Shown here piece by piece: positions 1 through 64,000 of a DNA stretch of 64,000 nucleotides. Origin of the DNA: Campylobacter corcagiensis (GTDB taxonomy: Bacteria; Campylobacterota; Campylobacteria; Campylobacterales; Campylobacteraceae). The DNA lies in the NCBI RefSeq assembly GCF_013201645.1, contig NZ_CP053842.1, forward strand, positions 1,178,001 through 1,242,000. Reading direction: 5' to 3'. Position numbers and translations under genes: made by a program. Numbering within the stretch: position 1 is the stretch's first letter; each line of letters opens with the position of its first letter. The notes under the pieces are model-generated. The model worked only from the letters and a program-made list of their open reading frames with translations, had not been told where the DNA came from and did not search any database.

Positions 1-1
1 C

Positions 2-253
2 CCATATAAGGAAGAATTTATTTCTAGAAATTTAAATGAAATAAATGTGCCATTTATTATGGGGGTTGGTGGCAGTTTTGATGTCCTTTCTGGACATATT
101 AAGAGAGCACCACTTTGGATGCAGAAGTATGGACTAGAATGGTTTTACAGATTTTTAAAAGAACCAAAAAGAATGTTTAGAAAGGCTTTTATAATTAATC
201 TAAAATTTATTTATATGGTATTTGAGGAAAAATTAAAAATAAAAAAAAGATAG
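2..253 (+). CDS. WecG/TagA/CpsF family glycosyltransferase, C-terminal part
   Basis: Only the last 83 codons are in the window; the reading frame is open to the left edge. The C-terminal segment has the glycine-rich VGGSFDVLSG stretch and the RAP-x-W-x2-KYGLEWFYR block that end WecG/TagA/CpsF enzymes. These transfer ManNAcA, ManNAc or a related sugar to a polyprenyl-diphosphate-sugar in enterobacterial common antigen, teichoic acid or capsule synthesis. The gene ends 19 bp before a convergent sugar-phosphate transferase gene, so both probably belong to one surface-polysaccharide locus. The tail is lysine-rich and ends in an A8 run. Acceptor and donor sugars cannot be told. Confidence 0.8.
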   Translation, partial: PYKEEFISRNLNEINVPFIMGVGGSFDVLSGHIKRAPLWMQKYGLEWFYRFLKEPKRMFRKAFIINLKFIYMVFEEKLKIKKR

Positions 254-272
254 CCATATAAAGTTTAATTCC

Positions 273-1202
273 TTAAATACCCTCTTTATTTATTACTATA
301 AATAAAGTTTTGAAAACTATTTTTATCTCAAGCCAAAGTGACCAGTGTTTTATGTAGTATAAATCATACATTAATTTTTGTTTTGTATCGTATAAATTTT
401 CGCCGTACGGGTAATTTACCTGTGCCCAGCCAGTAATTCCTGGGCGAACCAAATGGCGTTCGTTATAATACGGAATTTCTTTTTCATATTCTTTAACTAA
501 TATATTCCATTCAGCCCTAGGTCCTACTAGGTGCATATCGCCTTTCAAAACATTTATACACTGCGGAAGCTCATCAAGTCTTGTTTTTCTCATAAATTTA
601 CCAAAAGCAAAAACTCTATCATCATCTTTTTTTGTATATTTCTCAAAGTATGAATTTTCATGCATAGTTCTAAATTTGCAACATCCAAATTCTTTCGTAT
701 TTAACCCAACTCTTTTTTGTATAAAATAAAGCTTTCCAGGACTTTGCTCTTTAATCTTTTTCTTTATATATGGCTTTATGGCTAAATTTATAACCCACAA
801 AATCAAAGCTCCTACGATATCAATAGATCTTTTTATAAATAGTTCAAATTTATTATATGGCTTTATCTCACTTAAAAAATTAAGATTATTAAGCTCATCT
901 GGTATGTAAATTTTACAAAGTTCTTTTTCTAAGAATTTTTGAATTGAAAGCACTTTTAAATACTTCTTTTTGTATTTAAACTGTAAAAGCGTCAAAAATC
1001 TCACCATTTTTGGGTCCAAATTCATATGAGTATTTAAAACTATATACTTATGATAATCTTTTTTTAAAATATCTTTTATATTCTTTCTAGTTAAAACACT
1101 ATTTTGATTATTATATTCTAAAAATTTCAAATTTTTAAATTTGCGATTTAATTTTTTAAGCTCAATCTCGTTAAATTTATACTTATTTCCAAGAATTATC
1201 AA
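273..1202 (-). CDS. Polyprenyl-phosphate sugar-1-phosphate transferase
   Basis: This 309-residue protein should load a sugar-1-phosphate from a UDP-sugar onto undecaprenyl phosphate, the first membrane step of O-antigen or capsule repeat synthesis. One membrane segment lies at residues 126-145. It is followed by the conserved cytoplasmic core: FRTMH near 177-181, LDELPQ 209-214, LVGPRAE 225-231 and RPGITGWAQV 253-262. It lacks the four N-terminal membrane helices of WcaJ/WbaP and instead has a soluble lysine-rich N-terminus of about 120 residues. The start is TTG, with AAAGG seven bases upstream. Which sugar it uses (Gal, Glc or a diacetamido sugar) is not evident. Confidence 0.85.
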   Translation of the reverse strand: MIILGNKYKFNEIELKKLNRKFKNLKFLEYNNQNSVLTRKNIKDILKKDYHKYIVLNTHMNLDPKMVRFLTLLQFKYKKKYLKVLSIQKFLEKELCKIYIPDELNNLNFLSEIKPYNKFELFIKRSIDIVGALILWVINLAIKPYIKKKIKEQSPGKLYFIQKRVGLNTKEFGCCKFRTMHENSYFEKYTKKDDDRVFAFGKFMRKTRLDELPQCINVLKGDMHLVGPRAEWNILVKEYEKEIPYYNERHLVRPGITGWAQVNYPYGENLYDTKQKLMYDLYYIKHWSLWLEIKIVFKTLFIVINKEGI

Positions 1203-1304
1203 TTCTAGCCTTTAAAAAATAATAATTCCATATTCTATCTTAACAAAACTTTAAAATGAATTAATGCTATATTATTAAATATTACCTTATAAAAATACCT
1301 ATTT

Positions 1305-1715
1305 TTATATATTAAAATTACTCACACTATACTTCCTTTTATCTCCTAAATTTTCTATCTCAACCACATAGTAAGGAAGTTCGTATTTTTTAAGCATCTC
1401 TTCAAGCTTTTCATCGCCCCACTCTACCAAATGAAGCCCATCTTCAAAAAGATTTTCAAAAAGTCCGTTTTTTATAAGACCATCAAAACCTGAGTTATAT
1501 ATATCATAGTGATAAATTTCACCATATTTGTGCATGATAGAAAATGTCGGTGAAGTCACGATGTCACTAATACCATGAGATTTTACGATGGCTTTTACAA
1601 GTGTGGTTTTTCCACTTGAAAGATCACCTCTTAAAATCACAATACCATCTTTTGGAAGCTTATCTACTAAAGTTTTAAGCTCACTAAGAGCTAGTATATC
1701 ACAACTCTTTGACAT
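1305..1715 (-). CDS. tsaE: tRNA threonylcarbamoyladenosine biosynthesis ATPase TsaE
   Basis: TsaE is the ATPase partner of TsaD and TsaB in making the t6A modification at tRNA position 37. The 136-residue length is normal. A Walker A motif, GDLSSGKTT, lies at residues 30-38, followed by the TSPTFSIMHKY block and the LVEWGDE motif characteristic of TsaE. Its 5' end overlaps the S4-domain gene by 17 bp on the same strand, so the two are translationally coupled. No terminator is evident in the roughly 100 bp after its stop. Confidence 0.92.
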   Translation of the reverse strand: MSKSCDILALSELKTLVDKLPKDGIVILRGDLSSGKTTLVKAIVKSHGISDIVTSPTFSIMHKYGEIYHYDIYNSGFDGLIKNGLFENLFEDGLHLVEWGDEKLEEMLKKYELPYYVVEIENLGDKRKYSVSNFNI

Positions 1716-1944
1716 ACTTTGCCTGATCTGATTTTGGGGTATTTTTAGTAGCTGGAAAATCTAAAACCTCATAGTTTTTATCGCCTTTTAAATAGCTAAT
1801 AGTTATCTTATCGCCCACTTTTAGCTCTTTTGCTGGTTTTGCTACGACACCATTTACGCTTACAACTCCACTTTTGCACATATCTTCGCTTACGGCTCTT
1901 CGTTTTGTTATGTTTACTGCATTTAAAAATTTATCTACTCTCAT
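1699..1944 (-). CDS. S4-domain RNA-binding protein (RqcP/HslR type)
   Basis: This 81-residue protein is essentially a lone S4 fold: MRVDKFLNAVNITKRRA, then SGVVSVNGVVAKPAKELKVGD, the usual RNA-binding hairpin. In other bacteria such small proteins (Hsp15/HslR, RqcP) bind obstructed 50S subunits carrying peptidyl-tRNA. The link to ribosome rescue here is inference from family and size. It is the first gene of a two-gene unit with tsaE. About 130 bp separate it from the next gene upstream, which carries its own terminator. Confidence 0.85.
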   Translation of the reverse strand: MRVDKFLNAVNITKRRAVSEDMCKSGVVSVNGVVAKPAKELKVGDKITISYLKGDKNYEVLDFPATKNTPKSDQAKYVKEL

Positions 1945-2044
1945 ACGCGTAGTTTAGCAAAATTTATTAAATTTAAAATACAAGGTTTTAAATTCGATGA
2001 AATTTAAAAGTATAATTTTAGTAATCATAAAAGGAATGCTGCTA

Positions 2045-2068
2045 AAAGAGCCCAAATTTAGGGCTCTT
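2045..2068 (-). terminator. Hairpin terminator after the phytase-like gene
   Basis: AAGAGCCC and GGGCTCTT form an 8-bp stem around a 7-base AT loop. Read on the minus strand it follows the stop codon at 2073 within a few bases and is trailed by TTTT, so it fits a rho-independent terminator for the gene at 2073-3398. Confidence 0.8.
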
Positions 2069-2072
2069 AAAC

Positions 2073-3398
2073 TTACTCAGCCTTTAAAAACTCAGACACT
2101 TCTAGAAGTATTAGTTCGTTATCATCAGCTTGATTTGGCTCACGGCTGCTTGATTTTGGATAGTTGTTGTCATTTCCAACTACGATATGACTATCATCAA
2201 CCATATCAACATTTTCTATCGTAAAGAAAGGAAATACAAATTTACCATCCACAAGTGGCTTTTTAGCAACGCCGTTTGGATCTTTGATATTCATCAAATC
2301 TATATAAGCTATCTTCTTAGCAATACCATCATCACCTAGTTTTACCTTATAAATTCTTTTGAATTTAGCTGGATTATCAAAGCACTTTTTAGTATCTTCG
2401 CCATCTTTGCACGCTTTATCCATAGTGCCTTCTGTATCATCACGCTCGATTATTAGGCCATATTTTTCATCTATCATGTTAAAATCACCAATAGAATTTC
2501 CATTATCTTCTAAGATATATTTCCAGCTTTTGCCTGTGTACTCATCTTTTGAAGTGTCTAGCTCTAGTATGCGTAAATAATCTTTTGAGTCAACATTTTC
2601 TTTTTTCATATCTGCTGTATATAAAGCACCTTCCAGTAGTGGATATAGCTTGCTACCATCTGGGCTTGATGCCATTCCTTCAAAGCCTTTTGAGCGTTTT
2701 ACTTGAAATTCAGGCATTTTACCATCAGGAGTACCAGGTAGAGTTAGTGCTGGATTATCAGGAGATTTAACAACCTTACCATCAACTACTGTTTCTATTA
2801 CTTTTACTACATTGCCGTCTTTGTCAGTCTTAAGTACATATGGTCCAAATTCTTCGCCGATATAGACAAAATCCCCTACAAACTGTATACTCTCAGGGTC
2901 AAAATCACCACCTGTAAGGTATCTCTCTTTTGTTCCTTCAGTTACGATTAAAAAATCAACGACGCGGTTTGGATCCTTTAAAAAAACACTTCTATCAGGT
3001 TTTACTTCACCGCTTTTAAAGTCCACATCATAAAAGTTATAGTAAAGCATACTATCTTTTGAGTTTTTCTTATTGCCTAGACCATTATCTGTGATGATAG
3101 CAAATTTATTATCTCCTAAGCTTAAAATACCAGAATGTCCCTGTCTTGGTTGACCTTCAAATGGATACATAACTCCAGTTGGTCTTCCATTTGATACACC
3201 CTCTATTGTTCCTAGTTTATCGCTTCTTTTATCGCCTGCGAATTTACCATTTACCTTTAGCATATCTGGAGCATCACTAGGTGCAGCGATAAAACTATCA
3301 TGACTAAGTATAGCATGACCTGCTAAAGTAGCGTCAAATTCTTTACTAGCAAAAAGCGAAGTAGCTAAAACAAAAGAAAAAAGTAGTGTTTTTTTCAT
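2073..3398 (-). CDS. Exported esterase-like phytase-family protein
   Basis: A 441-residue protein with a signal peptide (positive MKK, hydrophobic core to about residue 17, then FASKEFD) and a long beta-propeller-like body. It fits the 'esterase-like activity of phytase' family, with blocks such as GRPTGVMYPFEGQPRQGHSG, DFDPESIQFVGDFVYIGEEFGPY and SKGFEGMASSPDGSKLYPLLEG. Members are secreted or periplasmic and are thought to hydrolyse phosphoesters, though substrates are rarely known. Two cysteines (about residues 333 and 341) may form a disulfide. The gene stands alone between terminators. Its promoter carries a 9-bp direct repeat placed like a response-regulator box, which suggests regulation by a two-component system. 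Confidence 0.8.
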   Translation of the reverse strand: MKKTLLFSFVLATSLFASKEFDATLAGHAILSHDSFIAAPSDAPDMLKVNGKFAGDKRSDKLGTIEGVSNGRPTGVMYPFEGQPRQGHSGILSLGDNKFAIITDNGLGNKKNSKDSMLYYNFYDVDFKSGEVKPDRSVFLKDPNRVVDFLIVTEGTKERYLTGGDFDPESIQFVGDFVYIGEEFGPYVLKTDKDGNVVKVIETVVDGKVVKSPDNPALTLPGTPDGKMPEFQVKRSKGFEGMASSPDGSKLYPLLEGALYTADMKKENVDSKDYLRILELDTSKDEYTGKSWKYILEDNGNSIGDFNMIDEKYGLIIERDDTEGTMDKACKDGEDTKKCFDNPAKFKRIYKVKLGDDGIAKKIAYIDLMNIKDPNGVAKKPLVDGKFVFPFFTIENVDMVDDSHIVVGNDNNYPKSSSREPNQADDNELILLEVSEFLKAE

Positions 3399-3427
3399 AA
3401 AATCTCCTTATTAAAAATTGATGAGAT

Positions 3428-3463
3428 TTTATAAAAACTAAAATACATTTAGGCTACATTTAG
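3428..3463 (-). promoter_or_regulatory. Promoter with 11-bp-period direct repeat
   Basis: Read on the minus strand, CTAAATGTA occurs twice with a 2-base spacer (3463-3455 and 3452-3444). Ten bases later comes TATAAA (3433-3428), a plausible -10. The arrangement matches the pho box and -10 in front of pstS at 57723-57754, although the repeat sequence differs. There is no -35-like hexamer. The Shine-Dalgarno AAGGAG lies just before the ATG at 3398. Confidence 0.5.
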
Positions 3464-3536
3464 CTTAAAGCTTGTAACCGTTTAGTTATTTTTGTGATTT
3501 TTAGTTGATGATTAAAAAAATTTAATATTCAAGATA

Positions 3537-3569
3537 AATTTAACCCTTTTATTTTAAAGGGGTTAAATT
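3537..3569 (-). terminator. Hairpin terminator overlapping the aminotransferase stop codon
   Basis: AATTTAACCC and GGGTTAAATT form a 10-bp stem with an AT-rich loop. The stop codon of the aminotransferase (complement of 3563-3565) sits inside the stem, so terminator and gene end are fused. The tract after the stem on the minus strand is T-rich but not a pure run. Confidence 0.65.
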
Positions 3570-4432
3570 AGACCAGCTTCTTTTTTTATCTTCTTAGCAT
3601 AAAGTTCTCTAAGCTTTGGTGCAAACTCCCCTACTTTTCCACCAGATATAAGCTTTTGATCAACCTTAACAACTGGAAGAAGCATCAAAGTAGCAGCACT
3701 TATAAAAACCTCATCAGCATTAAATAGCTCATCAAGTGTGAAATTTCGCTCTTCTGTTTTAAGTCCTGCCTCGTGAGCAAATTTAAGGATATTTTTTCTA
3801 CGAATTCCTGGAAGTATCTCATTTGATAGCGGTTTTGTTATTAAAACTTTATCTTTTATGATGAAAACTGATGAGCTACTGGCTTCAGTTACAAAACCAT
3901 TTTCATACATTATACACTCATCAACGCCTGCCTTATGAACTGCTTCTTTAGCGATACACTGTCCTAAAAGCGAAACTGATTTAATATCTCGTCTTTTCCA
4001 TCTAATATCTTCAAAAGTTATAACTTCTAAGCCAGTAGTTGCTTTTGGATTTTCTAAGATATTTTTTTCATACACAAATGCCACAACTGTTGGAGTAAGT
4101 CCTGTTATAAAGTGAAAATCCCTTGGTGCTGCCCCGCGGGTTATCTCTATATAAAGTCCACCACTTTTTATACCGTTTTTTTCTATAAGTTTATAAGCAA
4201 TGCTTTCAAATTCATCTCTTGAAAATGGACATTTTATCTCAACCTTAGCCAAACTGCTTTGAAATCTTTGCCAAAAATCATCATTATCAACAAGCTTAGC
4301 ATTTAAAAAAGGCACAACCTCATAAACACCATCGCCAAAGATAAATCCTCTATCATAAGCACTTATTTTTGCCTCTTTTGCCTCTACAAATTCACCATTT
4401 ACATATGTTATTCCAGTTAGTTCATTTATCAT
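3563..4432 (-). CDS. dat: Class IV PLP aminotransferase, probably D-amino acid transaminase
   Basis: The 289-residue protein has the fold-type IV PLP pattern: AYDRGFIFGDGVYEV near 25-39, the Schiff-base lysine in RRDIKSVSLLG (K151), and the PLP-binding glutamate and serines in VTEASSSSVF (E183). The RRDIKS-x-SLL context resembles D-alanine aminotransferase more than the IlvE type, whose lysine lies in a different setting. It would make D-glutamate or D-alanine for peptidoglycan. A branched-chain aminotransferase or aminodeoxychorismate lyase cannot be fully excluded. It is a single-gene unit with a GTAAAAT-type -10 at 4457-4462. Confidence 0.8.
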   Translation of the reverse strand: MINELTGITYVNGEFVEAKEAKISAYDRGFIFGDGVYEVVPFLNAKLVDNDDFWQRFQSSLAKVEIKCPFSRDEFESIAYKLIEKNGIKSGGLYIEITRGAAPRDFHFITGLTPTVVAFVYEKNILENPKATTGLEVITFEDIRWKRRDIKSVSLLGQCIAKEAVHKAGVDECIMYENGFVTEASSSSVFIIKDKVLITKPLSNEILPGIRRKNILKFAHEAGLKTEERNFTLDELFNADEVFISAATLMLLPVVKVDQKLISGGKVGEFAPKLRELYAKKIKKEAGLI

Positions 4433-4456
4433 TTTAAATCCTTAAATAAAATGATG

Positions 4457-4462
4457 ATTTTA
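4457..4462 (-). promoter_or_regulatory. -10 element of the aminotransferase gene
   Basis: GGTAAAAT read on the minus strand, 25 bases before the ATG at 4432. The same octamer stands at 4513-4520 on the other strand for the divergent gene, so the intergenic region has two mirror promoters. Confidence 0.5.
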
Positions 4463-4514
4463 CCAAATTTTTAATACAAAATAGTAAAATTTCTAAATTT
4501 TAAACAAATTTTGG

Positions 4515-4520
4515 TAAAAT
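4515..4520 (+). promoter_or_regulatory. -10 element of the small membrane protein gene
   Basis: TAAAAT within TTTTGGTAAAATAACC. It is followed by a strong Shine-Dalgarno, CTGGAGGT, and the ATG at 4547. This is one of several GTAAAAT -10 elements in the window. Confidence 0.5.
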
Positions 4521-4546
4521 AACCTAAGTTTAAGCTGGAGGTAAAG

Positions 4547-5038
4547 ATGAATAGTTTCAAAGAAAAAGTTGTTTATGGTATGTTTACAGTATCAAAAAAG
4601 CCTGTGCTGTTTAGAGATCTGTTAGAGGCAAATTCTACTTATAATGAAAATATGCTAGTAGACCCTTCAAAGCTAAATTTTAAATTCAAATATGGCAAAA
4701 GCTATATAATATTTGGTCTTTTATGCCTAGCCATCTTAATACCTTTAATAATTCTAACTCATAAATTCCTAGCAAAAGCAGATGTTCATATTTCTTTAAT
4801 AGTTGCTATTTTAGTAACAGCTTCTATTTTTATAGGTTTTGATATTTTTAAAGCATGGGCAAGAAGTGAGCTTACAAAAGATCTTATAAAAAAGGCTTGG
4901 AGAGTTCATTTTCCATATTTTGACTACGATAAATATAACCAAAAAGTAGAAGAAATTTATAACGAAGCAGTAAAAAAAGAGATACCAAAAAGAGACCTAG
5001 AAAAGTATGTTATTGACACTTTAGTAAAGCTTAGCTAG
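4547..5038 (+). CDS. Two-helix membrane protein of unknown function
   Basis: I do not recognise this 163-residue protein. It has a basic N-terminus of about 50 residues, two membrane helices (about 52-72 and 82-101) separated by a short loop, and a charged C-terminal tail of about 60 residues that looks helical and cytoplasmic (EEIYNEAVKKEIPKRDLEKYV). There are no cysteines or catalytic motifs in the tail. A strong GGAGG ribosome-binding site supports the ATG. Its 3' end overlaps the convergent rmuC gene by 4 bp. Nothing in the context points to a function. Confidence 0.75.
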   Translation: MNSFKEKVVYGMFTVSKKPVLFRDLLEANSTYNENMLVDPSKLNFKFKYGKSYIIFGLLCLAILIPLIILTHKFLAKADVHISLIVAILVTASIFIGFDIFKAWARSELTKDLIKKAWRVHFPYFDYDKYNQKVEEIYNEAVKKEIPKRDLEKYVIDTLVKLS

Positions 5039-6048
5039 CTAAGCTTACTTATAGTATCAAATCTATCAGATAGTTTTTGGCTACTTTCTTCTATTAAACT
5101 TATAGCTTCTCTTAGCTTTGTAGCGTAACTAAGAGCAGCTCTTGAGTGCTTTTTAAATTTTATAAATTCATTCGATAGTTCAAAAATCTCTTTTTTTATC
5201 ACAGTAGCGTTTTTACTAATTTGTTCATCTTTTAAAAAAACTCCAACCGAGTAAAGAAGTGCCATAAGAGTCGTTGGAGAGGCTAAAAAAACTCCTTTTT
5301 GGTAAGCAAATTCTAAAATTTCACCATCGCAAGCAGCACCAAAAACTGCCTCACTTGGCAAAAACATAACAGCAAATTCTGTCGTCTTTGGTGGAGTAAT
5401 GTAGCGAGTTGAAATATCATTTATATGTTTTTTTATATCTTTTAAAAATGCTCTTTTACAGCTCTCATCATCAAAAATTTTAAGATAGTTTGTTAGTGGA
5501 AATTTTGAGTCAATTGGCAAGATTAAATCATTTTTTATTTTAATAGCCGCATCTACCCTAACACCGCTTGGATAACTCTTTTGAAGTTCATAAAATTTAG
5601 AATTTTCTCCATAACTTAAGCGTAAAATTTTCTCTAACTCAAACTCACCAAAATTTCCCCTAAGTTTTGGGTTAGAAAAAACTCTATTTAGCCTTATTAT
5701 CTCATCTTTAAGAAGGGTTACACTAGAATTTGAGCTTTTTAACTCAGCCATTTTATCAACAATAGAGCTAAATTTATGCTCTAAAGAATTTAGTGAGTTA
5801 GTGCTGTTAGTTTGAGCATTCATCAAAGATTGATTAATGTTTTTACTCATCATAAAAAACCTATCTATAACTGTATCGCTCATATCATTTGTAAGATTTT
5901 CTTGCCTAGATAGGCTCTCCATCATAAATTTATGTAAAGACAGAATTTGAGTATCAAAGCTCTCTTTTTGTTTAAAAAGCAAAAACACTATCACCAAAAA
6001 AGCAAATAAAAAAATTATACCAAATATCGCTAAAATCAGCTCATTCAT
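5035..6048 (-). CDS. rmuC: DNA recombination protein RmuC
   Basis: This is a 337-residue RmuC-family protein. A single N-terminal membrane helix (about 3-25) is followed by a coiled-coil region to about 120. The RmuC core then shows NPKLRGNFGEFELEKILR, VRVDAAIKI, LPIDSKFPLTNY and FLPSEAVFGAA, the PD-(D/E)XK-like fold thought to act as a nuclease. RmuC limits inversions at short repeats. Here it is the last gene after rsmH and the small FtsL-like gene, whose stop overlaps its start by 4 bp. It is shorter than the E. coli protein, as is usual in this phylum. Confidence 0.9.
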   Translation of the reverse strand: MNELILAIFGIIFLFAFLVIVFLLFKQKESFDTQILSLHKFMMESLSRQENLTNDMSDTVIDRFFMMSKNINQSLMNAQTNSTNSLNSLEHKFSSIVDKMAELKSSNSSVTLLKDEIIRLNRVFSNPKLRGNFGEFELEKILRLSYGENSKFYELQKSYPSGVRVDAAIKIKNDLILPIDSKFPLTNYLKIFDDESCKRAFLKDIKKHINDISTRYITPPKTTEFAVMFLPSEAVFGAACDGEILEFAYQKGVFLASPTTLMALLYSVGVFLKDEQISKNATVIKKEIFELSNEFIKFKKHSRAALSYATKLREAISLIEESSQKLSDRFDTISKLS

Positions 6049-6314
6049 ATCTCTATACTTAGTTCATTTATTATTTCATAACGAAATTTAAGCTTTTCTA
6101 TATTTCGCTCAAGCTCTTTGTTCTCTTCAACCAAAACAGAGTGTTTGGTCTTTAAAGAGTCAATATCTCTACTTATATAGTAAATTTCATTTCTAATGTA
6201 GATGGTTGGAATAAAAAGCAGTATCATCACAGCTACCAAAACAAAAGCCCAAACCAAATCAATAAAGCCTAAATTTAAAGGCTTTTCAAATTCTTTTAAA
6301 ATTTCATCACTCAT
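6045..6314 (-). CDS. Small bitopic coiled-coil protein, candidate FtsL
   Basis: The 89 residues comprise a short cytoplasmic N-terminus, one membrane helix (18-40) and a periplasmic coiled coil (about 44-80) with leucine and isoleucine heptads. Size, topology and position directly after rsmH (4-bp overlap) are those of FtsL in the dcw cluster of other bacteria, which joins FtsB and FtsQ to activate septal peptidoglycan synthesis. FtsL evolves too fast for a call from primary sequence alone. The function is therefore inferred from synteny and architecture. rmuC follows with a 4-bp overlap. Confidence 0.7.
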   Translation of the reverse strand: MSDEILKEFEKPLNLGFIDLVWAFVLVAVMILLFIPTIYIRNEIYYISRDIDSLKTKHSVLVEENKELERNIEKLKFRYEIINELSIEI

Positions 6315-7234
6315 TTTATCTTAAAAACCCTCATTTTTGCGCATCTACTTCTTGAATTTTCTTTCATCTCTTTTTGACTTGGAGTTACTGCTTTTTTAGT
6401 TATTATCTCACCTAATGCGTGATCTCCTCCACACTCACACTTTAAAAAAAACTCAGGACAAATGCAGTTTTTACTCCACTCTTTAAAGGTGTTTTTTACC
6501 ACTCTATCTTCTAAAGAGTGAAATGATATTATAGCTACTATACAGTTAGTTAAATTTAAATTTCTTATATTTGTTAGTAGAGTTGTTAGCTCATCTAGTT
6601 CGGAATTTACCTCTATACGAACCGCTTGAAAAACAAGTGTTGCTTTGCTTACAGAGCTTTTTTGGAATTTGCTTCTTCTCATAGGAGCATCTCCTATGAT
6701 ACTTACTAACTCTTTAGCGGTTGATATTGCTTTAATCTCTCTTGCTTTTACTATTTTAGAAGCTATAAATTTAGCATCTTTTAACTCACCATACTCTCTT
6801 AAAATTCTTTCTAACTGGCTAGCTGAGTAGGAATTTATCACAAATTTAGCATCTTTTTCTTGACTGACATCCATTCTCATATCTAAAGTATCACTATTTA
6901 GAGAAAAACCCCTACTATTTTGATCTATTTGAAGTGATGAAAGTCCGATATCAGCAAGAATTCCTCTTATATTCCCAACATCTAAATGCTTTAAAATTTC
7001 GCTAAATTTAGAGTGATAAATTTTTACTCTATTACCAAATTTTTCAAGCTTTTTAGTTGAGTACTCAACTGCTGTTTTATCTCTATCACAACCTACTAAA
7101 TTTATACCCCCGTTTTGTTCTAAAATCAAACTACTATGCCCAGCATATCCAAGTGTGCAATCCACAATAGTGCCACTTTTTATCTCTTTAAATGTCTCTA
7201 AAACCTCATTAGATAAAACTGGAGTATGTATCAA
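6311..7234 (-). CDS. rsmH: 16S rRNA (cytosine(1402)-N4)-methyltransferase RsmH
   Basis: RsmH (MraW) methylates N4 of C1402 in the ribosomal P site. Recognised by HTPVLSNEVL at the N-terminus, the SAM-binding GTIVDCTLGYAGH (21-33), LADIGLSSLQID, RGFSLNSDTLDMRMD and the C-terminal SFHSLEDRVVK block. The frame is open to 7306, but the expected family start is directly before IHTPVL. A TTG there (7234-7232) has AAAAAGG six bases upstream, giving 307 residues, the usual length. The longer form would run through the divergent promoter at 7262. It starts the rsmH–ftsL-like–rmuC unit. Confidence 0.93.
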   Translation of the reverse strand: MIHTPVLSNEVLETFKEIKSGTIVDCTLGYAGHSSLILEQNGGINLVGCDRDKTAVEYSTKKLEKFGNRVKIYHSKFSEILKHLDVGNIRGILADIGLSSLQIDQNSRGFSLNSDTLDMRMDVSQEKDAKFVINSYSASQLERILREYGELKDAKFIASKIVKAREIKAISTAKELVSIIGDAPMRRSKFQKSSVSKATLVFQAVRIEVNSELDELTTLLTNIRNLNLTNCIVAIISFHSLEDRVVKNTFKEWSKNCICPEFFLKCECGGDHALGEIITKKAVTPSQKEMKENSRSRCAKMRVFKIK

Positions 7235-7261
7235 ATTTAGCCTTTTTATAAAATTTTGCTG

Positions 7262-7267
7262 TATAAT
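7262..7267 (+). promoter_or_regulatory. Promoter -10 for the aldolase-like gene
   Basis: A perfect TATAAT ends 30 bases before the TTG start at 7298. A transcript from here would begin near 7274, which excludes any start codon upstream and supports the TTG. Confidence 0.6.
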
Positions 7268-7297
7268 AGCACAAATTTGTTTAAAAAGGTTAAAATT

Positions 7298-7870
7298 TTG
7301 GATCAAAAAAACACTCTAGATCTGATGAAAAGACTATCGCTTTCTATGTTTAGAAAGAGTTTTTTTGGAATTTATCATGGCTCTTTGTCAGCTAGAATCT
7401 CGCTTACAAAATTTACTATAAACAAAAAAGATGCGATATTTGATGGTTTACAAGATAAAGATTTTATAACAATTGATGAAAAAAGAGATTATAAATGGGA
7501 TGAAGCAAGTATTGATAGCGAAATTCATCTAAATATATATAAAACTATCTATGAAGCTAAATTTATAGCTTTTGCGATGCCACCAAATACCGTTGCTTAC
7601 TCACTAAATCACGACTATATCATGCCAGATGACTACTTTGGTAAGATGCATTTTAGTAAGATAAAAATTTACGATCCTAAAAATATGGATGATTGGTATG
7701 AAAGAGCCCCTTATGAGATAAGTAAAACAATGATAAAAAACCGTATAAATTTCTTAATAATAAGAGGTTATGGGATAGTTCTTCACTCAAGAAGCTTAAA
7801 TGAATTAGCAAAAACTGTAGCTTTGATAGATAATAGTGTAAAAATTCTTCAGCACAAAGCTCTTTCTTAG
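7298..7870 (+). CDS. Class II aldolase/adducin-like protein without the zinc histidines
   Basis: A 190-residue protein with the outline of the class II aldolase/adducin fold: MFRKSFFGIYHGSLSARIS matches the GN-S-R phosphate-loop segment, HLNIYKTIYEAKFIAFAMPP the next helix-strand, and IIRGYGIVLHSRSLNELAKT the C-terminal strand-helix. The metal-binding His-x-His expected after the second block reads MPPNTVAYS, and the HG histidine of the third block reads RGYG. The zinc site therefore appears lost and aldolase activity is unlikely. The start is TTG with AAGG eight bases upstream. It sits between rsmH and the ppiD-ftsA-ftsZ operon. Its role is unknown. Confidence 0.75.
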   Translation: MDQKNTLDLMKRLSLSMFRKSFFGIYHGSLSARISLTKFTINKKDAIFDGLQDKDFITIDEKRDYKWDEASIDSEIHLNIYKTIYEAKFIAFAMPPNTVAYSLNHDYIMPDDYFGKMHFSKIKIYDPKNMDDWYERAPYEISKTMIKNRINFLIIRGYGIVLHSRSLNELAKTVALIDNSVKILQHKALS

Positions 7871-7877
7871 AAATTTA

Positions 7878-8012
7878 ACTAACACTAACTAAATTTTATT
7901 TTGTTAGTAATAAAAGTTAGTCAAATTTATATAAATTGCTATTTTAAGTGCTGATTTTAAGCTAAGTTAAATAAAAAATTAGTAAAATGTATCTAAAATT
8001 TTGTTAGTTAGT
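7878..8012 (+). repeat. Repeated ACTAAC/GTTAGT hexamers before ppiD
   Basis: ACTAAC occurs in tandem at 7878-7889. GTTAGT occurs at 7903-7908 and 7916-7921 and as the overlapping GTTAGTTAGT at 8003-8012. The first four can fold as two nested 6-bp stems, plausibly a terminator for the aldolase-like gene. The last pair lies near the predicted start point of the ppiD-ftsA-ftsZ transcript. A protein-binding role is speculative. Confidence 0.45.
7983..7988 (+). promoter_or_regulatory. Probable -10 of the ppiD-ftsA-ftsZ operon
   Basis: TAAAAT in the AGTAAAATG context, 43 bases before the ATG at 8031, which is preceded by AAGGAAAA. No other good -10 is seen in the 160-bp gap. Confidence 0.45.
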
Positions 8013-8030
8013 GATCAAGGAAAAACAGAT

Positions 8031-9500
8031 ATGATAAATTGGATGCAAACACATAAAAAAAAGCTTATTCCAGCTATTTGGATAAGCACTATTGCATTTG
8101 TTGGAGCTGGATTTGTTGGATGGGGTGCTTATAGTACTGGTCCGAGTGCTTCAGAAACCGTCGCAGTTGTAGGAAAAACTAAGGTTTTAGTAAATGACTT
8201 GCAGCAAAAATATAATGGACTTTATAATTACTTAAGTTCTATGACTGATGGCGGAATGACACAAGAAAAAGCTGATGAGATGAGACTTGAAGAGATAGCT
8301 TTGGCTGAAGTAGTTAAAGAGACTCTACAACTAAATCTTGCCAAAGAGCTTGGTATCGGTGCAACAGATGAAGATATAGCAAAATATATAGTAACAATGC
8401 CTGAATTTCAAGTAGCTGGAATTTTCGATAGAGAGCTGTATGAAAATTCAATTAAAAGAGCTGGTCTTAGTCAAAAAAGCTTTGAAGAGAGCCTAAAAAA
8501 AGCTATCATACTTGATAAACTAAACTATTCACTAAACCTTCCTGTAAACAACCTTGACCTAGAAGCTTTAGCAAGTGCTTATTTTATGCAAGATAGAATT
8601 TCAGTAGAAGTTGTAGAGATAACGCCTGATGATGTGAACGCCACTCAAGATGAGATAAAAGAGTATTGGGAAGCTAATAAAGAAAATTTCAAAACTCCTA
8701 CTATTTATGATATAGACGCTCTTTATGTATTAGCTGATAAAATTCCAACTCAAGATGAACTAAAAGAGTATTGGGAAGCTAATAAAAATTCATATCTTAA
8801 TAACGATGATACAATAAAAACATTCGAGGACGCTCTAAGTGAAGCAACAAGAGACTATAAACTAAGCATAAGCGAAGAGGATGCTCTTAAAAAGTACATA
8901 GCCTTAAAAAAAGGAGAGATACAAACTGATAAAAAACTAAGCATTGCTGAAGGAAATTTCTCATTTCCTATAGATGAGTTAAAAGCCGTTAGAACTGGTG
9001 AGTTTGCAAAACCTTTCATATATAAAGATGGATACCTTGTAGCAAAGATTAGCAATGTAAATAAACCAAGACAGATGACATTTGATGAGGCAAAAGATAT
9101 AGTCACTGATGTATTTAAGGTAGTTAAAGCAGACCAGGAATTAGAAAAAAAGGCAAATGAAACTCTAGCTAACTTTAATGGTAAAGATTTAGGCTTTGTG
9201 ACAAGAGATAGCCAGATAAGCTATGGCGGACTTAGTGATGGTGAATTTAGTATGTTTTTAAATGAACTTTTCAACCGCCCTACTACCAAACCAGGCTTTA
9301 TAAAGCTAGAAAACAAAGCTGTAGTTTATAACATAACAGATCAAAAGTTAGCAGATAGTTCAAAAATAGAAGAGTATAAAGATACGATATATCAGAGTGC
9401 TTTTAGCATTAAAAACACAGAACTAACTAACAATCTTCTTGATATCCTTCAAAAAAGATATCCTGTAAGAAATCTATATCAAGGTCGAACAAATGAATAA
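8031..9500 (+). CDS. ppiD: Periplasmic folding chaperone/prolyl isomerase PpiD-like
   Basis: A 489-residue membrane-anchored SurA/PpiD-type protein. One N-terminal helix (about 12-33, with IWISTIAFVGAGFVGWGAY) precedes a helical SurA_N-like region to about 190 and a long periplasmic domain where a parvulin-like fold would lie, with weak conservation. The start is ATG 8031, with AAGGAAAA in front. An in-frame TTG at 8001 lacks a ribosome-binding site. Residues about 205-217 and 240-252 repeat TQDE-x-KEYWEANK, encoded by near-identical DNA, so part of the domain was duplicated. It overlaps ftsA by 8 bp, and the same order is known in C. jejuni. Confidence 0.85.
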   Translation: MINWMQTHKKKLIPAIWISTIAFVGAGFVGWGAYSTGPSASETVAVVGKTKVLVNDLQQKYNGLYNYLSSMTDGGMTQEKADEMRLEEIALAEVVKETLQLNLAKELGIGATDEDIAKYIVTMPEFQVAGIFDRELYENSIKRAGLSQKSFEESLKKAIILDKLNYSLNLPVNNLDLEALASAYFMQDRISVEVVEITPDDVNATQDEIKEYWEANKENFKTPTIYDIDALYVLADKIPTQDELKEYWEANKNSYLNNDDTIKTFEDALSEATRDYKLSISEEDALKKYIALKKGEIQTDKKLSIAEGNFSFPIDELKAVRTGEFAKPFIYKDGYLVAKISNVNKPRQMTFDEAKDIVTDVFKVVKADQELEKKANETLANFNGKDLGFVTRDSQISYGGLSDGEFSMFLNELFNRPTTKPGFIKLENKAVVYNITDQKLADSSKIEEYKDTIYQSAFSIKNTELTNNLLDILQKRYPVRNLYQGRTNE

Positions 9501-10857
9501 CTGCTATATTTTAGGCCTTGATGTGGGCTCAGTAAATGTTACAGCAACCATTGCTAAAATTGACAATGATAACTTTTCAGTTTGTGGTATTGGTAAAGCT
9601 AAAACTTCTGGACTTAAAAAAGGCGTAGTCACAAATATAGAAAAAGCAGCTATTTCTATAAGAAAAGCTGTCGCAGAAGCCAAAAAAAGTGCTGGAACAA
9701 GACCTGATAAAACAGTAGTTTCAATATCAGGTGCTTACGCAAAAAGTGTTTCATCTCAAGGAATTGTTAGTATTCCAAACGATGAGATAACCATAAATGA
9801 GATAAAGCGTGCTATGCAGATGGCAAAAGATAACGCTAGACTTGAAAAAGAGCAGATTATTCTGCATGTTTTGCCTTACGAATTTAAAGTTGATGGTCAA
9901 GAATTTATAGAAGACCCTATCGGAATGAGTGGATCAAGACTTGAAGTTTGTGTTCACGTTGTAACAGCTGAAGAAAACTCAGTTAGAAATCTTTTAAAAG
10001 CAACACAAATGGCAGGCTTAAAGATTGACTCTATGGTTTTGAGTGGTTATGCTTCAGCGATTTCAACTCTAAATAAAGATGAAAAAGAGCTTGGTGTTGC
10101 ACTTATTGATATAGGTGGCGCTACATCAGATCTCATAGTTCATCTTGGAAATTCAATCAGATACAATGGCGTTGTTCCATTTGGCTCAGCAAATATAACT
10201 ATGGATCTGTCGCATGCTTTAAGCACACCTTTAAAAGATGCTGAAGACTTAAAACTTGAGTATACAAAGCTACTTCATAGTGGTGTAAAAGAGCTAAATT
10301 TGCCAACCATAGGCGAATCATCAAAAACTCACCCAGCAAGTCTGGATATAGTTACAAATGTAATATACGCTAGAATTGAAGAAATTTTACTCTTGCTTGT
10401 AAATGATTTAGAAAAAAGTGGCTATCTTAAAAATGGCAAACTAGGAGCTGGCGTGGTTTTAACTGGTGGAATGGCAAAGCTTGATGATATTAGAAATTTA
10501 ACTTCGCTTGTGTTTGATAATATGCCAGTAAGAGTTGCAAAACCAAGAATGGTAGCTGGACTTTATGAAATTTCAGATGATCCAGAAAATGCTTGTTCAC
10601 TTGGACTATGTCTATATGGTGCGGGTGAATTTACAGCTTATGAGATAGACTCAAATGGTGAGCTTAAGTACAAAGATGCTGAAATTTCAACACTTTCTAA
10701 GCAAAGCGTTGAAATTAACGATACAGAAAATAGAGTTGAAAAAGAAGTTCATGATATAGATAAGAATTTTCCAATAGATATATCAAAAATTTCTAAAAAC
10801 AAAGATGAGATTAGTATAATTACAAAATTTAAAAACTGGATAACACAACTATTTTAA
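9493..10857 (+). CDS. ftsA: Cell division protein FtsA
   Basis: FtsA is the actin-like membrane tether of the Z ring. The 454 residues show the actin/Hsp70 phosphate-1 motif ILGLDVGSVNVTATIA, the FtsA 1C domain between, ALIDIGGATSDLIVH (phosphate-2) and GVVLTGGMAKLDDI (adenosine motif). The carboxy end, ISIITKFKNWITQLF, is an amphipathic helix, the usual membrane-targeting sequence. A linker of about 50 residues before it is acidic and longer than in E. coli. It overlaps ppiD by 8 bp and lies 13 bp before ftsZ. Confidence 0.96.
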   Translation: MNNCYILGLDVGSVNVTATIAKIDNDNFSVCGIGKAKTSGLKKGVVTNIEKAAISIRKAVAEAKKSAGTRPDKTVVSISGAYAKSVSSQGIVSIPNDEITINEIKRAMQMAKDNARLEKEQIILHVLPYEFKVDGQEFIEDPIGMSGSRLEVCVHVVTAEENSVRNLLKATQMAGLKIDSMVLSGYASAISTLNKDEKELGVALIDIGGATSDLIVHLGNSIRYNGVVPFGSANITMDLSHALSTPLKDAEDLKLEYTKLLHSGVKELNLPTIGESSKTHPASLDIVTNVIYARIEEILLLLVNDLEKSGYLKNGKLGAGVVLTGGMAKLDDIRNLTSLVFDNMPVRVAKPRMVAGLYEISDDPENACSLGLCLYGAGEFTAYEIDSNGELKYKDAEISTLSKQSVEINDTENRVEKEVHDIDKNFPIDISKISKNKDEISIITKFKNWITQLF

Positions 10858-10870
10858 AAAGGGGATACAA

Positions 10871-12010
10871 ATGATGAGTAATTTTAGCGTTGAAGAGAGC
10901 AAAAGGGTCTATGGTGCAAAGATGAAAGCCATCGGAGTTGGTGGCGGTGGTTGCAATATGATAAATCATATGATAAGAGAAGGACTTGATAGGATTGATT
11001 TGGCTGTTGCAAATACAGACGCTCAAGCACTTCAAGGATCACTTGCAAAAACAAGAATAACCCTTGGAGAAGGGATAACAAAAGGTCTTGGTGCTGGAAT
11101 GGATCCTGAGGTTGGTAAAAATGCAGCCGAAGAGAGCTATGATACATTAAAAGATGCACTTGAGTACTCAGATATCGTCTTTGTATCAGCTGGTCTTGGT
11201 GGTGGAACTGGTTCAGGCGCAGCTGCAGTTGTAGCAAGAGCAGCTAAAGAAAAACAAGCATTAACTATCGGTATTGTTACAACTCCTTTTAACTTTGAAG
11301 GTAAAAAACGCCAAAGAATAGCAAAAGAGTCAGTTGAAGAGCTTAAAAAAGAGTGTGATTCTATCATAGTTATACCAAACCAAAAACTCTTATCTATTAT
11401 AGATAAAAAAGCTGGAATAAAAGAGAGTTTTAAAGTTGTTGATGATGTTCTTGCAAGAGCTGTAACAGGCATGACATCAATCATACTCGATGCTGGCGAT
11501 AGCGATATAAACCTTGATTTTAAAGATGTAAAAAAGGTAATGTCACATAGAGGTTTAGCACTTATGGGCGTAGGTGCAAGCGAAGGTGATAATGCACCTG
11601 TTGAAGCACTTCAAGATGCTATACAATCTCCACTTCTTGATGATATGAGTATAAAAGGTGCGATGGGAGTTTTAGTACACTTTAAAATTCATCCCGATTG
11701 TCCACTACTTGAGATTGCAGCAGCTATGGAAGATGTTGTTACAGAAGCAGCTCATGAAAATGCTGATATATTCTTTGGAACCACAACCGATGCAAGTCTA
11801 GAAAATAACCGTGTAGAAGTTACCTTAATAGCAACAGGCTTTGAAGAAGAAAAAAAGGAAATGCCCAAAGAGAGCGTAGAAGATAAAAAAGAGACTACAA
11901 GTCCGATTTTTAGCAGAGAAAGAATTAGAAGAGTAAGTGGTGGAATCGACCTAAGCGAGTCATATGATATGCTCGATGAGCCTGCTTATCTTAGAAATAA
12001 ATTAGATTAA
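10871..12010 (+). CDS. ftsZ: Cell division protein FtsZ
   Basis: FtsZ is the tubulin-like GTPase that forms the Z ring. The 379 residues contain AIGVGGGGCNMINHMI (20-35), the tubulin signature GLGGGTGSGAA (108-118), NFEGKKR and the T7 loop ILDAGDSDINLDF. A variable acidic and basic linker is followed by the conserved tail DEPAYLRNKLD, which binds FtsA. The tail's 'PAYLR' is intact. AAAAAGGGGAT precedes the double ATG. It is the last gene of the ppiD-ftsA-ftsZ unit and ends at a perfect palindromic terminator. Confidence 0.97.
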   Translation: MMSNFSVEESKRVYGAKMKAIGVGGGGCNMINHMIREGLDRIDLAVANTDAQALQGSLAKTRITLGEGITKGLGAGMDPEVGKNAAEESYDTLKDALEYSDIVFVSAGLGGGTGSGAAAVVARAAKEKQALTIGIVTTPFNFEGKKRQRIAKESVEELKKECDSIIVIPNQKLLSIIDKKAGIKESFKVVDDVLARAVTGMTSIILDAGDSDINLDFKDVKKVMSHRGLALMGVGASEGDNAPVEALQDAIQSPLLDDMSIKGAMGVLVHFKIHPDCPLLEIAAAMEDVVTEAAHENADIFFGTTTDASLENNRVEVTLIATGFEEEKKEMPKESVEDKKETTSPIFSRERIRRVSGGIDLSESYDMLDEPAYLRNKLD

Positions 12011-12027
12011 TAAAATCATTCCCCTTT

Positions 12028-12055
12028 ATCTTTGGGCTAAATTTAGCCCAAAGAT
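12028..12055. terminator. Bidirectional palindromic terminator between ftsZ and the DUF59 gene
   Basis: A perfect 28-base palindrome: ATCTTTGGGCTAAA followed by its exact reverse complement. It fills the gap between the two convergent genes and abuts the DUF59 stop codon at 12056. The flanks are AT-rich rather than pure T runs, so termination in either direction is likely but not strong. Confidence 0.75.
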
Positions 12056-12343
12056 TTAATTAAGTGCTTTTCTAACCTCATCTGTTGCCATAAAGATACT
12101 CCAAACTGGCTCCCAAACTAACTCTATCTCACAGCTACTAACACCTTCAACTCTTAGCGCTGCTTCTTTTACCCAATCTAAAATTAGCTCATGTAAAGGA
12201 CAAGCCCTAGTTGATAGCGTCATTTTTATATCTGCTTTGCCATTACTAAATTTTACGCCATATATAAACCCTAAAGAGACAATATCAAAGCCGATCTCAG
12301 GATCAACTATCTTTCTTAACTCATCATAAATTCTATCTATCAC
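12056..12343 (-). CDS. DUF59/MIP18-family metal-sulfur cluster protein
   Basis: This 95-residue DUF59 protein (SufT/PaaD/MIP18 family) has the DPEIGFDIVSLGFIYGV opening and the STRACPLHELILDW segment carrying the family cysteine. Relatives help mature Fe-S clusters. The frame opens at TTG 12355, but GGAG (12352-12349) is spaced correctly for the GTG at 12343, so I prefer that start. The alternatives are 4 codons longer at most. The 5' end overlaps the upstream membrane-protein gene, giving coupling. As last gene of the FNR-box operon it may mature a redox protein under oxygen limitation. Confidence 0.82.
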   Translation of the reverse strand: MIDRIYDELRKIVDPEIGFDIVSLGFIYGVKFSNGKADIKMTLSTRACPLHELILDWVKEAALRVEGVSSCEIELVWEPVWSIFMATDEVRKALN

Positions 12344-13508
12344 CACTAACTCCAAATTTACTAAATTTAAGTATGTTTATAACATTTATCATAAAAAGTA
12401 TAACGCTAACGCCCATAAATAAAATAGCTAAAAAACTACAACCAATAATAGCAAAAATAACACCTAAAACATTAAAAATCAGTGAAAATAAAGCTATATT
12501 TTTCATAACCATATCTTCAAGAAGTGGAACTTTTGCTTTGCCAACAAATGGTGATATATAGTGATACCAAACAAGAAATTGCAAAATTTTATAAATATGA
12601 CCCACTATAAAAGCGTATAAAAACCCAAAAATAACGCAAATTATCCAAGCTTCGTTTTTAAGTATAAAAAGTAAAATACTAAGAAGCAAAAATATCATAC
12701 TAGCTACTATATTTAAATTCCAATAATCCCACGCCTTTCTTTGGCGTTTTTTTAGCATAAGTCCCACTTGAGCTACAAATCCAACCAAACTAAGGCATAT
12801 CCAAATAATTGATACTCTATATTCAGCCCCTAAAACAGCTCCCCCACAAACATAAAGTCCAGCTGAGATAAAATAGAGTCTAAAACTTACATTTCCACAT
12901 AAAGAAAACATCGGCATTAACACACTTGTTGAGCCAAGAAGAATAAAATATATAAATCCTAGCACAAAATATATGTGATAATTAAGTAAAAGCATGAAGT
13001 CTAAATTTAAAGCTCCAACTAACACAAAAAGCAAAGCATAACCAAGTAAAATTCCAATAAGCAAAAATATACCAGCTATAAAAAGAGCATAATACGCAAA
13101 ATTTCTAACCATTGAACTTTTAAAACTTAAAAGATATGTAGTGCAAAAATAGACTAAACTAACAAACAAAATCGTTCCGCCACCATGCATCATCCCAACG
13201 CTTTGCTTTAAAAGTCCAAAGGCAAATACAAAAACACCAAATGCATAAATAACTAAATTTATCATAGCAAATTTAGTTATGTAAAACTCTTTTTCTAAAA
13301 TAACAGATGTTAGTTGGTAAAGTGCTCCTATGATAATACTCACAACAAAACCAACTAGAAAAATATGCAAAAATCCAGCCGTAGGAAGTGCGGTAATTGC
13401 GTTAAAATCAGCCAAAAAGTAAGAAAATATACTTAAAACTAAAAACAAAAACCCAACTATAAAATATCCACTAACTAACCTAAATGGCGCCACAAAAGAT
13501 GTAATCAC
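12333..13508 (-). CDS. Polytopic membrane protein resembling NnrS/haem-copper subunit I-like proteins
   Basis: A 391-residue protein with about 12 hydrophobic helices and almost no soluble part. Several helices carry histidines in otherwise apolar sequence (GFLHIFLVG, MMHGGG, LLNYHIYFVLG, FIVGHIYKI, VWYHYISPF). This recalls haem- or copper-binding membrane proteins of the NnrS and haem-copper oxidase type. I cannot assign a family with certainty. It lies between DUF2249 and DUF59 genes, a grouping commonly met around nitric-oxide and denitrification functions, behind an FNR-type promoter. A quinol- or NO-related role is inference. Confidence 0.7.
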   Translation of the reverse strand: MITSFVAPFRLVSGYFIVGFLFLVLSIFSYFLADFNAITALPTAGFLHIFLVGFVVSIIIGALYQLTSVILEKEFYITKFAMINLVIYAFGVFVFAFGLLKQSVGMMHGGGTILFVSLVYFCTTYLLSFKSSMVRNFAYYALFIAGIFLLIGILLGYALLFVLVGALNLDFMLLLNYHIYFVLGFIYFILLGSTSVLMPMFSLCGNVSFRLYFISAGLYVCGGAVLGAEYRVSIIWICLSLVGFVAQVGLMLKKRQRKAWDYWNLNIVASMIFLLLSILLFILKNEAWIICVIFGFLYAFIVGHIYKILQFLVWYHYISPFVGKAKVPLLEDMVMKNIALFSLIFNVLGVIFAIIGCSFLAILFMGVSVILFMINVINILKFSKFGVSGDR

Positions 13509-13511
13509 AAT

Positions 13512-13841
13512 TTATCCTTTACAATCTGCTTTAATATCACCCAAACTCATGCCATCTTTTAGACTAAACTCAAGCTTTACAAGCCCATTTTCAAGGTCAG
13601 TTTTTTCATAATTAACGCTATTTTCTATCTTTTTAATCAGTCCAATTGGAAATTTATGATTTATCATAATAACTTTTCTAGCCCTATCTGGTAAGAATTT
13701 TAAAGCAATAATAGCATTTACCATCGGTTCTGGCGGAACGCATTTACTACTGTCAAAACCAATAAATTTATCTTTTTTATAAAAATCTACAGTTGCATCA
13801 TCTACGCTAAATTTCTCCCAGCCATCAAAATGATTTTTCAT
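13512..13841 (-). CDS. DUF2249 domain protein
   Basis: The 109-residue protein matches DUF2249, a small TusA-like fold. The motif SSKCVPPEPMVNAIIALKFL (31-50) carries the conserved PPEPM and a cysteine at 34. A further cysteine is third from the end. Such proteins are found with nitrite/NO-reducing and haem-copper genes, where they may deliver sulfur or metal, but the chemistry is unsettled. It is the first gene of the operon. GGAG precedes the ATG, and the promoter has a perfect TTGAT-N4-ATCAA box at -41.5. Confidence 0.82.
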   Translation of the reverse strand: MKNHFDGWEKFSVDDATVDFYKKDKFIGFDSSKCVPPEPMVNAIIALKFLPDRARKVIMINHKFPIGLIKKIENSVNYEKTDLENGLVKLEFSLKDGMSLGDIKADCKG

Positions 13842-13870
13842 TTTATCTCCTAAATTTGAAATTTGATATC

Positions 13871-13912
13871 ATTATATAAGAATTTTGTAGAAATTTAGTT
13901 GATTTTTATCAA
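13871..13912 (-). promoter_or_regulatory. Class II FNR/CRP-type promoter
   Basis: TTGATAAAAATCAA (13912-13899, minus strand) is a perfect FNR consensus. It is separated by 22 bases from a perfect TATAAT (13876-13871). With a start point about 7 bases later (near 13864), the box centre falls at -41.5, the class II activation position. GGAG and the ATG of the DUF2249 gene follow after a leader of about 23 bases. Confidence 0.8.
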
Positions 13913-13923
13913 GATTTTAAGCT

Positions 13924-13950
13924 TTTAAGGGGCGAATTTAACCCCTTAAA
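13924..13950 (-). terminator. Hairpin terminator after purH
   Basis: TTTAAGGGG and CCCCTTAAA form a 9-bp stem with a 9-base loop, about 15 bases after the purH stop on the minus strand. T-rich sequence follows. It separates the purL-dnaJ-purH unit from the FNR-type promoter. Confidence 0.75.
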
Positions 13951-13964
13951 TTTAGTAAGTAAAA

Positions 13965-15497
13965 TTAGTGTAAAAAGTGTCTTTTGCCAGTAAAATACAT
14001 AGCTATATTAGCCTCATTTGCAGCCTTAATAACCTCATCATCTCTAATCGATCCGCCTGGCTGAACGATAGCTTTTACTCCAACTTTTGCAGCTATATCT
14101 ATGCTATCTCTAAATGGAAAAAACGCCTCACTAGCTAAAACACAACCATTTAAATCAAGCCCCATGTCATTAGCTTTTGCTACAGCAGCCCTAGCCGCAT
14201 CAACCCTGCTTGTCATACCCATACCAATAGCTACCATCATAGAGTCTTTAACATAAACGACGCAATTTGACTTGGTTAAAGCTGCAACCTGCCATGCTAT
14301 TAACATATCGTCAATCTGAGCCTTAGTAGCTTCTTTATCTGTAACACACTTAGCATCTTTTAATTCGCTTTTGCAGACAAAATCCCTTTCTTGATAAACA
14401 AATCCACCATCAATGTGTTTAAAATCAAATTGCTCGTTAGCTCTTTTTAGGAATTCAGAGTTATGGGTAAAAATTTTAGTTTTTTTCTTATCGGCAAATA
14501 CTTCTAGTGCCTCATCAGTAACATTTGCAGCAACTATTACTTCCATGAAAGTGCCTTTTTCATGAAGTTTTTGGGCTAAATGTCTATCAAGAGTGCCGTT
14601 TATTGCTATGACGCCACCATAAGCTGAAAGCGGATCACACTTTAAAGCATCTATATAGCTCTCATATACATTAGATTTAATAGCAAAACCGCAAGGATTT
14701 GCATGCTTACAAATAGCTACCGCAGGCACATTACCAAAGCTTGAAGCAAGCATTACAGCTCCGTGGATATCAGTCATATTATTAAAACTAGCTTCACCTT
14801 TTAAAGCAGTAAAGTTTTTAGAATAGAAGTCTTCAAACTCATACAAAGCACCTTTTTGATGCGGATTTTCACCATAACGAGTATCAAAAACCTTTGTACC
14901 TGTTATAAACTGCTTAGCTCCAAAGCCGCCATTAAAGCGTGAGTTCATATAGTTTGCTATCATACTATCATATGCTGCTGTATGTTCAAAAGCTTTAATC
15001 ATAAGCTCTTTTCTAAATTCAAGCTCATTTTTGCCACTTTGCAAAATTTTAAGAACTCTATCATAATCATTTTTATCAGTTACTATCATCACATTTGCAA
15101 AATTCTTTGCTGCACTTCTTACCATTGTAGGACCGCCAATATCGATATTTTCTATAATCTCATCAAAATCATCAGTTTTGTTTATCGTTTCTTTAAATGG
15201 ATATAAATTCACACACACCAGATCAATAGCTTCTATGCCATTTTTAGCCGCCTCATCAGCATCTTTATCTCTTTTAAATAAAATTCCGCCATGAATTTTT
15301 GGATGAAGAGTTTTTACTCTACCATCAAACATTTGTGGGCTTTGTGTGTACTCGCTAACTTCAACTGCTTTTATACCACTATCTTTTAGTAGCTTATAAG
15401 TTCCGCCTGTACTTAAAATTTCAAAATTTAAAGCCTCTAAACCTTTAGCAAATTCTACTATGCCACTTTTATCGCTTACACTAAGTAATGCTCTCAT
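13965..15497 (-). CDS. purH: Bifunctional AICAR transformylase/IMP cyclohydrolase PurH
   Basis: PurH performs the last two steps of IMP synthesis. The 510 residues cover the N-terminal MGS-like IMP cyclohydrolase domain ([40 protein letters not shown]) and the C-terminal AICAR formyltransferase domain ([23 protein letters not shown] with the catalytic Lys-His pair, [11 protein letters not shown], ending in [12 protein letters not shown]). Length and motifs are complete. It directly follows the DnaJ-type gene (same strand, no gap), downstream of purL. Confidence 0.97.
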
Positions 15498-16250
15498 TTA
15501 CAATCCCCTTTCGTTTTTGATCTTTTCATACGCTTCATTTATCTCTTGAAGCTTTTTTGTTCCAGCTTCAACTATCTCATCATCTGCACCCCTACCCATT
15601 AATATATCAGGGTGATATTTTTTAACTAAAGACCTATATACTTTTTTAAGCTCATCATTGCTTATATTTCTATCAACACCTAAAATTTCATATGGTGTTT
15701 TTTTACTGCTTTTTTGCCTGTTTTGGTTGTTGTGGTTTTGATTACTATAGTTTTGGTTATAACTCTGTCTAGTTCTAAATTCAGCTCCAAATTTACTAAA
15801 AATCTCCTCTTTTAGACCACGATAAAGCTCAAATCCATCACAAATTTCGCTAATTATTCGTTTTTCTGCATCATTAAAATTTCCATCCATATAAGCTAAA
15901 TTTAGAAAAAAGTAAATTTTGCCAATCTTTTCAGGAGTGCTAAGTTTAAATCTTTGATTATACTCAAAAGCCACACCAAAGGCATTTTTAGTGTTATCTT
16001 TTTGGCTATTATAAACCCTTTTTAACTCATCTCTATCAACTCTAAATTTCATAGAAATCTCGCTTAAAACTTCTGAAACTATAGCTGCTTCTGTTTCATT
16101 TACCCTGCCATCGCTTTTTACAACTTTAGCAAGAAGAGCTACTATATATCTTGCCTCTTCTGCTCTTTTTAAAGGTGAGCTAAATTTAATCCCTTTAGAT
16201 AGATAGTAAAACAAAAATATAGCAAAAAATATAACTGGCAAATATCCCAA
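15498..16250 (-). CDS. Membrane-anchored TerB/DnaJ co-chaperone (DjlA-like)
   Basis: A 250-residue DjlA-like protein. An N-terminal membrane helix (3-20) precedes a helical TerB-like domain (about 30-145, with [15 protein letters not shown] and [14 protein letters not shown]). An N/Q-rich linker (161-179) follows, then a C-terminal J domain (about 186-246) with the HPD motif at 213-215. It would recruit DnaK to the inner membrane surface. It is sandwiched between purL and purH with 2-bp and zero gaps, so it is cotranscribed with purine genes for no obvious functional reason. Confidence 0.88.
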
Positions 16251-16252
16251 AT

Positions 16253-18442
16253 TTATGCCTTTATAATCTTTTCAAACTCGTTAAAATAGATATCTTTAAG
16301 CTCACAAAGATTTATACTAACCTCATTTATACTAAATTTATCACCGCCTGTAACGCCAAGCTTTTGGTAGCTAAGACTAGCGTTTTTAACTTTTTGTTCA
16401 AATTTAACCTCATCTTTTACGCCAAAAATAGCCCTTGAAAAACTCTCATCAAAAATATCTCTATTATCATCTACTAGCATCTTAAACTCGCCGCCCATAT
16501 CTCCAACCGCACTCATCTTAGCTAAAGTCATGGCAACTCCGCCAACTCCTACGCTATTTGCAAACTCTAAATTAAAATTTTCATTCAAAGCTAAATCCCA
16601 AAGTGCTCTTTCTTTAGTAAAATCTATCTCAGGAAGCGTTCCAGCAGTCCTACCTTCTACTACTTTCATATACAAACTTCCTGCAAAAACACCCTTAGTT
16701 TCACCAACAAGATATAGCGTGACACCATTTTTTGTAAAATGACTTGGAACTACATTTTTAGCCTCTTTTCCTACACCAACAGATACAATTCCAGGAGTTG
16801 GGTAGATGCTACTACCATCAGTTTCATTATACAAGCTTACATTTCCGCTTACTACTGGAGTGCTTAGGGCTTTACACGCTTGTTTTATACCATCACAACC
16901 CTCTTTAAACTGCCACATAACTTCTGGATTTTCAGGATTTCCATAATTTAAACAATCAGTTATAGCCAAAGGTACTGCCCCACTCATGGCAACCTTCCTG
17001 CCGCTACTTGCCACTGCTAAAGCAGCACCGATTCTAGGGTTTACATAGTTCATTCTAGGATTTGAATCAGCTGCCATAGCTACCATAGCCCCACTTTCTT
17101 TTACCCTTATAGCAGCTGCTCCTAGACCACCTACTTTTTTGATATTATCAGTTCCTACATATGAGTCGTATTGCTCATAAATAAAGGCTTTATTTAAAAT
17201 TTCAGGCTCTTTAAGCATAGCTATAAAGCTACTTTGAATATCGCTTTTACTAGCTCCACAACCAGCTAAATTTAGTTTTTCTATCTCATCTAAATAAGAT
17301 GGTTTTTCAACAGGTCTATCAAGAACTGGAGCATTTTCGCTTAAAGGCAAAATTGGTATTTCTCCTACTAAATCACCATGCCAAAATAGCTCCATATTGC
17401 CTGTATTAGTTACTTCACCGATAACTGCTGCATCTAAATCCCACTTCTTAAACACTTCTAAGACTTCATTTTCTGTGCCTTTTTTAGCACAAATAAGCAT
17501 TCTTTCTTGAGACTCACTTAGCATAAGCTCATATGGTGTCATTGCTTCTTCTCTCATTGGAACCTTATCAAGATACATTTTCATACCACTTCCGCTCCTG
17601 CCAGCCATCTCAAAGCTAGAACTTGTAAGACCTGCTGCACCCATATCTTGGATACCAACTACCATGTCAGTTTTAAATAGCTCCAAACAAGCCTCCATTA
17701 GTAGCTTTTCAGCAAAAGGATCTCCTACTTGAACGGTTGGGCGAAGGCTTTGGTTTTCTTCGCTAAAGCTGTCACTTGCCATAACAGCCCCGCCTAAACC
17801 ATCTCTACCTGTTTTTGAGCCAACATATATGACAGGATTGCCCACGCCTTCAGCTTTTGCATAAAAAATCTCATCACTTTTACAAATTCCTAAAGCAAAA
17901 GCATTTACTAAGATATTTCCATTATAACACTCATCAAAACTTACCTCACCGCCAACTGTTGGAATTCCCATACAGTTTCCATAGTGAGCTATCCCAGCAA
18001 CTGAGCCTTTTACTAGATATCTTTGGTAGCGATTTACCTTGCTATTCCCACGAATTTCACCAAATCTAAGCGAGTTTAAATTTGCTTTAACTCTTGCTCC
18101 CATTGTAAATATATCTCTTAAAATCCCACCAACTCCAGTTGCTGCTCCTTGAAATGGTTCTATAAAGCTTGGGTGATTATGACTTTCCATCTTAAAAACA
18201 GCTGCGTATCCTTTGCCGATGTCTATAACACCTGCGTTTTCGCCAGGTCCTTGAATGACCCATGGAGCTTTGGTTGGAAATCCCATTAGATATTTTTTAC
18301 TTGATTTATATGAGCAGTGCTCACTCCACATAGCAGAAAATACGCCAAGTTCTAGCAAATTTGGCTCTCTACCTAAAATTTCTAGAATTTTATCATACTC
18401 ATCTTTACTTATTTTATGAGCTTTTATAGTATCTTTATCCAT
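16253..18442 (-). CDS. purL: Phosphoribosylformylglycinamidine synthase subunit PurL
   Basis: PurL (729 residues, the small type that needs separate PurS and PurQ) converts FGAR to FGAM with ATP and glutamine-derived ammonia. Motifs seen include [50 protein letters not shown], the second repeat half with [16 protein letters not shown], and [13 protein letters not shown]. purS and purQ are not in the window. It heads the purL–dnaJ-like–purH unit and has an AAAAGGAT ribosome-binding site. Confidence 0.96.
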
Positions 18443-18541
18443 TTTTTATCCTTTTAATTTATAAACCTTGATTCTAACTAAATTTAGCTATGAATTTAAT
18501 AAATTTTGATAATATCTTTAAATTTTAATCAAAGGATAAAA

Positions 18542-19165
18542 ATGAAAATTATAGATGAAGTAAGAGATAATGTTAGATTTCCAAAGGGCGAAGATGGAGT
18601 AAAAACGCTAAAAAGAATGAATGAAGTTCATAATAAAAGTGCTATTTGGGCGATAAATAGAGTAAATATCTGTGAAAATTTGGATATAGAAATTTTAGAT
18701 ATTGGATTTGGTGGTGGACAAAATCTTCTAAATTTAAGAGATAAATTTAAAAACTCAAAACTTTATGGAATTGACTACTCACCAACCAGTCTTGATGTGG
18801 CAAAAGAAACTACTAAAAATTTAAAAAATATCTACCTAAAAATCGGCGATGTATCTAAAAAAATAGAATTTGATGAGAATAAATTTGATATCATAACAGC
18901 TTTTGAAACACTATATTTTTGGGAAAATTTAAATGTTGCTTTTAGTGAGATCAAAAGAGTTTTAAAGCCTGATGGTGTGTTTTTACTGCACCTAGAAGGA
19001 ACAACTAAGAAAACTCTTGATGAGTGGAGCAATGGAGTAAATTTAAAAAACAAGCTTAATGAAAATGAAATTTATGAGCTATTAAAACAAAATGGCTTTA
19101 AAAAAGTAGAAATTTATGCTTTAGATAGTAGTGAAATTCGTACATTTATAGCTAAAAAACAGTAA
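18542..19165 (+). CDS. Class I SAM-dependent methyltransferase
   Basis: A 207-residue Rossmann-fold methyltransferase. Motif I ILDIGFGGGQNLL lies at 51-63. LYGIDYSPTSLDVAK (motif II) and FDIITAFETLYFWENL (motif IV region) follow, with a UbiE/Methyltransf_11-like C-terminus. The substrate is unknown. The start is ATG 18542 with CAAAGGAT in front. An upstream in-frame start at 18506 has no ribosome-binding site and would add 12 residues. It is divergent from purL and stands alone before the BCCT gene. Confidence 0.82.
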   Translation: MKIIDEVRDNVRFPKGEDGVKTLKRMNEVHNKSAIWAINRVNICENLDIEILDIGFGGGQNLLNLRDKFKNSKLYGIDYSPTSLDVAKETTKNLKNIYLKIGDVSKKIEFDENKFDIITAFETLYFWENLNVAFSEIKRVLKPDGVFLLHLEGTTKKTLDEWSNGVNLKNKLNENEIYELLKQNGFKKVEIYALDSSEIRTFIAKKQ

Positions 19166-19190
19166 ATTTATTATTAGTTTACTTTTGTTT

Positions 19191-19196
19191 TATAAT
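19191..19196 (+). promoter_or_regulatory. -10 element of the BCCT transporter gene
   Basis: TATAAT, 28 bases before the ATG at 19225, with AAAGGAAA as ribosome-binding site. It shows that the transporter has its own promoter separate from the methyltransferase. Confidence 0.55.
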
Positions 19197-19224
19197 CTAG
19201 ATAAATCTTTAATAAAGGAAATTT

Positions 19225-21165
19225 ATGAATTTAAAAAAGGAATTTAATCCTTCTGTTTTTTATACCACAGTTATTTGTTTATCTGTGCTTTTGCTCCTTG
19301 CTTTGGTGTTTAAGGAGTCATTTTTAGCTGTAGCAAAATCAGCTCAAATTTTCATTACTGAGACTTTTAGCTGGTTTTATATCTTAAGTGCAGCTATTAT
19401 CTTGCTTGCTTGTATCTTTCTTATGTTTTCTAGATATGGCGATATAAAGCTTGGTCCAGATCATGCAAAACCTAGCTATAAAAATGGCTCTTGGTTTGCT
19501 ATGCTATTTGCTGCTGGAATGGGCATTGGGCTTATGTTTTTTGGTGTTAGTGAGCCACTTATGCACTATATAACACCGCCTTCAGCTGAGCCTGAGACTA
19601 TTGAGGCTGCTAAAAAGGCCATTACGATAACATTTTTTCACTGGGGGCTAAATGCATGGGCTATTTATGGAATAATTGCTATAATACTAGCTTTTTTTGC
19701 ATATCGTCATAACCTACCACTTACTCTTAGATCGGCATTTTATCCTATAGTTGGTGATAAAATTTATGGTCGTTTTGGAGATATGATAGATGTATTTGCC
19801 GCTGTAGCAACGCTTTGTGGTGTAGCTACATCTCTTGGATATGGTGTTTTACAGATAAATGCCGGTTTTTCATACCTCTTTGGGATAACTATGACAACTG
19901 GTATGCAAATATCAATAATAGCTATTATTACGGTATTTGTTACACTATCTGCAACCAGTGGAGTGGATAAAGGGATAAAAATTTTAAGCAATACAAATAT
20001 GATTTTGGCGGTTTTGCTTGTTTTATTTATATTAGTTCTTGGAAATACAACTTATTTATTTAAATCAATACTTGAAAATACAGGAAACTACATCACATCT
20101 TTTATCGGTGATAACTTAAATTTATACGCTTATGATAAACAAAAAGATAGTTGGCTTGGTGGATGGACTGTGTTTTACTGGGCTTGGTGGTTATCATGGT
20201 CGCCATTTGTTGGGATGTTTATCGCTAGAATTTCAAGGGGTAGAACTATAAGAGAATTTGTAGTTGGGGTACTTTTTGTGCCAACTGGATTTACTTTTAT
20301 ATGGATGACGGTTTTTGGAAATTCTGCTTTTGATTTAGTAATAGGTCAAAATTTTACTGCTTTAGTTGACGCTGTTAACAAAGATGCGAGTTTGGCACTA
20401 TTTGTATTTTTAGAGAAATTTCCACTATCATCGGTACTAAGCGGGATTGCTATATTTATGATAGCACTATTTTTTATAACTTCAGCTGATTCAGCAGCGA
20501 TGGTTATTGATATGCTTTGTTCAAACGGTAAAGATGATACACCAAAATGGCAAAAACTTTTTTGGTGCGTGACAATTGGTCTAGTAGCTGCAATACTACT
20601 ATATGCGGGTGGGCTTGATGCGCTTCAAACTATAGCCATTTTATCTGCCTTTCCATTTACTATCGCCTTAATGGGTTGTATGTATGGGTTATTTAAAGCT
20701 CTTCGCATTGATAGTGAGAAAAAACAGACTCAAAGCGTAAGAAATCTTCCTTTAAATATCGGAAGTTCAAAAAGATGGCAAGATAGGCTAAAAGATATCA
20801 TAGACACACCAGATAAAGATGATGCTTTGGAATTTCTAGAAGATACTATAAAACCTGCTTTTAATGAAATCGTAGATGAGTTTAAGAAAAACTCTTTAGA
20901 AGCTAAAATAGTAGAAGATAAAGCTAAATCAAAAATTCACATCCTAGTTGGACTTGGCGATGAAGCAAGCTTTATATATGGTATAAAACTACTATCTAGC
21001 ACATCTCCTGATTATGCTGATGGGGATAACTACTATAGAGCTGATGTGTACTTAGCAGAAGGTGGTCAAGGCTATGATATACTTGGCTGGAGTAAGCCTG
21101 CTGTGATAAATGATATCATCGAACAATACAGAAAACATATGCACTTCTTACACAGAACTCGCTAA
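19225..21165 (+). CDS. BCCT-family betaine/choline/carnitine transporter
   Basis: A 646-residue secondary transporter for quaternary ammonium compounds such as glycine betaine or choline. It shows the 12-helix BCCT pattern with GMGIGLMFFGVSEPLMHY and the signature region WTVFYWAWWLSWSPFVGMFIARISRG, containing the aromatic substrate cage. A C-terminal cytoplasmic domain of about 160 residues (after about 490) is present, as in osmosensing or choline carriers such as BetT. Substrate and osmotic regulation are inferred from the family only. A strong hairpin terminator overlaps the stop. Confidence 0.93.
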   Translation: MNLKKEFNPSVFYTTVICLSVLLLLALVFKESFLAVAKSAQIFITETFSWFYILSAAIILLACIFLMFSRYGDIKLGPDHAKPSYKNGSWFAMLFAAGMGIGLMFFGVSEPLMHYITPPSAEPETIEAAKKAITITFFHWGLNAWAIYGIIAIILAFFAYRHNLPLTLRSAFYPIVGDKIYGRFGDMIDVFAAVATLCGVATSLGYGVLQINAGFSYLFGITMTTGMQISIIAIITVFVTLSATSGVDKGIKILSNTNMILAVLLVLFILVLGNTTYLFKSILENTGNYITSFIGDNLNLYAYDKQKDSWLGGWTVFYWAWWLSWSPFVGMFIARISRGRTIREFVVGVLFVPTGFTFIWMTVFGNSAFDLVIGQNFTALVDAVNKDASLALFVFLEKFPLSSVLSGIAIFMIALFFITSADSAAMVIDMLCSNGKDDTPKWQKLFWCVTIGLVAAILLYAGGLDALQTIAILSAFPFTIALMGCMYGLFKALRIDSEKKQTQSVRNLPLNIGSSKRWQDRLKDIIDTPDKDDALEFLEDTIKPAFNEIVDEFKKNSLEAKIVEDKAKSKIHILVGLGDEASFIYGIKLLSSTSPDYADGDNYYRADVYLAEGGQGYDILGWSKPAVINDIIEQYRKHMHFLHRTR

Positions 21166-21192
21166 ATTTAGAGCCGATTTGGCTCTAAATTT
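21164..21192 (+). terminator. Hairpin terminator of the BCCT gene
   Basis: AATTTAGAGCC and GGCTCTAAATT form an 11-bp stem with a 5-base loop, beginning at the TAA stop (21163-21165) and followed by TTATAAATTTAT. It can also serve the convergent gene ending at 21210. Confidence 0.8.
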
Positions 21193-21209
21193 TATAAATT
21201 TATACATAA

Positions 21210-22802
21210 TTAATTTCTTTTTGTATGCATCTTTACTGCAACTACTGTCAGCCAAATTAAAATAGAGTAAGCTATCCCAAAAATAAGGCTTAAAAATTCC
21301 ATACCATTTTTCAAAAACCCTTTAAATGGTGATATATTTTTAGCAAGTGAGTTTAAAAAAGTCGAAATACTATTTAAATAATTATTCCAAGGCTCATATA
21401 TATTGTAAAGAAAATTATTTTCATATCCATATATTAAAAGCGTATGTATAATGCTAAGTACTATGATTATACAAATAGGTCTCATGCAATCTTGTCCAAA
21501 ATCAGATGTAAGCGAATTTACCCAAAACACTAGTTTTTCTTGAAAGTTTCCCTTCCAAGATTTTCCTTCTAATTCATCTTTATATTTTTTCATCTCTTTT
21601 GAAAAATACTTATTGCCTTCTATTATATTGCCTATTTTATCAAAAGAGTGTTTTATTATTCTAATAGTTTCTCTATTGGTATTAGTATACTCTACATAAG
21701 TTTTTAAAAAATTGGGTGGTTCTTTTAAATTAGCATTTTCTAAATCCAATCCACCGTAAAATTTTGTATTTCTAAAATTTACTATATTTAAAAAAGTAGC
21801 ATATTTAAAAGTTGCAATATACTTCTTTTGCCCATGTTCTTTTCCAAACTTACAGTTTTCAAAACCAACAAAATCATAAAATATACTTTTATATATGTTG
21901 AAATTTTGAAATTCAGAACCATAAAAATCTACAAGTTTTTTAAAATTTGTATCATTTATATCCAGTTTTTCAATTATATTTTCTTTAAATTCAAACTTTC
22001 CTTCAAAAAGTGTATTTATTGCAATAAAGTCTTTTATGTTAAAATTATTGATTTCTACTTTTTTATTAAAAATGCAATTTTTTAATAAAATTCTTGAAAG
22101 TTTTATTTTTTCTTCTGGCTTATTATTTTGTTTTTCACTAAATAATAAACCGTTAAATTCTACATCATTTAAATAGATATTTTTTTCAAATATACATGTA
22201 AAGTCAAACTGATTTGAATTTATTATATAATATATACTATCTTCTGATGAATTATTAGACACATCACCTTTAAAATTACAAGATTGATAAACTAAATTAT
22301 CAACATTTTCTAAAATTTCATAATCTACTATAGACCAGTCATAATAAAAAACACAATCTTGAAAAAAGACTTTAGTATTTTTTAACGTAAGTGTAGTCAA
22401 GTAAAATTTACAACAATCAAAATGTATTCCAGCAAAAAGCACTAAAATTTTCTGATAATCAAAATAATCTCTACTATTCCTTTCTGGAAAATATATATCG
22501 GTTAAGGCTATAGTTTTTGTTTTCAAATAGTTAGAAATTTTTTGAAAATGCTCATTATCTTCCTGAGTATGATAGTTTGTTAAAAATTTATCTATCTCAT
22601 CTCTTGTAAATGTATTGTCATTTGAGTTAGGGTAAGTGAAAATTTCATCTAAAATATATTCTTTTAGTTTTTTATAAAATTCTAATAAAAGAAAACTATG
22701 AGAATCAGCAGGATATCTATTTTTCTTACAATGTAAAGCACACCTATCCAAACCATTAAATTTTTCAAGCTGACACTCATCTTGCATACATATATTATCC
22801 AT
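21210..22802 (-). CDS. Membrane protein with N-terminal Cys4 motif and degenerate pentapeptide-type repeats
   Basis: The 530-residue protein starts with a small cysteine cluster (C5, C10, C21, C25; the last pair as CALHC) that could hold zinc. A region from about 120 to 370 is rich in F/N/C-x-F repeats of the beta-helix pentapeptide kind (CKF, CVF, CNF, NKF-like steps). A helical segment (RETIRIIKHSFDKIGNIIEGNKYF) and two membrane helices near 445-465 and 505-525 follow. It is much richer in A+T, Asn, Lys and Ile than its neighbours, which suggests acquisition. It is a solo gene between the BCCT and ugd genes. The architecture recalls membrane pentapeptide proteins of unknown function. No enzyme motif is visible. 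Confidence 0.7.
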   Translation of the reverse strand: MDNICMQDECQLEKFNGLDRCALHCKKNRYPADSHSFLLLEFYKKLKEYILDEIFTYPNSNDNTFTRDEIDKFLTNYHTQEDNEHFQKISNYLKTKTIALTDIYFPERNSRDYFDYQKILVLFAGIHFDCCKFYLTTLTLKNTKVFFQDCVFYYDWSIVDYEILENVDNLVYQSCNFKGDVSNNSSEDSIYYIINSNQFDFTCIFEKNIYLNDVEFNGLLFSEKQNNKPEEKIKLSRILLKNCIFNKKVEINNFNIKDFIAINTLFEGKFEFKENIIEKLDINDTNFKKLVDFYGSEFQNFNIYKSIFYDFVGFENCKFGKEHGQKKYIATFKYATFLNIVNFRNTKFYGGLDLENANLKEPPNFLKTYVEYTNTNRETIRIIKHSFDKIGNIIEGNKYFSKEMKKYKDELEGKSWKGNFQEKLVFWVNSLTSDFGQDCMRPICIIIVLSIIHTLLIYGYENNFLYNIYEPWNNYLNSISTFLNSLAKNISPFKGFLKNGMEFLSLIFGIAYSILIWLTVVAVKMHTKRN

Positions 22803-22824
22803 AAAATTTTCCTAAATATAAAAC

Positions 22825-23994
22825 CTAATCATCATTTCTATATAGATCTCTTGTAAATACTCTATCTTTTATATCACTTAAACTATCATCAAGTCTGTTG
22901 GCTATGATTACGCTTGAGAGTTTTTTAAATTCGTTTAGATCTTTTATGACTTTTGAGTTAAAGAAAAACTCATCATCTAAATTTGGCTCATAAACTACCA
23001 CTTCGATTCCTTTAGCTTTTATACGCTTCATCACTCCAAGTATTGCCGAACTTCTAAAGTTATCACTTCCTGCTTTCATAATAAGTCTATAAATTCCTAC
23101 AACTTTAGGCTTTTTAGCGATTATGCTATCAGCTATAAAATCCTTTCTTGTTGAGTTTGATTTTACTATTGCTTCTATTAAATTTGATGGTACATCTTGA
23201 TAGTTAGCTAAAAGCTGTTTTGTATCTTTAGGCAAACAATACCCGCCATATCCAAAGCTAGGATTGTTGTAGTGTGAGCCTATCCTAGGGTCTAATCCAA
23301 CGCCTTCTATAATGGACTTTGTATCAAGCCCTCTTACTTGTGCGTAAGTGTCAAGTTCGTTAAAAAAAGCAACTCTCATAGCCAAATAAGTATTAGCAAA
23401 TAGCTTAATTGCTTCAGCTTCTGTTGAATCTGTAAGAAGAACTGGTATATCACTTTTTGCTGCACAATTTGATAACATTTGAGCAAATTCTTTAGCACGC
23501 TCGCTTTTTTCGCCTACTATTATTCTGCTTGGATATAAGTTATCTTGTAGTGCTTTTCCTTCTCTTAAAAACTCAGGACTAAAGATGATATTATTAGTGT
23601 TAAATTTAGCATTTATCTCTTTTGTATAGCCAACTGGGATAGTTGATTTTATCACAATAGTAGCGTCTTTATTAATAGCTATGGCATCTTTTATCACAGC
23701 TTCAACCGAACTTGTATCAAAATAATTAGTCTTTTCATCATAATTTGTTGGCGTTGCAACTATAATAAATTTAGCATCCTTATAAGCTTCTTCTTTTTTA
23801 TTTGTCGGGGTGAAATTTAGCTCTTTTTCCTTTAAAAACCGCTCTATTTCAGGATCGCTTATAGGAGAAATTTTATTCTTTAGCATATTAACTTTTTCAT
23901 CAACCACCTCTAAACCGCAAACTTCATACTTTTGCGATAAAAGCATAGACATAGATAGTCCAACATAACCAAGCCCAACAACTGCTATTTTCAT
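22825..23994 (-). CDS. ugd: UDP-glucose 6-dehydrogenase family nucleotide-sugar dehydrogenase
   Basis: The 389-residue enzyme oxidises a UDP-hexose to the uronate with two NAD+. It shows the N-terminal Rossmann motif [12 protein letters not shown], the central [11 protein letters not shown] block, and the catalytic cysteine in [11 protein letters not shown] (C253). The C-terminal UDP-binding domain is complete. The short C-terminus and [23 protein letters not shown] fit the compact Ugd type. UDP-glucose is the likely substrate because the adjacent gene encodes a UDP-glucuronate 4-epimerase type protein. The genes overlap by 4 bp and form one operon. Confidence 0.9.
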
Positions 23995-25043
23995 TTTATA
24001 TCCTTAAAATAACTCTTATACCAATCAACAAATTTCCCAACACCATCTTTTAAAGTAGTAGTTGGCTTATAACCAAAATCCTTCACAAGCTCACTTACAT
24101 CAGCATAAGTTGCCACAACATCGCCATCTTGCATACCTACAAACTCCTTTTTTATCTCAAAGCCAAGCTTTGTCTCGATAGCTTTAATAAAGTCCATAAG
24201 CTTAACAGGATTATTACAACCGATATTATAAATTCTAAAAGGAGCTTTTGAACTTGCTGGGTCTGGATTTTTCGCGTCCCATTTAGGATTTGAAGTAGTA
24301 GGCTTATCTATGACTTTTATCACACCATCAACAATATCATCTATATATGTAAAATCTCTCATCATCTCACCGTGATTAAAGACTTTAATACTCTCACCCC
24401 TAAGAGCAGCTCCTACAAACAAAGATGGTGCCATATCAGGTCTTCCCCAAGGTCCATAAACAGTAAAAAACCTAAGACCAGTTGTGCTTATATCATAAAG
24501 ATGACTATATGTGTGGGCTAACATTTCGTTTGCTTTTTTAGTTGCTGCGTAGACGCTAACTTGGTGGTTTGTTTCGTGGTGTTCTGAGTAAGGCATCTTT
24601 TCATTTAGTCCATAAACAGAACTTGAACTTGCATAAACAAAATTTTTAACCCCACTGTGGCGAATAACTTCAAGCAAATTTACAAATCCAACTACATTGC
24701 TTTTTGTATAGCTGTGTGGATTGATTAAAGAGTATCTAACTCCTGCTTGAGCGGCTAAATTTACAACTGCATCAAATTTATGCTCTTTAAAAATTCTCTC
24801 TAAAAGTTCTAAATCCGCCAAATCGCCCTTTATAAACGCTAAATTTGGCATAGTTTTTGAGATAGATAACTCTTTATCGCTCCACTTATCTATACCATTA
24901 CTTCTTAATCTATCAAATTTTAGCTCAACATCATAGTAGTTATTAATATTATCAAAGCCAACTACCTCATCGCCTCTTTGTGCTAGAGCTTTAGCTAGTG
25001 CTGAGCCTATAAACCCAGCCATTCCTGTAACAAAAATTTTCAT
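23991..25043 (-). CDS. UDP-glucuronate 4-epimerase-type SDR enzyme
   Basis: A 350-residue extended short-chain dehydrogenase. It has the NAD-binding GMAGFIGS (7-14), the catalytic Y165-x3-K169 in [11 protein letters not shown], and [14 protein letters not shown], which is typical of UDP-glucuronate/galacturonate epimerases of the LpsL/Cap1J group. With Ugd next to it, the pair should supply UDP-GlcA and UDP-GalA for core or capsule. A -10 TATAAT lies at 25073-25068 (minus), and AGGATGGGA precedes the ATG. Confidence 0.88.
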
Positions 25044-25067
25044 AATCCCATCCTAAATAAAAACTAG

Positions 25068-25073
25068 ATTATA
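25068..25073 (-). promoter_or_regulatory. -10 of the epimerase-ugd operon
   Basis: TATAAT read on the minus strand, 24 bases before the ATG at 25043. A divergent promoter for waaC lies about 65 bp away. Confidence 0.5.
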
Positions 25074-25137
25074 ACAAAATTTAGAAAACATTTTAACCAA
25101 CTTTAGGGGTTTAAGTCATTTTTTGGCAATATTTATG

Positions 25138-25143
25138 TAAAAT
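25138..25143 (+). promoter_or_regulatory. waaC promoter, probably giving a leaderless mRNA
   Basis: TAAAAT in ATGTAAAATAACG ends seven bases before the first base of the waaC ATG. The start point would fall on or next to the A of ATG. No Shine-Dalgarno is present. Confidence 0.5.
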
Positions 25144-25149
25144 AACGAA

Positions 25150-26106
25150 ATGAAAATTTGTATAGTTAAACTCTCAGCTTTTGGCGATATTGTCCACTCT
25201 TCGGTAGTTTTACAGTTTATCAAGACTCATTTTAAAACGGCTGAAATTTGGTGGGTTTGTGAAGATAGATTTGCAAATTTGCTTGAAAATCACGCTTTGA
25301 TTAGTGGCATCATAAAGCTAAACTTAAAAGATAAGAAATTTATACAAAGCTATAAATCGTTAAGAAATGCTCCTAAATTTGATATAATCTTAGATCTTCA
25401 AGGACTTATCAAATCAGCAATTGTAGCTAGAATTTTAGGTAAAAATATAGTTGGTTTTGATAAAAATAGCATTAGAGAGAGCTTAGCAAGTCTATTTTAT
25501 TCTAAAAAAATAGCGTGTGATTATAGCCAAAACATCATCATAAGAAATTTAACTCTTGTTAGCAAGGGGCTAAATTTTGAGTTTAGCAAGCAAGAAATTT
25601 TAGATAAAAATCCATGCTTTATATATAAAGACCAAAAAGAATCAAATAGCGAAAAAAAAGGAATTTTAATAGTCGTAGGCTCAAGCGTTAAAACTAAAAT
25701 TTACCCAAAATTTACTGAAGTTATAAACAGCCTTAAAGAGTATGAAATTTATCTATCAGCAAACACAAAAAGTGAGTTGGAAATGGCAAATAAAATCTCA
25801 AAGCAAACTCACGCTAAAATTTTAAAGCCAACAACTCTTTCTGATTTGGCTAAAAATATAAGAAATTTCGCTCTTGTAATAGGTGCAGATAGTGGTCCAA
25901 CCCACTTAGCATGGGCTCAAAATGTCCCAAGTATAACTATTTATGGATATACGCCACACTTTAGAAATAGCTTTGAAACTTCTATAAATTTAACAATCCA
26001 CTCAGGAAAAGAGATAGATCCAAAAAAACTTGATAAAAATGACTTTTGTATATCTAAAATAGAACCAAAAAGTATCGTAAACCTAGCAAAGGAGCTACTA
26101 AAATGA
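25150..26106 (+). CDS. waaC: Lipooligosaccharide heptosyltransferase I
   Basis: WaaC adds the first L-glycero-D-manno-heptose to Kdo2-lipid A. The 318-residue GT9 protein opens with the family-defining KICIVKLSAFGDIVHSSVVL and has ILDLQGLIKSA, the GADSGPTHLAWA donor-site motif and ITIYGYTPHFRN. The start must be the ATG at 25150, since the family N-terminus begins there. No ribosome-binding site precedes it, and the -10 sits at leaderless distance. It is followed with a 4-bp overlap by the lipid A acyltransferase, the usual start of a Campylobacter LOS locus. Confidence 0.95.
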   Translation: MKICIVKLSAFGDIVHSSVVLQFIKTHFKTAEIWWVCEDRFANLLENHALISGIIKLNLKDKKFIQSYKSLRNAPKFDIILDLQGLIKSAIVARILGKNIVGFDKNSIRESLASLFYSKKIACDYSQNIIIRNLTLVSKGLNFEFSKQEILDKNPCFIYKDQKESNSEKKGILIVVGSSVKTKIYPKFTEVINSLKEYEIYLSANTKSELEMANKISKQTHAKILKPTTLSDLAKNIRNFALVIGADSGPTHLAWAQNVPSITIYGYTPHFRNSFETSINLTIHSGKEIDPKKLDKNDFCISKIEPKSIVNLAKELLK

Positions 26107-26990
26107 TAGACTTTATCTATCTTTGGCTTTTTTATACGCTTAAATTTATAGTAAATCTTTTTCCAAATTTTATGCTAGATGGTTTTGCGAATTTTATAGG
26201 AAATTTAGCCTTTAAAATCGATAAAAAGTATAAAAAAATTATCTTTGCTAACCTGAATTTGTGCTTTCCAGAAAAAAGCGATGATGAAAAACAACAAATC
26301 GTTAGAAAAACATATATTCATTTTGCAAGAGTTGGGATTGATTTTATAAAAAACCAAAACACGACAAAAGAAAAAATCCTAAATAAAGTTAAATTTATAA
26401 ACGAGGAAGTTTTTGCAAATGCCTTAAAAACAAATCGCCCTGTCATTGTTCAAACCGCACATTATGGTAACTGGGAGCTTTTTAGCCTTGCTATGGCTGC
26501 TAAATTTGGATCTGTAAGCATAGTAGGAAGAGCGCTTGATAGTAAAGTAATGGATAAAATTTTAACCAAAAACAGAACTCAGTTTGATATAAATTTAATT
26601 GAAAAAAGTAGTGCTGCAAAAAATATAATGAGATCTTTAAAAAACAACCGACCAGTTGGAATTTTAACAGATCAAAACACAGCCAAAAAAGATGGTATAG
26701 AAGTTAGTTTTTTTGGAAAAAGAGCTCTTCACACGCCAGTAGCATCGATATTTGCACAGAAAATGAACGCTTTAGTAATACCAGCTTTTATATATAAAAA
26801 TAGCGATAAAAAAGATGAAATCTACTTTTTTGAAGCTATTGATGTAGCAAATTTTAATAAAGAAGATGCCGTACAAAAAATAACTCAACTTCAAGCTGAT
26901 GCAACGCAAAAAATTATAGAGTTTAAGCCAGATGAGTATTTTTGGTTTCATAAGAGATTTAAGCACTTTTATGAGGAAATTTATGAATAA
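26103..26990 (+). CDS. htrB: Lipid A late acyltransferase (HtrB/LpxL family)
   Basis: A 295-residue lysophospholipid acyltransferase of the LpxL/LpxM family, which adds a secondary acyl chain to Kdo2-lipid A. It shows one N-terminal membrane anchor, the catalytic H-x4-E of TAHYGNWELF, the VGRAL segment and the GILTDQNTAKKDGIEVSFFG block. Chain length and acceptor position are not deducible. It is translationally coupled to waaC (4-bp overlap) and to the GT2 gene downstream (8-bp overlap). Confidence 0.93.
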   Translation: MIDFIYLWLFYTLKFIVNLFPNFMLDGFANFIGNLAFKIDKKYKKIIFANLNLCFPEKSDDEKQQIVRKTYIHFARVGIDFIKNQNTTKEKILNKVKFINEEVFANALKTNRPVIVQTAHYGNWELFSLAMAAKFGSVSIVGRALDSKVMDKILTKNRTQFDINLIEKSSAAKNIMRSLKNNRPVGILTDQNTAKKDGIEVSFFGKRALHTPVASIFAQKMNALVIPAFIYKNSDKKDEIYFFEAIDVANFNKEDAVQKITQLQADATQKIIEFKPDEYFWFHKRFKHFYEEIYE

Positions 26991-27690
26991 ATTAAGCATA
27001 GTAATTCTAACTTTAAATAGCCAAAAATACCTAAAAGAGGTCTTAGAAAGTGCTAAATTTGCTGATGAGATTTTAATTATCGATAGTGGTTCAACTGATA
27101 AAACAAAAGAATTTTGCTATAAATTTAATACTAAATTTATATATCAGCCCTGGCTTGGCTTTGGTAAGCAAAAGAGATTTGGAGTAAATTTAGCACAAAA
27201 TGAGTGGGTTTTTGTGCTTGATAGTGATGAAATAATCACTCAAAAGTTAAAAGATGAAATTTTAAAAACCATAAAAAATCCAAAATTTATGGCTTATAAA
27301 GTAGCAAGACTTAACTTTTTCTTTGGAAAAGCTATTAAAAAAATGGGGCTTTATCCTGACTATTCAGTTAGACTTTTTAATAAAAATTTTGCAAATTTTA
27401 ACCAAAGAGATGTCCATGAAAGTGTTGTGTTTTTTGATGAAAATATGGCTTTTGGAACTTTGAAAAATCACTTCATCCACAAAGCTTATGAAAATATAGA
27501 TGAGTTTATCGCTAAACAAAACAGATACTCAACTCTTGGGGCTAAAAAAAATGTCTTAAAAGCTATCTTTAGTCCGTGCTGGACATTTTTTAAACTCTAC
27601 ATATTAAAAGGCGGATTTATGGAGGGTTGGCACGGTTTTGTGATATCAAAACTCTACTCACAATACACATTTTGGAAGTATATAAAATGA
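26983..27690 (+). CDS. LPS core glycosyltransferase family 2 (WaaE/LgtF type)
   Basis: A 235-residue GT2 enzyme with SIVILTLNSQKYL at the N-terminus, IDSGSTDKT, and the metal-binding DSDE motif in WVFVLDSDE. The GFGKQKRFG and DVHESVV segments match beta-1,4-glucosyltransferases (WaaE/KdtX-like) that put glucose on core heptose I. The start is ATG 26983, with AGGAAA before it inside htrB. The frame remains open 17 codons upstream without support. It overlaps the next gene at its stop. Confidence 0.87.
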   Translation: MNKLSIVILTLNSQKYLKEVLESAKFADEILIIDSGSTDKTKEFCYKFNTKFIYQPWLGFGKQKRFGVNLAQNEWVFVLDSDEIITQKLKDEILKTIKNPKFMAYKVARLNFFFGKAIKKMGLYPDYSVRLFNKNFANFNQRDVHESVVFFDENMAFGTLKNHFIHKAYENIDEFIAKQNRYSTLGAKKNVLKAIFSPCWTFFKLYILKGGFMEGWHGFVISKLYSQYTFWKYIK

Positions 27691-28760
27691 AAATATTAGT
27701 TATAAAATTTAGAAATATCGGCGATACTCTTCTAGCTTCGCCAGTCGTATCAAATTTAAAGCTTAACTACCCAGATGCAACTATAGACTTTGCCCTAAAT
27801 AGTGGCTGTGAAGCGATGATAAGTGGCAATCCAAACATAAATAAAATTCATATATACGATAGATTTAAGATAAAAAATTCTAACTTTATAGATAAAATCT
27901 TACTTGAACTTGAATTTGCTAAAAATATTAAAAAACAAAATTACGATATAGCTATAAATTTAACAACTGGTGATAGGGGAATTTGGATAGCAAAATTTGC
28001 TGGAATTAAAAAAATAGTTGGCATGAGCGGCAAAAACAGGCTAACAAATACTTTTATCACAGATAAAATTCCAAAATTTAGTGATTTTAAACACATAGTT
28101 GATCAAAATTTAGACGCACTAAAAGCTTTAAATTTAGAAATTTTTAATAAAAAAGTTGAAGTTTTTAGTGATGAAAATTTAGAGTTTTTAAATTTACCTA
28201 ATAAATTTATCCATATCCATGCAACTTCAAGATGGATGTTTAAGTGTGTAAATGATGATATTATGGCAAATATCATTGATTTTTGTGAAAATGATTTAAA
28301 CATAAAAGTAGTTTTAACAGGCGATAATAATCAAAATGAGCTAGATAAACTAAAAAATATTTTATCACTTTGTAAAGCTAACCCCATAAATTTAGCTGGA
28401 AAACTAAATTTAAAGCAAGTTATAAAGCTTTCTAAACTTTCAAGCTTATATATAGGCGTTGATACTGCTATTATGCATATTGCTGCTGCAAACGATACTC
28501 CATGCATAGCATTTTTTGGTCCAAGCGGGGCTTATGAGTGGGGTCCGTGGGATAACTGGCTTTTAAAAAGTGGATACACAAAACAAAACGGCATTCAAAC
28601 TATGGGAAAACATATAGTTTTCCAAAAAGATTGGGAATTTGTACCTTGTGATAAAGATGGCATCATAAAGCACAAAGTAGAAAATAGACTTATGGATTTT
28701 AGTGATGAAATGAATTTAATAAAACAAAAGATAGTTTTTAATCTAAATAATGCTATATAA
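27687..28760 (+). CDS. GT9 heptosyltransferase, WaaQ-like
   Basis: The 357-residue GT9 protein begins KILVIKFRNIGDTLLASPVV and has the donor-site block GVDTAIMHIAAANDTPCIAFFGPSGAYEWGPW. This tryptophan-rich block resembles WaaQ (heptosyltransferase III) rather than WaaC or WaaF. Its ATG overlaps the GT2 stop (ATGA). A frame-open extension to 27627 is ignored because the GT9 N-terminus begins at 27687. The acceptor is probably an inner-core heptose (inference). It is the last plus-strand gene before the convergent O-antigen ligase-like gene. Confidence 0.85.
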   Translation: MKILVIKFRNIGDTLLASPVVSNLKLNYPDATIDFALNSGCEAMISGNPNINKIHIYDRFKIKNSNFIDKILLELEFAKNIKKQNYDIAINLTTGDRGIWIAKFAGIKKIVGMSGKNRLTNTFITDKIPKFSDFKHIVDQNLDALKALNLEIFNKKVEVFSDENLEFLNLPNKFIHIHATSRWMFKCVNDDIMANIIDFCENDLNIKVVLTGDNNQNELDKLKNILSLCKANPINLAGKLNLKQVIKLSKLSSLYIGVDTAIMHIAAANDTPCIAFFGPSGAYEWGPWDNWLLKSGYTKQNGIQTMGKHIVFQKDWEFVPCDKDGIIKHKVENRLMDFSDEMNLIKQKIVFNLNNAI

Positions 28761-28779
28761 AAAATTATTTTTGTAACTA

Positions 28780-30048
28780 TTATATTTTATTTTTAGGTAG
28801 CAACCCTCTTTTTACTAAAATAAAAAATCCTATCATATAAAAAAGATATAAAATTTTTAAATTATATGTTTCGACAATTCCCCTTACTCCAAAATATGAA
28901 AAAACTGATATAAAAATACCAGCGTATAACAAATTTCTACTTTTTTTAAACTCAGCAAAACAACTAATTAAAAGAGCAAAAAATGATAAAAATAGAGCTA
29001 AAGTTCCTATAAAACCAAAATAATAGTAATTTCCTATAAAAAATGGCTCATCGTTCCACCAGTGTCTTTTTCCATTTCTTATAATCATCATAGAAATGTT
29101 ATGACCCTCATCAAGTTTATTACTTAAAAATTCATCATATTGATGCTCTTCATACCCAAGACCCCAAAATGCCCTATCGCTTTTTAAAAGCAAAGGAAAT
29201 CTTTCTTTTAGTATCATATCTCTGCCGCTAGAGTTATTTTGTGAGATTTTGTATTGAAATATTCCAGATCGAGATGCAAAATAACCAACTACAATAACAG
29301 ATAATATTGTAATAAATAAAATTGGTTTATACCTTTTTTTTATAGTATTTTTATATCTTGTAAAAAAGATAGCAATTAAAAACAAAATAACACAAACAAC
29401 CAAACAAAGCCAAGCACCTCTAGCACCAGTTAATATTGACATTATCACAGCTATAAGTGAGAAAATAATAAAAAATGACTTTAAGTATTTATTTTTAAAA
29501 AGAAAAATTCCCATAAGTCCAAATATAAAAAATCTATCAACGAAAAAAGAGTATGCCCTATTTATAATTCTAGAAGTCTCGCCATTAACATTAATCTTAT
29601 CAAATTCTGTAAACAAAGGCTTCATATAGTACAAAGTTATAAGCACATAAGCAGCTAGCAAACTATAAAAAAAAATTTTTGGTTTTGTTTCACTGCTTGA
29701 TGCATAAATTAAAACAACAAATAAAAACGAAACTCCTCTTCCAAATTCACTAAAAGTATTTCCAAAAGTGCCAAATTCTTTTGAGTATGGAAACAGGGCT
29801 ATAACAAAAGCATAAAATATAAAAATAGACAAAAAAATCAGTTGATATTTTGCTAATAAAAAATTATTTTTGATATTATTACAAACTACTTGTTTATTTG
29901 TAGAAAATAGAGCTAAACTAAGAAATAAAGCCAAATATAAAGAGATATTTTTTATAGCTGTAAATTCTACATGATGTTCGCAAATAATAAATATAAACAG
30001 CAACACACATATAGCACAATCTATATATCTTAAACTTTGACTACCCAT
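28780..30048 (-). CDS. O-antigen ligase-like polymerase/ligase (WaaL family)
   Basis: A 422-residue membrane protein with about 11 helices and a large periplasmic loop between about 255 and 340. It shows the Wzy_C/WaaL arginine features (GRDMILKERFPLLLKSDRAFWGLG, then the HNISMMIIRNG histidine segment). WaaL joins undecaprenyl-linked polysaccharide to lipid A-core, and Wzy polymerases look similar, so ligase versus polymerase is not settled. Its location in the core locus favours ligase. A T9 homopolymer occurs in the coding strand (29675-29667). It has its own promoter, and AAAGGAAA precedes the ATG. Confidence 0.8.
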   Translation of the reverse strand: MGSQSLRYIDCAICVLLFIFIICEHHVEFTAIKNISLYLALFLSLALFSTNKQVVCNNIKNNFLLAKYQLIFLSIFIFYAFVIALFPYSKEFGTFGNTFSEFGRGVSFLFVVLIYASSSETKPKIFFYSLLAAYVLITLYYMKPLFTEFDKINVNGETSRIINRAYSFFVDRFFIFGLMGIFLFKNKYLKSFFIIFSLIAVIMSILTGARGAWLCLVVCVILFLIAIFFTRYKNTIKKRYKPILFITILSVIVVGYFASRSGIFQYKISQNNSSGRDMILKERFPLLLKSDRAFWGLGYEEHQYDEFLSNKLDEGHNISMMIIRNGKRHWWNDEPFFIGNYYYFGFIGTLALFLSFFALLISCFAEFKKSRNLLYAGIFISVFSYFGVRGIVETYNLKILYLFYMIGFFILVKRGLLPKNKI

Positions 30049-30072
30049 TTTTTCCTTTCATTTGCAATCTAG

Positions 30073-30082
30073 TAGTATACTA
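30073..30082. promoter_or_regulatory. Palindromic shared -10 of divergent waaL-like and GT9-like genes
   Basis: TAGTATACTA reads identically on both strands and gives TATACT to each side (30076-30081 plus, 30079-30074 minus). Starts would lie about 18 bases before the minus-strand ATG (30048) and about 34 before the plus-strand ATG (30122). Both genes have good ribosome-binding sites, so the two promoters would overlap and exclude each other. Confidence 0.5.
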
Positions 30083-30121
30083 AATTTATCATTAAATAAC
30101 AATTTATACCTTGGAGAATTG

Positions 30122-31162
30122 ATGTTTTATATAGTTATATATCTATTTTTCTATCCATTTTTAAAAGTCGTATCTATCTTTAGAAAAAAAACAGACAAAA
30201 AACTCATCATACAAAACGCAGTTATTGGGGATTATGCAAATTCCAGTATTTTATTTGAACCTTTAAAGCCATTTGATATAGTACTAGCAAGTACGAATTT
30301 AGCTTTTGCTAACTACGATAACAGGATAAATAAAACATATCCTATAGATAAATTTAAAAAAGAACTTTTTGGTAGATACAAATTAGCATTTTTAATATTT
30401 TTAGAAAATTATAGTGAAGTTTATGTTTTAACACCAAATTCTCTTAATCTTTTTTTAGCTAAATTTTCATTTGCAAAAAAAATCGTAACCATAAAACCAC
30501 AAAAACCAAAATTTTTTGCTCACAAAATGGTGCAAATACAACACACTACAAATGACTTAACTCTTCATAGCTATCTTAAAATGATTGGAATCAAAGAGTT
30601 AAAATATGAAAAAAAAATCCAATCGCCACTTTTTATACCAGAAGTTTCTAAGATAGAAAATAACGATAAATTTAAAATCGGCATAAGTCTAAGTGCAGGA
30701 AATAAAATCAAAACTCCACCACCACAAACATGGAACAAAATATTAAAAATCTTGTCAAATTTCGACTGCACAATTTATATATTTGGAGTAAAAGATGAAG
30801 ATAAAATGCTTTCTAAACTAAATACAAAAAACCTAGATATAAGAAATTTGGTAAATCAAATTCCGTTAAAAGAACTCCCATATCATATATCACTACTAAA
30901 TCTATACATATCATCAGACACTGGAAACTACTATATAGCCGATACTATGAAAATACCTACAATCTGTCTTATGGGGCCTTGTTTTTCAAGCGAGCAAAGA
31001 GGAGTTTCTAACTCTCTTATAATCAACTCATCACTACCACCAATAAGTTCTGTATTTAACACAGTACGAAACATAGACGCAAGTAGATATTTTATCTTAA
31101 GCCAAGAAGATGAAAAAAAAATATATAAATTTATTCACAATCTTTATAAAAACTCAAAATAG
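30122..31162 (+). CDS. GT9-like glycosyltransferase with N-terminal hydrophobic segment
   Basis: A 346-residue protein whose C-terminal half has the GT9 donor-site pattern: KIGISLSAGNKIKTPPPQTW, IPLKELPYHISLLNLYISSDTGNYYIADTMKIPTICLMGP. It differs from the other GT9 proteins here in that a hydrophobic stretch (2-17) precedes the first strand, and the usual GD-L/I motif reads NAVIGDYANSS. The start is ATG 30122 with TTGGAG upstream. It may be a membrane-attached, diverged heptosyltransferase. It overlaps the convergent GT4 gene by 32 bp. Confidence 0.72.
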   Translation: MFYIVIYLFFYPFLKVVSIFRKKTDKKLIIQNAVIGDYANSSILFEPLKPFDIVLASTNLAFANYDNRINKTYPIDKFKKELFGRYKLAFLIFLENYSEVYVLTPNSLNLFLAKFSFAKKIVTIKPQKPKFFAHKMVQIQHTTNDLTLHSYLKMIGIKELKYEKKIQSPLFIPEVSKIENNDKFKIGISLSAGNKIKTPPPQTWNKILKILSNFDCTIYIFGVKDEDKMLSKLNTKNLDIRNLVNQIPLKELPYHISLLNLYISSDTGNYYIADTMKIPTICLMGPCFSSEQRGVSNSLIINSSLPPISSVFNTVRNIDASRYFILSQEDEKKIYKFIHNLYKNSK

Positions 31163-32240
31163 ACTCTATGTAATTTTCTAACTTAAAAGTGTTTATTATA
31201 GCAATATCTCTTTTGTGGCTTTTTGATTTTTTAAGTTTTGAAAGAAAAACAAATAGATCTTTTGCCGTTCTATTTATAATGTGAAAATCCTCTTTTTTTG
31301 ATGAAATTTCATAAAGTTCACCCATAACATCAATATTAGAAAATATAACACCAAGACCATAACCTAAAGCTTCAATCACAACCCTAGGAAGACCCTCGTT
31401 TTCTGAAAAACCAAGCAAATAATCAAATTTTGGATAAATTTCATCCATATTTTTTACAAAGCCGAGGTTTATTACTAAATTCTTTTCTATAAGCTTTTCA
31501 AGTTTTTCTTTTGTCTGTTTTTTAAATTCTCCAGATCCAGCGATATATAATTTTAAATCATCTCTTTTTAAATTTAACATAGCATCAAAAACTAGATCAT
31601 GGCCTTTTAACTCTAAAAAATTAGCTGGCATTATGATAGAAATTTCATTATCGTTTTTCCTACTTTCAATACCCTCTTTTATGCATACTGGATCATATAT
31701 AACTTTATTTTCAAATTTCAGATACTTACTATAAAATTTATAAGTTGAGTTAGAAACAGATATGGCTTTAAATTTAAGATTTTTTAAAATATTTATCTCA
31801 GTTTTATCAAGTGGGGCATTTTTCCTTAAGTGTTGTATGACTTTTATATTTAAATTATTAGCTGCTTGTATATATGCAAGATTTGTAGAAAAATGATTAT
31901 TTAAATGTATAAAATCAAACTTATTTTTTGAAAGCAAATCATTAGCAAATTTTAAATCATTTTTATATTTTTCTTGCTTTATCAATCTTTTACAAAAAAT
32001 TCTACAAATTTCTCTTTTAAATTTTGACATTTTAAATTTATTTTTTTCGCAGTATAAAATATCTATATTTCTGTTTTTTATAACATCTAATATTTTTCCC
32101 TCTTTTGTATCATAGTTATTCTCAAAAAAAACTGTAATTTTATACTCATTTTTTTTATTTAACTCATCTAAAAGATATAAAAGACTCTTAGTTCCGCCAC
32201 CATACTCAATTCCAGTATCTATAAACAAAATACTTTTCAT
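31131..32240 (-). CDS. Glycosyltransferase family 4
   Basis: A 369-residue GT-B enzyme. The N-terminal loop GIEYGGGTKSLLYLLDEL binds the acceptor side. The C-terminal half has the GT4 pattern IIMPANFLELKGHDLVFDA, LYIAGSGE, LGFVKNMDEIYPKFDYLLGFSENEGLPRVVIEALGYG with the E-x7-E motif. Donor and acceptor are unknown, with a hexose on LPS core the likely product. It overlaps the upstream GT9 gene by 4 bp and runs 32 bp into the convergent gene. Confidence 0.85.
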   Translation of the reverse strand: MKSILFIDTGIEYGGGTKSLLYLLDELNKKNEYKITVFFENNYDTKEGKILDVIKNRNIDILYCEKNKFKMSKFKREICRIFCKRLIKQEKYKNDLKFANDLLSKNKFDFIHLNNHFSTNLAYIQAANNLNIKVIQHLRKNAPLDKTEINILKNLKFKAISVSNSTYKFYSKYLKFENKVIYDPVCIKEGIESRKNDNEISIIMPANFLELKGHDLVFDAMLNLKRDDLKLYIAGSGEFKKQTKEKLEKLIEKNLVINLGFVKNMDEIYPKFDYLLGFSENEGLPRVVIEALGYGLGVIFSNIDVMGELYEISSKKEDFHIINRTAKDLFVFLSKLKKSKSHKRDIAIINTFKLENYIESILSFYKDCE

Positions 32241-33313
32241 ATTAACTCTTTAGATAGTTCATAAACTTCACGTGCTGAAATCTGAAGCATACATTTTTGA
32301 TATTTACATCTTCTGCCAACGCATGGCACACAGGTTTTTTCTTTTTTAATAATTTTATGTATTTCTTTATCAAAATTAGGATTTGAAGCATAGGGCTGAG
32401 CAACCACAAAAAGCGTAACTGTAGGTGTTTTTAAAGCAGCTGCTATGTGAAGTGGTCCGGTATCTGGCGTGATTAATAAATCAAGCCTGTCTATTAAAGC
32501 AGCCGCGCCTCTTATACTAAAAACCCCAGCAAAATCTAAAATTCTCTCACTATTTAATGAATTTACCAACTGAGTTGTTAGTTTTTTATCACTTAAGCTT
32601 CCTGTTAAAACTATTCTTATATTTTCATCATTTAAAAACAGTTTTGCTAGTTCTACCCACTTTTCTAAAAACCACTGCCTTGATAGAGTACTAGCCCCCA
32701 TTTGAAAACCAATATATTTTAAGTTGCTTTTCTTTTTAAAAACTCTATCAACCTCATCATAATCTTTTTTATCTAAAAAAAGCTCCATTCTTGTATCGCT
32801 GCTTTTTATGCCTACAAATTCCAAATATTTAAGTCTATATTTTACTACATAATCCTCCACTTCTAAAGGTTTTGGAGTATTAGAGTGAAAATTTCTAAAT
32901 TCATTTTTATCATTATGCAGTTTATAAATATACTTTGCATTAGAAAGAACAGCCAAAGGAGTTGCTTGTGGCTCATTTGAATGAAGTATAAAAACAATAT
33001 CAATATTTTTCTTTTTTAAGATATTTGCAACATTAAAAAACTTTTTCCATCTTCCAGCATATAAAACTACTTCATCTATATATGGGTTATTTTCAAAAAG
33101 TTTATAGTTTTTTGGATTTAATAAAGCTATTGTTTTTACATTTGGAAGATTTTGTTTAAAAGCTCGAAATACAGGGGTATTAAACAAAGTATCGCCAATT
33201 GCAGTATTGCTAAAAAAGCACACTGTTTTAAACTCTTCTTGGACTAGATCTGATTTAGTTATTTTTTTATTTTTAATCAAAAAATAAGCTATTTTTCTAA
33301 AAATTTTTTTCAT
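32237..33313 (-). CDS. GT9 heptosyltransferase-family protein
   Basis: The 358-residue protein has a basic, amphipathic N-terminus and then KTVCFFSNTAIGDTLFNTPVFRAF, the GT9 entry motif. The donor-site block is LLITPDTGPLHIAAALKTPTVTLFVVAQP. The C-terminus has a cysteine cluster (TCVPCVGRRCKYQKCM) much like that ending WaaF, so a heptosyltransferase II-like role is possible. The start is placed at ATG 33313, which has GGAG five bases upstream. The upstream ATG at 33343 has none. It forms a two-gene unit with the GT4 gene downstream. Confidence 0.82.
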   Translation of the reverse strand: MKKIFRKIAYFLIKNKKITKSDLVQEEFKTVCFFSNTAIGDTLFNTPVFRAFKQNLPNVKTIALLNPKNYKLFENNPYIDEVVLYAGRWKKFFNVANILKKKNIDIVFILHSNEPQATPLAVLSNAKYIYKLHNDKNEFRNFHSNTPKPLEVEDYVVKYRLKYLEFVGIKSSDTRMELFLDKKDYDEVDRVFKKKSNLKYIGFQMGASTLSRQWFLEKWVELAKLFLNDENIRIVLTGSLSDKKLTTQLVNSLNSERILDFAGVFSIRGAAALIDRLDLLITPDTGPLHIAAALKTPTVTLFVVAQPYASNPNFDKEIHKIIKKEKTCVPCVGRRCKYQKCMLQISAREVYELSKELI

Positions 33314-33362
33314 ATCATCTCCAAAGATTGCAATTTTAACCATAGTTTTATAAAATTATTAG

Positions 33363-33383
33363 TAAAATCAAAGCTTAATTATA
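33363..33383. promoter_or_regulatory. Divergent -10 elements between GT9 and GT4 genes
   Basis: TAAAAT at 33363-33368 on the plus strand serves the gene starting at 33402. TATAAT at 33383-33378 on the minus strand serves the gene starting at 33313. The two are only about 10 bp apart, so transcription would diverge from overlapping sites. Confidence 0.45.
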
Positions 33384-33401
33384 CACAAAAAAGTTGAAAA
33401 T

Positions 33402-34493
33402 ATGAAAAAAATAAAAGTTTTACATACCGAGTGGAGCGATGGCTGGGGCGGTCAAGAAATAAGAATAATAAACGAAGCAATTGCCATTAGAGAAAAATAT
33501 GAAGTTGAGATATTTATCGCTTGTAGAGAAAATTCCAAGATACTACAAAAAGCAAATGAGGCTAATATAAAAACATTTATTTTGCCATTTAGATCAAATT
33601 TTGACATAAAAACTATTTTCGGATTAATCAAGATTATTAAAAAAAATAAAATAGATATAATAAATACTCACAGCGGAAAAGATACTTGGGTTGGAGGAAT
33701 TGCAGCAAAACTAGCTGGTATAAAATTTATAAGAACAAGACATTTATCAAATAAAATTAATCCTTCAAGGCTAAATTTTATAAATTCTTTGGCTGATTTT
33801 ATCATCACAACTGGCGAAAGTGTAAAAGAGGCTATGATAAAAGAAAATAGAATTGATAAAGATAAAATTATATCAATACCAACTGGAATTAATGACAATA
33901 TTTTTAATCCTGAAATTTATGATAAAGATGAGTGTTTAAAGACTTTAAATCTTGAAAATGATAAAATTTATGTAGGAAATTTAGCTGTTCTTAGAGCCTT
34001 TAAACGACATGATGTGTTTTTAAAAATAGCTTTAAAAATACACAAAGATTTCCCAAATATTATCTTTTTAATAGCTGGAGATGGACCTAAAAAACAAGAC
34101 TTGATTGCTTTTATAAAGCAAAATAACATGTCAGATTATGTAAAACTTTTAGGGCATTGTAAAAATCCAGAAATTTTTTTAAAAGCAATCCATATTTTTA
34201 TGCTTACATCTGATTCAAAAGAAGGTGTGCCACAATCTTTAATGCAAGCTTTGTTAATGAAAAATGCTTGTATATCGACAAATATTGGAAGCATTCCTGA
34301 TTTATATAATGGGTCAAATTTTATAATGACTGATTTTGATGAAGAAAAATTATATAGCGAACTAAAAGGGCTATTAAGCGATAAAGAAAAGGTAAATTTT
34401 TATCAAAACAACGCTAGAGAATTTGTTAAAAATAACTTTACAAAAGATATTATGGCTAATAAAATTTATGAAATTTATAAAAGAATTTTATAA
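33402..34493 (+). CDS. Glycosyltransferase family 4
   Basis: A 363-residue GT-B enzyme with the N-terminal VLHTEWSDGWGGQEIRI loop, INTHSGKDTWVGGIAAKLAG, a central RTRHLS segment and the C-terminal donor site VGNLAVLRAFKRHDVFL, IAGDGPKKQDL, HIFMLTSDSKEGVPQSLMQALLMKNA. It is similar in kind to LPS core GT4 enzymes. The sugar is unknown. No clear Shine-Dalgarno precedes the ATG. It is convergent with, and overlaps by 6 bp, the GT9 gene at 34488. Confidence 0.85.
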   Translation: MKKIKVLHTEWSDGWGGQEIRIINEAIAIREKYEVEIFIACRENSKILQKANEANIKTFILPFRSNFDIKTIFGLIKIIKKNKIDIINTHSGKDTWVGGIAAKLAGIKFIRTRHLSNKINPSRLNFINSLADFIITTGESVKEAMIKENRIDKDKIISIPTGINDNIFNPEIYDKDECLKTLNLENDKIYVGNLAVLRAFKRHDVFLKIALKIHKDFPNIIFLIAGDGPKKQDLIAFIKQNNMSDYVKLLGHCKNPEIFLKAIHIFMLTSDSKEGVPQSLMQALLMKNACISTNIGSIPDLYNGSNFIMTDFDEEKLYSELKGLLSDKEKVNFYQNNAREFVKNNFTKDIMANKIYEIYKRIL

Positions 34494-35417
34494 AAAATTT
34501 TCAATATTGCTATAAATTTCTTCTAAGTTGATATTCTCAGCAATTTTTGTTTCATCTTGCAAAACAACACATTTTGCACTACAAGATATTGGTTTCCAGC
34601 GATTTATATCTGTTTTGCCAAAAAGTATAAGCGTATCAACTCCCATAGCTGGGGCTAAATGAGCTATCCCACCATCAAGAGTTATCAAAAACTTTGCCTC
34701 ATATATATAAGAAGCGAGTTCTTGTAGATTTTTGGTTTGTAAATATTTTACTTTTGTGATTTGTGATATTTGTTTTGCAAAATCACTATCTTCAGCTGTT
34801 ATTATGATATTTATTGTTTTAGTTTTTATGTAAGATAAAATTTGACATATTTTATCTTTGCTTAGTTGATTTTGTTCTATTCTTGAAGATATATGAAAAA
34901 ATATAAAATTAGAATATAAGCTATTTTTATGATTTGGTAAGAAAAATGTCTTTTCATCACACTCTTTAACGTCTAATGGCTTTAGAATTTCATAGCAAAG
35001 TTTTATTTCATTTATCTGTTTTTGTGGTACTTTTATAGTTACAAAACTAGCCTGATTTTTCTCATCAATACCGATAATCTCTTTTGCGTTTGAAACTTTT
35101 GCAAAAAGCCCAGCGTTTTTTGAATAAGAACTCCTAAAAATAACACAAATATCATACTTTTCTTTTTTTATTTTGTATAAAATTTTAGTTTTTTCTATAA
35201 GAGCTGCAATTTTATCATTCAATCTCTTTTTGTGCTTTGTTTTTGTGTAGATATAAATTTTATCCAAAAAAGGATTGTTTTCAACTACAAAAGAATTTAA
35301 GCTATTTACAACTATATCTATTTTAGCGTCTTGATATTTTTTTCTTAAAGCCTCGATAGCTGGTGTAGTACAAACCAAATCCCCGATATTATCATTCCTA
35401 ATAAGTAAAATTTTCAA
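34488..35417 (-). CDS. GT9 heptosyltransferase-family protein
   Basis: This 309-residue GT9 protein starts KILLIRNDNIGDLVCTTPAIEAL and has the donor block YEAKFLITLDGGIAHLAPAMGVDTLILFGKTDINRWKP. In it the usual DSGP of heptosyltransferases reads LDGGIAH, so donor specificity may differ. It lacks the C-terminal cysteine cluster. It is a single gene inserted on the minus strand between two plus-strand GT4 genes. Confidence 0.8.
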   Translation of the reverse strand: MKILLIRNDNIGDLVCTTPAIEALRKKYQDAKIDIVVNSLNSFVVENNPFLDKIYIYTKTKHKKRLNDKIAALIEKTKILYKIKKEKYDICVIFRSSYSKNAGLFAKVSNAKEIIGIDEKNQASFVTIKVPQKQINEIKLCYEILKPLDVKECDEKTFFLPNHKNSLYSNFIFFHISSRIEQNQLSKDKICQILSYIKTKTINIIITAEDSDFAKQISQITKVKYLQTKNLQELASYIYEAKFLITLDGGIAHLAPAMGVDTLILFGKTDINRWKPISCSAKCVVLQDETKIAENINLEEIYSNIENFL

Positions 35418-35477
35418 AATAAGCCTTAAAAATAAAATGAAACTCTCATTATAACCAAGTTTTCATAAAATTTATTG

Positions 35478-35483
35478 TAAAAT
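35478..35483 (+). promoter_or_regulatory. Promoter of the GT4-waaF unit, probably leaderless
   Basis: TAAAAT in ATTGTAAAATTAC ends eight bases before the ATG at 35491. No Shine-Dalgarno is present between them. Confidence 0.45.
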
Positions 35484-35490
35484 TACTCTT

Positions 35491-36522
35491 ATGAAAAAAA
35501 TAGTATTTCTAAGAATTAACCCAAAGGCTGTCGGAGGCGCTGAAAAGTATCTTCAAAGAGTTGTTTATGTTTTAAAACAAAACGGTATAAAGCATGAAAT
35601 TCGCTCCTTTAATGGCAACCAAAAAATTCCTTCATGGCTAAAAGCTTTGAAATTTAATCATCAAGTTTGTAAACAAAAAAGTAAAGATGAAATTTATTTT
35701 AGCCTTGAAAGAGTTGGGTGTGCTGATATTTACAGAGCTGGTGATGGAGTTCATAAAGTTTATAGAAATCAAAAAAAACTATGGTTTTTAAACCCTTTAA
35801 ATTTCGTATATCCATACTTAGAAAGAAAATGTTTTGAAAATTCTAAAAAAATCATAACAAATTCAAACTTCATAAAAGATCAAATCATAAAAACATATAA
35901 CATTAACCCGCAAAAAATACAAACTATTTATAACGGAGTAAATTTGCCAAACAAAGTAGACAAAGTAAAAACTAAAACTGAAATTTGTGCTAAATTTAAT
36001 CTTGATCTTAAAAAACCACTCATTCTTTTTGTTGGAAGTGGCTTTAAAAGAAAAGGCGTAAAAGAATTTTTAACTATCCTAAAAAATTTAAATTCCAACT
36101 ATAGTTCCATCATAATAGGCAAAGATAAAAATATAAAAAAATATATAAATTTAACTAAAAATTTAGGTCTTGATACGCTTTTTTTAGGGGTTAGAGATGA
36201 TGTTAATAAATTTTACGAAGCAAGTGATATTTTTGTGTTTCCAACTTATTATGAACCATTTTCAAATGTTATCCTAGAAGCACTTAGTTATGGATGTGTG
36301 TGCTTTACGACTAAGCAAAACGGGGCTAGTGAGATTTTAGATAATGAGTTTATAATGAACTCTCCAAATGATTTGAAAATCTCAAAAACTATAGATAAAT
36401 TTTTAAATAATGCTAGCTTACTTCAAACTCAAAGTCAAAAAAATATAGAAATTTCAAAAAAATTTAGCATTGAAAACAATGTAAAACTCACTATGGAGAT
36501 TATAAATGAAAATCTTTATTGA
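35491..36522 (+). CDS. LPS core glycosyltransferase family 4 (WaaG-like)
   Basis: A 343-residue GT4 protein. IVFLRINPKAVGGAEKYLQRVV opens the acceptor domain. FSLERVGCADIYRAGDGVHKVYR resembles the acceptor-side region of WaaG glucosyltransferases. The donor site shows LILFVGSGFKRKGVKEF and DIFVFPTYYEPFSNVILEALSYGCVC (E-x7-E). It probably adds a hexose to heptose of the core. The ATG has no ribosome-binding site but lies just after a -10, consistent with a leaderless transcript. It overlaps waaF by 17 bp. Confidence 0.83.
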   Translation: MKKIVFLRINPKAVGGAEKYLQRVVYVLKQNGIKHEIRSFNGNQKIPSWLKALKFNHQVCKQKSKDEIYFSLERVGCADIYRAGDGVHKVYRNQKKLWFLNPLNFVYPYLERKCFENSKKIITNSNFIKDQIIKTYNINPQKIQTIYNGVNLPNKVDKVKTKTEICAKFNLDLKKPLILFVGSGFKRKGVKEFLTILKNLNSNYSSIIIGKDKNIKKYINLTKNLGLDTLFLGVRDDVNKFYEASDIFVFPTYYEPFSNVILEALSYGCVCFTTKQNGASEILDNEFIMNSPNDLKISKTIDKFLNNASLLQTQSQKNIEISKKFSIENNVKLTMEIINENLY

Positions 36523-37453
36523 ACTTCCTACTTGGCTTGGGGACGGGGTTATGGCAAGTATGGCTGTTGAAAACATAGCGTTAAATTTTCCTAAAGCAAA
36601 GATTACATTTTTTGGCTCATTTGCTTCAACTTCTTTATATCAAAATCATCCAAATTTAGAAAAAATAGTCATAGATGAGAGTAAAAAAACCAAATTTAGA
36701 TATATAAAGCTTTATCAAACTATAAAAAGCTTTGATAAATTTGATATAGCTATAAGTTTTCGAAGCCATTTTGCTACTAAATTTAGTATGTTTTTTCTAA
36801 AAGCTAAAAAAAAGTATATCTTTGATAAAAACTCATATCAAGGTCATCAAGCAGAAAAATATTTAGATTTTGTAACAAAAAGTCTAAATTTAGACCAAAA
36901 ACAAAGTGAACTAAAGTTATATTTTAAGCCAAAAATATTTAGCAAAAAAACACTCGGTCTAAATCCAGGTGCAAGCTATGGAAGTGCGAAAAGATGGTAT
37001 CCTAGTTACTTCGCAGAAGTTGCTACTGCTTTATCAAAAGAGTATGATATCTTAATATTTGGCACAAAAAATGAAGCTAAAATCTGTAACGAAATAGCTG
37101 ATATCTTAAAAGAGAAAAATATAAATTTTATAAACTTATGTGGTAAAACTAGCATCCAAGAGCTTTGCCAAAATATCGCAGGATTATCACTTTTTATAAC
37201 AAACGATAGTGGTCCTATGCATATCGCAGCGTCTTATAAAACACCAACTATAGCACTATTTGGTCCTACAAGGTGGTTTGAGACAAGCCCTTATAAAAAC
37301 TCAAAATCTAAGATAGTTCGCCTTGATTTAGCCTGTATGCCTTGTATGAAAAGAACTTGCCCTATAAAAACGCACAAGTGCATGAAAAATTTAACTCCTG
37401 ATATGGTTTTAAAAGCCTACAAAGAGTTAAATTTAACCTCTATAAATCCTTAA
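36506..37453 (+). CDS. waaF: Lipooligosaccharide heptosyltransferase II
   Basis: WaaF adds the second core heptose. The 315-residue GT9 protein has the WaaF-type N-terminus [15 protein letters not shown] and the phosphate-site [23 protein letters not shown]. The donor block is [27 protein letters not shown], and the C-terminal [17 protein letters not shown] cluster is typical. It closes the LOS core locus and overlaps gmhA by 14 bp in convergent orientation, so the two transcripts must meet. Confidence 0.95.
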
Positions 37454-38009
37454 AGGCATCATCTATTGCTTGGCAAATCGTATGTTCTATAAGTAGGTGC
37501 ATCTCTTGAATTCTAGCTGTGTCGCTACTAGGAACTACTAAATTTAAATCACAATACTCATTCATCGCACCACCGCCTTTGCCACTAAGCCCTAAGGTTT
37601 TACAACCTATACTTTTAGCAAATTCTAGTGTGTTTATCACATTTTTTGAGTTTCCGCTTGTTGAGATTCCAAAAAACAGGTCACCCTTTCTAGCTAATGC
37701 TTTAGCTTGCCTTAAAAAAACAAACTCATATCCATAATCATTTCCAATAGCTGTTAGTGCTGAAGTATCAGTCGTTAGCGCTATACCTGCTAAAGGAGTT
37801 CTTTCGCTTTTGTATCTTCCAGTTAACTCAGCTGCTACATGCTGTGCATCAGCCGCGCTTCCGCCATTTCCAAATAGTAAAATCTTACCACCGTTTTTAA
37901 GCGTTTGAACTACCATTTCGCACGCTTTTTCTATATCATCAGCTATTTTATAAGTGTTTTTAATCGTCTCATAGTGAGCATCTAGCTCACCTTTTATCAT
38001 ATCTTTCAC
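37440..38009 (-). CDS. gmhA: Sedoheptulose-7-phosphate isomerase GmhA
   Basis: GmhA turns sedoheptulose 7-phosphate into D-glycero-D-manno-heptose 7-phosphate, the first step to ADP-heptose. The 189-residue SIS-domain protein shows [24 protein letters not shown] (zinc histidine and catalytic residues), [11 protein letters not shown] and the C-terminal [13 protein letters not shown] motif with the second catalytic histidine. It overlaps hldE by 4 bp and is the last gene of the hldD-hldE-gmhA unit. Confidence 0.96.
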
Positions 38010-39385
38010 TCTTTTATCCTTTTTATTATATTTGTTGTACTAAAGCCATCTTTAAATTCTATAAGCTCAACTCTTTTAGCTATATCACTTCCAACAACCT
38101 CTTTATTTGCGTAATCTGCACCCTTTACAAGCACATCTGGTTTAATTTTTTTGATAAGTTCATAAGGGGTGTCTTCATCAAATATCACAACATAATCAAC
38201 GCTTTGAAGACCTGCTAAAACCGTAGCTCTAGAAATTTGTGAGTTTATAGGGCGAGTGTTACCTTTTAGTCTTTTAACAGAAGCATCAGAATTTAACCCA
38301 AGCACAAGCACACCACCAATAGCTTTTGCTTTAGCAAGATAGCTTACATGACCTGCGTGAAGTATATCAAAACAACCATTTGTAAAGATTACTTGTTTAT
38401 TATTAGCACTTAAAATTTCTAAAATTTCATCAACTGTTTTTATCTTTTTAAGCGGATCCCAGCAACTTGTAAATTTATCATACTCAGCTATTTCACTAAG
38501 TGTAACAGTTGCACTTCCTACTTTACTAACAACCACAGCAGCAGCTTTATTTGCTAAAATAGTAGCGTTTTTAATGCTCATTTTACTTGCTAAAGCATAT
38601 CCTAAAGTGGCTAAAACCGTATCTCCAGCACCTGTTACATCATAAACTTCTCTAGCAATAGCAGGTATAATCTCTAAGCTTTTATCATAAAAAGCTATGC
38701 CTTTTTCTGAAAGCGTTATAAGAGAGTACTTTAAATTTAGATCATTTTTAAGCTTAACTATAGCATCTTTTAAACTAACATCATCTTTTATATCAATACT
38801 AGTTGCAATCGCTGCTTCTTTGCGGTTTGGCGTAAGAAGCGTTGCACCGCTATATTTTGAATAATCCTTACCTTTTGGATCAACTAGGACAAATTTATCT
38901 TTTGATTGTTTTATTATCTCTTTACAAATTCTAGGCGTTAAAACGCCTTTTGCATAATCACTTAAAAGCACACCATCAAATTGTGGCAAAATTTCACTAA
39001 ATTTTGATAGAAGTTTATCTTCGCTATCTTGAGTGATATTTTCTTTACTCTCTTTATCAAAGCGAACTATTTGCTGAGATACTGCCATGAGCCTAGATTT
39101 TTGGCTTGTTTTTCTGCCATTTTCTTTAACTAAGAATTTATAATCCACTTCGCTAAGTAGATCTAAAATTTGATCAGCCCTATTATCATCTCCAACAACG
39201 CTTAAAACACCAACTCTAGCACCTAAAGATTTAAGGTTTGCTATGACATTTCCAGCACCGCCAAGGCGTTTATCTTCTTGCTTTATATCTACAACTTGCA
39301 CGGGTGCTTCAGGAGAAATTCTATCACAATCCCCCCAAAGATAGTGATCTATCATCAAGTCCCCAACAACTAAAATACTAACCAT
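38006..39385 (-). CDS. hldE: Bifunctional heptose 7-phosphate kinase/heptose 1-phosphate adenylyltransferase HldE
   Basis: HldE is a fused enzyme of 459 residues. The N-terminal PfkB-type kinase (about 1-310; [34 protein letters not shown]) phosphorylates C1. The C-terminal nucleotidyltransferase (about 325-459; [25 protein letters not shown]) attaches AMP. Together with GmhB it makes ADP-D-glycero-heptose. It is coupled to gmhA (4-bp overlap) and overlaps hldD by 8 bp. Confidence 0.96.
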
Positions 39386-40346
39386 TTACTTCGCTTTCAT
39401 AAATTCTATTTATCTCAGAAATATAGTCTTTTATGCCATCTTCAAGGCTAAATTTTGGCTCATATCCTAAATCTGTTTTAGTATCTAATATATTAGCTTG
39501 AGTATGAAACTGATACTGTTTTACAAAAGGGTTTTTTATATACTCACTGCCTAAATTTGTGCCAAGTTCACGCTGTAAAATATCAGCAATATTTTGAAAA
39601 CTCCTAGCCTTACCAGTTGCAAGGTTATAAATACCGCTTTTTTTCGCATTTAAAGCTAGTTCATTTCCTAAAACAATATCTTTTATGTAAACAAAATCTC
39701 GCTTTATCTTATCACTTCCTTCAAAAAGTTTTGGAGCTTTACCACTTAAAATTTGAAGTCCAAATTGAAGAACCATAGAGGCTGTTTTGTCTTTAAAATA
39801 CTCACCACTGCCATAAACATTAAAGTATCTAAAACCTATAATATGAAGCTTTTTAAAAAATTTAAAAGCGAGTTTATCCATCATGAGTTTTGAAAAACCA
39901 TAAACATTCCTAGGACTTTCACACTCGCCTACTGTTTGTGGACTTTTTGCATTGCCATAAGTAGCAGCTGAGCTTGCATAAATTAGCTTAGAGTTTAGAT
40001 CTTTTGCGATTTCTATTAGATGACTAAACGAGTTTAAATTCGTCCTAATTAGCAAGTCTTGCTCACTAACTGTAGTATCGCTAATGGCTGCTTGGTGAAA
40101 AATAGTGTCTGGGCGAAATTTTTTTATCTTTTTTAAGGTGGCTTTATCATTAATATCGCCTTCTAAAATTTCGCCTTCAAAACCTAGTAAATTTTTATAA
40201 TGTCCAAAGCTTTTAAGGTTACCATTTGAAAATCTATCGCTATTTCTAAAAATATCAATAACTAAAACTTCATCACCTTTTTTATCAAAGTGTTTAGCAA
40301 GATTTGAACCGATAAATCCAGCCCCACCTGTTACAACAATTCTCAT
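39378..40346 (-). CDS. hldD: ADP-L-glycero-D-manno-heptose 6-epimerase HldD
   Basis: HldD inverts C6 of ADP-heptose, giving the donor used by WaaC and WaaF. The 322-residue SDR protein shows GGAGFIGSNLA (7-17), a YGFSK active-site pair (Y139, K143) and FRYFNVYGSGEYFKDKTASMV, specific to HldD. AAGGAAAT precedes the ATG, and a TATAAT lies at 40378-40373, so the hldD-hldE-gmhA unit has its own promoter within the gap after gmhB. Confidence 0.95.
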   Translation of the reverse strand: MRIVVTGGAGFIGSNLAKHFDKKGDEVLVIDIFRNSDRFSNGNLKSFGHYKNLLGFEGEILEGDINDKATLKKIKKFRPDTIFHQAAISDTTVSEQDLLIRTNLNSFSHLIEIAKDLNSKLIYASSAATYGNAKSPQTVGECESPRNVYGFSKLMMDKLAFKFFKKLHIIGFRYFNVYGSGEYFKDKTASMVLQFGLQILSGKAPKLFEGSDKIKRDFVYIKDIVLGNELALNAKKSGIYNLATGKARSFQNIADILQRELGTNLGSEYIKNPFVKQYQFHTQANILDTKTDLGYEPKFSLEDGIKDYISEINRIYESEVNG

Positions 40347-40372
40347 AAATTTCCTTAAATTTAAAATGTAAA

Positions 40373-40378
40373 ATTATA
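40373..40378 (-). promoter_or_regulatory. -10 of the hldD-hldE-gmhA unit
   Basis: TATAAT read on the minus strand, 26 bases before the ATG at 40346, in a 49-bp gap after gmhB. Confidence 0.5.
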
Positions 40379-40395
40379 GCTAAAAAAAGAAAATT

Positions 40396-40908
40396 TCAGG
40401 AATTTGGTATGGTTTGTAAGATATTTTTAAAAGTTTTAAAGTAGGTATTATGTTGCGGATTTAATTTGCTATTTATTAAGTACAAATCCCCAACTCCAGC
40501 AGCTTTTCCAGCCCCCATATCGCTTATTTTATCGCCAAAGAAAATGCTTTTTTTAAGATCAATATCAAACTCATCCTTAGCTTTTAAAATCATACCTGGC
40601 TTTGGCTTTCTACAGCTACAGTTATCATCTGGAGAATGCGGACAAAAGTATACTTTTTTGATATAAATTTGCTCTTTTTCTAGCTCATTAAGCATAAATT
40701 TTGTTAAATTTAAAAACTCATCTTTTGTATAATATCCACGTGCTATGCCGGATTGATTTGTTATGATAAAAAGCTCATAGCCTAAGTTTTGATAGTATCT
40801 TAAAACCTCAAAAACATCATCCATAAATTTAAAATTTTCTTCTTTATAGACATAGCCAAAATCCTCATTTATAACGCCATCTCTATCTAAAAATAGTGCT
40901 TTTATCAT
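40396..40908 (-). CDS. gmhB: D-glycero-D-manno-heptose 1,7-bisphosphate 7-phosphatase GmhB
   Basis: GmhB removes the 7-phosphate between the two HldE steps. The 170-residue HAD protein has the nucleophile motif FLDRDGVIN (D8, D10), TNQSGIARG, a zinc loop with C89, H91, C97 and C99 (CPHSPDDNCSC), RKPKPGMI and GDKISDMGAG. All catalytic and metal residues are in place. It starts four bases after mnmE on the same strand, so it may be read through from the mnmE transcript. Confidence 0.95.
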   Translation of the reverse strand: MIKALFLDRDGVINEDFGYVYKEENFKFMDDVFEVLRYYQNLGYELFIITNQSGIARGYYTKDEFLNLTKFMLNELEKEQIYIKKVYFCPHSPDDNCSCRKPKPGMILKAKDEFDIDLKKSIFFGDKISDMGAGKAAGVGDLYLINSKLNPQHNTYFKTFKNILQTIPNS

Positions 40909-40912
40909 AAAT

Positions 40913-42235
40913 TTATTTACCTAAACAGAAATTTGAAAACATCTCATCTAAAATTTCACTTCTCTCAAATGGCCTTGATATGCTTGAAATTTCAGCTATA
41001 GCTAAATTTATCTCATAAGCAAAAAGCTCTAAAACGCTCTCCTCAAGCTGAAATTTAGCTCTTTTTAAAGACTCTAGGGCATTTTTAGTAGCATTTATCT
41101 GTCTTGTAGTTATGAGCATAATCCCATCGTAGTTTTGGCTATCTAGGTATTTTTTAAGCTCATCAAGTAGTGGTTTGAGTGAGCTTTTAGTTGAAATTTC
41201 TATTCCTGTTATATTAGAACTTAGCTTTCTATCTAAGTCACTTTTATTTATAACTTTTATCACTTTTTTATCTAGATTTTTTAGAATTTCAAGGATTTTT
41301 TCATCCTCTTTATCCTCTACTCTAGAACTATCAAAAACAGCTATTATTATATCAGCTTCATTTGCCACTCTTAAAGAGTGTTTTATGCCTAGATTTTCTA
41401 CATTTGACTTACCATCTCTAATGCCTGCTGTGTCTATTATACGAACTAAATGAGTGCCAATTAACAGGCTTTCTTCTATCGTATCTCTAGTTGTTCCTGC
41501 TTCATCACTGATAATAGCTCTATCTTTTTTTAAAAGTGCGTTTAAAATGGAGCTTTTTCCAACATTTGGCTTACCAATAATGGCTACTTTAAAGCCTTCA
41601 ACTAAGCCTTTTCTTTGACTACTAACTTCTACAATGTCACTTAATTTTTGGATATTTTTATCAAGCATACTGTTTATACTAGATAAAATATCACTAGGTA
41701 AATCTTCATCAGCATAATCTATACAAGTCTCAACATAAGCTAGTGTTTTAACTAACTCACCCCTTAACTCATCAATGAATTTTCCAAGTTCACCTTCAAG
41801 TTGGCGAGATAGAATTTTATGACTATCAGTTGAGCGTGAATTTATAAGGGCTTGAATAGTTTCAGCTTTACTTAAACTCATCTTTGAATTTAAAAAAGCT
41901 CTTTTGCTAAACTCGCCAGGCTGAGCTATTCTAGCTCCTAAATTTAGTAAATTTTCTATAACTAAATTTGAGACGCTAAAACCACCATGAGTTTGAAATT
42001 CAACTATATCTTCGCCCGTGAAGCTATTTGGTGCTTTAAAATACAAAATTATGCCTTCATCTATAAGCTCACCATTTACACTATAAATTTTAGCAAATTT
42101 AGCCTCTCTTGGGCGTAGATTATTAACTTTTAAAAGCTTTAGCGATAGCTTTAGAGCATCTTTTCCACTAACTCTTACGATAGATATCGCACCAACTCCA
42201 TTTGCTGTAGCAGTAGCGACAATTGTATCAAACAT
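40913..42235 (-). CDS. mnmE: tRNA modification GTPase MnmE
   Basis: MnmE, with MnmG, installs the 5-carboxymethylaminomethyl group on wobble uridine. Features are the N-terminal folate-binding domain ([20 protein letters not shown]), the helical domain with an inserted G domain ([24 protein letters not shown]) and the C-terminal catalytic FCLGK. An in-frame TTG at 42247 would add four residues. The family N-terminus starts at the ATG at 42235, giving 440 residues. It is the last gene of the rpmH-rnpA-yidD-yidC-jag-mnmE cluster. Confidence 0.95.
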
Positions 42236-42249
42236 AGCTATAAGCAACG

Positions 42250-42969
42250 CTATTTCTTAGCGTCACGCCTTTCATTTATCACGATAAACCTGCCATTTTT
42301 TGAGTTTCTAGCTCCGACATATTTATCAGGAAAACGCTCTCTTAACTTACTTAGAGCAATTTTTACAAGAACGCCATCAAGTGGTTTAGTTTGAGCTTTG
42401 CCACCAGACTCTACTTTTTCTATGATATCTACAAGATAAGCATCTATCATCTCTTCTTGATTTTTTAGAAATTCAGAAATTTCTAAGCGGATATGGTAGC
42501 CATATTTAAAATTTATCCAGTTATAAAGAAGATAAGAAAGAGCTTTATAACGGTGCCCTTCTCTACCTATAAGAAGGGCTGCGTCTTTTCCGTCAAGCTT
42601 TATATCTATAGTTGTATTATCAAAACTACTAACATCTACAACGCTAATATCAAAGCACCCAGTACCAAAAAGAGTATCTAATCCACTTTTTATCTCATTT
42701 ATGACTTTATGTATACTTTTTTTATTTTTACTGTCAAATCTTTTCTCGCTTTTATTTTGAGGTTTTTTCTCAACCCTAGGCTCAGCTTTTATGTTTTCTG
42801 TACTAACTTTTAAATTTGAAGCCTCAATAATAGCATTTTTTTTAAAAAATCCTAAAATTCCCTTACTAGGGTGCTGCAAGACTTTCATGTCAAGATCAAG
42901 AGTGGAGCAGTTAAGCTCTTTAGCAGCTTTTATTATTGCCTCTTCAAGAGTTTGTGCTTCTACTCTCAT
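42250..42969 (-). CDS. jag: Jag/KhpB RNA-binding protein
   Basis: A 239-residue protein with an N-terminal Jag_N domain ([38 protein letters not shown]), a lysine-rich linker, a KH domain ([32 protein letters not shown]) and a C-terminal R3H domain ([26 protein letters not shown]). Partners in other bacteria bind RNA with KhpA. It overlaps yidC by 4 bp, the conserved arrangement. Confidence 0.92.
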
Positions 42970-44540
42970 TTTAAGACCTCTTTATCAGCTTTTTTTATCT
43001 CTTCTGCTTCTTTTTTCTTTTTGATTATACGGTTGATAACTGCTTGTTGAAGAACTGATAAAAGGTTGTTTGTCGCCCAGTATAGAGTAAGACCTGCTGC
43101 AAAAAATGCCATAAATATACCAAATATAAAAGGCATTGCTTTCATAATCTTTTCTTGCATAGGATCTTGGAAAGTGGCATTTGTCATTTTTTGTTGTAGC
43201 CACATAGAAAAAATCATAATAATAGGCAAGATAAAATATGGATCTTTATCTGCAAGATTATCTATCCAAAGTATCCAAGGTGCACCTTGAAGTTCAATAG
43301 CGTTTACTAAAACTCTATAAACTGCAAAAAATACTGGAATTTGTAGAAGTATCGGCAAACAGCCACCCATTGGGTTTGCTCCACTTTGTCTATAAAGCTC
43401 CATAACTTTTTGCTGCATTTTTTGTGGATTATCTTTATATTTTTCTTGAATCTCTTTTATCTTAGGAGCTACATCTTTTAGTTTATTCATTGAGACCATT
43501 CCCCTAATGGTAAGTGGTGCTAAGAAAAGTCTTATAATTATAGTCATTAAAACTATCGCCCAACCCCAGTTTCCTGTTAGGTTATATAAATAACTTAAAA
43601 AGCTAAACATCGGCTTAGCTAAAAATGTGAAAAATCCATACTCTATAATGTCTATTAACTCAGGATCAATACTTTTTAAAAGCTCTTTATTTTTTGGTCC
43701 TATAAAGCCATTGACACTAAAATCTCCACTTGCGCTAACAAATACTTGATTTGCATTAGAATTCTCATTTAATATAACATTTAAAGGTGAGTTGAAACTA
43801 TAAAAAACTGTCGCATAGTATCTATCAAAAGATGAAATAATATCTATATCATTATAAACTTCGCCACCTTTATCAACTTTTCCATCTTTAATAACTTCTA
43901 AACTTTTATCTTCTGCCTCTCTTAAAAGCGTTCCATTTATCGCCATTCTATCAGCTAAAATATCTGGTCTCATTCCAGAAGAGATGAAATATTCTAAATC
44001 TTTATTTAAACTAACATCAAGTTTATAGTTGCCTTTTTGTGAAATGGTTATTGTTTTTTTTACTATAACTTCGCCCAAATCTTGAGTTAAGACTACTGTT
44101 TGATCGCCACTAGTTAAATCTAAATTTGCACTATTTGCTACATATGGCACTTCAAAAGCCTTTTTATTAATCTCTTGATCGCTAAAGCGAATTTCAAGCG
44201 GAAGTGGCGAAGCATTTACGCCTATTAAATCAAGCTGCTTTCCTTCTTTATCTACATAAATTCTATCGTTTAAAACAAATGAGTTAAAGCGTCCCAGCTC
44301 ATCAATCGTAGCTTTAAAATAGCGTGAATTTATTGTAGTAATAACGCTTTTTTGCTCTTCTACAGGGGCTTTTTTGGAAACATTTGATTTTGCTACTGGT
44401 GCATCGTACTGTGAAGAAGTAACTGTTTGATTTGTATCTTTAAATTTTGAGAGATAAAAGTAGTCATAACCTAAAAAAAATAGCAGGGTTAAAACAATAG
44501 CCAAAATGGCTCTTTTTTGCATTGAATTATCATCTATCAC
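42966..44540 (-). CDS. yidC: Membrane protein insertase YidC
   Basis: YidC inserts membrane proteins alone or with SecYEG. The 524 residues hold an N-terminal signal-anchor helix (about 10-27), a large periplasmic beta domain to about 310, and five C-terminal helices with the conserved GNWGWAIVLMTIIIRLFLAPLTIRGM (hydrophilic-groove arginine) and NPMGGCLPILLQIPVFFAVYRVL. The C-terminus is lysine-rich. It is flanked by yidD and jag as usual. Confidence 0.96.
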   Translation of the reverse strand: MIDDNSMQKRAILAIVLTLLFFLGYDYFYLSKFKDTNQTVTSSQYDAPVAKSNVSKKAPVEEQKSVITTINSRYFKATIDELGRFNSFVLNDRIYVDKEGKQLDLIGVNASPLPLEIRFSDQEINKKAFEVPYVANSANLDLTSGDQTVVLTQDLGEVIVKKTITISQKGNYKLDVSLNKDLEYFISSGMRPDILADRMAINGTLLREAEDKSLEVIKDGKVDKGGEVYNDIDIISSFDRYYATVFYSFNSPLNVILNENSNANQVFVSASGDFSVNGFIGPKNKELLKSIDPELIDIIEYGFFTFLAKPMFSFLSYLYNLTGNWGWAIVLMTIIIRLFLAPLTIRGMVSMNKLKDVAPKIKEIQEKYKDNPQKMQQKVMELYRQSGANPMGGCLPILLQIPVFFAVYRVLVNAIELQGAPWILWIDNLADKDPYFILPIIMIFSMWLQQKMTNATFQDPMQEKIMKAMPFIFGIFMAFFAAGLTLYWATNNLLSVLQQAVINRIIKKKKEAEEIKKADKEVLK

Positions 44541-44861
44541 TTAATCATCCTTGTTTACTCTTTTTACTATATAATATTTACTATCTTTATATGGCACAAA
44601 CCAAAGTTTAAGCTTTAAGTTCCTTTTTGAAGGATCAAATTTTACAAAATTAAAATCTCTTTTTATCAAAGGATAATCAAAGCCGCCTTTAAAAAACTGG
44701 TTGCACCTTAAAATTCTTAAAAAACTCGCATTAAATGCTTTTAAAAATGAGTTGTTTTCAAACTGCCATAAGGCATACTCTGAGCAACTAGGATAGTAAC
44801 GGCAAGAGTTGGGCTTTAAAGGCGAGATAAATTTCTGGTAAAATCTTATCAAATTTCTCAT
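44541..44861 (-). CDS. yidD: Membrane protein insertion efficiency factor YidD
   Basis: YidD is a small membrane-associated protein that aids YidC. The 106 residues contain the family motif LIRFYQKFISPLKPNSCRYYPSCSEYALWQF with three conserved cysteines, and RILRCNQFFKGGFDY. It lies between rnpA (4-bp overlap) and yidC (no gap). Confidence 0.95.
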   Translation of the reverse strand: MRNLIRFYQKFISPLKPNSCRYYPSCSEYALWQFENNSFLKAFNASFLRILRCNQFFKGGFDYPLIKRDFNFVKFDPSKRNLKLKLWFVPYKDSKYYIVKRVNKDD

Positions 44862-45178
44862 TTTTCTGCTTCTAGCCTTTTAAAAGACCATTTAAGACTC
44901 TTTACAACGCTACTAAATTCCATATCATTTATATTTGCCCTTGTTATAATGACATAAATTCCGGGCTTTAGTCTATCTTTTAGCTCTAAAAAAGCAGCTC
45001 TTACTACTCTTTTAGCTCTATTTCTTTTGACTGCGTTACCTATTTTTTTACTTGCAATAACGCCAAATTTATTATCACTTGAAGCTAAATAATAGACAAC
45101 TGCTGGATCGCAGTGCCACTTTTTAGCCTTTTCATAAACTATACTAAACTCCTGTGACTTAACAGGAGAAAACTCCAC
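44858..45178 (-). CDS. rnpA: Ribonuclease P protein component RnpA
   Basis: RnpA supports RNase P RNA in tRNA 5' processing. The 106-residue protein has the fold region FGVIASKKIGNAVKRNRAKR with the conserved RNR segment. Translation begins at GTG 45178, overlapping the rpmH stop by one base (TAGTG), which implies reinitiation. The RNase P RNA gene is not in the window. Confidence 0.93.
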   Translation of the reverse strand: MEFSPVKSQEFSIVYEKAKKWHCDPAVVYYLASSDNKFGVIASKKIGNAVKRNRAKRVVRAAFLELKDRLKPGIYVIITRANINDMEFSSVVKSLKWSFKRLEAEK

Positions 45179-45312
45179 TAAGCCGCCAATCTTTTTCTAC
45201 CTTTAGCTCTTCTAGCTCTAATAACTCTTCTACCATTTTTAGTCTTCATTCTAGCTCTAAAGCCGTGAGTCCTTTTATGAGGCGTGTTATGTGGTTGATA
45301 TGTTCTTTTCAT
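45178..45312 (-). CDS. rpmH: 50S ribosomal protein L34
   Basis: A short reading frame of 44 codons, starting [19 protein letters not shown] and continuing with an arginine- and lysine-rich tail that ends KGRKRLAA. This is a complete L34. AAAAAAGGAT precedes the ATG and a TATAAT (45349-45344) lies upstream, so rpmH leads the rpmH-rnpA-yidD-yidC-jag-mnmE transcript. In many bacteria this cluster lies near the origin, but no dnaA or origin is visible here. Confidence 0.97.
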
Positions 45313-45343
45313 GCTAATCCTTTTTTGAAATTTTAAAACGCTA

Positions 45344-45349
45344 ATTATA
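45344..45349 (-). promoter_or_regulatory. -10 of the rpmH operon
   Basis: TATAAT in GATATAATTAGCG read on the minus strand, 31 bases before the rpmH ATG. Confidence 0.55.
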
Positions 45350-45419
45350 TCTAAAGCATACTTAAAAAAAGATAAGCTTTAAGAGTTAAATTTAAAACTA
45401 ATTGTTTATCTTTAACTAG

Positions 45420-45425
45420 TAAAAT
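45420..45425 (+). promoter_or_regulatory. -10 of the DUF4149 gene
   Basis: TAAAAT in CTAGTAAAATTTG, 20 bases before the ATG at 45446, with AAAGGAT as ribosome-binding site. It is another GTAAAAT-type element. Confidence 0.4.
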
Positions 45426-45445
45426 TTGAAATTTAAAGGATAAAT

Positions 45446-45934
45446 ATGAGAAAAATTCTAAACATATATCTATTTTTATTAGCACTTTTAGTTGGATTAG
45501 AGATCTCAGCTGGAGCATTTGTAGCACCTGTGATATTCTATCCTGATGAGCTTATTGGCAAAGGAGTACTAACTCATTTTCAAAGCGGAATTTTAATGAG
45601 TGAAATCTTTGTAAGATTTAACAATGTTTTGCTTTTTGTCTCAGCCGTTGCTTTTATATATGAAGCAGTAAATTTAGCTAAAAGTAAAAATGAAAGCTTT
45701 AATCTAAGATTTTCAACATTTATGCTAGCTTTTATAAATGCTTTGCTTGCAGCTTCGTTTGTTTTTTACTTCACAGACTACATATTAGAAGCTCAAAAAT
45801 TAGGTCCAGAAGCAACTATAGAAAGTGAAAGCTTTGCTAAGATGCATGGTGCAAGTGAGTGGGTTATGAAGATTATGCTTTTTGCTCAAACTATACTTTT
45901 TTTCATTAGATTTCCAAGAAAAGTTGAGTATTAA
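45446..45934 (+). CDS. DUF4149 family membrane protein
   Basis: A 162-residue protein with four hydrophobic helices (about 5-30, 52-72, 90-110, 138-157). The opening ALLVGLEISAGAFVAPVIFY and the FVRFNNVLLFVSAV segment fit the DUF4149 family, whose function is unknown. ybgC starts five bases after the stop, so the two are cotranscribed. Confidence 0.8.
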   Translation: MRKILNIYLFLLALLVGLEISAGAFVAPVIFYPDELIGKGVLTHFQSGILMSEIFVRFNNVLLFVSAVAFIYEAVNLAKSKNESFNLRFSTFMLAFINALLAASFVFYFTDYILEAQKLGPEATIESESFAKMHGASEWVMKIMLFAQTILFFIRFPRKVEY

Positions 45935-45939
45935 TCTAA

Positions 45940-46317
45940 ATGAAAATACGAGTTTACTACGAAGATACTGATGCTGCTGGCATTGTATATCACGCTAACT
46001 ATATCAAATATTGCGAAAGAGCTAGAAGTGAGCTATTTTTTAGTAACGGTGTAGTAAAATTTAGCCCAAATTCTCACTTTGTAGTTACAAAAATAGAGGC
46101 AAATTTCTTAGCGACTGCATCTTTAGGTGATGTTTTAGAAATCAAAGGGCGGGTTTTAGAACTTAAAAAAGCAAGTGCCGTTATGCTTCAAGAGATCTTT
46201 AAAGATGATAAAAAAATATTTGAAGCTAAGATAAAAGTTGCTTTTGTAGTGGATAAAAAACCAACTAAGATGAGCGATAAAGTTTTAGAATTTATGGAGA
46301 AATTTAAGGAGTTTTGA
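45940..46317 (+). CDS. ybgC: YbgC/FadM-type acyl-CoA thioesterase
   Basis: A 125-residue hotdog-fold thioesterase. It starts KIRVYYEDTDAAGIVYHANYIKYCERARSEL, containing the catalytic Asp of the YEDTDAAGIVYH motif. YbgC acts on short acyl-CoAs or acyl-ACP and associates with the Tol-Pal system in other bacteria, but no tol genes are adjacent here. It overlaps the convergent UDG-like gene by 14 bp. Confidence 0.92.
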   Translation: MKIRVYYEDTDAAGIVYHANYIKYCERARSELFFSNGVVKFSPNSHFVVTKIEANFLATASLGDVLEIKGRVLELKKASAVMLQEIFKDDKKIFEAKIKVAFVVDKKPTKMSDKVLEFMEKFKEF

Positions 46318-46921
46318 TAAACTCTTTAGCTCTTTTTATGCTTTCTATAAATTCATCTTTTTTGCTTGGATTTTTTAAGATATAATCCAAACTGTCAAGT
46401 GGCATAATTAAAGAGTATTTATACTTAAAAAGTGAGCCTTTTAAAGAGTCAAAACTCACACTACTTTTTAAAACCACTCTACTTACTAGCTCACCCATTG
46501 TTAAAATAAGTTTTGGAGATAGCTTTTCTATCTCTTCAAAAAGGTAATCCTTGCACATAGAAACTGAAATTTCATCATAATTTCCATAACATTTAAGCAA
46601 AAAACTATATGAAATTTTATAATTTTTAAAAATTTCATATAAAGTATTACAAAATTTTAGTGTGTTTTTACAGGCTTTTATATCTGCTTTTAAATTTTGA
46701 GTCTCATTTGGGCTTTTAAAAATAACCATAATATCAGCACTTTTTGAGCTTAAAATAAGCGGTGTTTTTCTACTTTTAGATAAAGAGCATAACTCACAAC
46801 TTTTAACACATCTATTTAAAGAGTCTAAATCCATAAAAAAACTAGAATTCTTAAGAGAAATTTCATCTATAAATTTATACCCCATTGCTTTATGAAAATA
46901 AAGATTTTTAAGACTACTCAA
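46304..46921 (-). CDS. Degenerate family 4 uracil-DNA glycosylase-like Fe-S protein
   Basis: The 205-residue protein keeps the four-cysteine pattern of [4Fe-4S] family 4 UDGs: C42-x2-C45 in CELCSLSKSR, C111 in LLKCYGN and C123 in SMCKDYL. The LSPKLILTMGELVSRVVL strand is also kept. However, the catalytic GEAPG-type loop reads IMVIFKSPNET, and the HPS motif near the end is not recognisable. It may have lost glycosylase activity or changed substrate. It overlaps prmC by 4 bp. The function is unproven. Confidence 0.7.
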   Translation of the reverse strand: MSSLKNLYFHKAMGYKFIDEISLKNSSFFMDLDSLNRCVKSCELCSLSKSRKTPLILSSKSADIMVIFKSPNETQNLKADIKACKNTLKFCNTLYEIFKNYKISYSFLLKCYGNYDEISVSMCKDYLFEEIEKLSPKLILTMGELVSRVVLKSSVSFDSLKGSLFKYKYSLIMPLDSLDYILKNPSKKDEFIESIKRAKEFIKTP

Positions 46922-47715
46922 AGAAAAAGCCTCTGTGCTACAAAACCCCTATCAAAGCCAGCTAAGTCCTTATAAAAAGTATAACTAAAGCCATTTTTTT
47001 TAAGCTCTTTTTCTAGAGAATTTTTTTGATCATATCCCATTTCGCAAGCTAAAATTTTTGTTTTATCTTTTGCTAAAGCAATAATTTGTTTTAAAATTTC
47101 ATCTCCTTTTTCACCACCAAAAAGAGCTAAACTTGGCTCATTTCTTACCCATTTATCAAGTTTGTAGCTATTTTTTATATATGGTGGATTTGAGACGATT
47201 ATATCGAAATTCTCGCTAAGTCCATCAATCAAAGATGTATGATAAAATTTAATATCAAGATTATATTTACTAGCGTTAAATTTCGCTATTTTTAGTGCTT
47301 TTTCACTTATATCAGTTGCAACTATTTTTGCTTTTGGCAAATTTAGCTTTAGCATTATGCTAATTATCCCACTACCAACGCCAATCTCACAAATTTTAGG
47401 ATTTTCAAATCTTTTTGCTATATCTATAACTTTACTAACTAAAATTTCAGTCTCAAAGCGTGGAATTAAGACATTTTGATCTACCTTAAATTCCTTATCC
47501 ATAAAAGTCGCACTACCTGTTATATACTCAAGTGCAACTCCTGCTTTGTAAAGTTTTACATTTGTAAAATATGCACTATCTTTTTTAAGTTCATCATTTA
47601 ATGCAAGTAAAAGCTCATTTGTAGTAACTTTAAGATGAAATTTCATAAGCTCTCTAGCTACGAATTTACTCTCGCACTCCTTAGATGCAAGAGCTATAGC
47701 CTCAGCGACCTTCAA
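46918..47715 (-). CDS. prmC: Peptide chain release factor N5-glutamine methyltransferase PrmC
   Basis: PrmC (HemK) methylates the GGQ glutamine of RF1 and RF2. The 265-residue protein has the helical N-terminal domain, VLIPRFETEILV, the SAM motif ICEIGVGSGIISIML and the substrate-binding NPPY in IIVSNPPYIKN. The usual length is about 270-280. It overlaps the upstream M48 protease gene by 14 bp, forming a three-gene unit with the UDG-like gene. Confidence 0.95.
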   Translation of the reverse strand: MKVAEAIALASKECESKFVARELMKFHLKVTTNELLLALNDELKKDSAYFTNVKLYKAGVALEYITGSATFMDKEFKVDQNVLIPRFETEILVSKVIDIAKRFENPKICEIGVGSGIISIMLKLNLPKAKIVATDISEKALKIAKFNASKYNLDIKFYHTSLIDGLSENFDIIVSNPPYIKNSYKLDKWVRNEPSLALFGGEKGDEILKQIIALAKDKTKILACEMGYDQKNSLEKELKKNGFSYTFYKDLAGFDRGFVAQRLFL

Positions 47716-48901
47716 GTTCTTCTATCCTTTCAAAAAGTGTTGGATGAGAGTGATAAATAGCTGAGTAGAGCTTATGTGATTTAGGAAAAGCTTTGTTTTC
47801 GCTTCCAAGTTTTTTAAGTGCTGATACCATATCTTCGCTATTTTGAATATCTGCACCATGCTTGTCAGCTGCAAATTCTTTTTTCCTACTTAAAGTTGAT
47901 AAAACTGGAGTAGCGATAAATCCTAAAAGAGTTGATAAAATCATAAGCATCACAATAATTGAGCCACTACTTTTTGCCACTCCAACTGCTTGAAAAACTG
48001 AAGTTGGTAGATTTCCAAATATAAAAAACATCATAAATATCATAACAGCTGAATATAGTAAATTTCGCTTTATATCGCCGTGTTTAAAATGCCCTAGTTC
48101 ATGCCCAAGAACAGCTAAAATTTCACCACGACTAAGCTTTTTAATAAGTGTGTCAAAAAGTACTACTCTTTTTGAGCTTCCAAGCCCACCAAAATAAGCA
48201 TTTAAACGGTTATCTCTTTTACTAGCATCTATTGTAAAAATTCCACTACTTTTAAACCCACACTCATTTAAAAGTCTCTCAATATCACCCCTTAAATCAT
48301 CATCTTCCAAAGGGCTCATTTTGTTAAACATAGGAGCTATAAGAGTTGGATATAAAAAATTTATAGCTAAAACTATGATAAAACTTAAAATTCCAGCCCA
48401 AATCCACCAAGAACTGCCTAAAAAATTGACACATAAAATAAGTAGCCAAACCATAATTGATCCAGCAATAAGCGTTATAACAAGGGTTTTTAAAGTATCA
48501 ATTATAAATATTTTTACAGTCATATTTGAAAAGCCAAATTTCTTATCTTTTACAAATTTAGAGTAAATTTCAAGTGGTAAACTAAGAAGTGAATTTATCA
48601 AAATAAAGCTCATCACAAAAGCTAAATTTTCTAAAACAGTGCCATTTACAACTATATTTTGATATAGAAATTTAAGCCCAAAACCTAACCAAAAAACAAC
48701 TACAAAAAAGTCATAAACCACGCTAAAAGCCTTGAATTTATGATTTTCTATCCCAATGGCTGCAGCTTTTTTATACTCACTTTCATCTAAAACAACAGCT
48801 TTATTTTTAGCTTCAGTCTTAATAAAATTTAACTCTAAAATTTCTAAATAAATTTGAACCAAAGAGTAGAGTAAAAAAGCCGTTATTAATACACATAACA
48901 T
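47702..48901 (-). CDS. M48 family membrane zinc metallopeptidase (Ste24-like)
   Basis: A 399-residue Ste24/CAAX-protease-type enzyme with about seven membrane helices. The zinc site is complete: HELGH within LAVLGHELGHFKHGD, and the third ligand glutamate in KKEFAADKHGAD. SKRDNRLNAYFGGLGSSKRVVLFDTL is the conserved strand region before the zinc helix. It is larger than HtpX (about 290 residues) and matches the longer Ste24 form. In bacteria it is thought to act in membrane protein quality control. Confidence 0.9.
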   Translation of the reverse strand: MLCVLITAFLLYSLVQIYLEILELNFIKTEAKNKAVVLDESEYKKAAAIGIENHKFKAFSVVYDFFVVVFWLGFGLKFLYQNIVVNGTVLENLAFVMSFILINSLLSLPLEIYSKFVKDKKFGFSNMTVKIFIIDTLKTLVITLIAGSIMVWLLILCVNFLGSSWWIWAGILSFIIVLAINFLYPTLIAPMFNKMSPLEDDDLRGDIERLLNECGFKSSGIFTIDASKRDNRLNAYFGGLGSSKRVVLFDTLIKKLSRGEILAVLGHELGHFKHGDIKRNLLYSAVMIFMMFFIFGNLPTSVFQAVGVAKSSGSIIVMLMILSTLLGFIATPVLSTLSRKKEFAADKHGADIQNSEDMVSALKKLGSENKAFPKSHKLYSAIYHSHPTLFERIEELEGR

Positions 48902-49016
48902 ATATAATCCTTATAAATTTTAACTCAAAATTGTATAAGATAAATCTTAATATAAGCTAAATTTAAAAGATATTTTGGCATACTTATAGGTTTAGATCAA
49001 TTCTATAGAGACTGTT

Positions 49017-50702
49017 ATGAAAAAAATTTTTATTATTTTAGCATTTAGCGGATTGCTTTTTGCTAATGATTCAGCCAAAAATGCTGAAATTTACGGCTTT
49101 TTTACCCTTATTCCACCATTTGTTGCTATTATTTTAGCTTTTATAACAAAAGATGTTATTTTATCACTTTTTATAGGGGTTTTTAGTGGCTCTTATATGC
49201 TAAGCATGGTAAATAATGGAATACTAAAATCCTTTGCTACAGGCTTTGTAGATTTAACATCTAAAGTTATAAACTCAATGGCAGATCCTTGGAATGCTGG
49301 AATTATGCTTCAGGTTTTATGTATCGGTGGTGTTGTTGCTCTTATTACGAAAATGGGTGGTACAAGAGCTCTTGCTATTTGGCTATCAAAAAAGGCAAAA
49401 AGTGCAGCTTCCACTCAAGTTGCAACTTGGATTATGGGGCTATTTATATTTTTTGATGATTATGCAAATTCTTTAATCGTTGGACCAGTTATGCGTCCAG
49501 TAACAGATAAATATAAAATTTCAAGAGAAAAACTTGCTTTTATTATAGACGCAACTGCTGCGCCGATTGCTGGAATTGCTATAATATCAACATGGATAGG
49601 ATATGAACTTTCAGTTATAAAATCAGCTTATGAGATAATTGGACAAACTGATATAAATCCTTTTGCTATATTTGTAGAAACAATACCATATAGGTTTTAC
49701 AATATCTTTATGCTTGTTTTTGTTATCGCTACAGCTTTAATGAACCGTGAATTTGGACCGATGTATCAAGCTGAAATTCGTGCTAGAAAAGAGGGAATTG
49801 TTAAATCAAAAAATGATATCAGCATAAGCAGGGAAAATGCTCTATTGCTTCCTGATGAGAGCGTAAAACTACAAGCTTCAAACGCTGTTGTGCCTATTCT
49901 TACACTTATAATAGCTTCAATTGTAGGCTTTTATCTAAACGGACTTGGGGCATTAGAAGGCGACACACTTACTAAGGTAAAACAAAATCCACTATCATTT
50001 TTTGCTTTAAGGGAGACATTTGGTCAAGCAGATGCATCTGTTGTTATATTTCAAGCTGCTCTTTTTGCCACAGTAGTAGCAATTTTTATGGGAGTAAAAC
50101 GCAAAATTTTTAGCACAAAAGATGCTATTCAAGTTTGGCTTGAGGGGTGGAGAACTATGCTTATAACTATAGTTATTCTACTTTTAGCGTGGAGTTTAAG
50201 CAGTGTTATAAAAGAACTTGGAACATCAACTTACCTTGTGCATCTTCTATCAAATCAAGTTCCACTTATTGCTCTACCTGCTATTATATTTGTTCTTGGT
50301 GGTTTTATATCGTTTTCAACTGGGACAAGCTATGGAACAATGGGAATTTTAATGCCTTTAGTTGTGCCTTTAGCTTATGCTGTTGGTGGAGTAAATGGCT
50401 TAGAAGGTTCTGGTCTTCACAACTATATGATAATGTCAATTGGATCTGTCTTAACAGGGGCAATATTTGGAGATCACTGCTCACCGATAAGTGATACCAC
50501 AATCCTTTCATCAATGGGTGCAGGTTGTGAGCATTTAGACCATGTATCAACCCAAATGCCATACTCTTTTGCAGTTGGAGTAGCGACAATAGTACTAGGA
50601 TATATTCCAGTGGCTTTAGGGCTAAATGTTTGGATAGCACTTCTAGTTGGTTGTGTAGGAATGTTTGCAATACTAAAGATAGTAGGGAAAAAGGTTGAGT
50701 AA
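49017..50702 (+). CDS. NhaC-family Na+/H+ antiporter
   Basis: A 561-residue transporter with a signal-like first helix and about 12 further helices. It shows IFFDDYANSLIVGPVMRPVTDKYKISREKLAFIIDATAAPIAGIAIISTWIG and FSTGTSYGTMGILMPLVVPLAYAVGG, both typical of the NhaC family, with GDHCSPISDTTILSSMGAG near the end. It probably exchanges Na+ and H+ or an organic ion pair, but the substrate is not settled by sequence. The ribosome-binding site is weak. The stop codon lies in a bidirectional terminator stem. Confidence 0.87.
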   Translation: MKKIFIILAFSGLLFANDSAKNAEIYGFFTLIPPFVAIILAFITKDVILSLFIGVFSGSYMLSMVNNGILKSFATGFVDLTSKVINSMADPWNAGIMLQVLCIGGVVALITKMGGTRALAIWLSKKAKSAASTQVATWIMGLFIFFDDYANSLIVGPVMRPVTDKYKISREKLAFIIDATAAPIAGIAIISTWIGYELSVIKSAYEIIGQTDINPFAIFVETIPYRFYNIFMLVFVIATALMNREFGPMYQAEIRARKEGIVKSKNDISISRENALLLPDESVKLQASNAVVPILTLIIASIVGFYLNGLGALEGDTLTKVKQNPLSFFALRETFGQADASVVIFQAALFATVVAIFMGVKRKIFSTKDAIQVWLEGWRTMLITIVILLLAWSLSSVIKELGTSTYLVHLLSNQVPLIALPAIIFVLGGFISFSTGTSYGTMGILMPLVVPLAYAVGGVNGLEGSGLHNYMIMSIGSVLTGAIFGDHCSPISDTTILSSMGAGCEHLDHVSTQMPYSFAVGVATIVLGYIPVALGLNVWIALLVGCVGMFAILKIVGKKVE

Positions 50703-50723
50703 ATAGCTAAACAGCTATTTACT
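50698..50723. terminator. Bidirectional terminator between NhaC and ABC-F genes
   Basis: AGTAAATAGCT and AGCTATTTACT form an 11-bp perfect stem with a 4-base loop. The NhaC stop (50700-50702) and the first base of the ABC-F stop lie in the stem, so it serves both convergent genes. Confidence 0.75.
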
Positions 50724-52666
50724 TAGTTCTCTAAACTCTCACTTATAGCTAAGACTTCAAAGTATTCATTTTCCATATGTAAAAGGTCACCTTTTTTTTC
50801 TTCAAGCTCTTCAAAAAGATCTTGTATACTCATAGTCTGATAAATTTCAGGATCTGATAAAGCACTATTTAACCACTTTATGCGATCTTCTAGAGCTTGT
50901 ATTAAAGCTGGATACTCTTCTAAAATTTTACTTTGTTTATAGCTTAGCTTTTTAGTTACAGTTTTATCTTTGGTTTTAGAATTTTCTAAAGAGCTAGAAA
51001 TTTCTTTTTGTATCAAATCAAGCTCTTCTATCTCATCTTCATACTCTAAATACTCACTATATGGCATATAAGTTTGATTTATATGACCACCTTCTTCAAA
51101 TATCCAAAGCTTATTTGTTATCTTATCAACAAAATATCTATCATGACTTACAATAATAACTGCACCATTAAAGCTTAGTAGGTACTCTTCAAGGATATTT
51201 ATAGTAGCTATATCAAGATCGTTTGTTGGCTCATCTAAAATCAAACAATCATACTCCTTAGTAAAAAGCTTTGCTAAAGCTAAACGGTTTTTCTCACCAC
51301 CACTTAAAGTTGCTACTGGTTTACCTAAAAACTCCTTAGGAAAAAGAAAATTTTTAAGGTATCCATAAACATGCATATAGTGACCTCTAACCGTAATATG
51401 ATCACCTCCATTTGGACAAAATATCTCAATCAAACTTTTATCGTCGCTAATTCCTTCGCGCATCTGATCAAAATATCCTATACTAACATCTCCTTTTTTA
51501 ATTATCCCCTCATCAGGAGTTAATTTGCCAAGTAAAATTTTAAGAAGTGTGCTTTTTCCGCTACCATTTTTACCAACTATTCCGATTCGCTCACCTTGCA
51601 AAACTCTAGCATTAAAGCCCTTAAATAAGACCTTTTGCCCCATTGATTTACCTAAATTTATAGCCTCAAAAAGCATCTTTTGGCGATTACCAGCAAATGA
51701 AGAATTTGAAAAGCTAGTGTTTGCACGTTCTAATTCAAGCTTTACTTTTCTGATTATTCCAGGATTTGTTTTTGCCTCTTCTCTCATAGCAAAAACACGC
51801 TGTTTTCTACCTTCATTTCGCTTAAGTCTAGCTTTAACGCCACGCCTTAACCACTCCTCTTCACGCTTTAAATTTTTAACTAAAGTCTCATGAGTTTTTA
51901 CCATGCTAGCAAGCATCTCTTGCTTTTTTTCTAAATAATATGAGTAGCCACCAGCAAAATTTGTAAGTTTACCATCATCTATTTCAACGCTTCTAGTCGC
52001 AATTTTTTCTATAAAATATCTATCATGGCTTATAAAAACAACAGTTTGTGAGCTTGATAAAATAAGCTCTTCAAGAAATTTAACCATATAAACATCAAGG
52101 TGGTTAGTTGGCTCATCAAGCAAAAGCACATCTGGTTTTTTTAAGATTAGTCCGCCAAGTGCTACGCGTCTTATCTCTCCACCACTTAAACTAGCAACCG
52201 ATCTATCTTTAAATTCATCTAATCCAAAATGCTCAACAACTTGCTTAATTTTATTATCTATATTCCAACCATCTTTGCTTTCTATATACTTTATAAGGTC
52301 ATTTTGTTTTTTGATAAGCTCGGGATTTTCTGGGTCATTAGCTAAGAGATCTAATGTTTTTTCATAATCACTTAAAGCTTCATAAATCTCACTAAGCTGA
52401 AATTTGATAGCATCTAAAACGCTAAATTTAGGATCAAAGCTAGGATTTTGATCAAGCATTTGGACATTTATACCATTTTGGACAATAACCCTTCCATCAT
52501 CAGGCTTTATTACGCCATTTACTGTTTTCATAAGCGTAGACTTTCCACCACCATTTTTACCAATGATAGCGATACGCTCCTTTTCATTTATACTAAAATT
52601 TATAGAATCTAAAATAGTATTAATGCCAAATTTTTTTGTAACATCAACCAAATCAATTAGAGCCAA
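50723..52666 (-). CDS. ABC-F family ATPase (Uup-like)
   Basis: A soluble tandem-ABC protein of about 647 residues without membrane helices. It has two complete nucleotide-binding domains (GKNGGGKST and GKNGSGKST Walker A; LSGGEIRR and LSGGEKNR signatures; LLDEPTNHLD and LDEPTNDLD). The interdomain linker from about 240 to 315 is rich in basic residues (LKREEEWLRRGVKARLKRNEGRK). A coiled-coil C-terminal extension fits Uup. Such proteins act on the ribosome or on DNA transactions. The frame opens at GTG 52675, but I favour the TTG at 52666 because TAGG lies eight bases before it. Confidence 0.88.
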   Translation of the reverse strand: MALIDLVDVTKKFGINTILDSINFSINEKERIAIIGKNGGGKSTLMKTVNGVIKPDDGRVIVQNGINVQMLDQNPSFDPKFSVLDAIKFQLSEIYEALSDYEKTLDLLANDPENPELIKKQNDLIKYIESKDGWNIDNKIKQVVEHFGLDEFKDRSVASLSGGEIRRVALGGLILKKPDVLLLDEPTNHLDVYMVKFLEELILSSSQTVVFISHDRYFIEKIATRSVEIDDGKLTNFAGGYSYYLEKKQEMLASMVKTHETLVKNLKREEEWLRRGVKARLKRNEGRKQRVFAMREEAKTNPGIIRKVKLELERANTSFSNSSFAGNRQKMLFEAINLGKSMGQKVLFKGFNARVLQGERIGIVGKNGSGKSTLLKILLGKLTPDEGIIKKGDVSIGYFDQMREGISDDKSLIEIFCPNGGDHITVRGHYMHVYGYLKNFLFPKEFLGKPVATLSGGEKNRLALAKLFTKEYDCLILDEPTNDLDIATINILEEYLLSFNGAVIIVSHDRYFVDKITNKLWIFEEGGHINQTYMPYSEYLEYEDEIEELDLIQKEISSSLENSKTKDKTVTKKLSYKQSKILEEYPALIQALEDRIKWLNSALSDPEIYQTMSIQDLFEELEEKKGDLLHMENEYFEVLAISESLEN

Positions 52667-52719
52667 ACTTAGCACCTATTTTGAATTTTGTCAAATTTCT
52701 ACCTTTATCTTTTCGCGTA

Positions 52720-52725
52720 ATTATA
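52720..52725 (-). promoter_or_regulatory. -10 of the ABC-F gene
   Basis: TATAAT in GCTATAATTACG read on the minus strand, about 53 bases upstream of the chosen start. Confidence 0.4.
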
Positions 52726-52790
52726 GCGTTTTTTTATAAGAAAAAGCTTAGTATTGTTATTGAAGTTATAACAAAATTTTAATCCATCTT

Positions 52791-53597
52791 CTAAAAGTTA
52801 AAAAACTTGCTACTTGTGAAAGTATCTACATTATCATATATAAATTTTAAAAATTTTTCGCTATTTTTATTACCTTCTGGATATATAAAATATGTATAGT
52901 TTTTAAGAGGATAACTCTCATCTTCAGGGCTATAAATTTTACCATTTATAACTATATTTGCATTTTTTAAACCAGTAGCATTTGCATCAAGATAGCCCAC
53001 ATACCCTATAGAATTTGGTGTTTTATCTATAAATTTAGCAAGTTCTGGTCCGCCTTTTTTACCAACGCCAACTTTAAAATCCATATATTCACCAAAGCCT
53101 AGCATCCAAGAATTAGAGTTTTGCTGTAAGAATTTAGTAAAATTTAGAGTGGTTCCAGAACCATCATATCTATGAAATATATTAATTTTTTCATGAACAA
53201 GTTCTAAATCTGGGTTTGCTTTTTTTATTAAATCATCATCCCAAAATTTTATCTCTCCTTGATAAATCATAGATATAATCTCAGGAGTTAAATTTAACTT
53301 ACTAACTCCATCTAAGTTATAAGATATAGCTATATTTCCACTAAGAAGTGGTTTTGTTATGCAATTTTCATAAGTTGAGTTTATGTCACTGACTGCAAAA
53401 TCAGATTTTTTAAGCATAAGCTGTTTGATAGCACCAAGAGAGCCTATAGACTTATACTCAACTCTATTTCCTGTGCTACTTTCAAAAGATTTTGTAGCTT
53501 CATTTATAAGCATATCTGAAAATGTTCCACCATAGCCAACAATACTCCTACTAAAACATAGTGAAAAACATAGTGATATTAGTAAAACTCTAATCAA
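52791..53597 (-). CDS. Second PstS-like phosphate-binding protein
   Basis: A 268-residue exported protein (TTG start, signal peptide to about residue 16) of the PBP-like phosphate-binding family. It shows VGYGGTFSDMLINEATKSF at the mature start, SIGSLGAIKQLMLKKSDFAVSD and FHRYDGSGTTLNFTKFL, the phosphate-site loop with the SGTT motif. A PNSIGYVGYLDA block follows, parallel to PNSIGYIEFAY of the main PstS. It is about 70 residues shorter than PstS at 56669. It lies three bases after the nucleotidyltransferase gene, apparently as the last gene of the pst operon. Confidence 0.85.
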   Translation of the reverse strand: MIRVLLISLCFSLCFSRSIVGYGGTFSDMLINEATKSFESSTGNRVEYKSIGSLGAIKQLMLKKSDFAVSDINSTYENCITKPLLSGNIAISYNLDGVSKLNLTPEIISMIYQGEIKFWDDDLIKKANPDLELVHEKINIFHRYDGSGTTLNFTKFLQQNSNSWMLGFGEYMDFKVGVGKKGGPELAKFIDKTPNSIGYVGYLDANATGLKNANIVINGKIYSPEDESYPLKNYTYFIYPEGNKNSEKFLKFIYDNVDTFTSSKFFNF

Positions 53598-53600
53598 ACC

Positions 53601-54014
53601 CTATCCCCTAAATAGATCCATCATAAGTCTTTTAAAAGCCTCAAATTTACTTATCTCAGGCTTTGCATCTTCTTTTTCTTCTTTAGTATAGACTCTAATT
53701 GCATTTGAAAAAGCAGAAGTATAAAAAACATCTTTCATCAAAAGTTTTTGATTTATATTTTCCCTAGTGTCAACAAAAAGATCGACTTCTATATCGTACT
53801 TGCGCGCAAATTCATTAAGATCATTTCTAAGATCAACTATCTTTTTATGCGTATTTTTTTTAAATTTCTTTTTGACAACAAATACATCAACATCGCTACT
53901 TTTTGTTGGACTTCCAAAAACATAGCTACCAAATATCCAAATTTCCATTGGCTTTATATTCATCAGGGTAGCTATTAGTTCATCTTCAATATCTTTTGGT
54001 AACTTACTTCTCAT
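53601..54014 (-). CDS. Minimal nucleotidyltransferase (pol-beta superfamily, MNT type)
   Basis: A 137-residue MNT-type nucleotidyltransferase. The motif FGSYVFGSPTKSSDVDVFVV has G29-S30 and the metal-binding D41 and D43, and the third carboxylate is D78 in IEVDLFV, so the active site is complete. Such domains often pair with HEPN proteins as toxin-antitoxin systems. No HEPN gene is adjacent. Instead it sits between pstB (34 bp upstream) and a second pstS (3 bp downstream), on the same strand. Its target is unknown. Confidence 0.82.
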   Translation of the reverse strand: MRSKLPKDIEDELIATLMNIKPMEIWIFGSYVFGSPTKSSDVDVFVVKKKFKKNTHKKIVDLRNDLNEFARKYDIEVDLFVDTRENINQKLLMKDVFYTSAFSNAIRVYTKEEKEDAKPEISKFEAFKRLMMDLFRG

Positions 54015-54048
54015 CAGCTAATTTTAGCATAAAAAAATAAACTACTAA

Positions 54049-54834
54049 TCACCCAAATTTACCACCAACATACTCTTGTAAAAGCTTCTCTCTTGGTGCT
54101 TCAAAAATCTGCTTTGTCTCACCAAATTCAACCAAATCACCTAGATACATAAAAGCTGTATAATCACTTATTCTTGTAGCTTGTTGCATATTGTGAGTAA
54201 CTATTACGATAGTATAATCCTTTTTTAAAGTATTAATAAGCTCTTCAATAGCTACTGTTGATATTGGATCAAGTGCTGAAGTTGGCTCATCAAATAGCAA
54301 AATATCAGGCTGAACTGCAATAGCCCTAGCGATACAAAGTCTTTGTCTTTGTCCGCCTGATAAACCACCAGCATCATCATTTAGTCTATCTTTGACCTCT
54401 TCCCAAATATTTGCACCCCTTAAAGATCTCTCAACTATTTCATTAAGCTTTGCTTTATCTTTAATACCCTGAAGCTTTAAGCCATACTCGACATTATCTT
54501 TAATGCTCATTGGAAAAGCCGTAGGTTGTTGAAAAATCATACCTATTTTTATTCTTAAATCAATTAAATCAACCTTTGGATCGAGAATGTTTTGCCCATT
54601 AAATAAAATCTCACCCTCATATCTATTTCCAGGATAAAGGTCGTGAATTCTATTTATCGATCTAAGAAGAGTTGATTTACCACAACCTGATGGTCCAATA
54701 AGTGCTGTGACTTTGTTCTCAGCAATTGGTAAATTTACTTTATTTAAATTTGCCTTAGAACTTCCATTATACCAAAATGAAAAGTCTTTTATCTCTAAAG
54801 CTTGTCTATCTTCTATCTTAGTTATAGTTGCCAT
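54049..54834 (-). CDS. pstB: Phosphate ABC transporter ATP-binding protein PstB
   Basis: PstB powers high-affinity phosphate import. The 261 residues show Walker [10 protein letters not shown] (47-55), [11 protein letters not shown] in the Q loop, [28 protein letters not shown] and the H-loop [14 protein letters not shown] and [22 protein letters not shown] are diagnostic of PstB. It follows pstA by 11 bp. No phoU gene is seen in this operon. Confidence 0.97.
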
Positions 54835-54845
54835 AAATTTTCCTT

Positions 54846-55715
54846 TTAATTTTTTGCTTTTTTAGATTTTATCATATATCTAGCTATAATATTTATACCT
54901 AGAACAACTACTGCTAACATTAACGCACCGGTCCAAGCTATTGCATTTTTCTCCTCGCTTGGTGCTTGAGTAAACTCATATATGGTATTTGTTAGTGAAG
55001 GCATACTATTTAATAAATCAAATGTTAAAAACTCATTATGAAACGATGTAAAAAGCAGCGGTGCTGTCTCACCAGCTACCCTAGCAATAGCTAAAATAAC
55101 GCCAGTTAAAAGACCATTTTTAGCAGCTCTAAAAACTATGCTAAATATAACTTTATATTTTGGAGCTCCTAACGCAAAAGCAGCTTCTCTAAGAGTTTGT
55201 GGAACAAGAGTTAACATATCATCAGTAGTTTTTAAAACAACTGGCACCATCATTATAGCCAAAGCAACAGCTCCTGCTATACCACTATATCCACCCATTG
55301 TCTTAACCATAACAGCATAAACAAAAGCACCAATTACAATTGATGGTGTAGACATCATAACATCACTCATATTTCTTACAAAATTTGATTTTTTATCATT
55401 TGGTCCGCCATACTCACTTAGATATGTTCCAGCCAAAAGCCCTAAAGGAATGCCTATAATCGATGCCACAGCAACTAATATAGTATGACCAACAAAAGCA
55501 TTTCTTAAACCATCAAAAACAGTATCATTTATGAAAATAGAAAAACTAAAGCCCTCTAAGCCTTTAACGACCAAAGTAAGCATTATCCAAAACAAAAACA
55601 GTAGTCCAAGAATAGCAAATGCTATAGAAAAATATCTTACTATTTTATCAGTTCTTACTCTTTTTGCAGCTGTTTTTGCTATTAAATCTTTATACTCTTC
55701 ATTCATCTTACTCAT
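54846..55715 (-). CDS. pstA: Phosphate ABC transporter permease PstA
   Basis: PstA is one of two permease subunits. The 289-residue protein has about six helices. [31 protein letters not shown] and the EAA-loop region [27 protein letters not shown] match PstA. It overlaps pstC by 4 bp. Confidence 0.95.
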
Positions 55716-56596
55716 TTAACTATCCTTTTTTCTTTTAACAAAAAGTGTTTCGCTGCTAAAATCGTAACAAAACTTAACACAAATAGTATAAGTGCTAAAT
55801 AAAACATCGCACTTTCGTATATAGGATTGCCCATAGCTTCACCAAATTGAAGTGCTAAGGTAACAGGTATACTAGTAGCTGGATCAACAATACTTTCTGG
55901 TATAACCATCGCTCCACCTAATAAAAATGCAACAGCCATTGTCTCTCCAAAAGCCCTACCAAGTGCAAGTATAATTGAACCCAAAATTCCAGCTTTTGCG
56001 TATGGAAAGATAACATTACTTATTACATTAAATTTTGTAGCACCTAAAGCATAAGCACTCTCTTTTAAAATAGCAGGAGTTGTCTCCATGCTATCTCTTG
56101 TAACAGAAGCGATAAATGGAAGTATCATAATTGCTAAAACAATACCACCTGTTAAAAGTCCAAGTCCAGTACCACCAAATACTTTTTGAACAAAAGGCAC
56201 AAAGTATAAAAATCCCCACATTCCATATACTATAGATGGAATGGCTGCTAAAAGCTCAATATTTACACTAAAAAAAGTTCTTACTTTATATGGGGCTATC
56301 TCTGTTAAAAATATAGCTATACCAATAGCCACAGGAGTTGCTAAAACCATAGCTATAAATGTTGAAACTATCGTTCCAAAAATAGCTGTGAAGCCGCCAA
56401 GCTTTCTACCATTAACATCCCAAGTAGGATCAACGATAAATTTAAGTCCAAATTCTTTTATAGCTGGAAGTGAATACCAAAAAAGTGCTAAAAAAATTGC
56501 AAAAAGTATTATAAGGATTAGTATAGAAGATATTCTTGCTAAATTTGAAAATATCAGCTCTTTAGTTTTGGCTTTTTTTTGATCTTGCTGTGTCAT
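55712..56596 (-). CDS. pstC: Phosphate ABC transporter permease PstC
   Basis: PstC is the other permease subunit, 294 residues with about six helices. Motifs are FGTIVSTFIAMVLATPVAIGIAIFLTEIAP, LAAIPSIVYGMWGF and the EAA loop LKESAYALGATKFNVISNVIFPYAKAGI. It lies 72 bp downstream of pstS, behind a rho-independent hairpin, so only part of the pstS transcripts should reach it. pstA overlaps its end. Confidence 0.95.
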   Translation of the reverse strand: MTQQDQKKAKTKELIFSNLARISSILILIILFAIFLALFWYSLPAIKEFGLKFIVDPTWDVNGRKLGGFTAIFGTIVSTFIAMVLATPVAIGIAIFLTEIAPYKVRTFFSVNIELLAAIPSIVYGMWGFLYFVPFVQKVFGGTGLGLLTGGIVLAIMILPFIASVTRDSMETTPAILKESAYALGATKFNVISNVIFPYAKAGILGSIILALGRAFGETMAVAFLLGGAMVIPESIVDPATSIPVTLALQFGEAMGNPIYESAMFYLALILFVLSFVTILAAKHFLLKEKRIVK

Positions 56597-56614
56597 AAGT
56601 CTACCTTTAAATTT

Positions 56615-56646
56615 AAAAATCCCTAAAGCTTTCTAGCCTTAGGGAT
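56615..56646 (-). terminator. Intraoperonic terminator/attenuator between pstS and pstC
   Basis: On the minus strand a 12-bp stem (ATCCCTAAGGCT paired with AGCTTTAGGGAT, one G·U) closes an AGAA tetraloop and is followed by TTTT. It begins 23 bases after the pstS stop. It would terminate or protect most pstS mRNA, giving more PstS than PstCAB. Confidence 0.8.
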
Positions 56647-56668
56647 AAGAACTATTTAATCAAACAGT

Positions 56669-57694
56669 TTATTTCTCTGGAGCAATGTCATATTTTGACC
56701 AGTACTCTTGAACCATTTTAACTGTATCTGCTGGAAGTGGAAGATAACCTAGTTTCTCAGCAGCAGCTTTTGCTTTTTCATTTGTAAATGCCCAGTTAAA
56801 GAATGATGTTACTTTTTTACCATCTTTTACATTATCACTTGGTAAAACTATAAATGTAGCTGCAACGATTGGGTATGAACCCTCTCCATCTGTATAAGCA
56901 AGAACATCATAGAAGTGCTCATCAATGCTGAAGTTAGAATTTAATGCTGCTTTATCAAAGCCCTCTTTTGTTGGAGCAACCCAATCACCTGCTTTACTCT
57001 TAAGTGTAGCAGCCTTTAGTTTTTCTTGTACTTTATATGCAAACTCTATATAACCAATTGAATTTGGAGTTTGTTTTATTGTTTTTGCAACTAGCGGATT
57101 ACCTTGTGCTGGAGTAACTTTTGCACCCCAATTTATTGATTTGTGTGCACCATACTCTTTAGCCCAGTCAGCATCAGCTCTTGCTATATAACTTGTAAAG
57201 TTAAATGTTGTACCACTTGACTCACTTCTTACAACTGGAACGATATCAGCTGCTGGAAGTTTTAAATCTGGGTTTAACTCCGCTAAATAAGGGTCATTCC
57301 ATTTTGTAATTTTACCACTGAAAATTCCAGCTACTGCTTTACCATCAAGCTTTAAAGCATGATCATCAACACCGTTAATATTATAAGCTAAAACAACACT
57401 TCCTGTTACAGCTGGGAACTGAAGTAGCTTTTTCTCTTTTAACTCATCTTTTTTAAGAGCTGAGTCTGTTCCACCAAAATTTCCATTTCTATCTGTGATA
57501 GCTGAAACACCTTTACCGCTTCCGCCACCACTATATGTAACTTGATTTTTTGTATCTTTATAGTATAGTGCTGCCCACTCTTTATATACTGGCATTGGGA
57601 ATGTTGCACCTTGACCTAGAATTTTATCTGCTGCTGACAGAGTACTAACTGCAACGCCTGCTGCAACTACTGTACATGCTAATTTTTTTAACAT
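56669..57694 (-). CDS. pstS: Phosphate-binding periplasmic protein PstS
   Basis: PstS is the periplasmic phosphate receptor of the Pst importer. The 341-residue precursor has a signal peptide to about residue 20 (LSAADKIL). The mature start ILGQGATFPMPVYKEW, VTYSGGGSGKGVSAI, VVRSESSGTTFNFTSYI (phosphate-binding loop) and PNSIGYIEFAYK are all family motifs. The promoter has a perfect GTTTC-N6-GTTTC box ten bases upstream of TACAAT. AAAGGAT precedes the ATG. It leads pstSCAB, the nucleotidyltransferase and pstS2. Confidence 0.97.
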   Translation of the reverse strand: MLKKLACTVVAAGVAVSTLSAADKILGQGATFPMPVYKEWAALYYKDTKNQVTYSGGGSGKGVSAITDRNGNFGGTDSALKKDELKEKKLLQFPAVTGSVVLAYNINGVDDHALKLDGKAVAGIFSGKITKWNDPYLAELNPDLKLPAADIVPVVRSESSGTTFNFTSYIARADADWAKEYGAHKSINWGAKVTPAQGNPLVAKTIKQTPNSIGYIEFAYKVQEKLKAATLKSKAGDWVAPTKEGFDKAALNSNFSIDEHFYDVLAYTDGEGSYPIVAATFIVLPSDNVKDGKKVTSFFNWAFTNEKAKAAAEKLGYLPLPADTVKMVQEYWSKYDIAPEK

Positions 57695-57722
57695 TGTAAT
57701 CCTTTCAAAATTAATTTAAGAA

Positions 57723-57754
57723 ATTGTAACAACCCAAAGAAACAAGTTGGAAAC
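57723..57754 (-). promoter_or_regulatory. Pho box and -10 of the pst operon
   Basis: GTTTCCAACTTGTTTC (57754-57739, minus) has two GTTTC half-sites in an 11-bp period. As I recall, this matches the published C. jejuni PhosR box. Ten bases later comes TACAAT (57728-57723). The box takes the place of a -35. The ATG at 57694 follows after a leader of about 22 bases. Confidence 0.8.
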
Positions 57755-57825
57755 ATTTTATAAAGCAAATTATCTAAAATATCGCCACTTATTTGCGTAA
57801 TTTTATCTTATTTTACTTTAAATCC

Positions 57826-57853
57826 AAATTATATATTTTAAATTATATATTTT
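57826..57853. repeat. Perfect 14-bp tandem repeat in the pstS/MFS gap
   Basis: AAATTATATATTTT occurs twice head to tail in a stretch that is otherwise A/T only. The rest of the 231-bp gap holds the pst promoter at one end and the MFS promoter at the other, and nothing else recognised. Confidence 0.6.
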
Positions 57854-57913
57854 CATAAAAGATTTAAATTTAAAAAACACTCATACCCAGCAATAAAAGC
57901 TTATAAATTTAGT

Positions 57914-57919
57914 TATAAT
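57914..57919 (+). promoter_or_regulatory. Promoter of the MFS gene, probably leaderless
   Basis: A perfect TATAAT ends seven bases before the A of the ATG at 57926. Transcription would start at the ATG itself. No ribosome-binding site is present. Confidence 0.5.
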
Positions 57920-57925
57920 GCTGCT

Positions 57926-59188
57926 ATGAATAAAAAATTACACAATCCATTTGAGTCCTTGAAATTTATAAATTTTAGGATCTATTTTATTGGCATGAAT
58001 TTATCACTAATTGGTTCTTGGATGCAAGCAATTGCTGTTCCTTGGCTAACTCTTAATATAACAAATAATCCATTTTTGGTTAGCCTAGTGGCTGCTTTTC
58101 AGTTTCTACCACCACTATTTTTAAGCGTATTTGCTGGAGCGTTAGTTGATAAATTTGAGATAAAAAAGATACTTATTTTAACTCAAACTTTAATGATGAT
58201 AGTTGCTCTTATGTTTTCTTTGATGATGTTTTTTAATATTGAAAATTTCTATCTCATACTTTTTTTATCATTTTTAAATGGTGTTTCTAGCTCGCTTGAT
58301 GCACCTGCTAGACAATCTTTTGTATATGAATTAGTAGAAAAAGATGAACTCATCTCAAACGCTGTAGCGCTAAATTCTATGAGTTTTAATGTCGCTAGAG
58401 TTATTGGGCCAGCAATAGCTGGAGTTGTGATAGCTAAATTTGGTCTTATTTGGTGTTTTTTAGGAAACGCTATATCATTTTTTGCCATAATTATAAGCTT
58501 ATTTTTTATTAGTATTAAAAAAGATAGAGTAAAACCAAAAATAGATCAAAAATTTCTATATTCAGTTATTAATGGGTTAAAATATGTAAAAAATAGCCCC
58601 GTACTTCGCTTTTGTCTTTTAATCCTTCTTTGTTCATGTCTTTTCTTGCCTCACTATAGCATTACAGTTTCAGCATATGCCAAATATGGACTAATGGGAA
58701 ATGAAAAAACCTTTGGATATTTAATGAGTTTTCTTGGAGTTGGAGCTTTTCTTGGAGCTTTGTTTATAGCAAGTTATGGAAAAGTAAGTATAAAAACCTT
58801 AGTATTTATACCATTTATTGCATCTTTAGGACTATCACTAGTTGGAATAAGTGGAAATTTCTATCTTTCAGGAGTTTTTTTAGCCCTTACTGGAGCATCA
58901 TTTGTAATAACAAATGCTAGTATAAACTCAATCCTTCAGCTAAACACAAAAAGCGAGTATAGGGGGCGAGTGATGAGCATATATGCTCTTTGTTTTTCAG
59001 GTTCAGTTCCTTTTGGAGCGCTATTTAGTGGCTGGGCAGTAAGTGCGTTTACCCCCAAAATTGGGTTTATAATATGTGCAATTTCCGCTGTTGTATCTAC
59101 AGCTATAGTTATACTATTTTTTAGGTGTAAAGATGAAAATTGTAATAAAATTTCAAACAACTTAAAAACAAAAGATAAAAACATATAA
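57926..59188 (+). CDS. MFS transporter of the EntS/MFS_3 type
   Basis: A 420-residue major facilitator protein with about 11-12 helices. The opening FESLKFINFRIYFIGMNLSLIGSWMQAIAVPWL and the middle segment DAPARQSFVYELVEKDELISNAVALNSMSFNVARVIGPAIAGVVI are typical of the MFS_3 branch that includes the enterobactin exporter EntS. The substrate here is unknown. The start is fixed by the family N-terminus, although no Shine-Dalgarno is seen. It is divergent from pstS and directly upstream of the two-component genes. Confidence 0.85.
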   Translation: MNKKLHNPFESLKFINFRIYFIGMNLSLIGSWMQAIAVPWLTLNITNNPFLVSLVAAFQFLPPLFLSVFAGALVDKFEIKKILILTQTLMMIVALMFSLMMFFNIENFYLILFLSFLNGVSSSLDAPARQSFVYELVEKDELISNAVALNSMSFNVARVIGPAIAGVVIAKFGLIWCFLGNAISFFAIIISLFFISIKKDRVKPKIDQKFLYSVINGLKYVKNSPVLRFCLLILLCSCLFLPHYSITVSAYAKYGLMGNEKTFGYLMSFLGVGAFLGALFIASYGKVSIKTLVFIPFIASLGLSLVGISGNFYLSGVFLALTGASFVITNASINSILQLNTKSEYRGRVMSIYALCFSGSVPFGALFSGWAVSAFTPKIGFIICAISAVVSTAIVILFFRCKDENCNKISNNLKTKDKNI

Positions 59189-59221
59189 GCTCTATCGATT
59201 TTTGTTATAAGCTTTTTATGC

Positions 59222-59227
59222 TATAAT
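59222..59227 (+). promoter_or_regulatory. -10 of the two-component operon
   Basis: TATAAT in TGCTATAATTAGC, 28 bases before the GTG at 59255, which is preceded by AAAAAGGA. No GTTTC box is seen, so autoregulation is not evident. Confidence 0.5.
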
Positions 59228-59254
59228 TAGCCTAAATTTTAAAAAGGAACGCTC

Positions 59255-59920
59255 GTGAAAGGTTTTGTTGTAATCATTGATGACGAAGAGGATATTGTCG
59301 ATCTTTTAGAGTACAACTTAAAGCGAGATGGTTTTGAAGTTTTGGGGTTTTTAAGTACCTCTAAAATCAAGCAACTTCTAAATGAAGAAAGCGTTGATCT
59401 TTTGATAGTTGATAGAAATTTACCAGGAACTGAAGGTAGTGAATTTATAAAAAAATTAAGAGAAAAAGGATACAACACTCCAGTTATTTTTCTATCTGCT
59501 AAAACTACAAAAGATGAGCAATTGCAGGGTTTTGAGGCTGGTGGGGATGACTATATAACAAAACCATTTGATATAGACAATCTCATAGCAAGGGTAAATG
59601 CCATCATAAAACGAACCAAAAAAGAGGCTAAAATTTATAAATTCCGAGATATCGTGATAAATAAAGACTCAGCCAAAGTTAAGGTCGGCGGTAAACATAT
59701 AGAACTAACTAAGCTAGAAACAGATCTACTTTTGGAATTTATAAAAAATAAAAATATTTTACTCTCAAGAGATTATCTGCTTGAAAGAGTTTGGGGGGAC
59801 GAAAACTCAAACCCAAAAACTGTAAATATCGCTATAAAGCGTCTTAGAGAAAAGATTGACCCACTTAAGAGTAAAGAGTACATAAAGTCAATTAGAGGAG
59901 AAGGATATATACTTTGCTAA
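59255..59920 (+). CDS. OmpR/PhoB-family response regulator, PhosR-like
   Basis: A 221-residue regulator with a receiver domain (acidic IIDDEED pocket, phospho-acceptor D53 in LLIVDRNLPG, K in TKPFD) and a C-terminal winged helix (LTKLETDLLLEFIKNKNILLSRDYLLERVWGDENSNPKTVNIAIKRLREKIDP). Sited next to the pst genes, whose promoter bears the PhosR-type box, it is most likely the phosphate regulator. That link is inference. It starts at GTG with AAAAAGGA in front and overlaps the kinase gene by 7 bp. Confidence 0.9.
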   Translation: MKGFVVIIDDEEDIVDLLEYNLKRDGFEVLGFLSTSKIKQLLNEESVDLLIVDRNLPGTEGSEFIKKLREKGYNTPVIFLSAKTTKDEQLQGFEAGGDDYITKPFDIDNLIARVNAIIKRTKKEAKIYKFRDIVINKDSAKVKVGGKHIELTKLETDLLLEFIKNKNILLSRDYLLERVWGDENSNPKTVNIAIKRLREKIDPLKSKEYIKSIRGEGYILC

Positions 59921-61269
59921 AAATACATCAGCTATTTTTAATATTTTTCTTTGTAACTACAACCACTCTTTTTGGTTCACTATCGTTCTACCTATATCAG
60001 CATGAAAAAAATAGTGCCTTTAAAAGAGCTGATAAAAACCTAGATACAATTATAGAATTAGCCTACATTAGCATGAAAGCTGATGGTATGTCAGATGGTA
60101 GAATTTCTGATTTAGCTACAAAAACAAACTCTCACATTGGAATTTTAGATAACAAACTTGGTAAATTTGCCATAAGCGATAAAAGCATCATATCTATGGA
60201 TATATTTTTAGGACTTCAAGATTTTAGTCAAAATATGCAAAAAGATGTTATAGATGGAAATTTAGTAGTTTATAAAGCCATTCAAAAAGATCTTGATGGT
60301 AAAATTTATACTATTATCACAGCCATAAACATAGATAGCATTTATCTTACTTTAACTCCGATGTTTATTAGGCTTTTAGCTATTTTTCTTGCTGGGCTAG
60401 TTTTTACATACATGATAGCTAAAATTTTTAGCAAACTTATGGATAAAGAACTAAGTGAAATTCAGCATTTCTTAGAAAATGTCGCAAGAAAAAATTACAA
60501 CATTACCATAAAAAGATCATTAATTAACGAATTTGATATGATATGCCTTCAGCTAAACGATATGAAAAACAGTATGGAGAGTTTGGATGATAAACTAAAT
60601 AAACGCTCAGCTAAAATTCGCCTTAAAAACACTCAACTTGAAGGAATTCTAAGTTCAATATCTCATGAATTTAAAAACCCTATATCTATCATAACCGCCT
60701 CAGCTCAAACTCTTAAAAATGATGAAAATATGGATGAAACAAGTAAGGATAAATTTATCACTAAAATAGTCAAAAACTCAGAAAAACTTGTAAATTTAAT
60801 AGATAAACTAAAAATTGCATTTATTGATAACTTCTCTTTAAAAACTGAAGATGTAAATTTAAAAGCACTGAGTTTAGAGATTTCAAAAGAGCTAATGGAT
60901 AAATTTAAAGGTAGAAATATCTTAGTAAAAGGGGGTAATGTAATAATCAAAGCTGATGCTGACATGATAAGGCAAGTTATACAAAATTTATGTGAAAATG
61001 CCTTAAAATACTCAGATGATAGCGTTGAAATTATAATCACGAACTCAGATTTAGTTGTAAAAGATAGTGGTGTTGGCGTTAATCAAAAAGATATAAAGCT
61101 AATTACTAAAAAATTCTATAGAGCTGATGAAAATAGCTGGAACAACTCCTTTGGGCTTGGACTTTATATAGTTAAAAATATCTTAAAACTTCATGGTTTT
61201 GAGATGATTATAGATAGCCAGTTAGGCGTTGGTTCGACATTTGGCTTTAGATTTAGGAGCGATGTTTGA
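59914..61269 (+). CDS. Membrane sensor histidine kinase, PhosS-like
   Basis: The 451-residue kinase has two membrane helices (about 6-27 and 151-172) flanking a periplasmic domain of about 120 residues. A HAMP-like segment and the phosphorylated H251 in SSISHEFKNP follow. The ATP-binding domain has an N box (IQNLCENALKYSD), G1 (VVKDSGVG), F and G2 (SFGLGLYIVKNI) and GVGSTFGFRF. It pairs with the upstream regulator (7-bp overlap). In Campylobacter such a pair senses phosphate limitation. Confidence 0.9.
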   Translation: MLKIHQLFLIFFFVTTTTLFGSLSFYLYQHEKNSAFKRADKNLDTIIELAYISMKADGMSDGRISDLATKTNSHIGILDNKLGKFAISDKSIISMDIFLGLQDFSQNMQKDVIDGNLVVYKAIQKDLDGKIYTIITAINIDSIYLTLTPMFIRLLAIFLAGLVFTYMIAKIFSKLMDKELSEIQHFLENVARKNYNITIKRSLINEFDMICLQLNDMKNSMESLDDKLNKRSAKIRLKNTQLEGILSSISHEFKNPISIITASAQTLKNDENMDETSKDKFITKIVKNSEKLVNLIDKLKIAFIDNFSLKTEDVNLKALSLEISKELMDKFKGRNILVKGGNVIIKADADMIRQVIQNLCENALKYSDDSVEIIITNSDLVVKDSGVGVNQKDIKLITKKFYRADENSWNNSFGLGLYIVKNILKLHGFEMIIDSQLGVGSTFGFRFRSDV

Positions 61270-62354
61270 GAGAAAATCCTAAATTCTTAAAAGAACAAAT
61301 CATTACTTATCTTGGAAATAAACGCTCACTTCTTGATTTCGTAGGAAAAGGCTTTGAGATAGCAAAAAGTGAGCTTAAAAAAGATAAAGTTAGCTTTTGT
61401 GATCTTTTTAGTGGCTCCGGGATCGTCTCAAGATATGCTAAAGCTCACTCAAATTTTATATTAGCAAATGATTTAGAGTTATACTCAAAAGTGATAAATA
61501 AGTGCTATTTAAGTAATGATAGTGAAATTTTAATGGCTAAAATAGATGAAATTTGGGATAAAATTTCAGATACAACCAATCTAAAAAGTGGCTTTATAAG
61601 AGAATTTTACGCTCCAAAAAATGAAAAAAATATAACCAAATTTGATAGAGCCTTTTATACTATAAAAAATGCTAAAATTATCGACACTATAAGGCAAAAT
61701 ATAGATGAATTTTGCCCAGCAAATTTAAAGCCTTATTTCTTAGCACCGCTACTTTATGAAGCTAGTGTTCATGCAAATACAAGTGGGGTTTTTAAAGGCT
61801 TTTATAAAAACGAAAATGGGGTTGGCGAGTATGGCGGAAAAGGCAAAAATGCTCTTAAACGCATAATGGGTGAAATTTCACTTCAAAAGCCAGTCTTTAG
61901 TAAATTTAACTCTAAATTTGAAGTATCTCAAGCCGATGCAAATGATCTTGCAAGTAGCGTTGATACTGATATTTGCTATATAGATCCACCTTATAATCAA
62001 CATCCATATGGCTCAAACTACTTTATGCTAAATTTAATAGCAAAATATAAACGCCCAACTAAAATTTCTAAAATTTCAGGCATAGAACAGGGCTGGAATA
62101 GAAGCGTTTTTAATCAAAAAAAACACGCTAAAGATGCTTTAATAGACATTATAGATAAGTTAAATTCTAAATTTATTCTTATTTCATACAACTGCGAAGG
62201 GTTTATTAAAAAAGATGAATTTTTAAATGACTTAGAAAAATTTGGCAAGGTTAAAGTTTTAGAGCAAAAATATAACGCATTTCGCGCTAGCAGAAACCTT
62301 CACTCTCGCCCTACTCATGTTAAAGAGCAACTTTATATAATCAAAAAGGCATAG
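61266..62354 (+). CDS. DNA N6-adenine methyltransferase
   Basis: A 362-residue D12-class/alpha-type adenine methyltransferase. YLGNKRSLLDF near the N-terminus is the family start. The SAM motif CDLFSGSGIVSRY lies at 45-57 and the catalytic DPPY in CYIDPPYNQHPYG at 240-243. No endonuclease gene is adjacent, so it looks like an orphan methylase. An orphan DPPY-type adenine methylase of C. jejuni (CtsM), which marks self DNA for natural transformation, is a possible relative. I cannot verify orthology. TTG 61266 overlaps the kinase stop by 4 bp. Confidence 0.88.
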   Translation: MRENPKFLKEQIITYLGNKRSLLDFVGKGFEIAKSELKKDKVSFCDLFSGSGIVSRYAKAHSNFILANDLELYSKVINKCYLSNDSEILMAKIDEIWDKISDTTNLKSGFIREFYAPKNEKNITKFDRAFYTIKNAKIIDTIRQNIDEFCPANLKPYFLAPLLYEASVHANTSGVFKGFYKNENGVGEYGGKGKNALKRIMGEISLQKPVFSKFNSKFEVSQADANDLASSVDTDICYIDPPYNQHPYGSNYFMLNLIAKYKRPTKISKISGIEQGWNRSVFNQKKHAKDALIDIIDKLNSKFILISYNCEGFIKKDEFLNDLEKFGKVKVLEQKYNAFRASRNLHSRPTHVKEQLYIIKKA

Positions 62355-62356
62355 AT

Positions 62357-63682
62357 ATGGAAAAGGAAATTTCACTCAAAAATCTATTTTTCCCGATATA
62401 TATTAATATGCTTCTATCGCTATCAACTGTGATGGCAAACACTTTTATGATGAGCATGATAGATCCACGTTTAGTTGGTGCTATGGGCGCTGGAAATCAA
62501 GTAATGGTGCTTTTTCAAACGGTATTTAATCTCCTAGCTGTAGGATGTTCTATCGTCGTAGCTCAAGCAATAGGTGCTAAAAACCGCCGCCTTAGCATAA
62601 AAGCTGTTCATGTTAGTATATCTTTTAACTTTGTTGTTGGATTTATTAGTGGAATTTTTGTCTTTTTTGGGGCTTTTTTTATGCTTCATATGCTTCAAGT
62701 TCCAGATGGAGTTTTTGATGAGAGTTATCACTACTTAAGAGTTATAAGTATCGCTCTTATATTTGACGCTCTTGCTATTGTTTTAATAGCCGTAATTAGA
62801 GCTTATGGATACGCAACTTATACAATGATAGCAGCTATTTGTATATCTGTTTTGACAATATTAGGAAATTATATCGCACTTTTTGAGCCATTTGGAATTC
62901 CTTACTACGGGCTTGAAGGAGTTGGATACTCAACTATTTTTGGTAGATTTATAGGTGTGATTATACTTTTTGTTTTACTCATAAAGGTTGTTAAATTTAA
63001 AATTTACATGAGATTTTTCTTTAAAATACCACTTTATGTCCTAAGCAAAATCATAAAAATAGGTCTTCCAGCAGCTGGCGAAGAAGCTGTTTGGACTATT
63101 CAGTACCTTACAGCTTTTGCCTTTGTAGCAAGTATGGGCGAAAGTTCACTTGCAACACAAACCATATATTTTCAAATTTCAGCTTTTATATTTTTCGCAA
63201 GTGCAGCCATAGGACTTGCTAATGAAATAATCGTTGCTAGACTGATTGGCTCTGGCGAAAACGAAAAAGCATATCATACGACATTTAGAAATTTATTTAT
63301 AGGTTTAGTAACTACGGCACTATTTTTAGTAGTGATATTTAGTCTAAAACACAATATTATGAGGGCTTTAAATTTAACTCCTGATATTGTTAAACTTATG
63401 CTTCCACTATTTACCCTTTCTATATTTCTAGAGCTTTCAAGAACTCTAAATGTAATCATGGTAAATGCAATCCGCGCTACAGGGGATGCTAAATTTCCAT
63501 TTTATATGGGTGTGATATTTATGCTTGGGGTTAGTTTGCCTGTTGGTTGGTACTTAGGAATTCACCTTGAGTGGGGAATTTTAGGAGTCTGGATAGGATT
63601 TGTAGCTGATGAGTTTTTAAGAGGATTAGCACATCTTTTAAGGTGGAAAAGTAAAAAATGGCAAGGCAAGCAGTTAGTATAA
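62357..63682 (+). CDS. MATE family efflux transporter
   Basis: A 441-residue MATE (multidrug and toxin extrusion) antiporter with 12 helices. ISLKNLFFPIYINMLLSLSTVMANTFMMSMIDPRLVGAMGAGNQV, GCSIVVAQAIGAKNRR and GLPAAGEEAVWTIQYL (second-half repeat) show the family. It begins two bases after the methylase stop, so it is cotranscribed. The substrate is unknown. Confidence 0.92.
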   Translation: MEKEISLKNLFFPIYINMLLSLSTVMANTFMMSMIDPRLVGAMGAGNQVMVLFQTVFNLLAVGCSIVVAQAIGAKNRRLSIKAVHVSISFNFVVGFISGIFVFFGAFFMLHMLQVPDGVFDESYHYLRVISIALIFDALAIVLIAVIRAYGYATYTMIAAICISVLTILGNYIALFEPFGIPYYGLEGVGYSTIFGRFIGVIILFVLLIKVVKFKIYMRFFFKIPLYVLSKIIKIGLPAAGEEAVWTIQYLTAFAFVASMGESSLATQTIYFQISAFIFFASAAIGLANEIIVARLIGSGENEKAYHTTFRNLFIGLVTTALFLVVIFSLKHNIMRALNLTPDIVKLMLPLFTLSIFLELSRTLNVIMVNAIRATGDAKFPFYMGVIFMLGVSLPVGWYLGIHLEWGILGVWIGFVADEFLRGLAHLLRWKSKKWQGKQLV

Positions 63683-63693
63683 AGGAGTGAAAT

Positions 63694-64000
63694 TTGAAAA
63701 AAATAACTACAAAATTTATAAAAGAACAAAAAGGCGTAAATAAACTAGTCATGATAACAGCATATGATGCACTTTTTGCTAATATATTTGATGAAAAAGT
63801 TGATATGATTTTAGTTGGTGATAGCTTGGAGATGAGTTTTAACGGCAGAGATGATACACTTAAAGCTAGTATGGATGGTATGATATATCACACAAATGCT
63901 GTTTGTAACGGCGCAAAAAAAGCTTTAATCATAGCAGATATGCCATTTGGAAGTGTGATAAATAAAGATGAAGCCCTTAAAAACTCACTAAGAGTTTATA
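63694..64000 (+). CDS. panB: 3-methyl-2-oxobutanoate hydroxymethyltransferase, N-terminal part
   Basis: Only the first 102 codons are in the window and the frame runs off the right edge. PanB makes ketopantoate for pantothenate and CoA. The segments ITAYDALFANIFDEK, ILVGDSLEMSFNGRDDT (metal-binding Asp and family G-D-S-L) and ALIIADMPFGS are complete for this part. The start is TTG 63694, with AAAGGAGTGA in front, a strong ribosome-binding site. It lies 11 bases after the MATE gene. Confidence 0.93.
   Translation, partial: MKKITTKFIKEQKGVNKLVMITAYDALFANIFDEKVDMILVGDSLEMSFNGRDDTLKASMDGMIYHTNAVCNGAKKALIIADMPFGSVINKDEALKNSLRVY

Follow-up and report, generated by a model that had tools for sequence, protein, structure and literature searches.

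A three-gene operon on the minus strand of the window, the 64,000-nucleotide stretch of the Campylobacter corcagiensis genome analysed here, is probably an accessory module induced by nitrogen oxides, one that would combine haem-based handling of NO with the maturation or repair of metal centres, rather than a module under an oxygen-sensing FNR. The operon comprises a gene for a putative DUF2249-type protein (gene 1), one for a membrane protein predicted to adopt the fold of haem-copper oxidase subunit I (gene 2) and one for a MIP18/DUF59 metal-sulfur cluster assembly factor (gene 3), preceded by a conserved CRP/FNR-type operator.

Gene order and conservation of the operon

The three open reading frames run from 13841 to 13512, from 13508 to 12333 (GTG start) and from 12355 or 12352 (alternative putative starts) to 12056, confirming the three genes behind a box described in a sequence-only reading of this DNA. 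Relatives of gene 2 are found in 70 of 153 genomes of Campylobacteraceae, and the trio has the identical order in 20/20 of the longer family loci. A genome scan with a single sequence returned nothing; searching 84,980 species genomes with an alignment as query gave 80 further loci, nearly all labelled Campylobacterota. Gene 1 lies 5′ and gene 3 lies 3′ of gene 2 in nearly all of these 80, and gene order is constant in nearly all of the 100 loci (20 family and 80 wider). PHROGs gave no match.

Folding energies identify a hairpin on either side of the operon. The first, between purH and the operator (13924–13950, minus strand; −12.9 kcal/mol, z −2.7), is likely the purH terminator, parting the operon from the upstream gene. 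The second, directly 3′ of the gene 3 stop codon and common to the convergent ftsZ (12028–12055; −18.3 kcal/mol, z −4.1), is a possible bidirectional terminator of gene 3 and ftsZ.

Several loci depart from the simple trio. In free-living Campylobacterota, gene 3 is often followed by a gene for an FmdE-domain protein of about 200 amino acids (for example L119:2196-2801), present in 20 of the 80 loci, which may be a fourth component of the module. A Sulfurovum sp. locus (L178:11277-13488) carries two near-copies of a CRP/FNR gene (11668-12330 and 12826-13488) together with an additional, partial match to gene 3; a tandem duplication just 3′ of the trio would produce this arrangement. At L065 (G151:C10 55011-56163), in a draft genome, the gene 2 homologue is broken into two frames, by a frameshift or a sequencing error.

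Promoter geometry and the candidate regulator

The operator, TTGATAAAAATCAA, of the DNR/Nss type within the CRP/FNR class, spans 13899–13912 on the minus strand, and a TATAAT −10 element lies 22 nt 3′ of it (13871–13876). When TATAAT is set at −12 to −7, the box is centred at −41.5, so that the class II geometry noted from the sequence is upheld. No −35-like hexamer at normal spacing was found for the operon promoter, which thus shows the combination typical of class II CRP/FNR promoters: a TTGAT-N4-ATCAA-type operator at −41.5, a good −10 and a poor −35.

Counted across the genome, the box string by itself is not enriched: 1.69 Mb contain 12 perfect boxes and 8 copies of the reversed pattern used as control, and TTGA-N6-TCAA occurs 88 times compared with 83 for its control. 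The significance of the operon box comes instead from its position and conservation. Of 107 distinct sequences upstream of this operon in Campylobacterota, 80 contain TTGA-N6-TCAA (0.8% in shuffles), the exact motif being absent from about a quarter of the set. In all 80 box-bearing upstream regions the best −10 lies 21–23 nt past the box (28% in shuffles), and in 49 of the 80 the spacing is exactly 22 nt.

Two other perfect boxes deserve mention. One lies within the window at 2284-2297, inside a minus-strand open reading frame (about 2080-3400), and is probably due to chance because it falls in a coding stretch. The other, the palindromic TTGATTATAATCAA (G000:C1:757566-757579; L013 position 2067), is 27 nt 5′ of an open reading frame for an MlaE-family permease; it has no −10 at class II spacing and could be a repressor-type site or a chance occurrence.

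The sequence-only reading had suggested searching the genome for CRP/FNR proteins and for further boxes. Only one cNMP-domain CRP/FNR protein is encoded in the whole genome (G000:C1:1079035-1079664), more than 110 kb from the operon. Among about 50 inspected TTGA-N6-TCAA sites, one other is intergenic and well placed, with a −10 (TATACT) at the same spacing: it precedes nrfH-nrfA. The recognition helix of the sole regulator reads PETFSR, with P180-E181. E181 is a specificity position, and TTGATnnnnATCAA is the DNR box, while C. jejuni NssR has A180-Q181 and the box TTAAC (PMC1274295). The earlier argument that a family member other than NssR would be needed here was therefore sound, and such a protein exists. 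The helix is shared: PETxSR occurs in 22 of 23 CRP/FNR open reading frames adjoining the trio elsewhere in Campylobacterota, the 23rd being a short fragment. In the genus that we label g4, one homologue (L215) carries AQ at this position and others PES or AES; a further CRP/FNR homologue in one g4 genome (G096:C1:27763-28308) is interrupted by several stop codons and appears to be a decaying regulator gene.

The only cysteines of the sole regulator are Cys152 and Cys192, and the N-terminal cluster that would bind the 4Fe-4S centre of FNR is missing, which makes an oxygen-sensing FNR unlikely. A cNMP-fold regulator without FeS cysteines, E at position 181 and an FNR-like box before nitrogen-oxide genes together correspond to the DNR/Nss type. 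The Nss regulators of Wolinella, whose sites read TTGA-N6-TCAA, switch on nap, nrf and nos upon nitrate, NO or N2O (PMC11539149, PMC6682613, PMC12285233). The sequence comparisons therefore suggest that a CRP/FNR activator of DNR/Nss type probably controls the operon, in keeping with the CRP/FNR control first proposed. This protein would resemble C. jejuni NssR, Wolinella NssA-C and Pseudomonas DNR in lacking FeS cysteines, in its FNR-like box and in its nrf target; NssR, however, has TTAAC boxes and globins, whereas this genome has TTGAT boxes and no globin gene. An oxygen-regulated, micro-aerobic module under a true FNR and unconnected with nitrogen oxides would account for the perfect FNR consensus and the class II geometry, but we regard it as very improbable given the missing cysteine cluster, a gene context of nitrogen-oxide metabolism and a review that records no FNR ortholog in Campylobacterota (PMC6682613). 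The oxygen response suggested in the sequence-only reading is accordingly one point that we would set aside.

Predicted structures of the three products

Gene 2 (12333–13508, minus strand) encodes a 391-residue protein modelled with 12 helices (pLDDT 95.3). The model matches cbb3 CcoN (prob 1.0, TMq 0.69) and NorB/cNOR (TMq 0.61), with bo3 and aa3 oxidases also among the matches. COX1 matches were obtained for 28 of 79 gene 2 relatives (best 3.3e-13), the window protein itself having no family match. Since a PDB sequence search with the gene 2 membrane profile yielded nothing, the fold assignment rests on the model, the COX1 matches of relatives and the order of motifs. A profile alignment with CcoN laid helix 2 on helix 10 at low probability and was dropped for residue mapping. 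On this evidence the protein is predicted to have the fold of the haem-copper oxidase superfamily, with its 12 helices in the subunit I arrangement, which gives substance to the haem-copper connection drawn earlier for the membrane protein.

NnrS and CcoN/NorB had both been put forward as structural comparisons, and the agreement is with the latter pair. NnrS was rejected as an identity for gene 2, as no PF05940 match occurs in 79 members. A profile comparison with NnrS gave a weak local similarity offset by one 4-helix unit, probably owing to the repeat that occurs three times within the fold. Both are 12-helix membrane proteins linked to NO-responsive regulons, but the conserved NnrS histidines (H61, H314 and H336, L273 numbering) form another pattern, and Ensifer carries NnrS and a gene 2 homologue near each other as separate genes.

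The description of the protein as histidine-rich was inaccurate, there being 5 histidines in 391 residues; three of them occupy conserved positions within the membrane. H48 (TM2) and H178 (TM6) are invariant in 84/84 sequences, including those from Thermus, Ensifer and haloarchaea, so that these two histidines are conserved among homologues, a point on which the sequence-only reading had staked its proposal. H304 (TM10) is conserved among Campylobacterota and absent outside the phylum. At residue 205, after helix 6 (about 12894-12896), nearly every Campylobacterota relative has His, whereas the window protein has Gly; as other residues occupy 205 outside the phylum, the change does not clearly amount to lost function. 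Gene 2 shares with CcoN and NorB the fold and the helix-2 and helix-6 histidines, but is shorter and has neither the helix-7 His-His pair nor the helix-10 HxH (GHIY here). Its role as a canonical catalytic subunit of an oxidase or NO reductase was rejected, the six-His ligand set being incomplete and the CuB histidine pair missing. Judged from the alignment and the model, H48 and H178 would most likely suit one bis-His haem and no binuclear centre.

Pei, Li, Kinch and Grishin reportedly described, in 2014, haem-copper oxidase homology (HCOH) proteins with 12 helices, two conserved histidines and a presumed single haem in a denitrification context. We take gene 2, as a 12-helix homologue with two conserved histidines, to belong with proteins so defined; what differs here is the stand-alone operon with DUF59 and a DNR/Nss-type box. 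The link to DUF2249 is credited to Pei et al. 2014 in PMC11218638. Neither the paring down of the ligands to two histidines in the gene 2 family nor the conservation of the DNR/Nss-box operon throughout Campylobacterota seems to have been described in the searchable literature.

Gene 1 (13512–13841, minus strand) encodes a 109-residue DUF2249/COG4309-like protein whose model (pLDDT 87) matches the SirA/TusA-like structure 3hz7 (prob 1.0). The TusA cysteine is missing and PPEPM stands in place of CPxP, with P37, P39 and M40 invariant; sulfur transfer of the TusA type is unlikely for this reason. The window protein itself misses the Pfam model PF10006 (DUF2249) and 8 of 19 relatives match it weakly (best E 0.0011). 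The DUF2249 label given on first reading, putative for the window protein, draws its support from these relatives, the PPEPM motif and the predicted TusA-like fold.

Gene 3 (12056–12355, minus strand), which overlaps the end of gene 2, encodes a SufT/PaaD-like protein of about 98 residues. Its identity as a DUF59 protein, also read from the sequence at the outset, is solid (PF01883, 59.2 bits against a gathering cut-off of 23.5), and D17, P18 and E19 (DPE) and C51 are invariant. SufT or PaaD proper was rejected, all four NCBIfam equivalog scores lying under their cut-offs (SUF_assoc 79.9 vs 143.4; SufT 62.7 vs 202.6; haloarchaeal PaaD 85.7 vs 180; PaaD 35.1 vs 108.15).

Genomic context and possible function

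Elsewhere the trio sits among nap, nar, nir, nor and haem d1 genes, bearing out the link to NO and denitrification suggested for it. Within 5 kb of the trio, the 80 Campylobacterota loci include genes for CRP/FNR proteins (21), NapA (17), siroheme decarboxylase AhbAB/NirDL (15), NapG (12), CysG-type (12) and CobA-type (9) proteins, NapH (8, named from sequence only) and NirJ (6). An Ensifer plasmid carries a nor operon, hemN, DUF2249, the membrane protein, DUF2249, DUF59, NnrS, nirK and Crp/Fnr; a Thermus plasmid a nar operon, two DUF2249 genes, protoglobin, the membrane protein and DUF59; and Haloprofundus nirK, three DUF2249 genes and the membrane protein. The gene 2-type protein is annotated as hypothetical on all three plasmids. 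Haloarchaeal DUF2249 genes are up-regulated during denitrification (PMC11218638). The Thermus nar cluster with DrpA/DrpB (PMC6282519; L303) is similar in having DUF2249, a haem-copper oxidase-like membrane protein and a metal-sulfur factor 3′ of nar, and differs in its extra protoglobin and hypothetical gene, its multi-domain DUF2249 protein DrpB and its regulators DnrS/DnrT. The parts belong to known families without a settled function, and clusters in Thermus and rhizobia already contain the same combination.

The C. corcagiensis genome has no gene for nosZ, NnrS, globin, Hcp or hemerythrin; its one COX1-family gene scores like the CcoN genes of relatives, and NorB is absent. As nosZ, NorB and NnrS are all missing, the trio is tied to no single denitrification enzyme. 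A tie to nosZ was considered and rejected: the two are correlated (48 of 61 nosZ-bearing genomes have the trio), yet this genome lacks nosZ. The trio and a globin occur together in 1 of 153 Campylobacteraceae genomes against 15.6 expected, an exclusion that reflects few independent events and is no statistical proof, because most globins are in one genus. The trio is found in 0/49 genomes of genus g4. Elsewhere in the genome, a very large open reading frame (L009:797-4000; G000:C1:271996-275200) with a signal peptide, WDGSGVTVGI near its start and dense short tandem repeats at its end is a candidate repeat-rich surface protein.

In the nitrogen-oxide module that we favour, the sole DNR/Nss-type activator would bind the −41.5 box and recruit RNA polymerase in response to nitrate, nitrite or NO, and would co-induce nrfHA. 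The gene 2 product would be non-catalytic; most likely it holds a single b-type haem, with His48 of helix 2 and His178 of helix 6 on either side, and it would bind NO or pass electrons within the membrane. Acting with it, the products of genes 1 and 3 would serve the maturation or repair of metal centres, whether Fe-S, non-haem iron or haem, in nitrogen-oxide enzymes or in targets damaged by NO. A maturation role is favoured because Thermus DUF2249 mutants make the nitrate reductase protein yet show little of its activity (PMC6282519). Weighing against the nitrogen-oxide module are the absence of nosZ, NorB and NnrS from this genome, the loss of H205, the lack of genome-wide enrichment of the box and the quarter of upstream regions without its exact form.

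The main rival to the maturation role is sensing, in which the haem protein and DUF2249 would sense NO, nitrate or redox state and feed back on the CRP/FNR regulator. Sensing has been proposed for Thermus DrpA/DrpB, which render nar expression nitrate-dependent (PMC6282519); CRP/FNR genes lie within 5 kb of the trio in 21/80 loci, and the catalytic metal site is lost in the gene 2 product, as is often so in sensors. A sensor would not be expected to include a MIP18/DUF59 metal-centre factor, however, and with the regulator gene more than 110 kb away the operon looks like a target rather than a partner, so that we give sensing a minority share of the probability.

The nearby nap, nor, nir and haem d1 genes, together with the lowered nitrate reductase activity of Thermus drp mutants despite normal protein (PMC6282519), could also point to a dedicated assembly factor that inserts iron or haem into one enzyme, be it NO reductase, Nap or NrfA. 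We consider this unlikely, as NorB and nosZ are absent here and the whole of genus g4 is without the trio. Species of the C. jejuni group run Nap and Nrf without the trio, so neither system strictly needs it. A further version, in which the trio acts as an enzyme that itself consumes NO, with a minimal one-haem protein of haem-copper oxidase fold loaded with iron by its DUF59 and DUF2249 partners, seems to us quite doubtful; if true, the trio would replace the globin system in campylobacters that have no globins, NO reductase, Hcp or hemerythrin-type repair proteins.

For the nitrogen-oxide module favoured here, the comparison with the C. jejuni group is instructive: there NO is handled by NssR-controlled globins, whereas C. 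corcagiensis, with no globin, NorB, NnrS, Hcp, hemerythrin or nosZ, keeps the trio. The operon, predicted to be co-regulated with nrfHA, is conserved across Campylobacterota and turns up again in the denitrification gene clusters of Thermus and rhizobia and, partially, in those of haloarchaea. It offers a small, deletable unit in which to ask what haem-copper oxidase-fold proteins do when they have no active site, and what DUF2249 proteins do.
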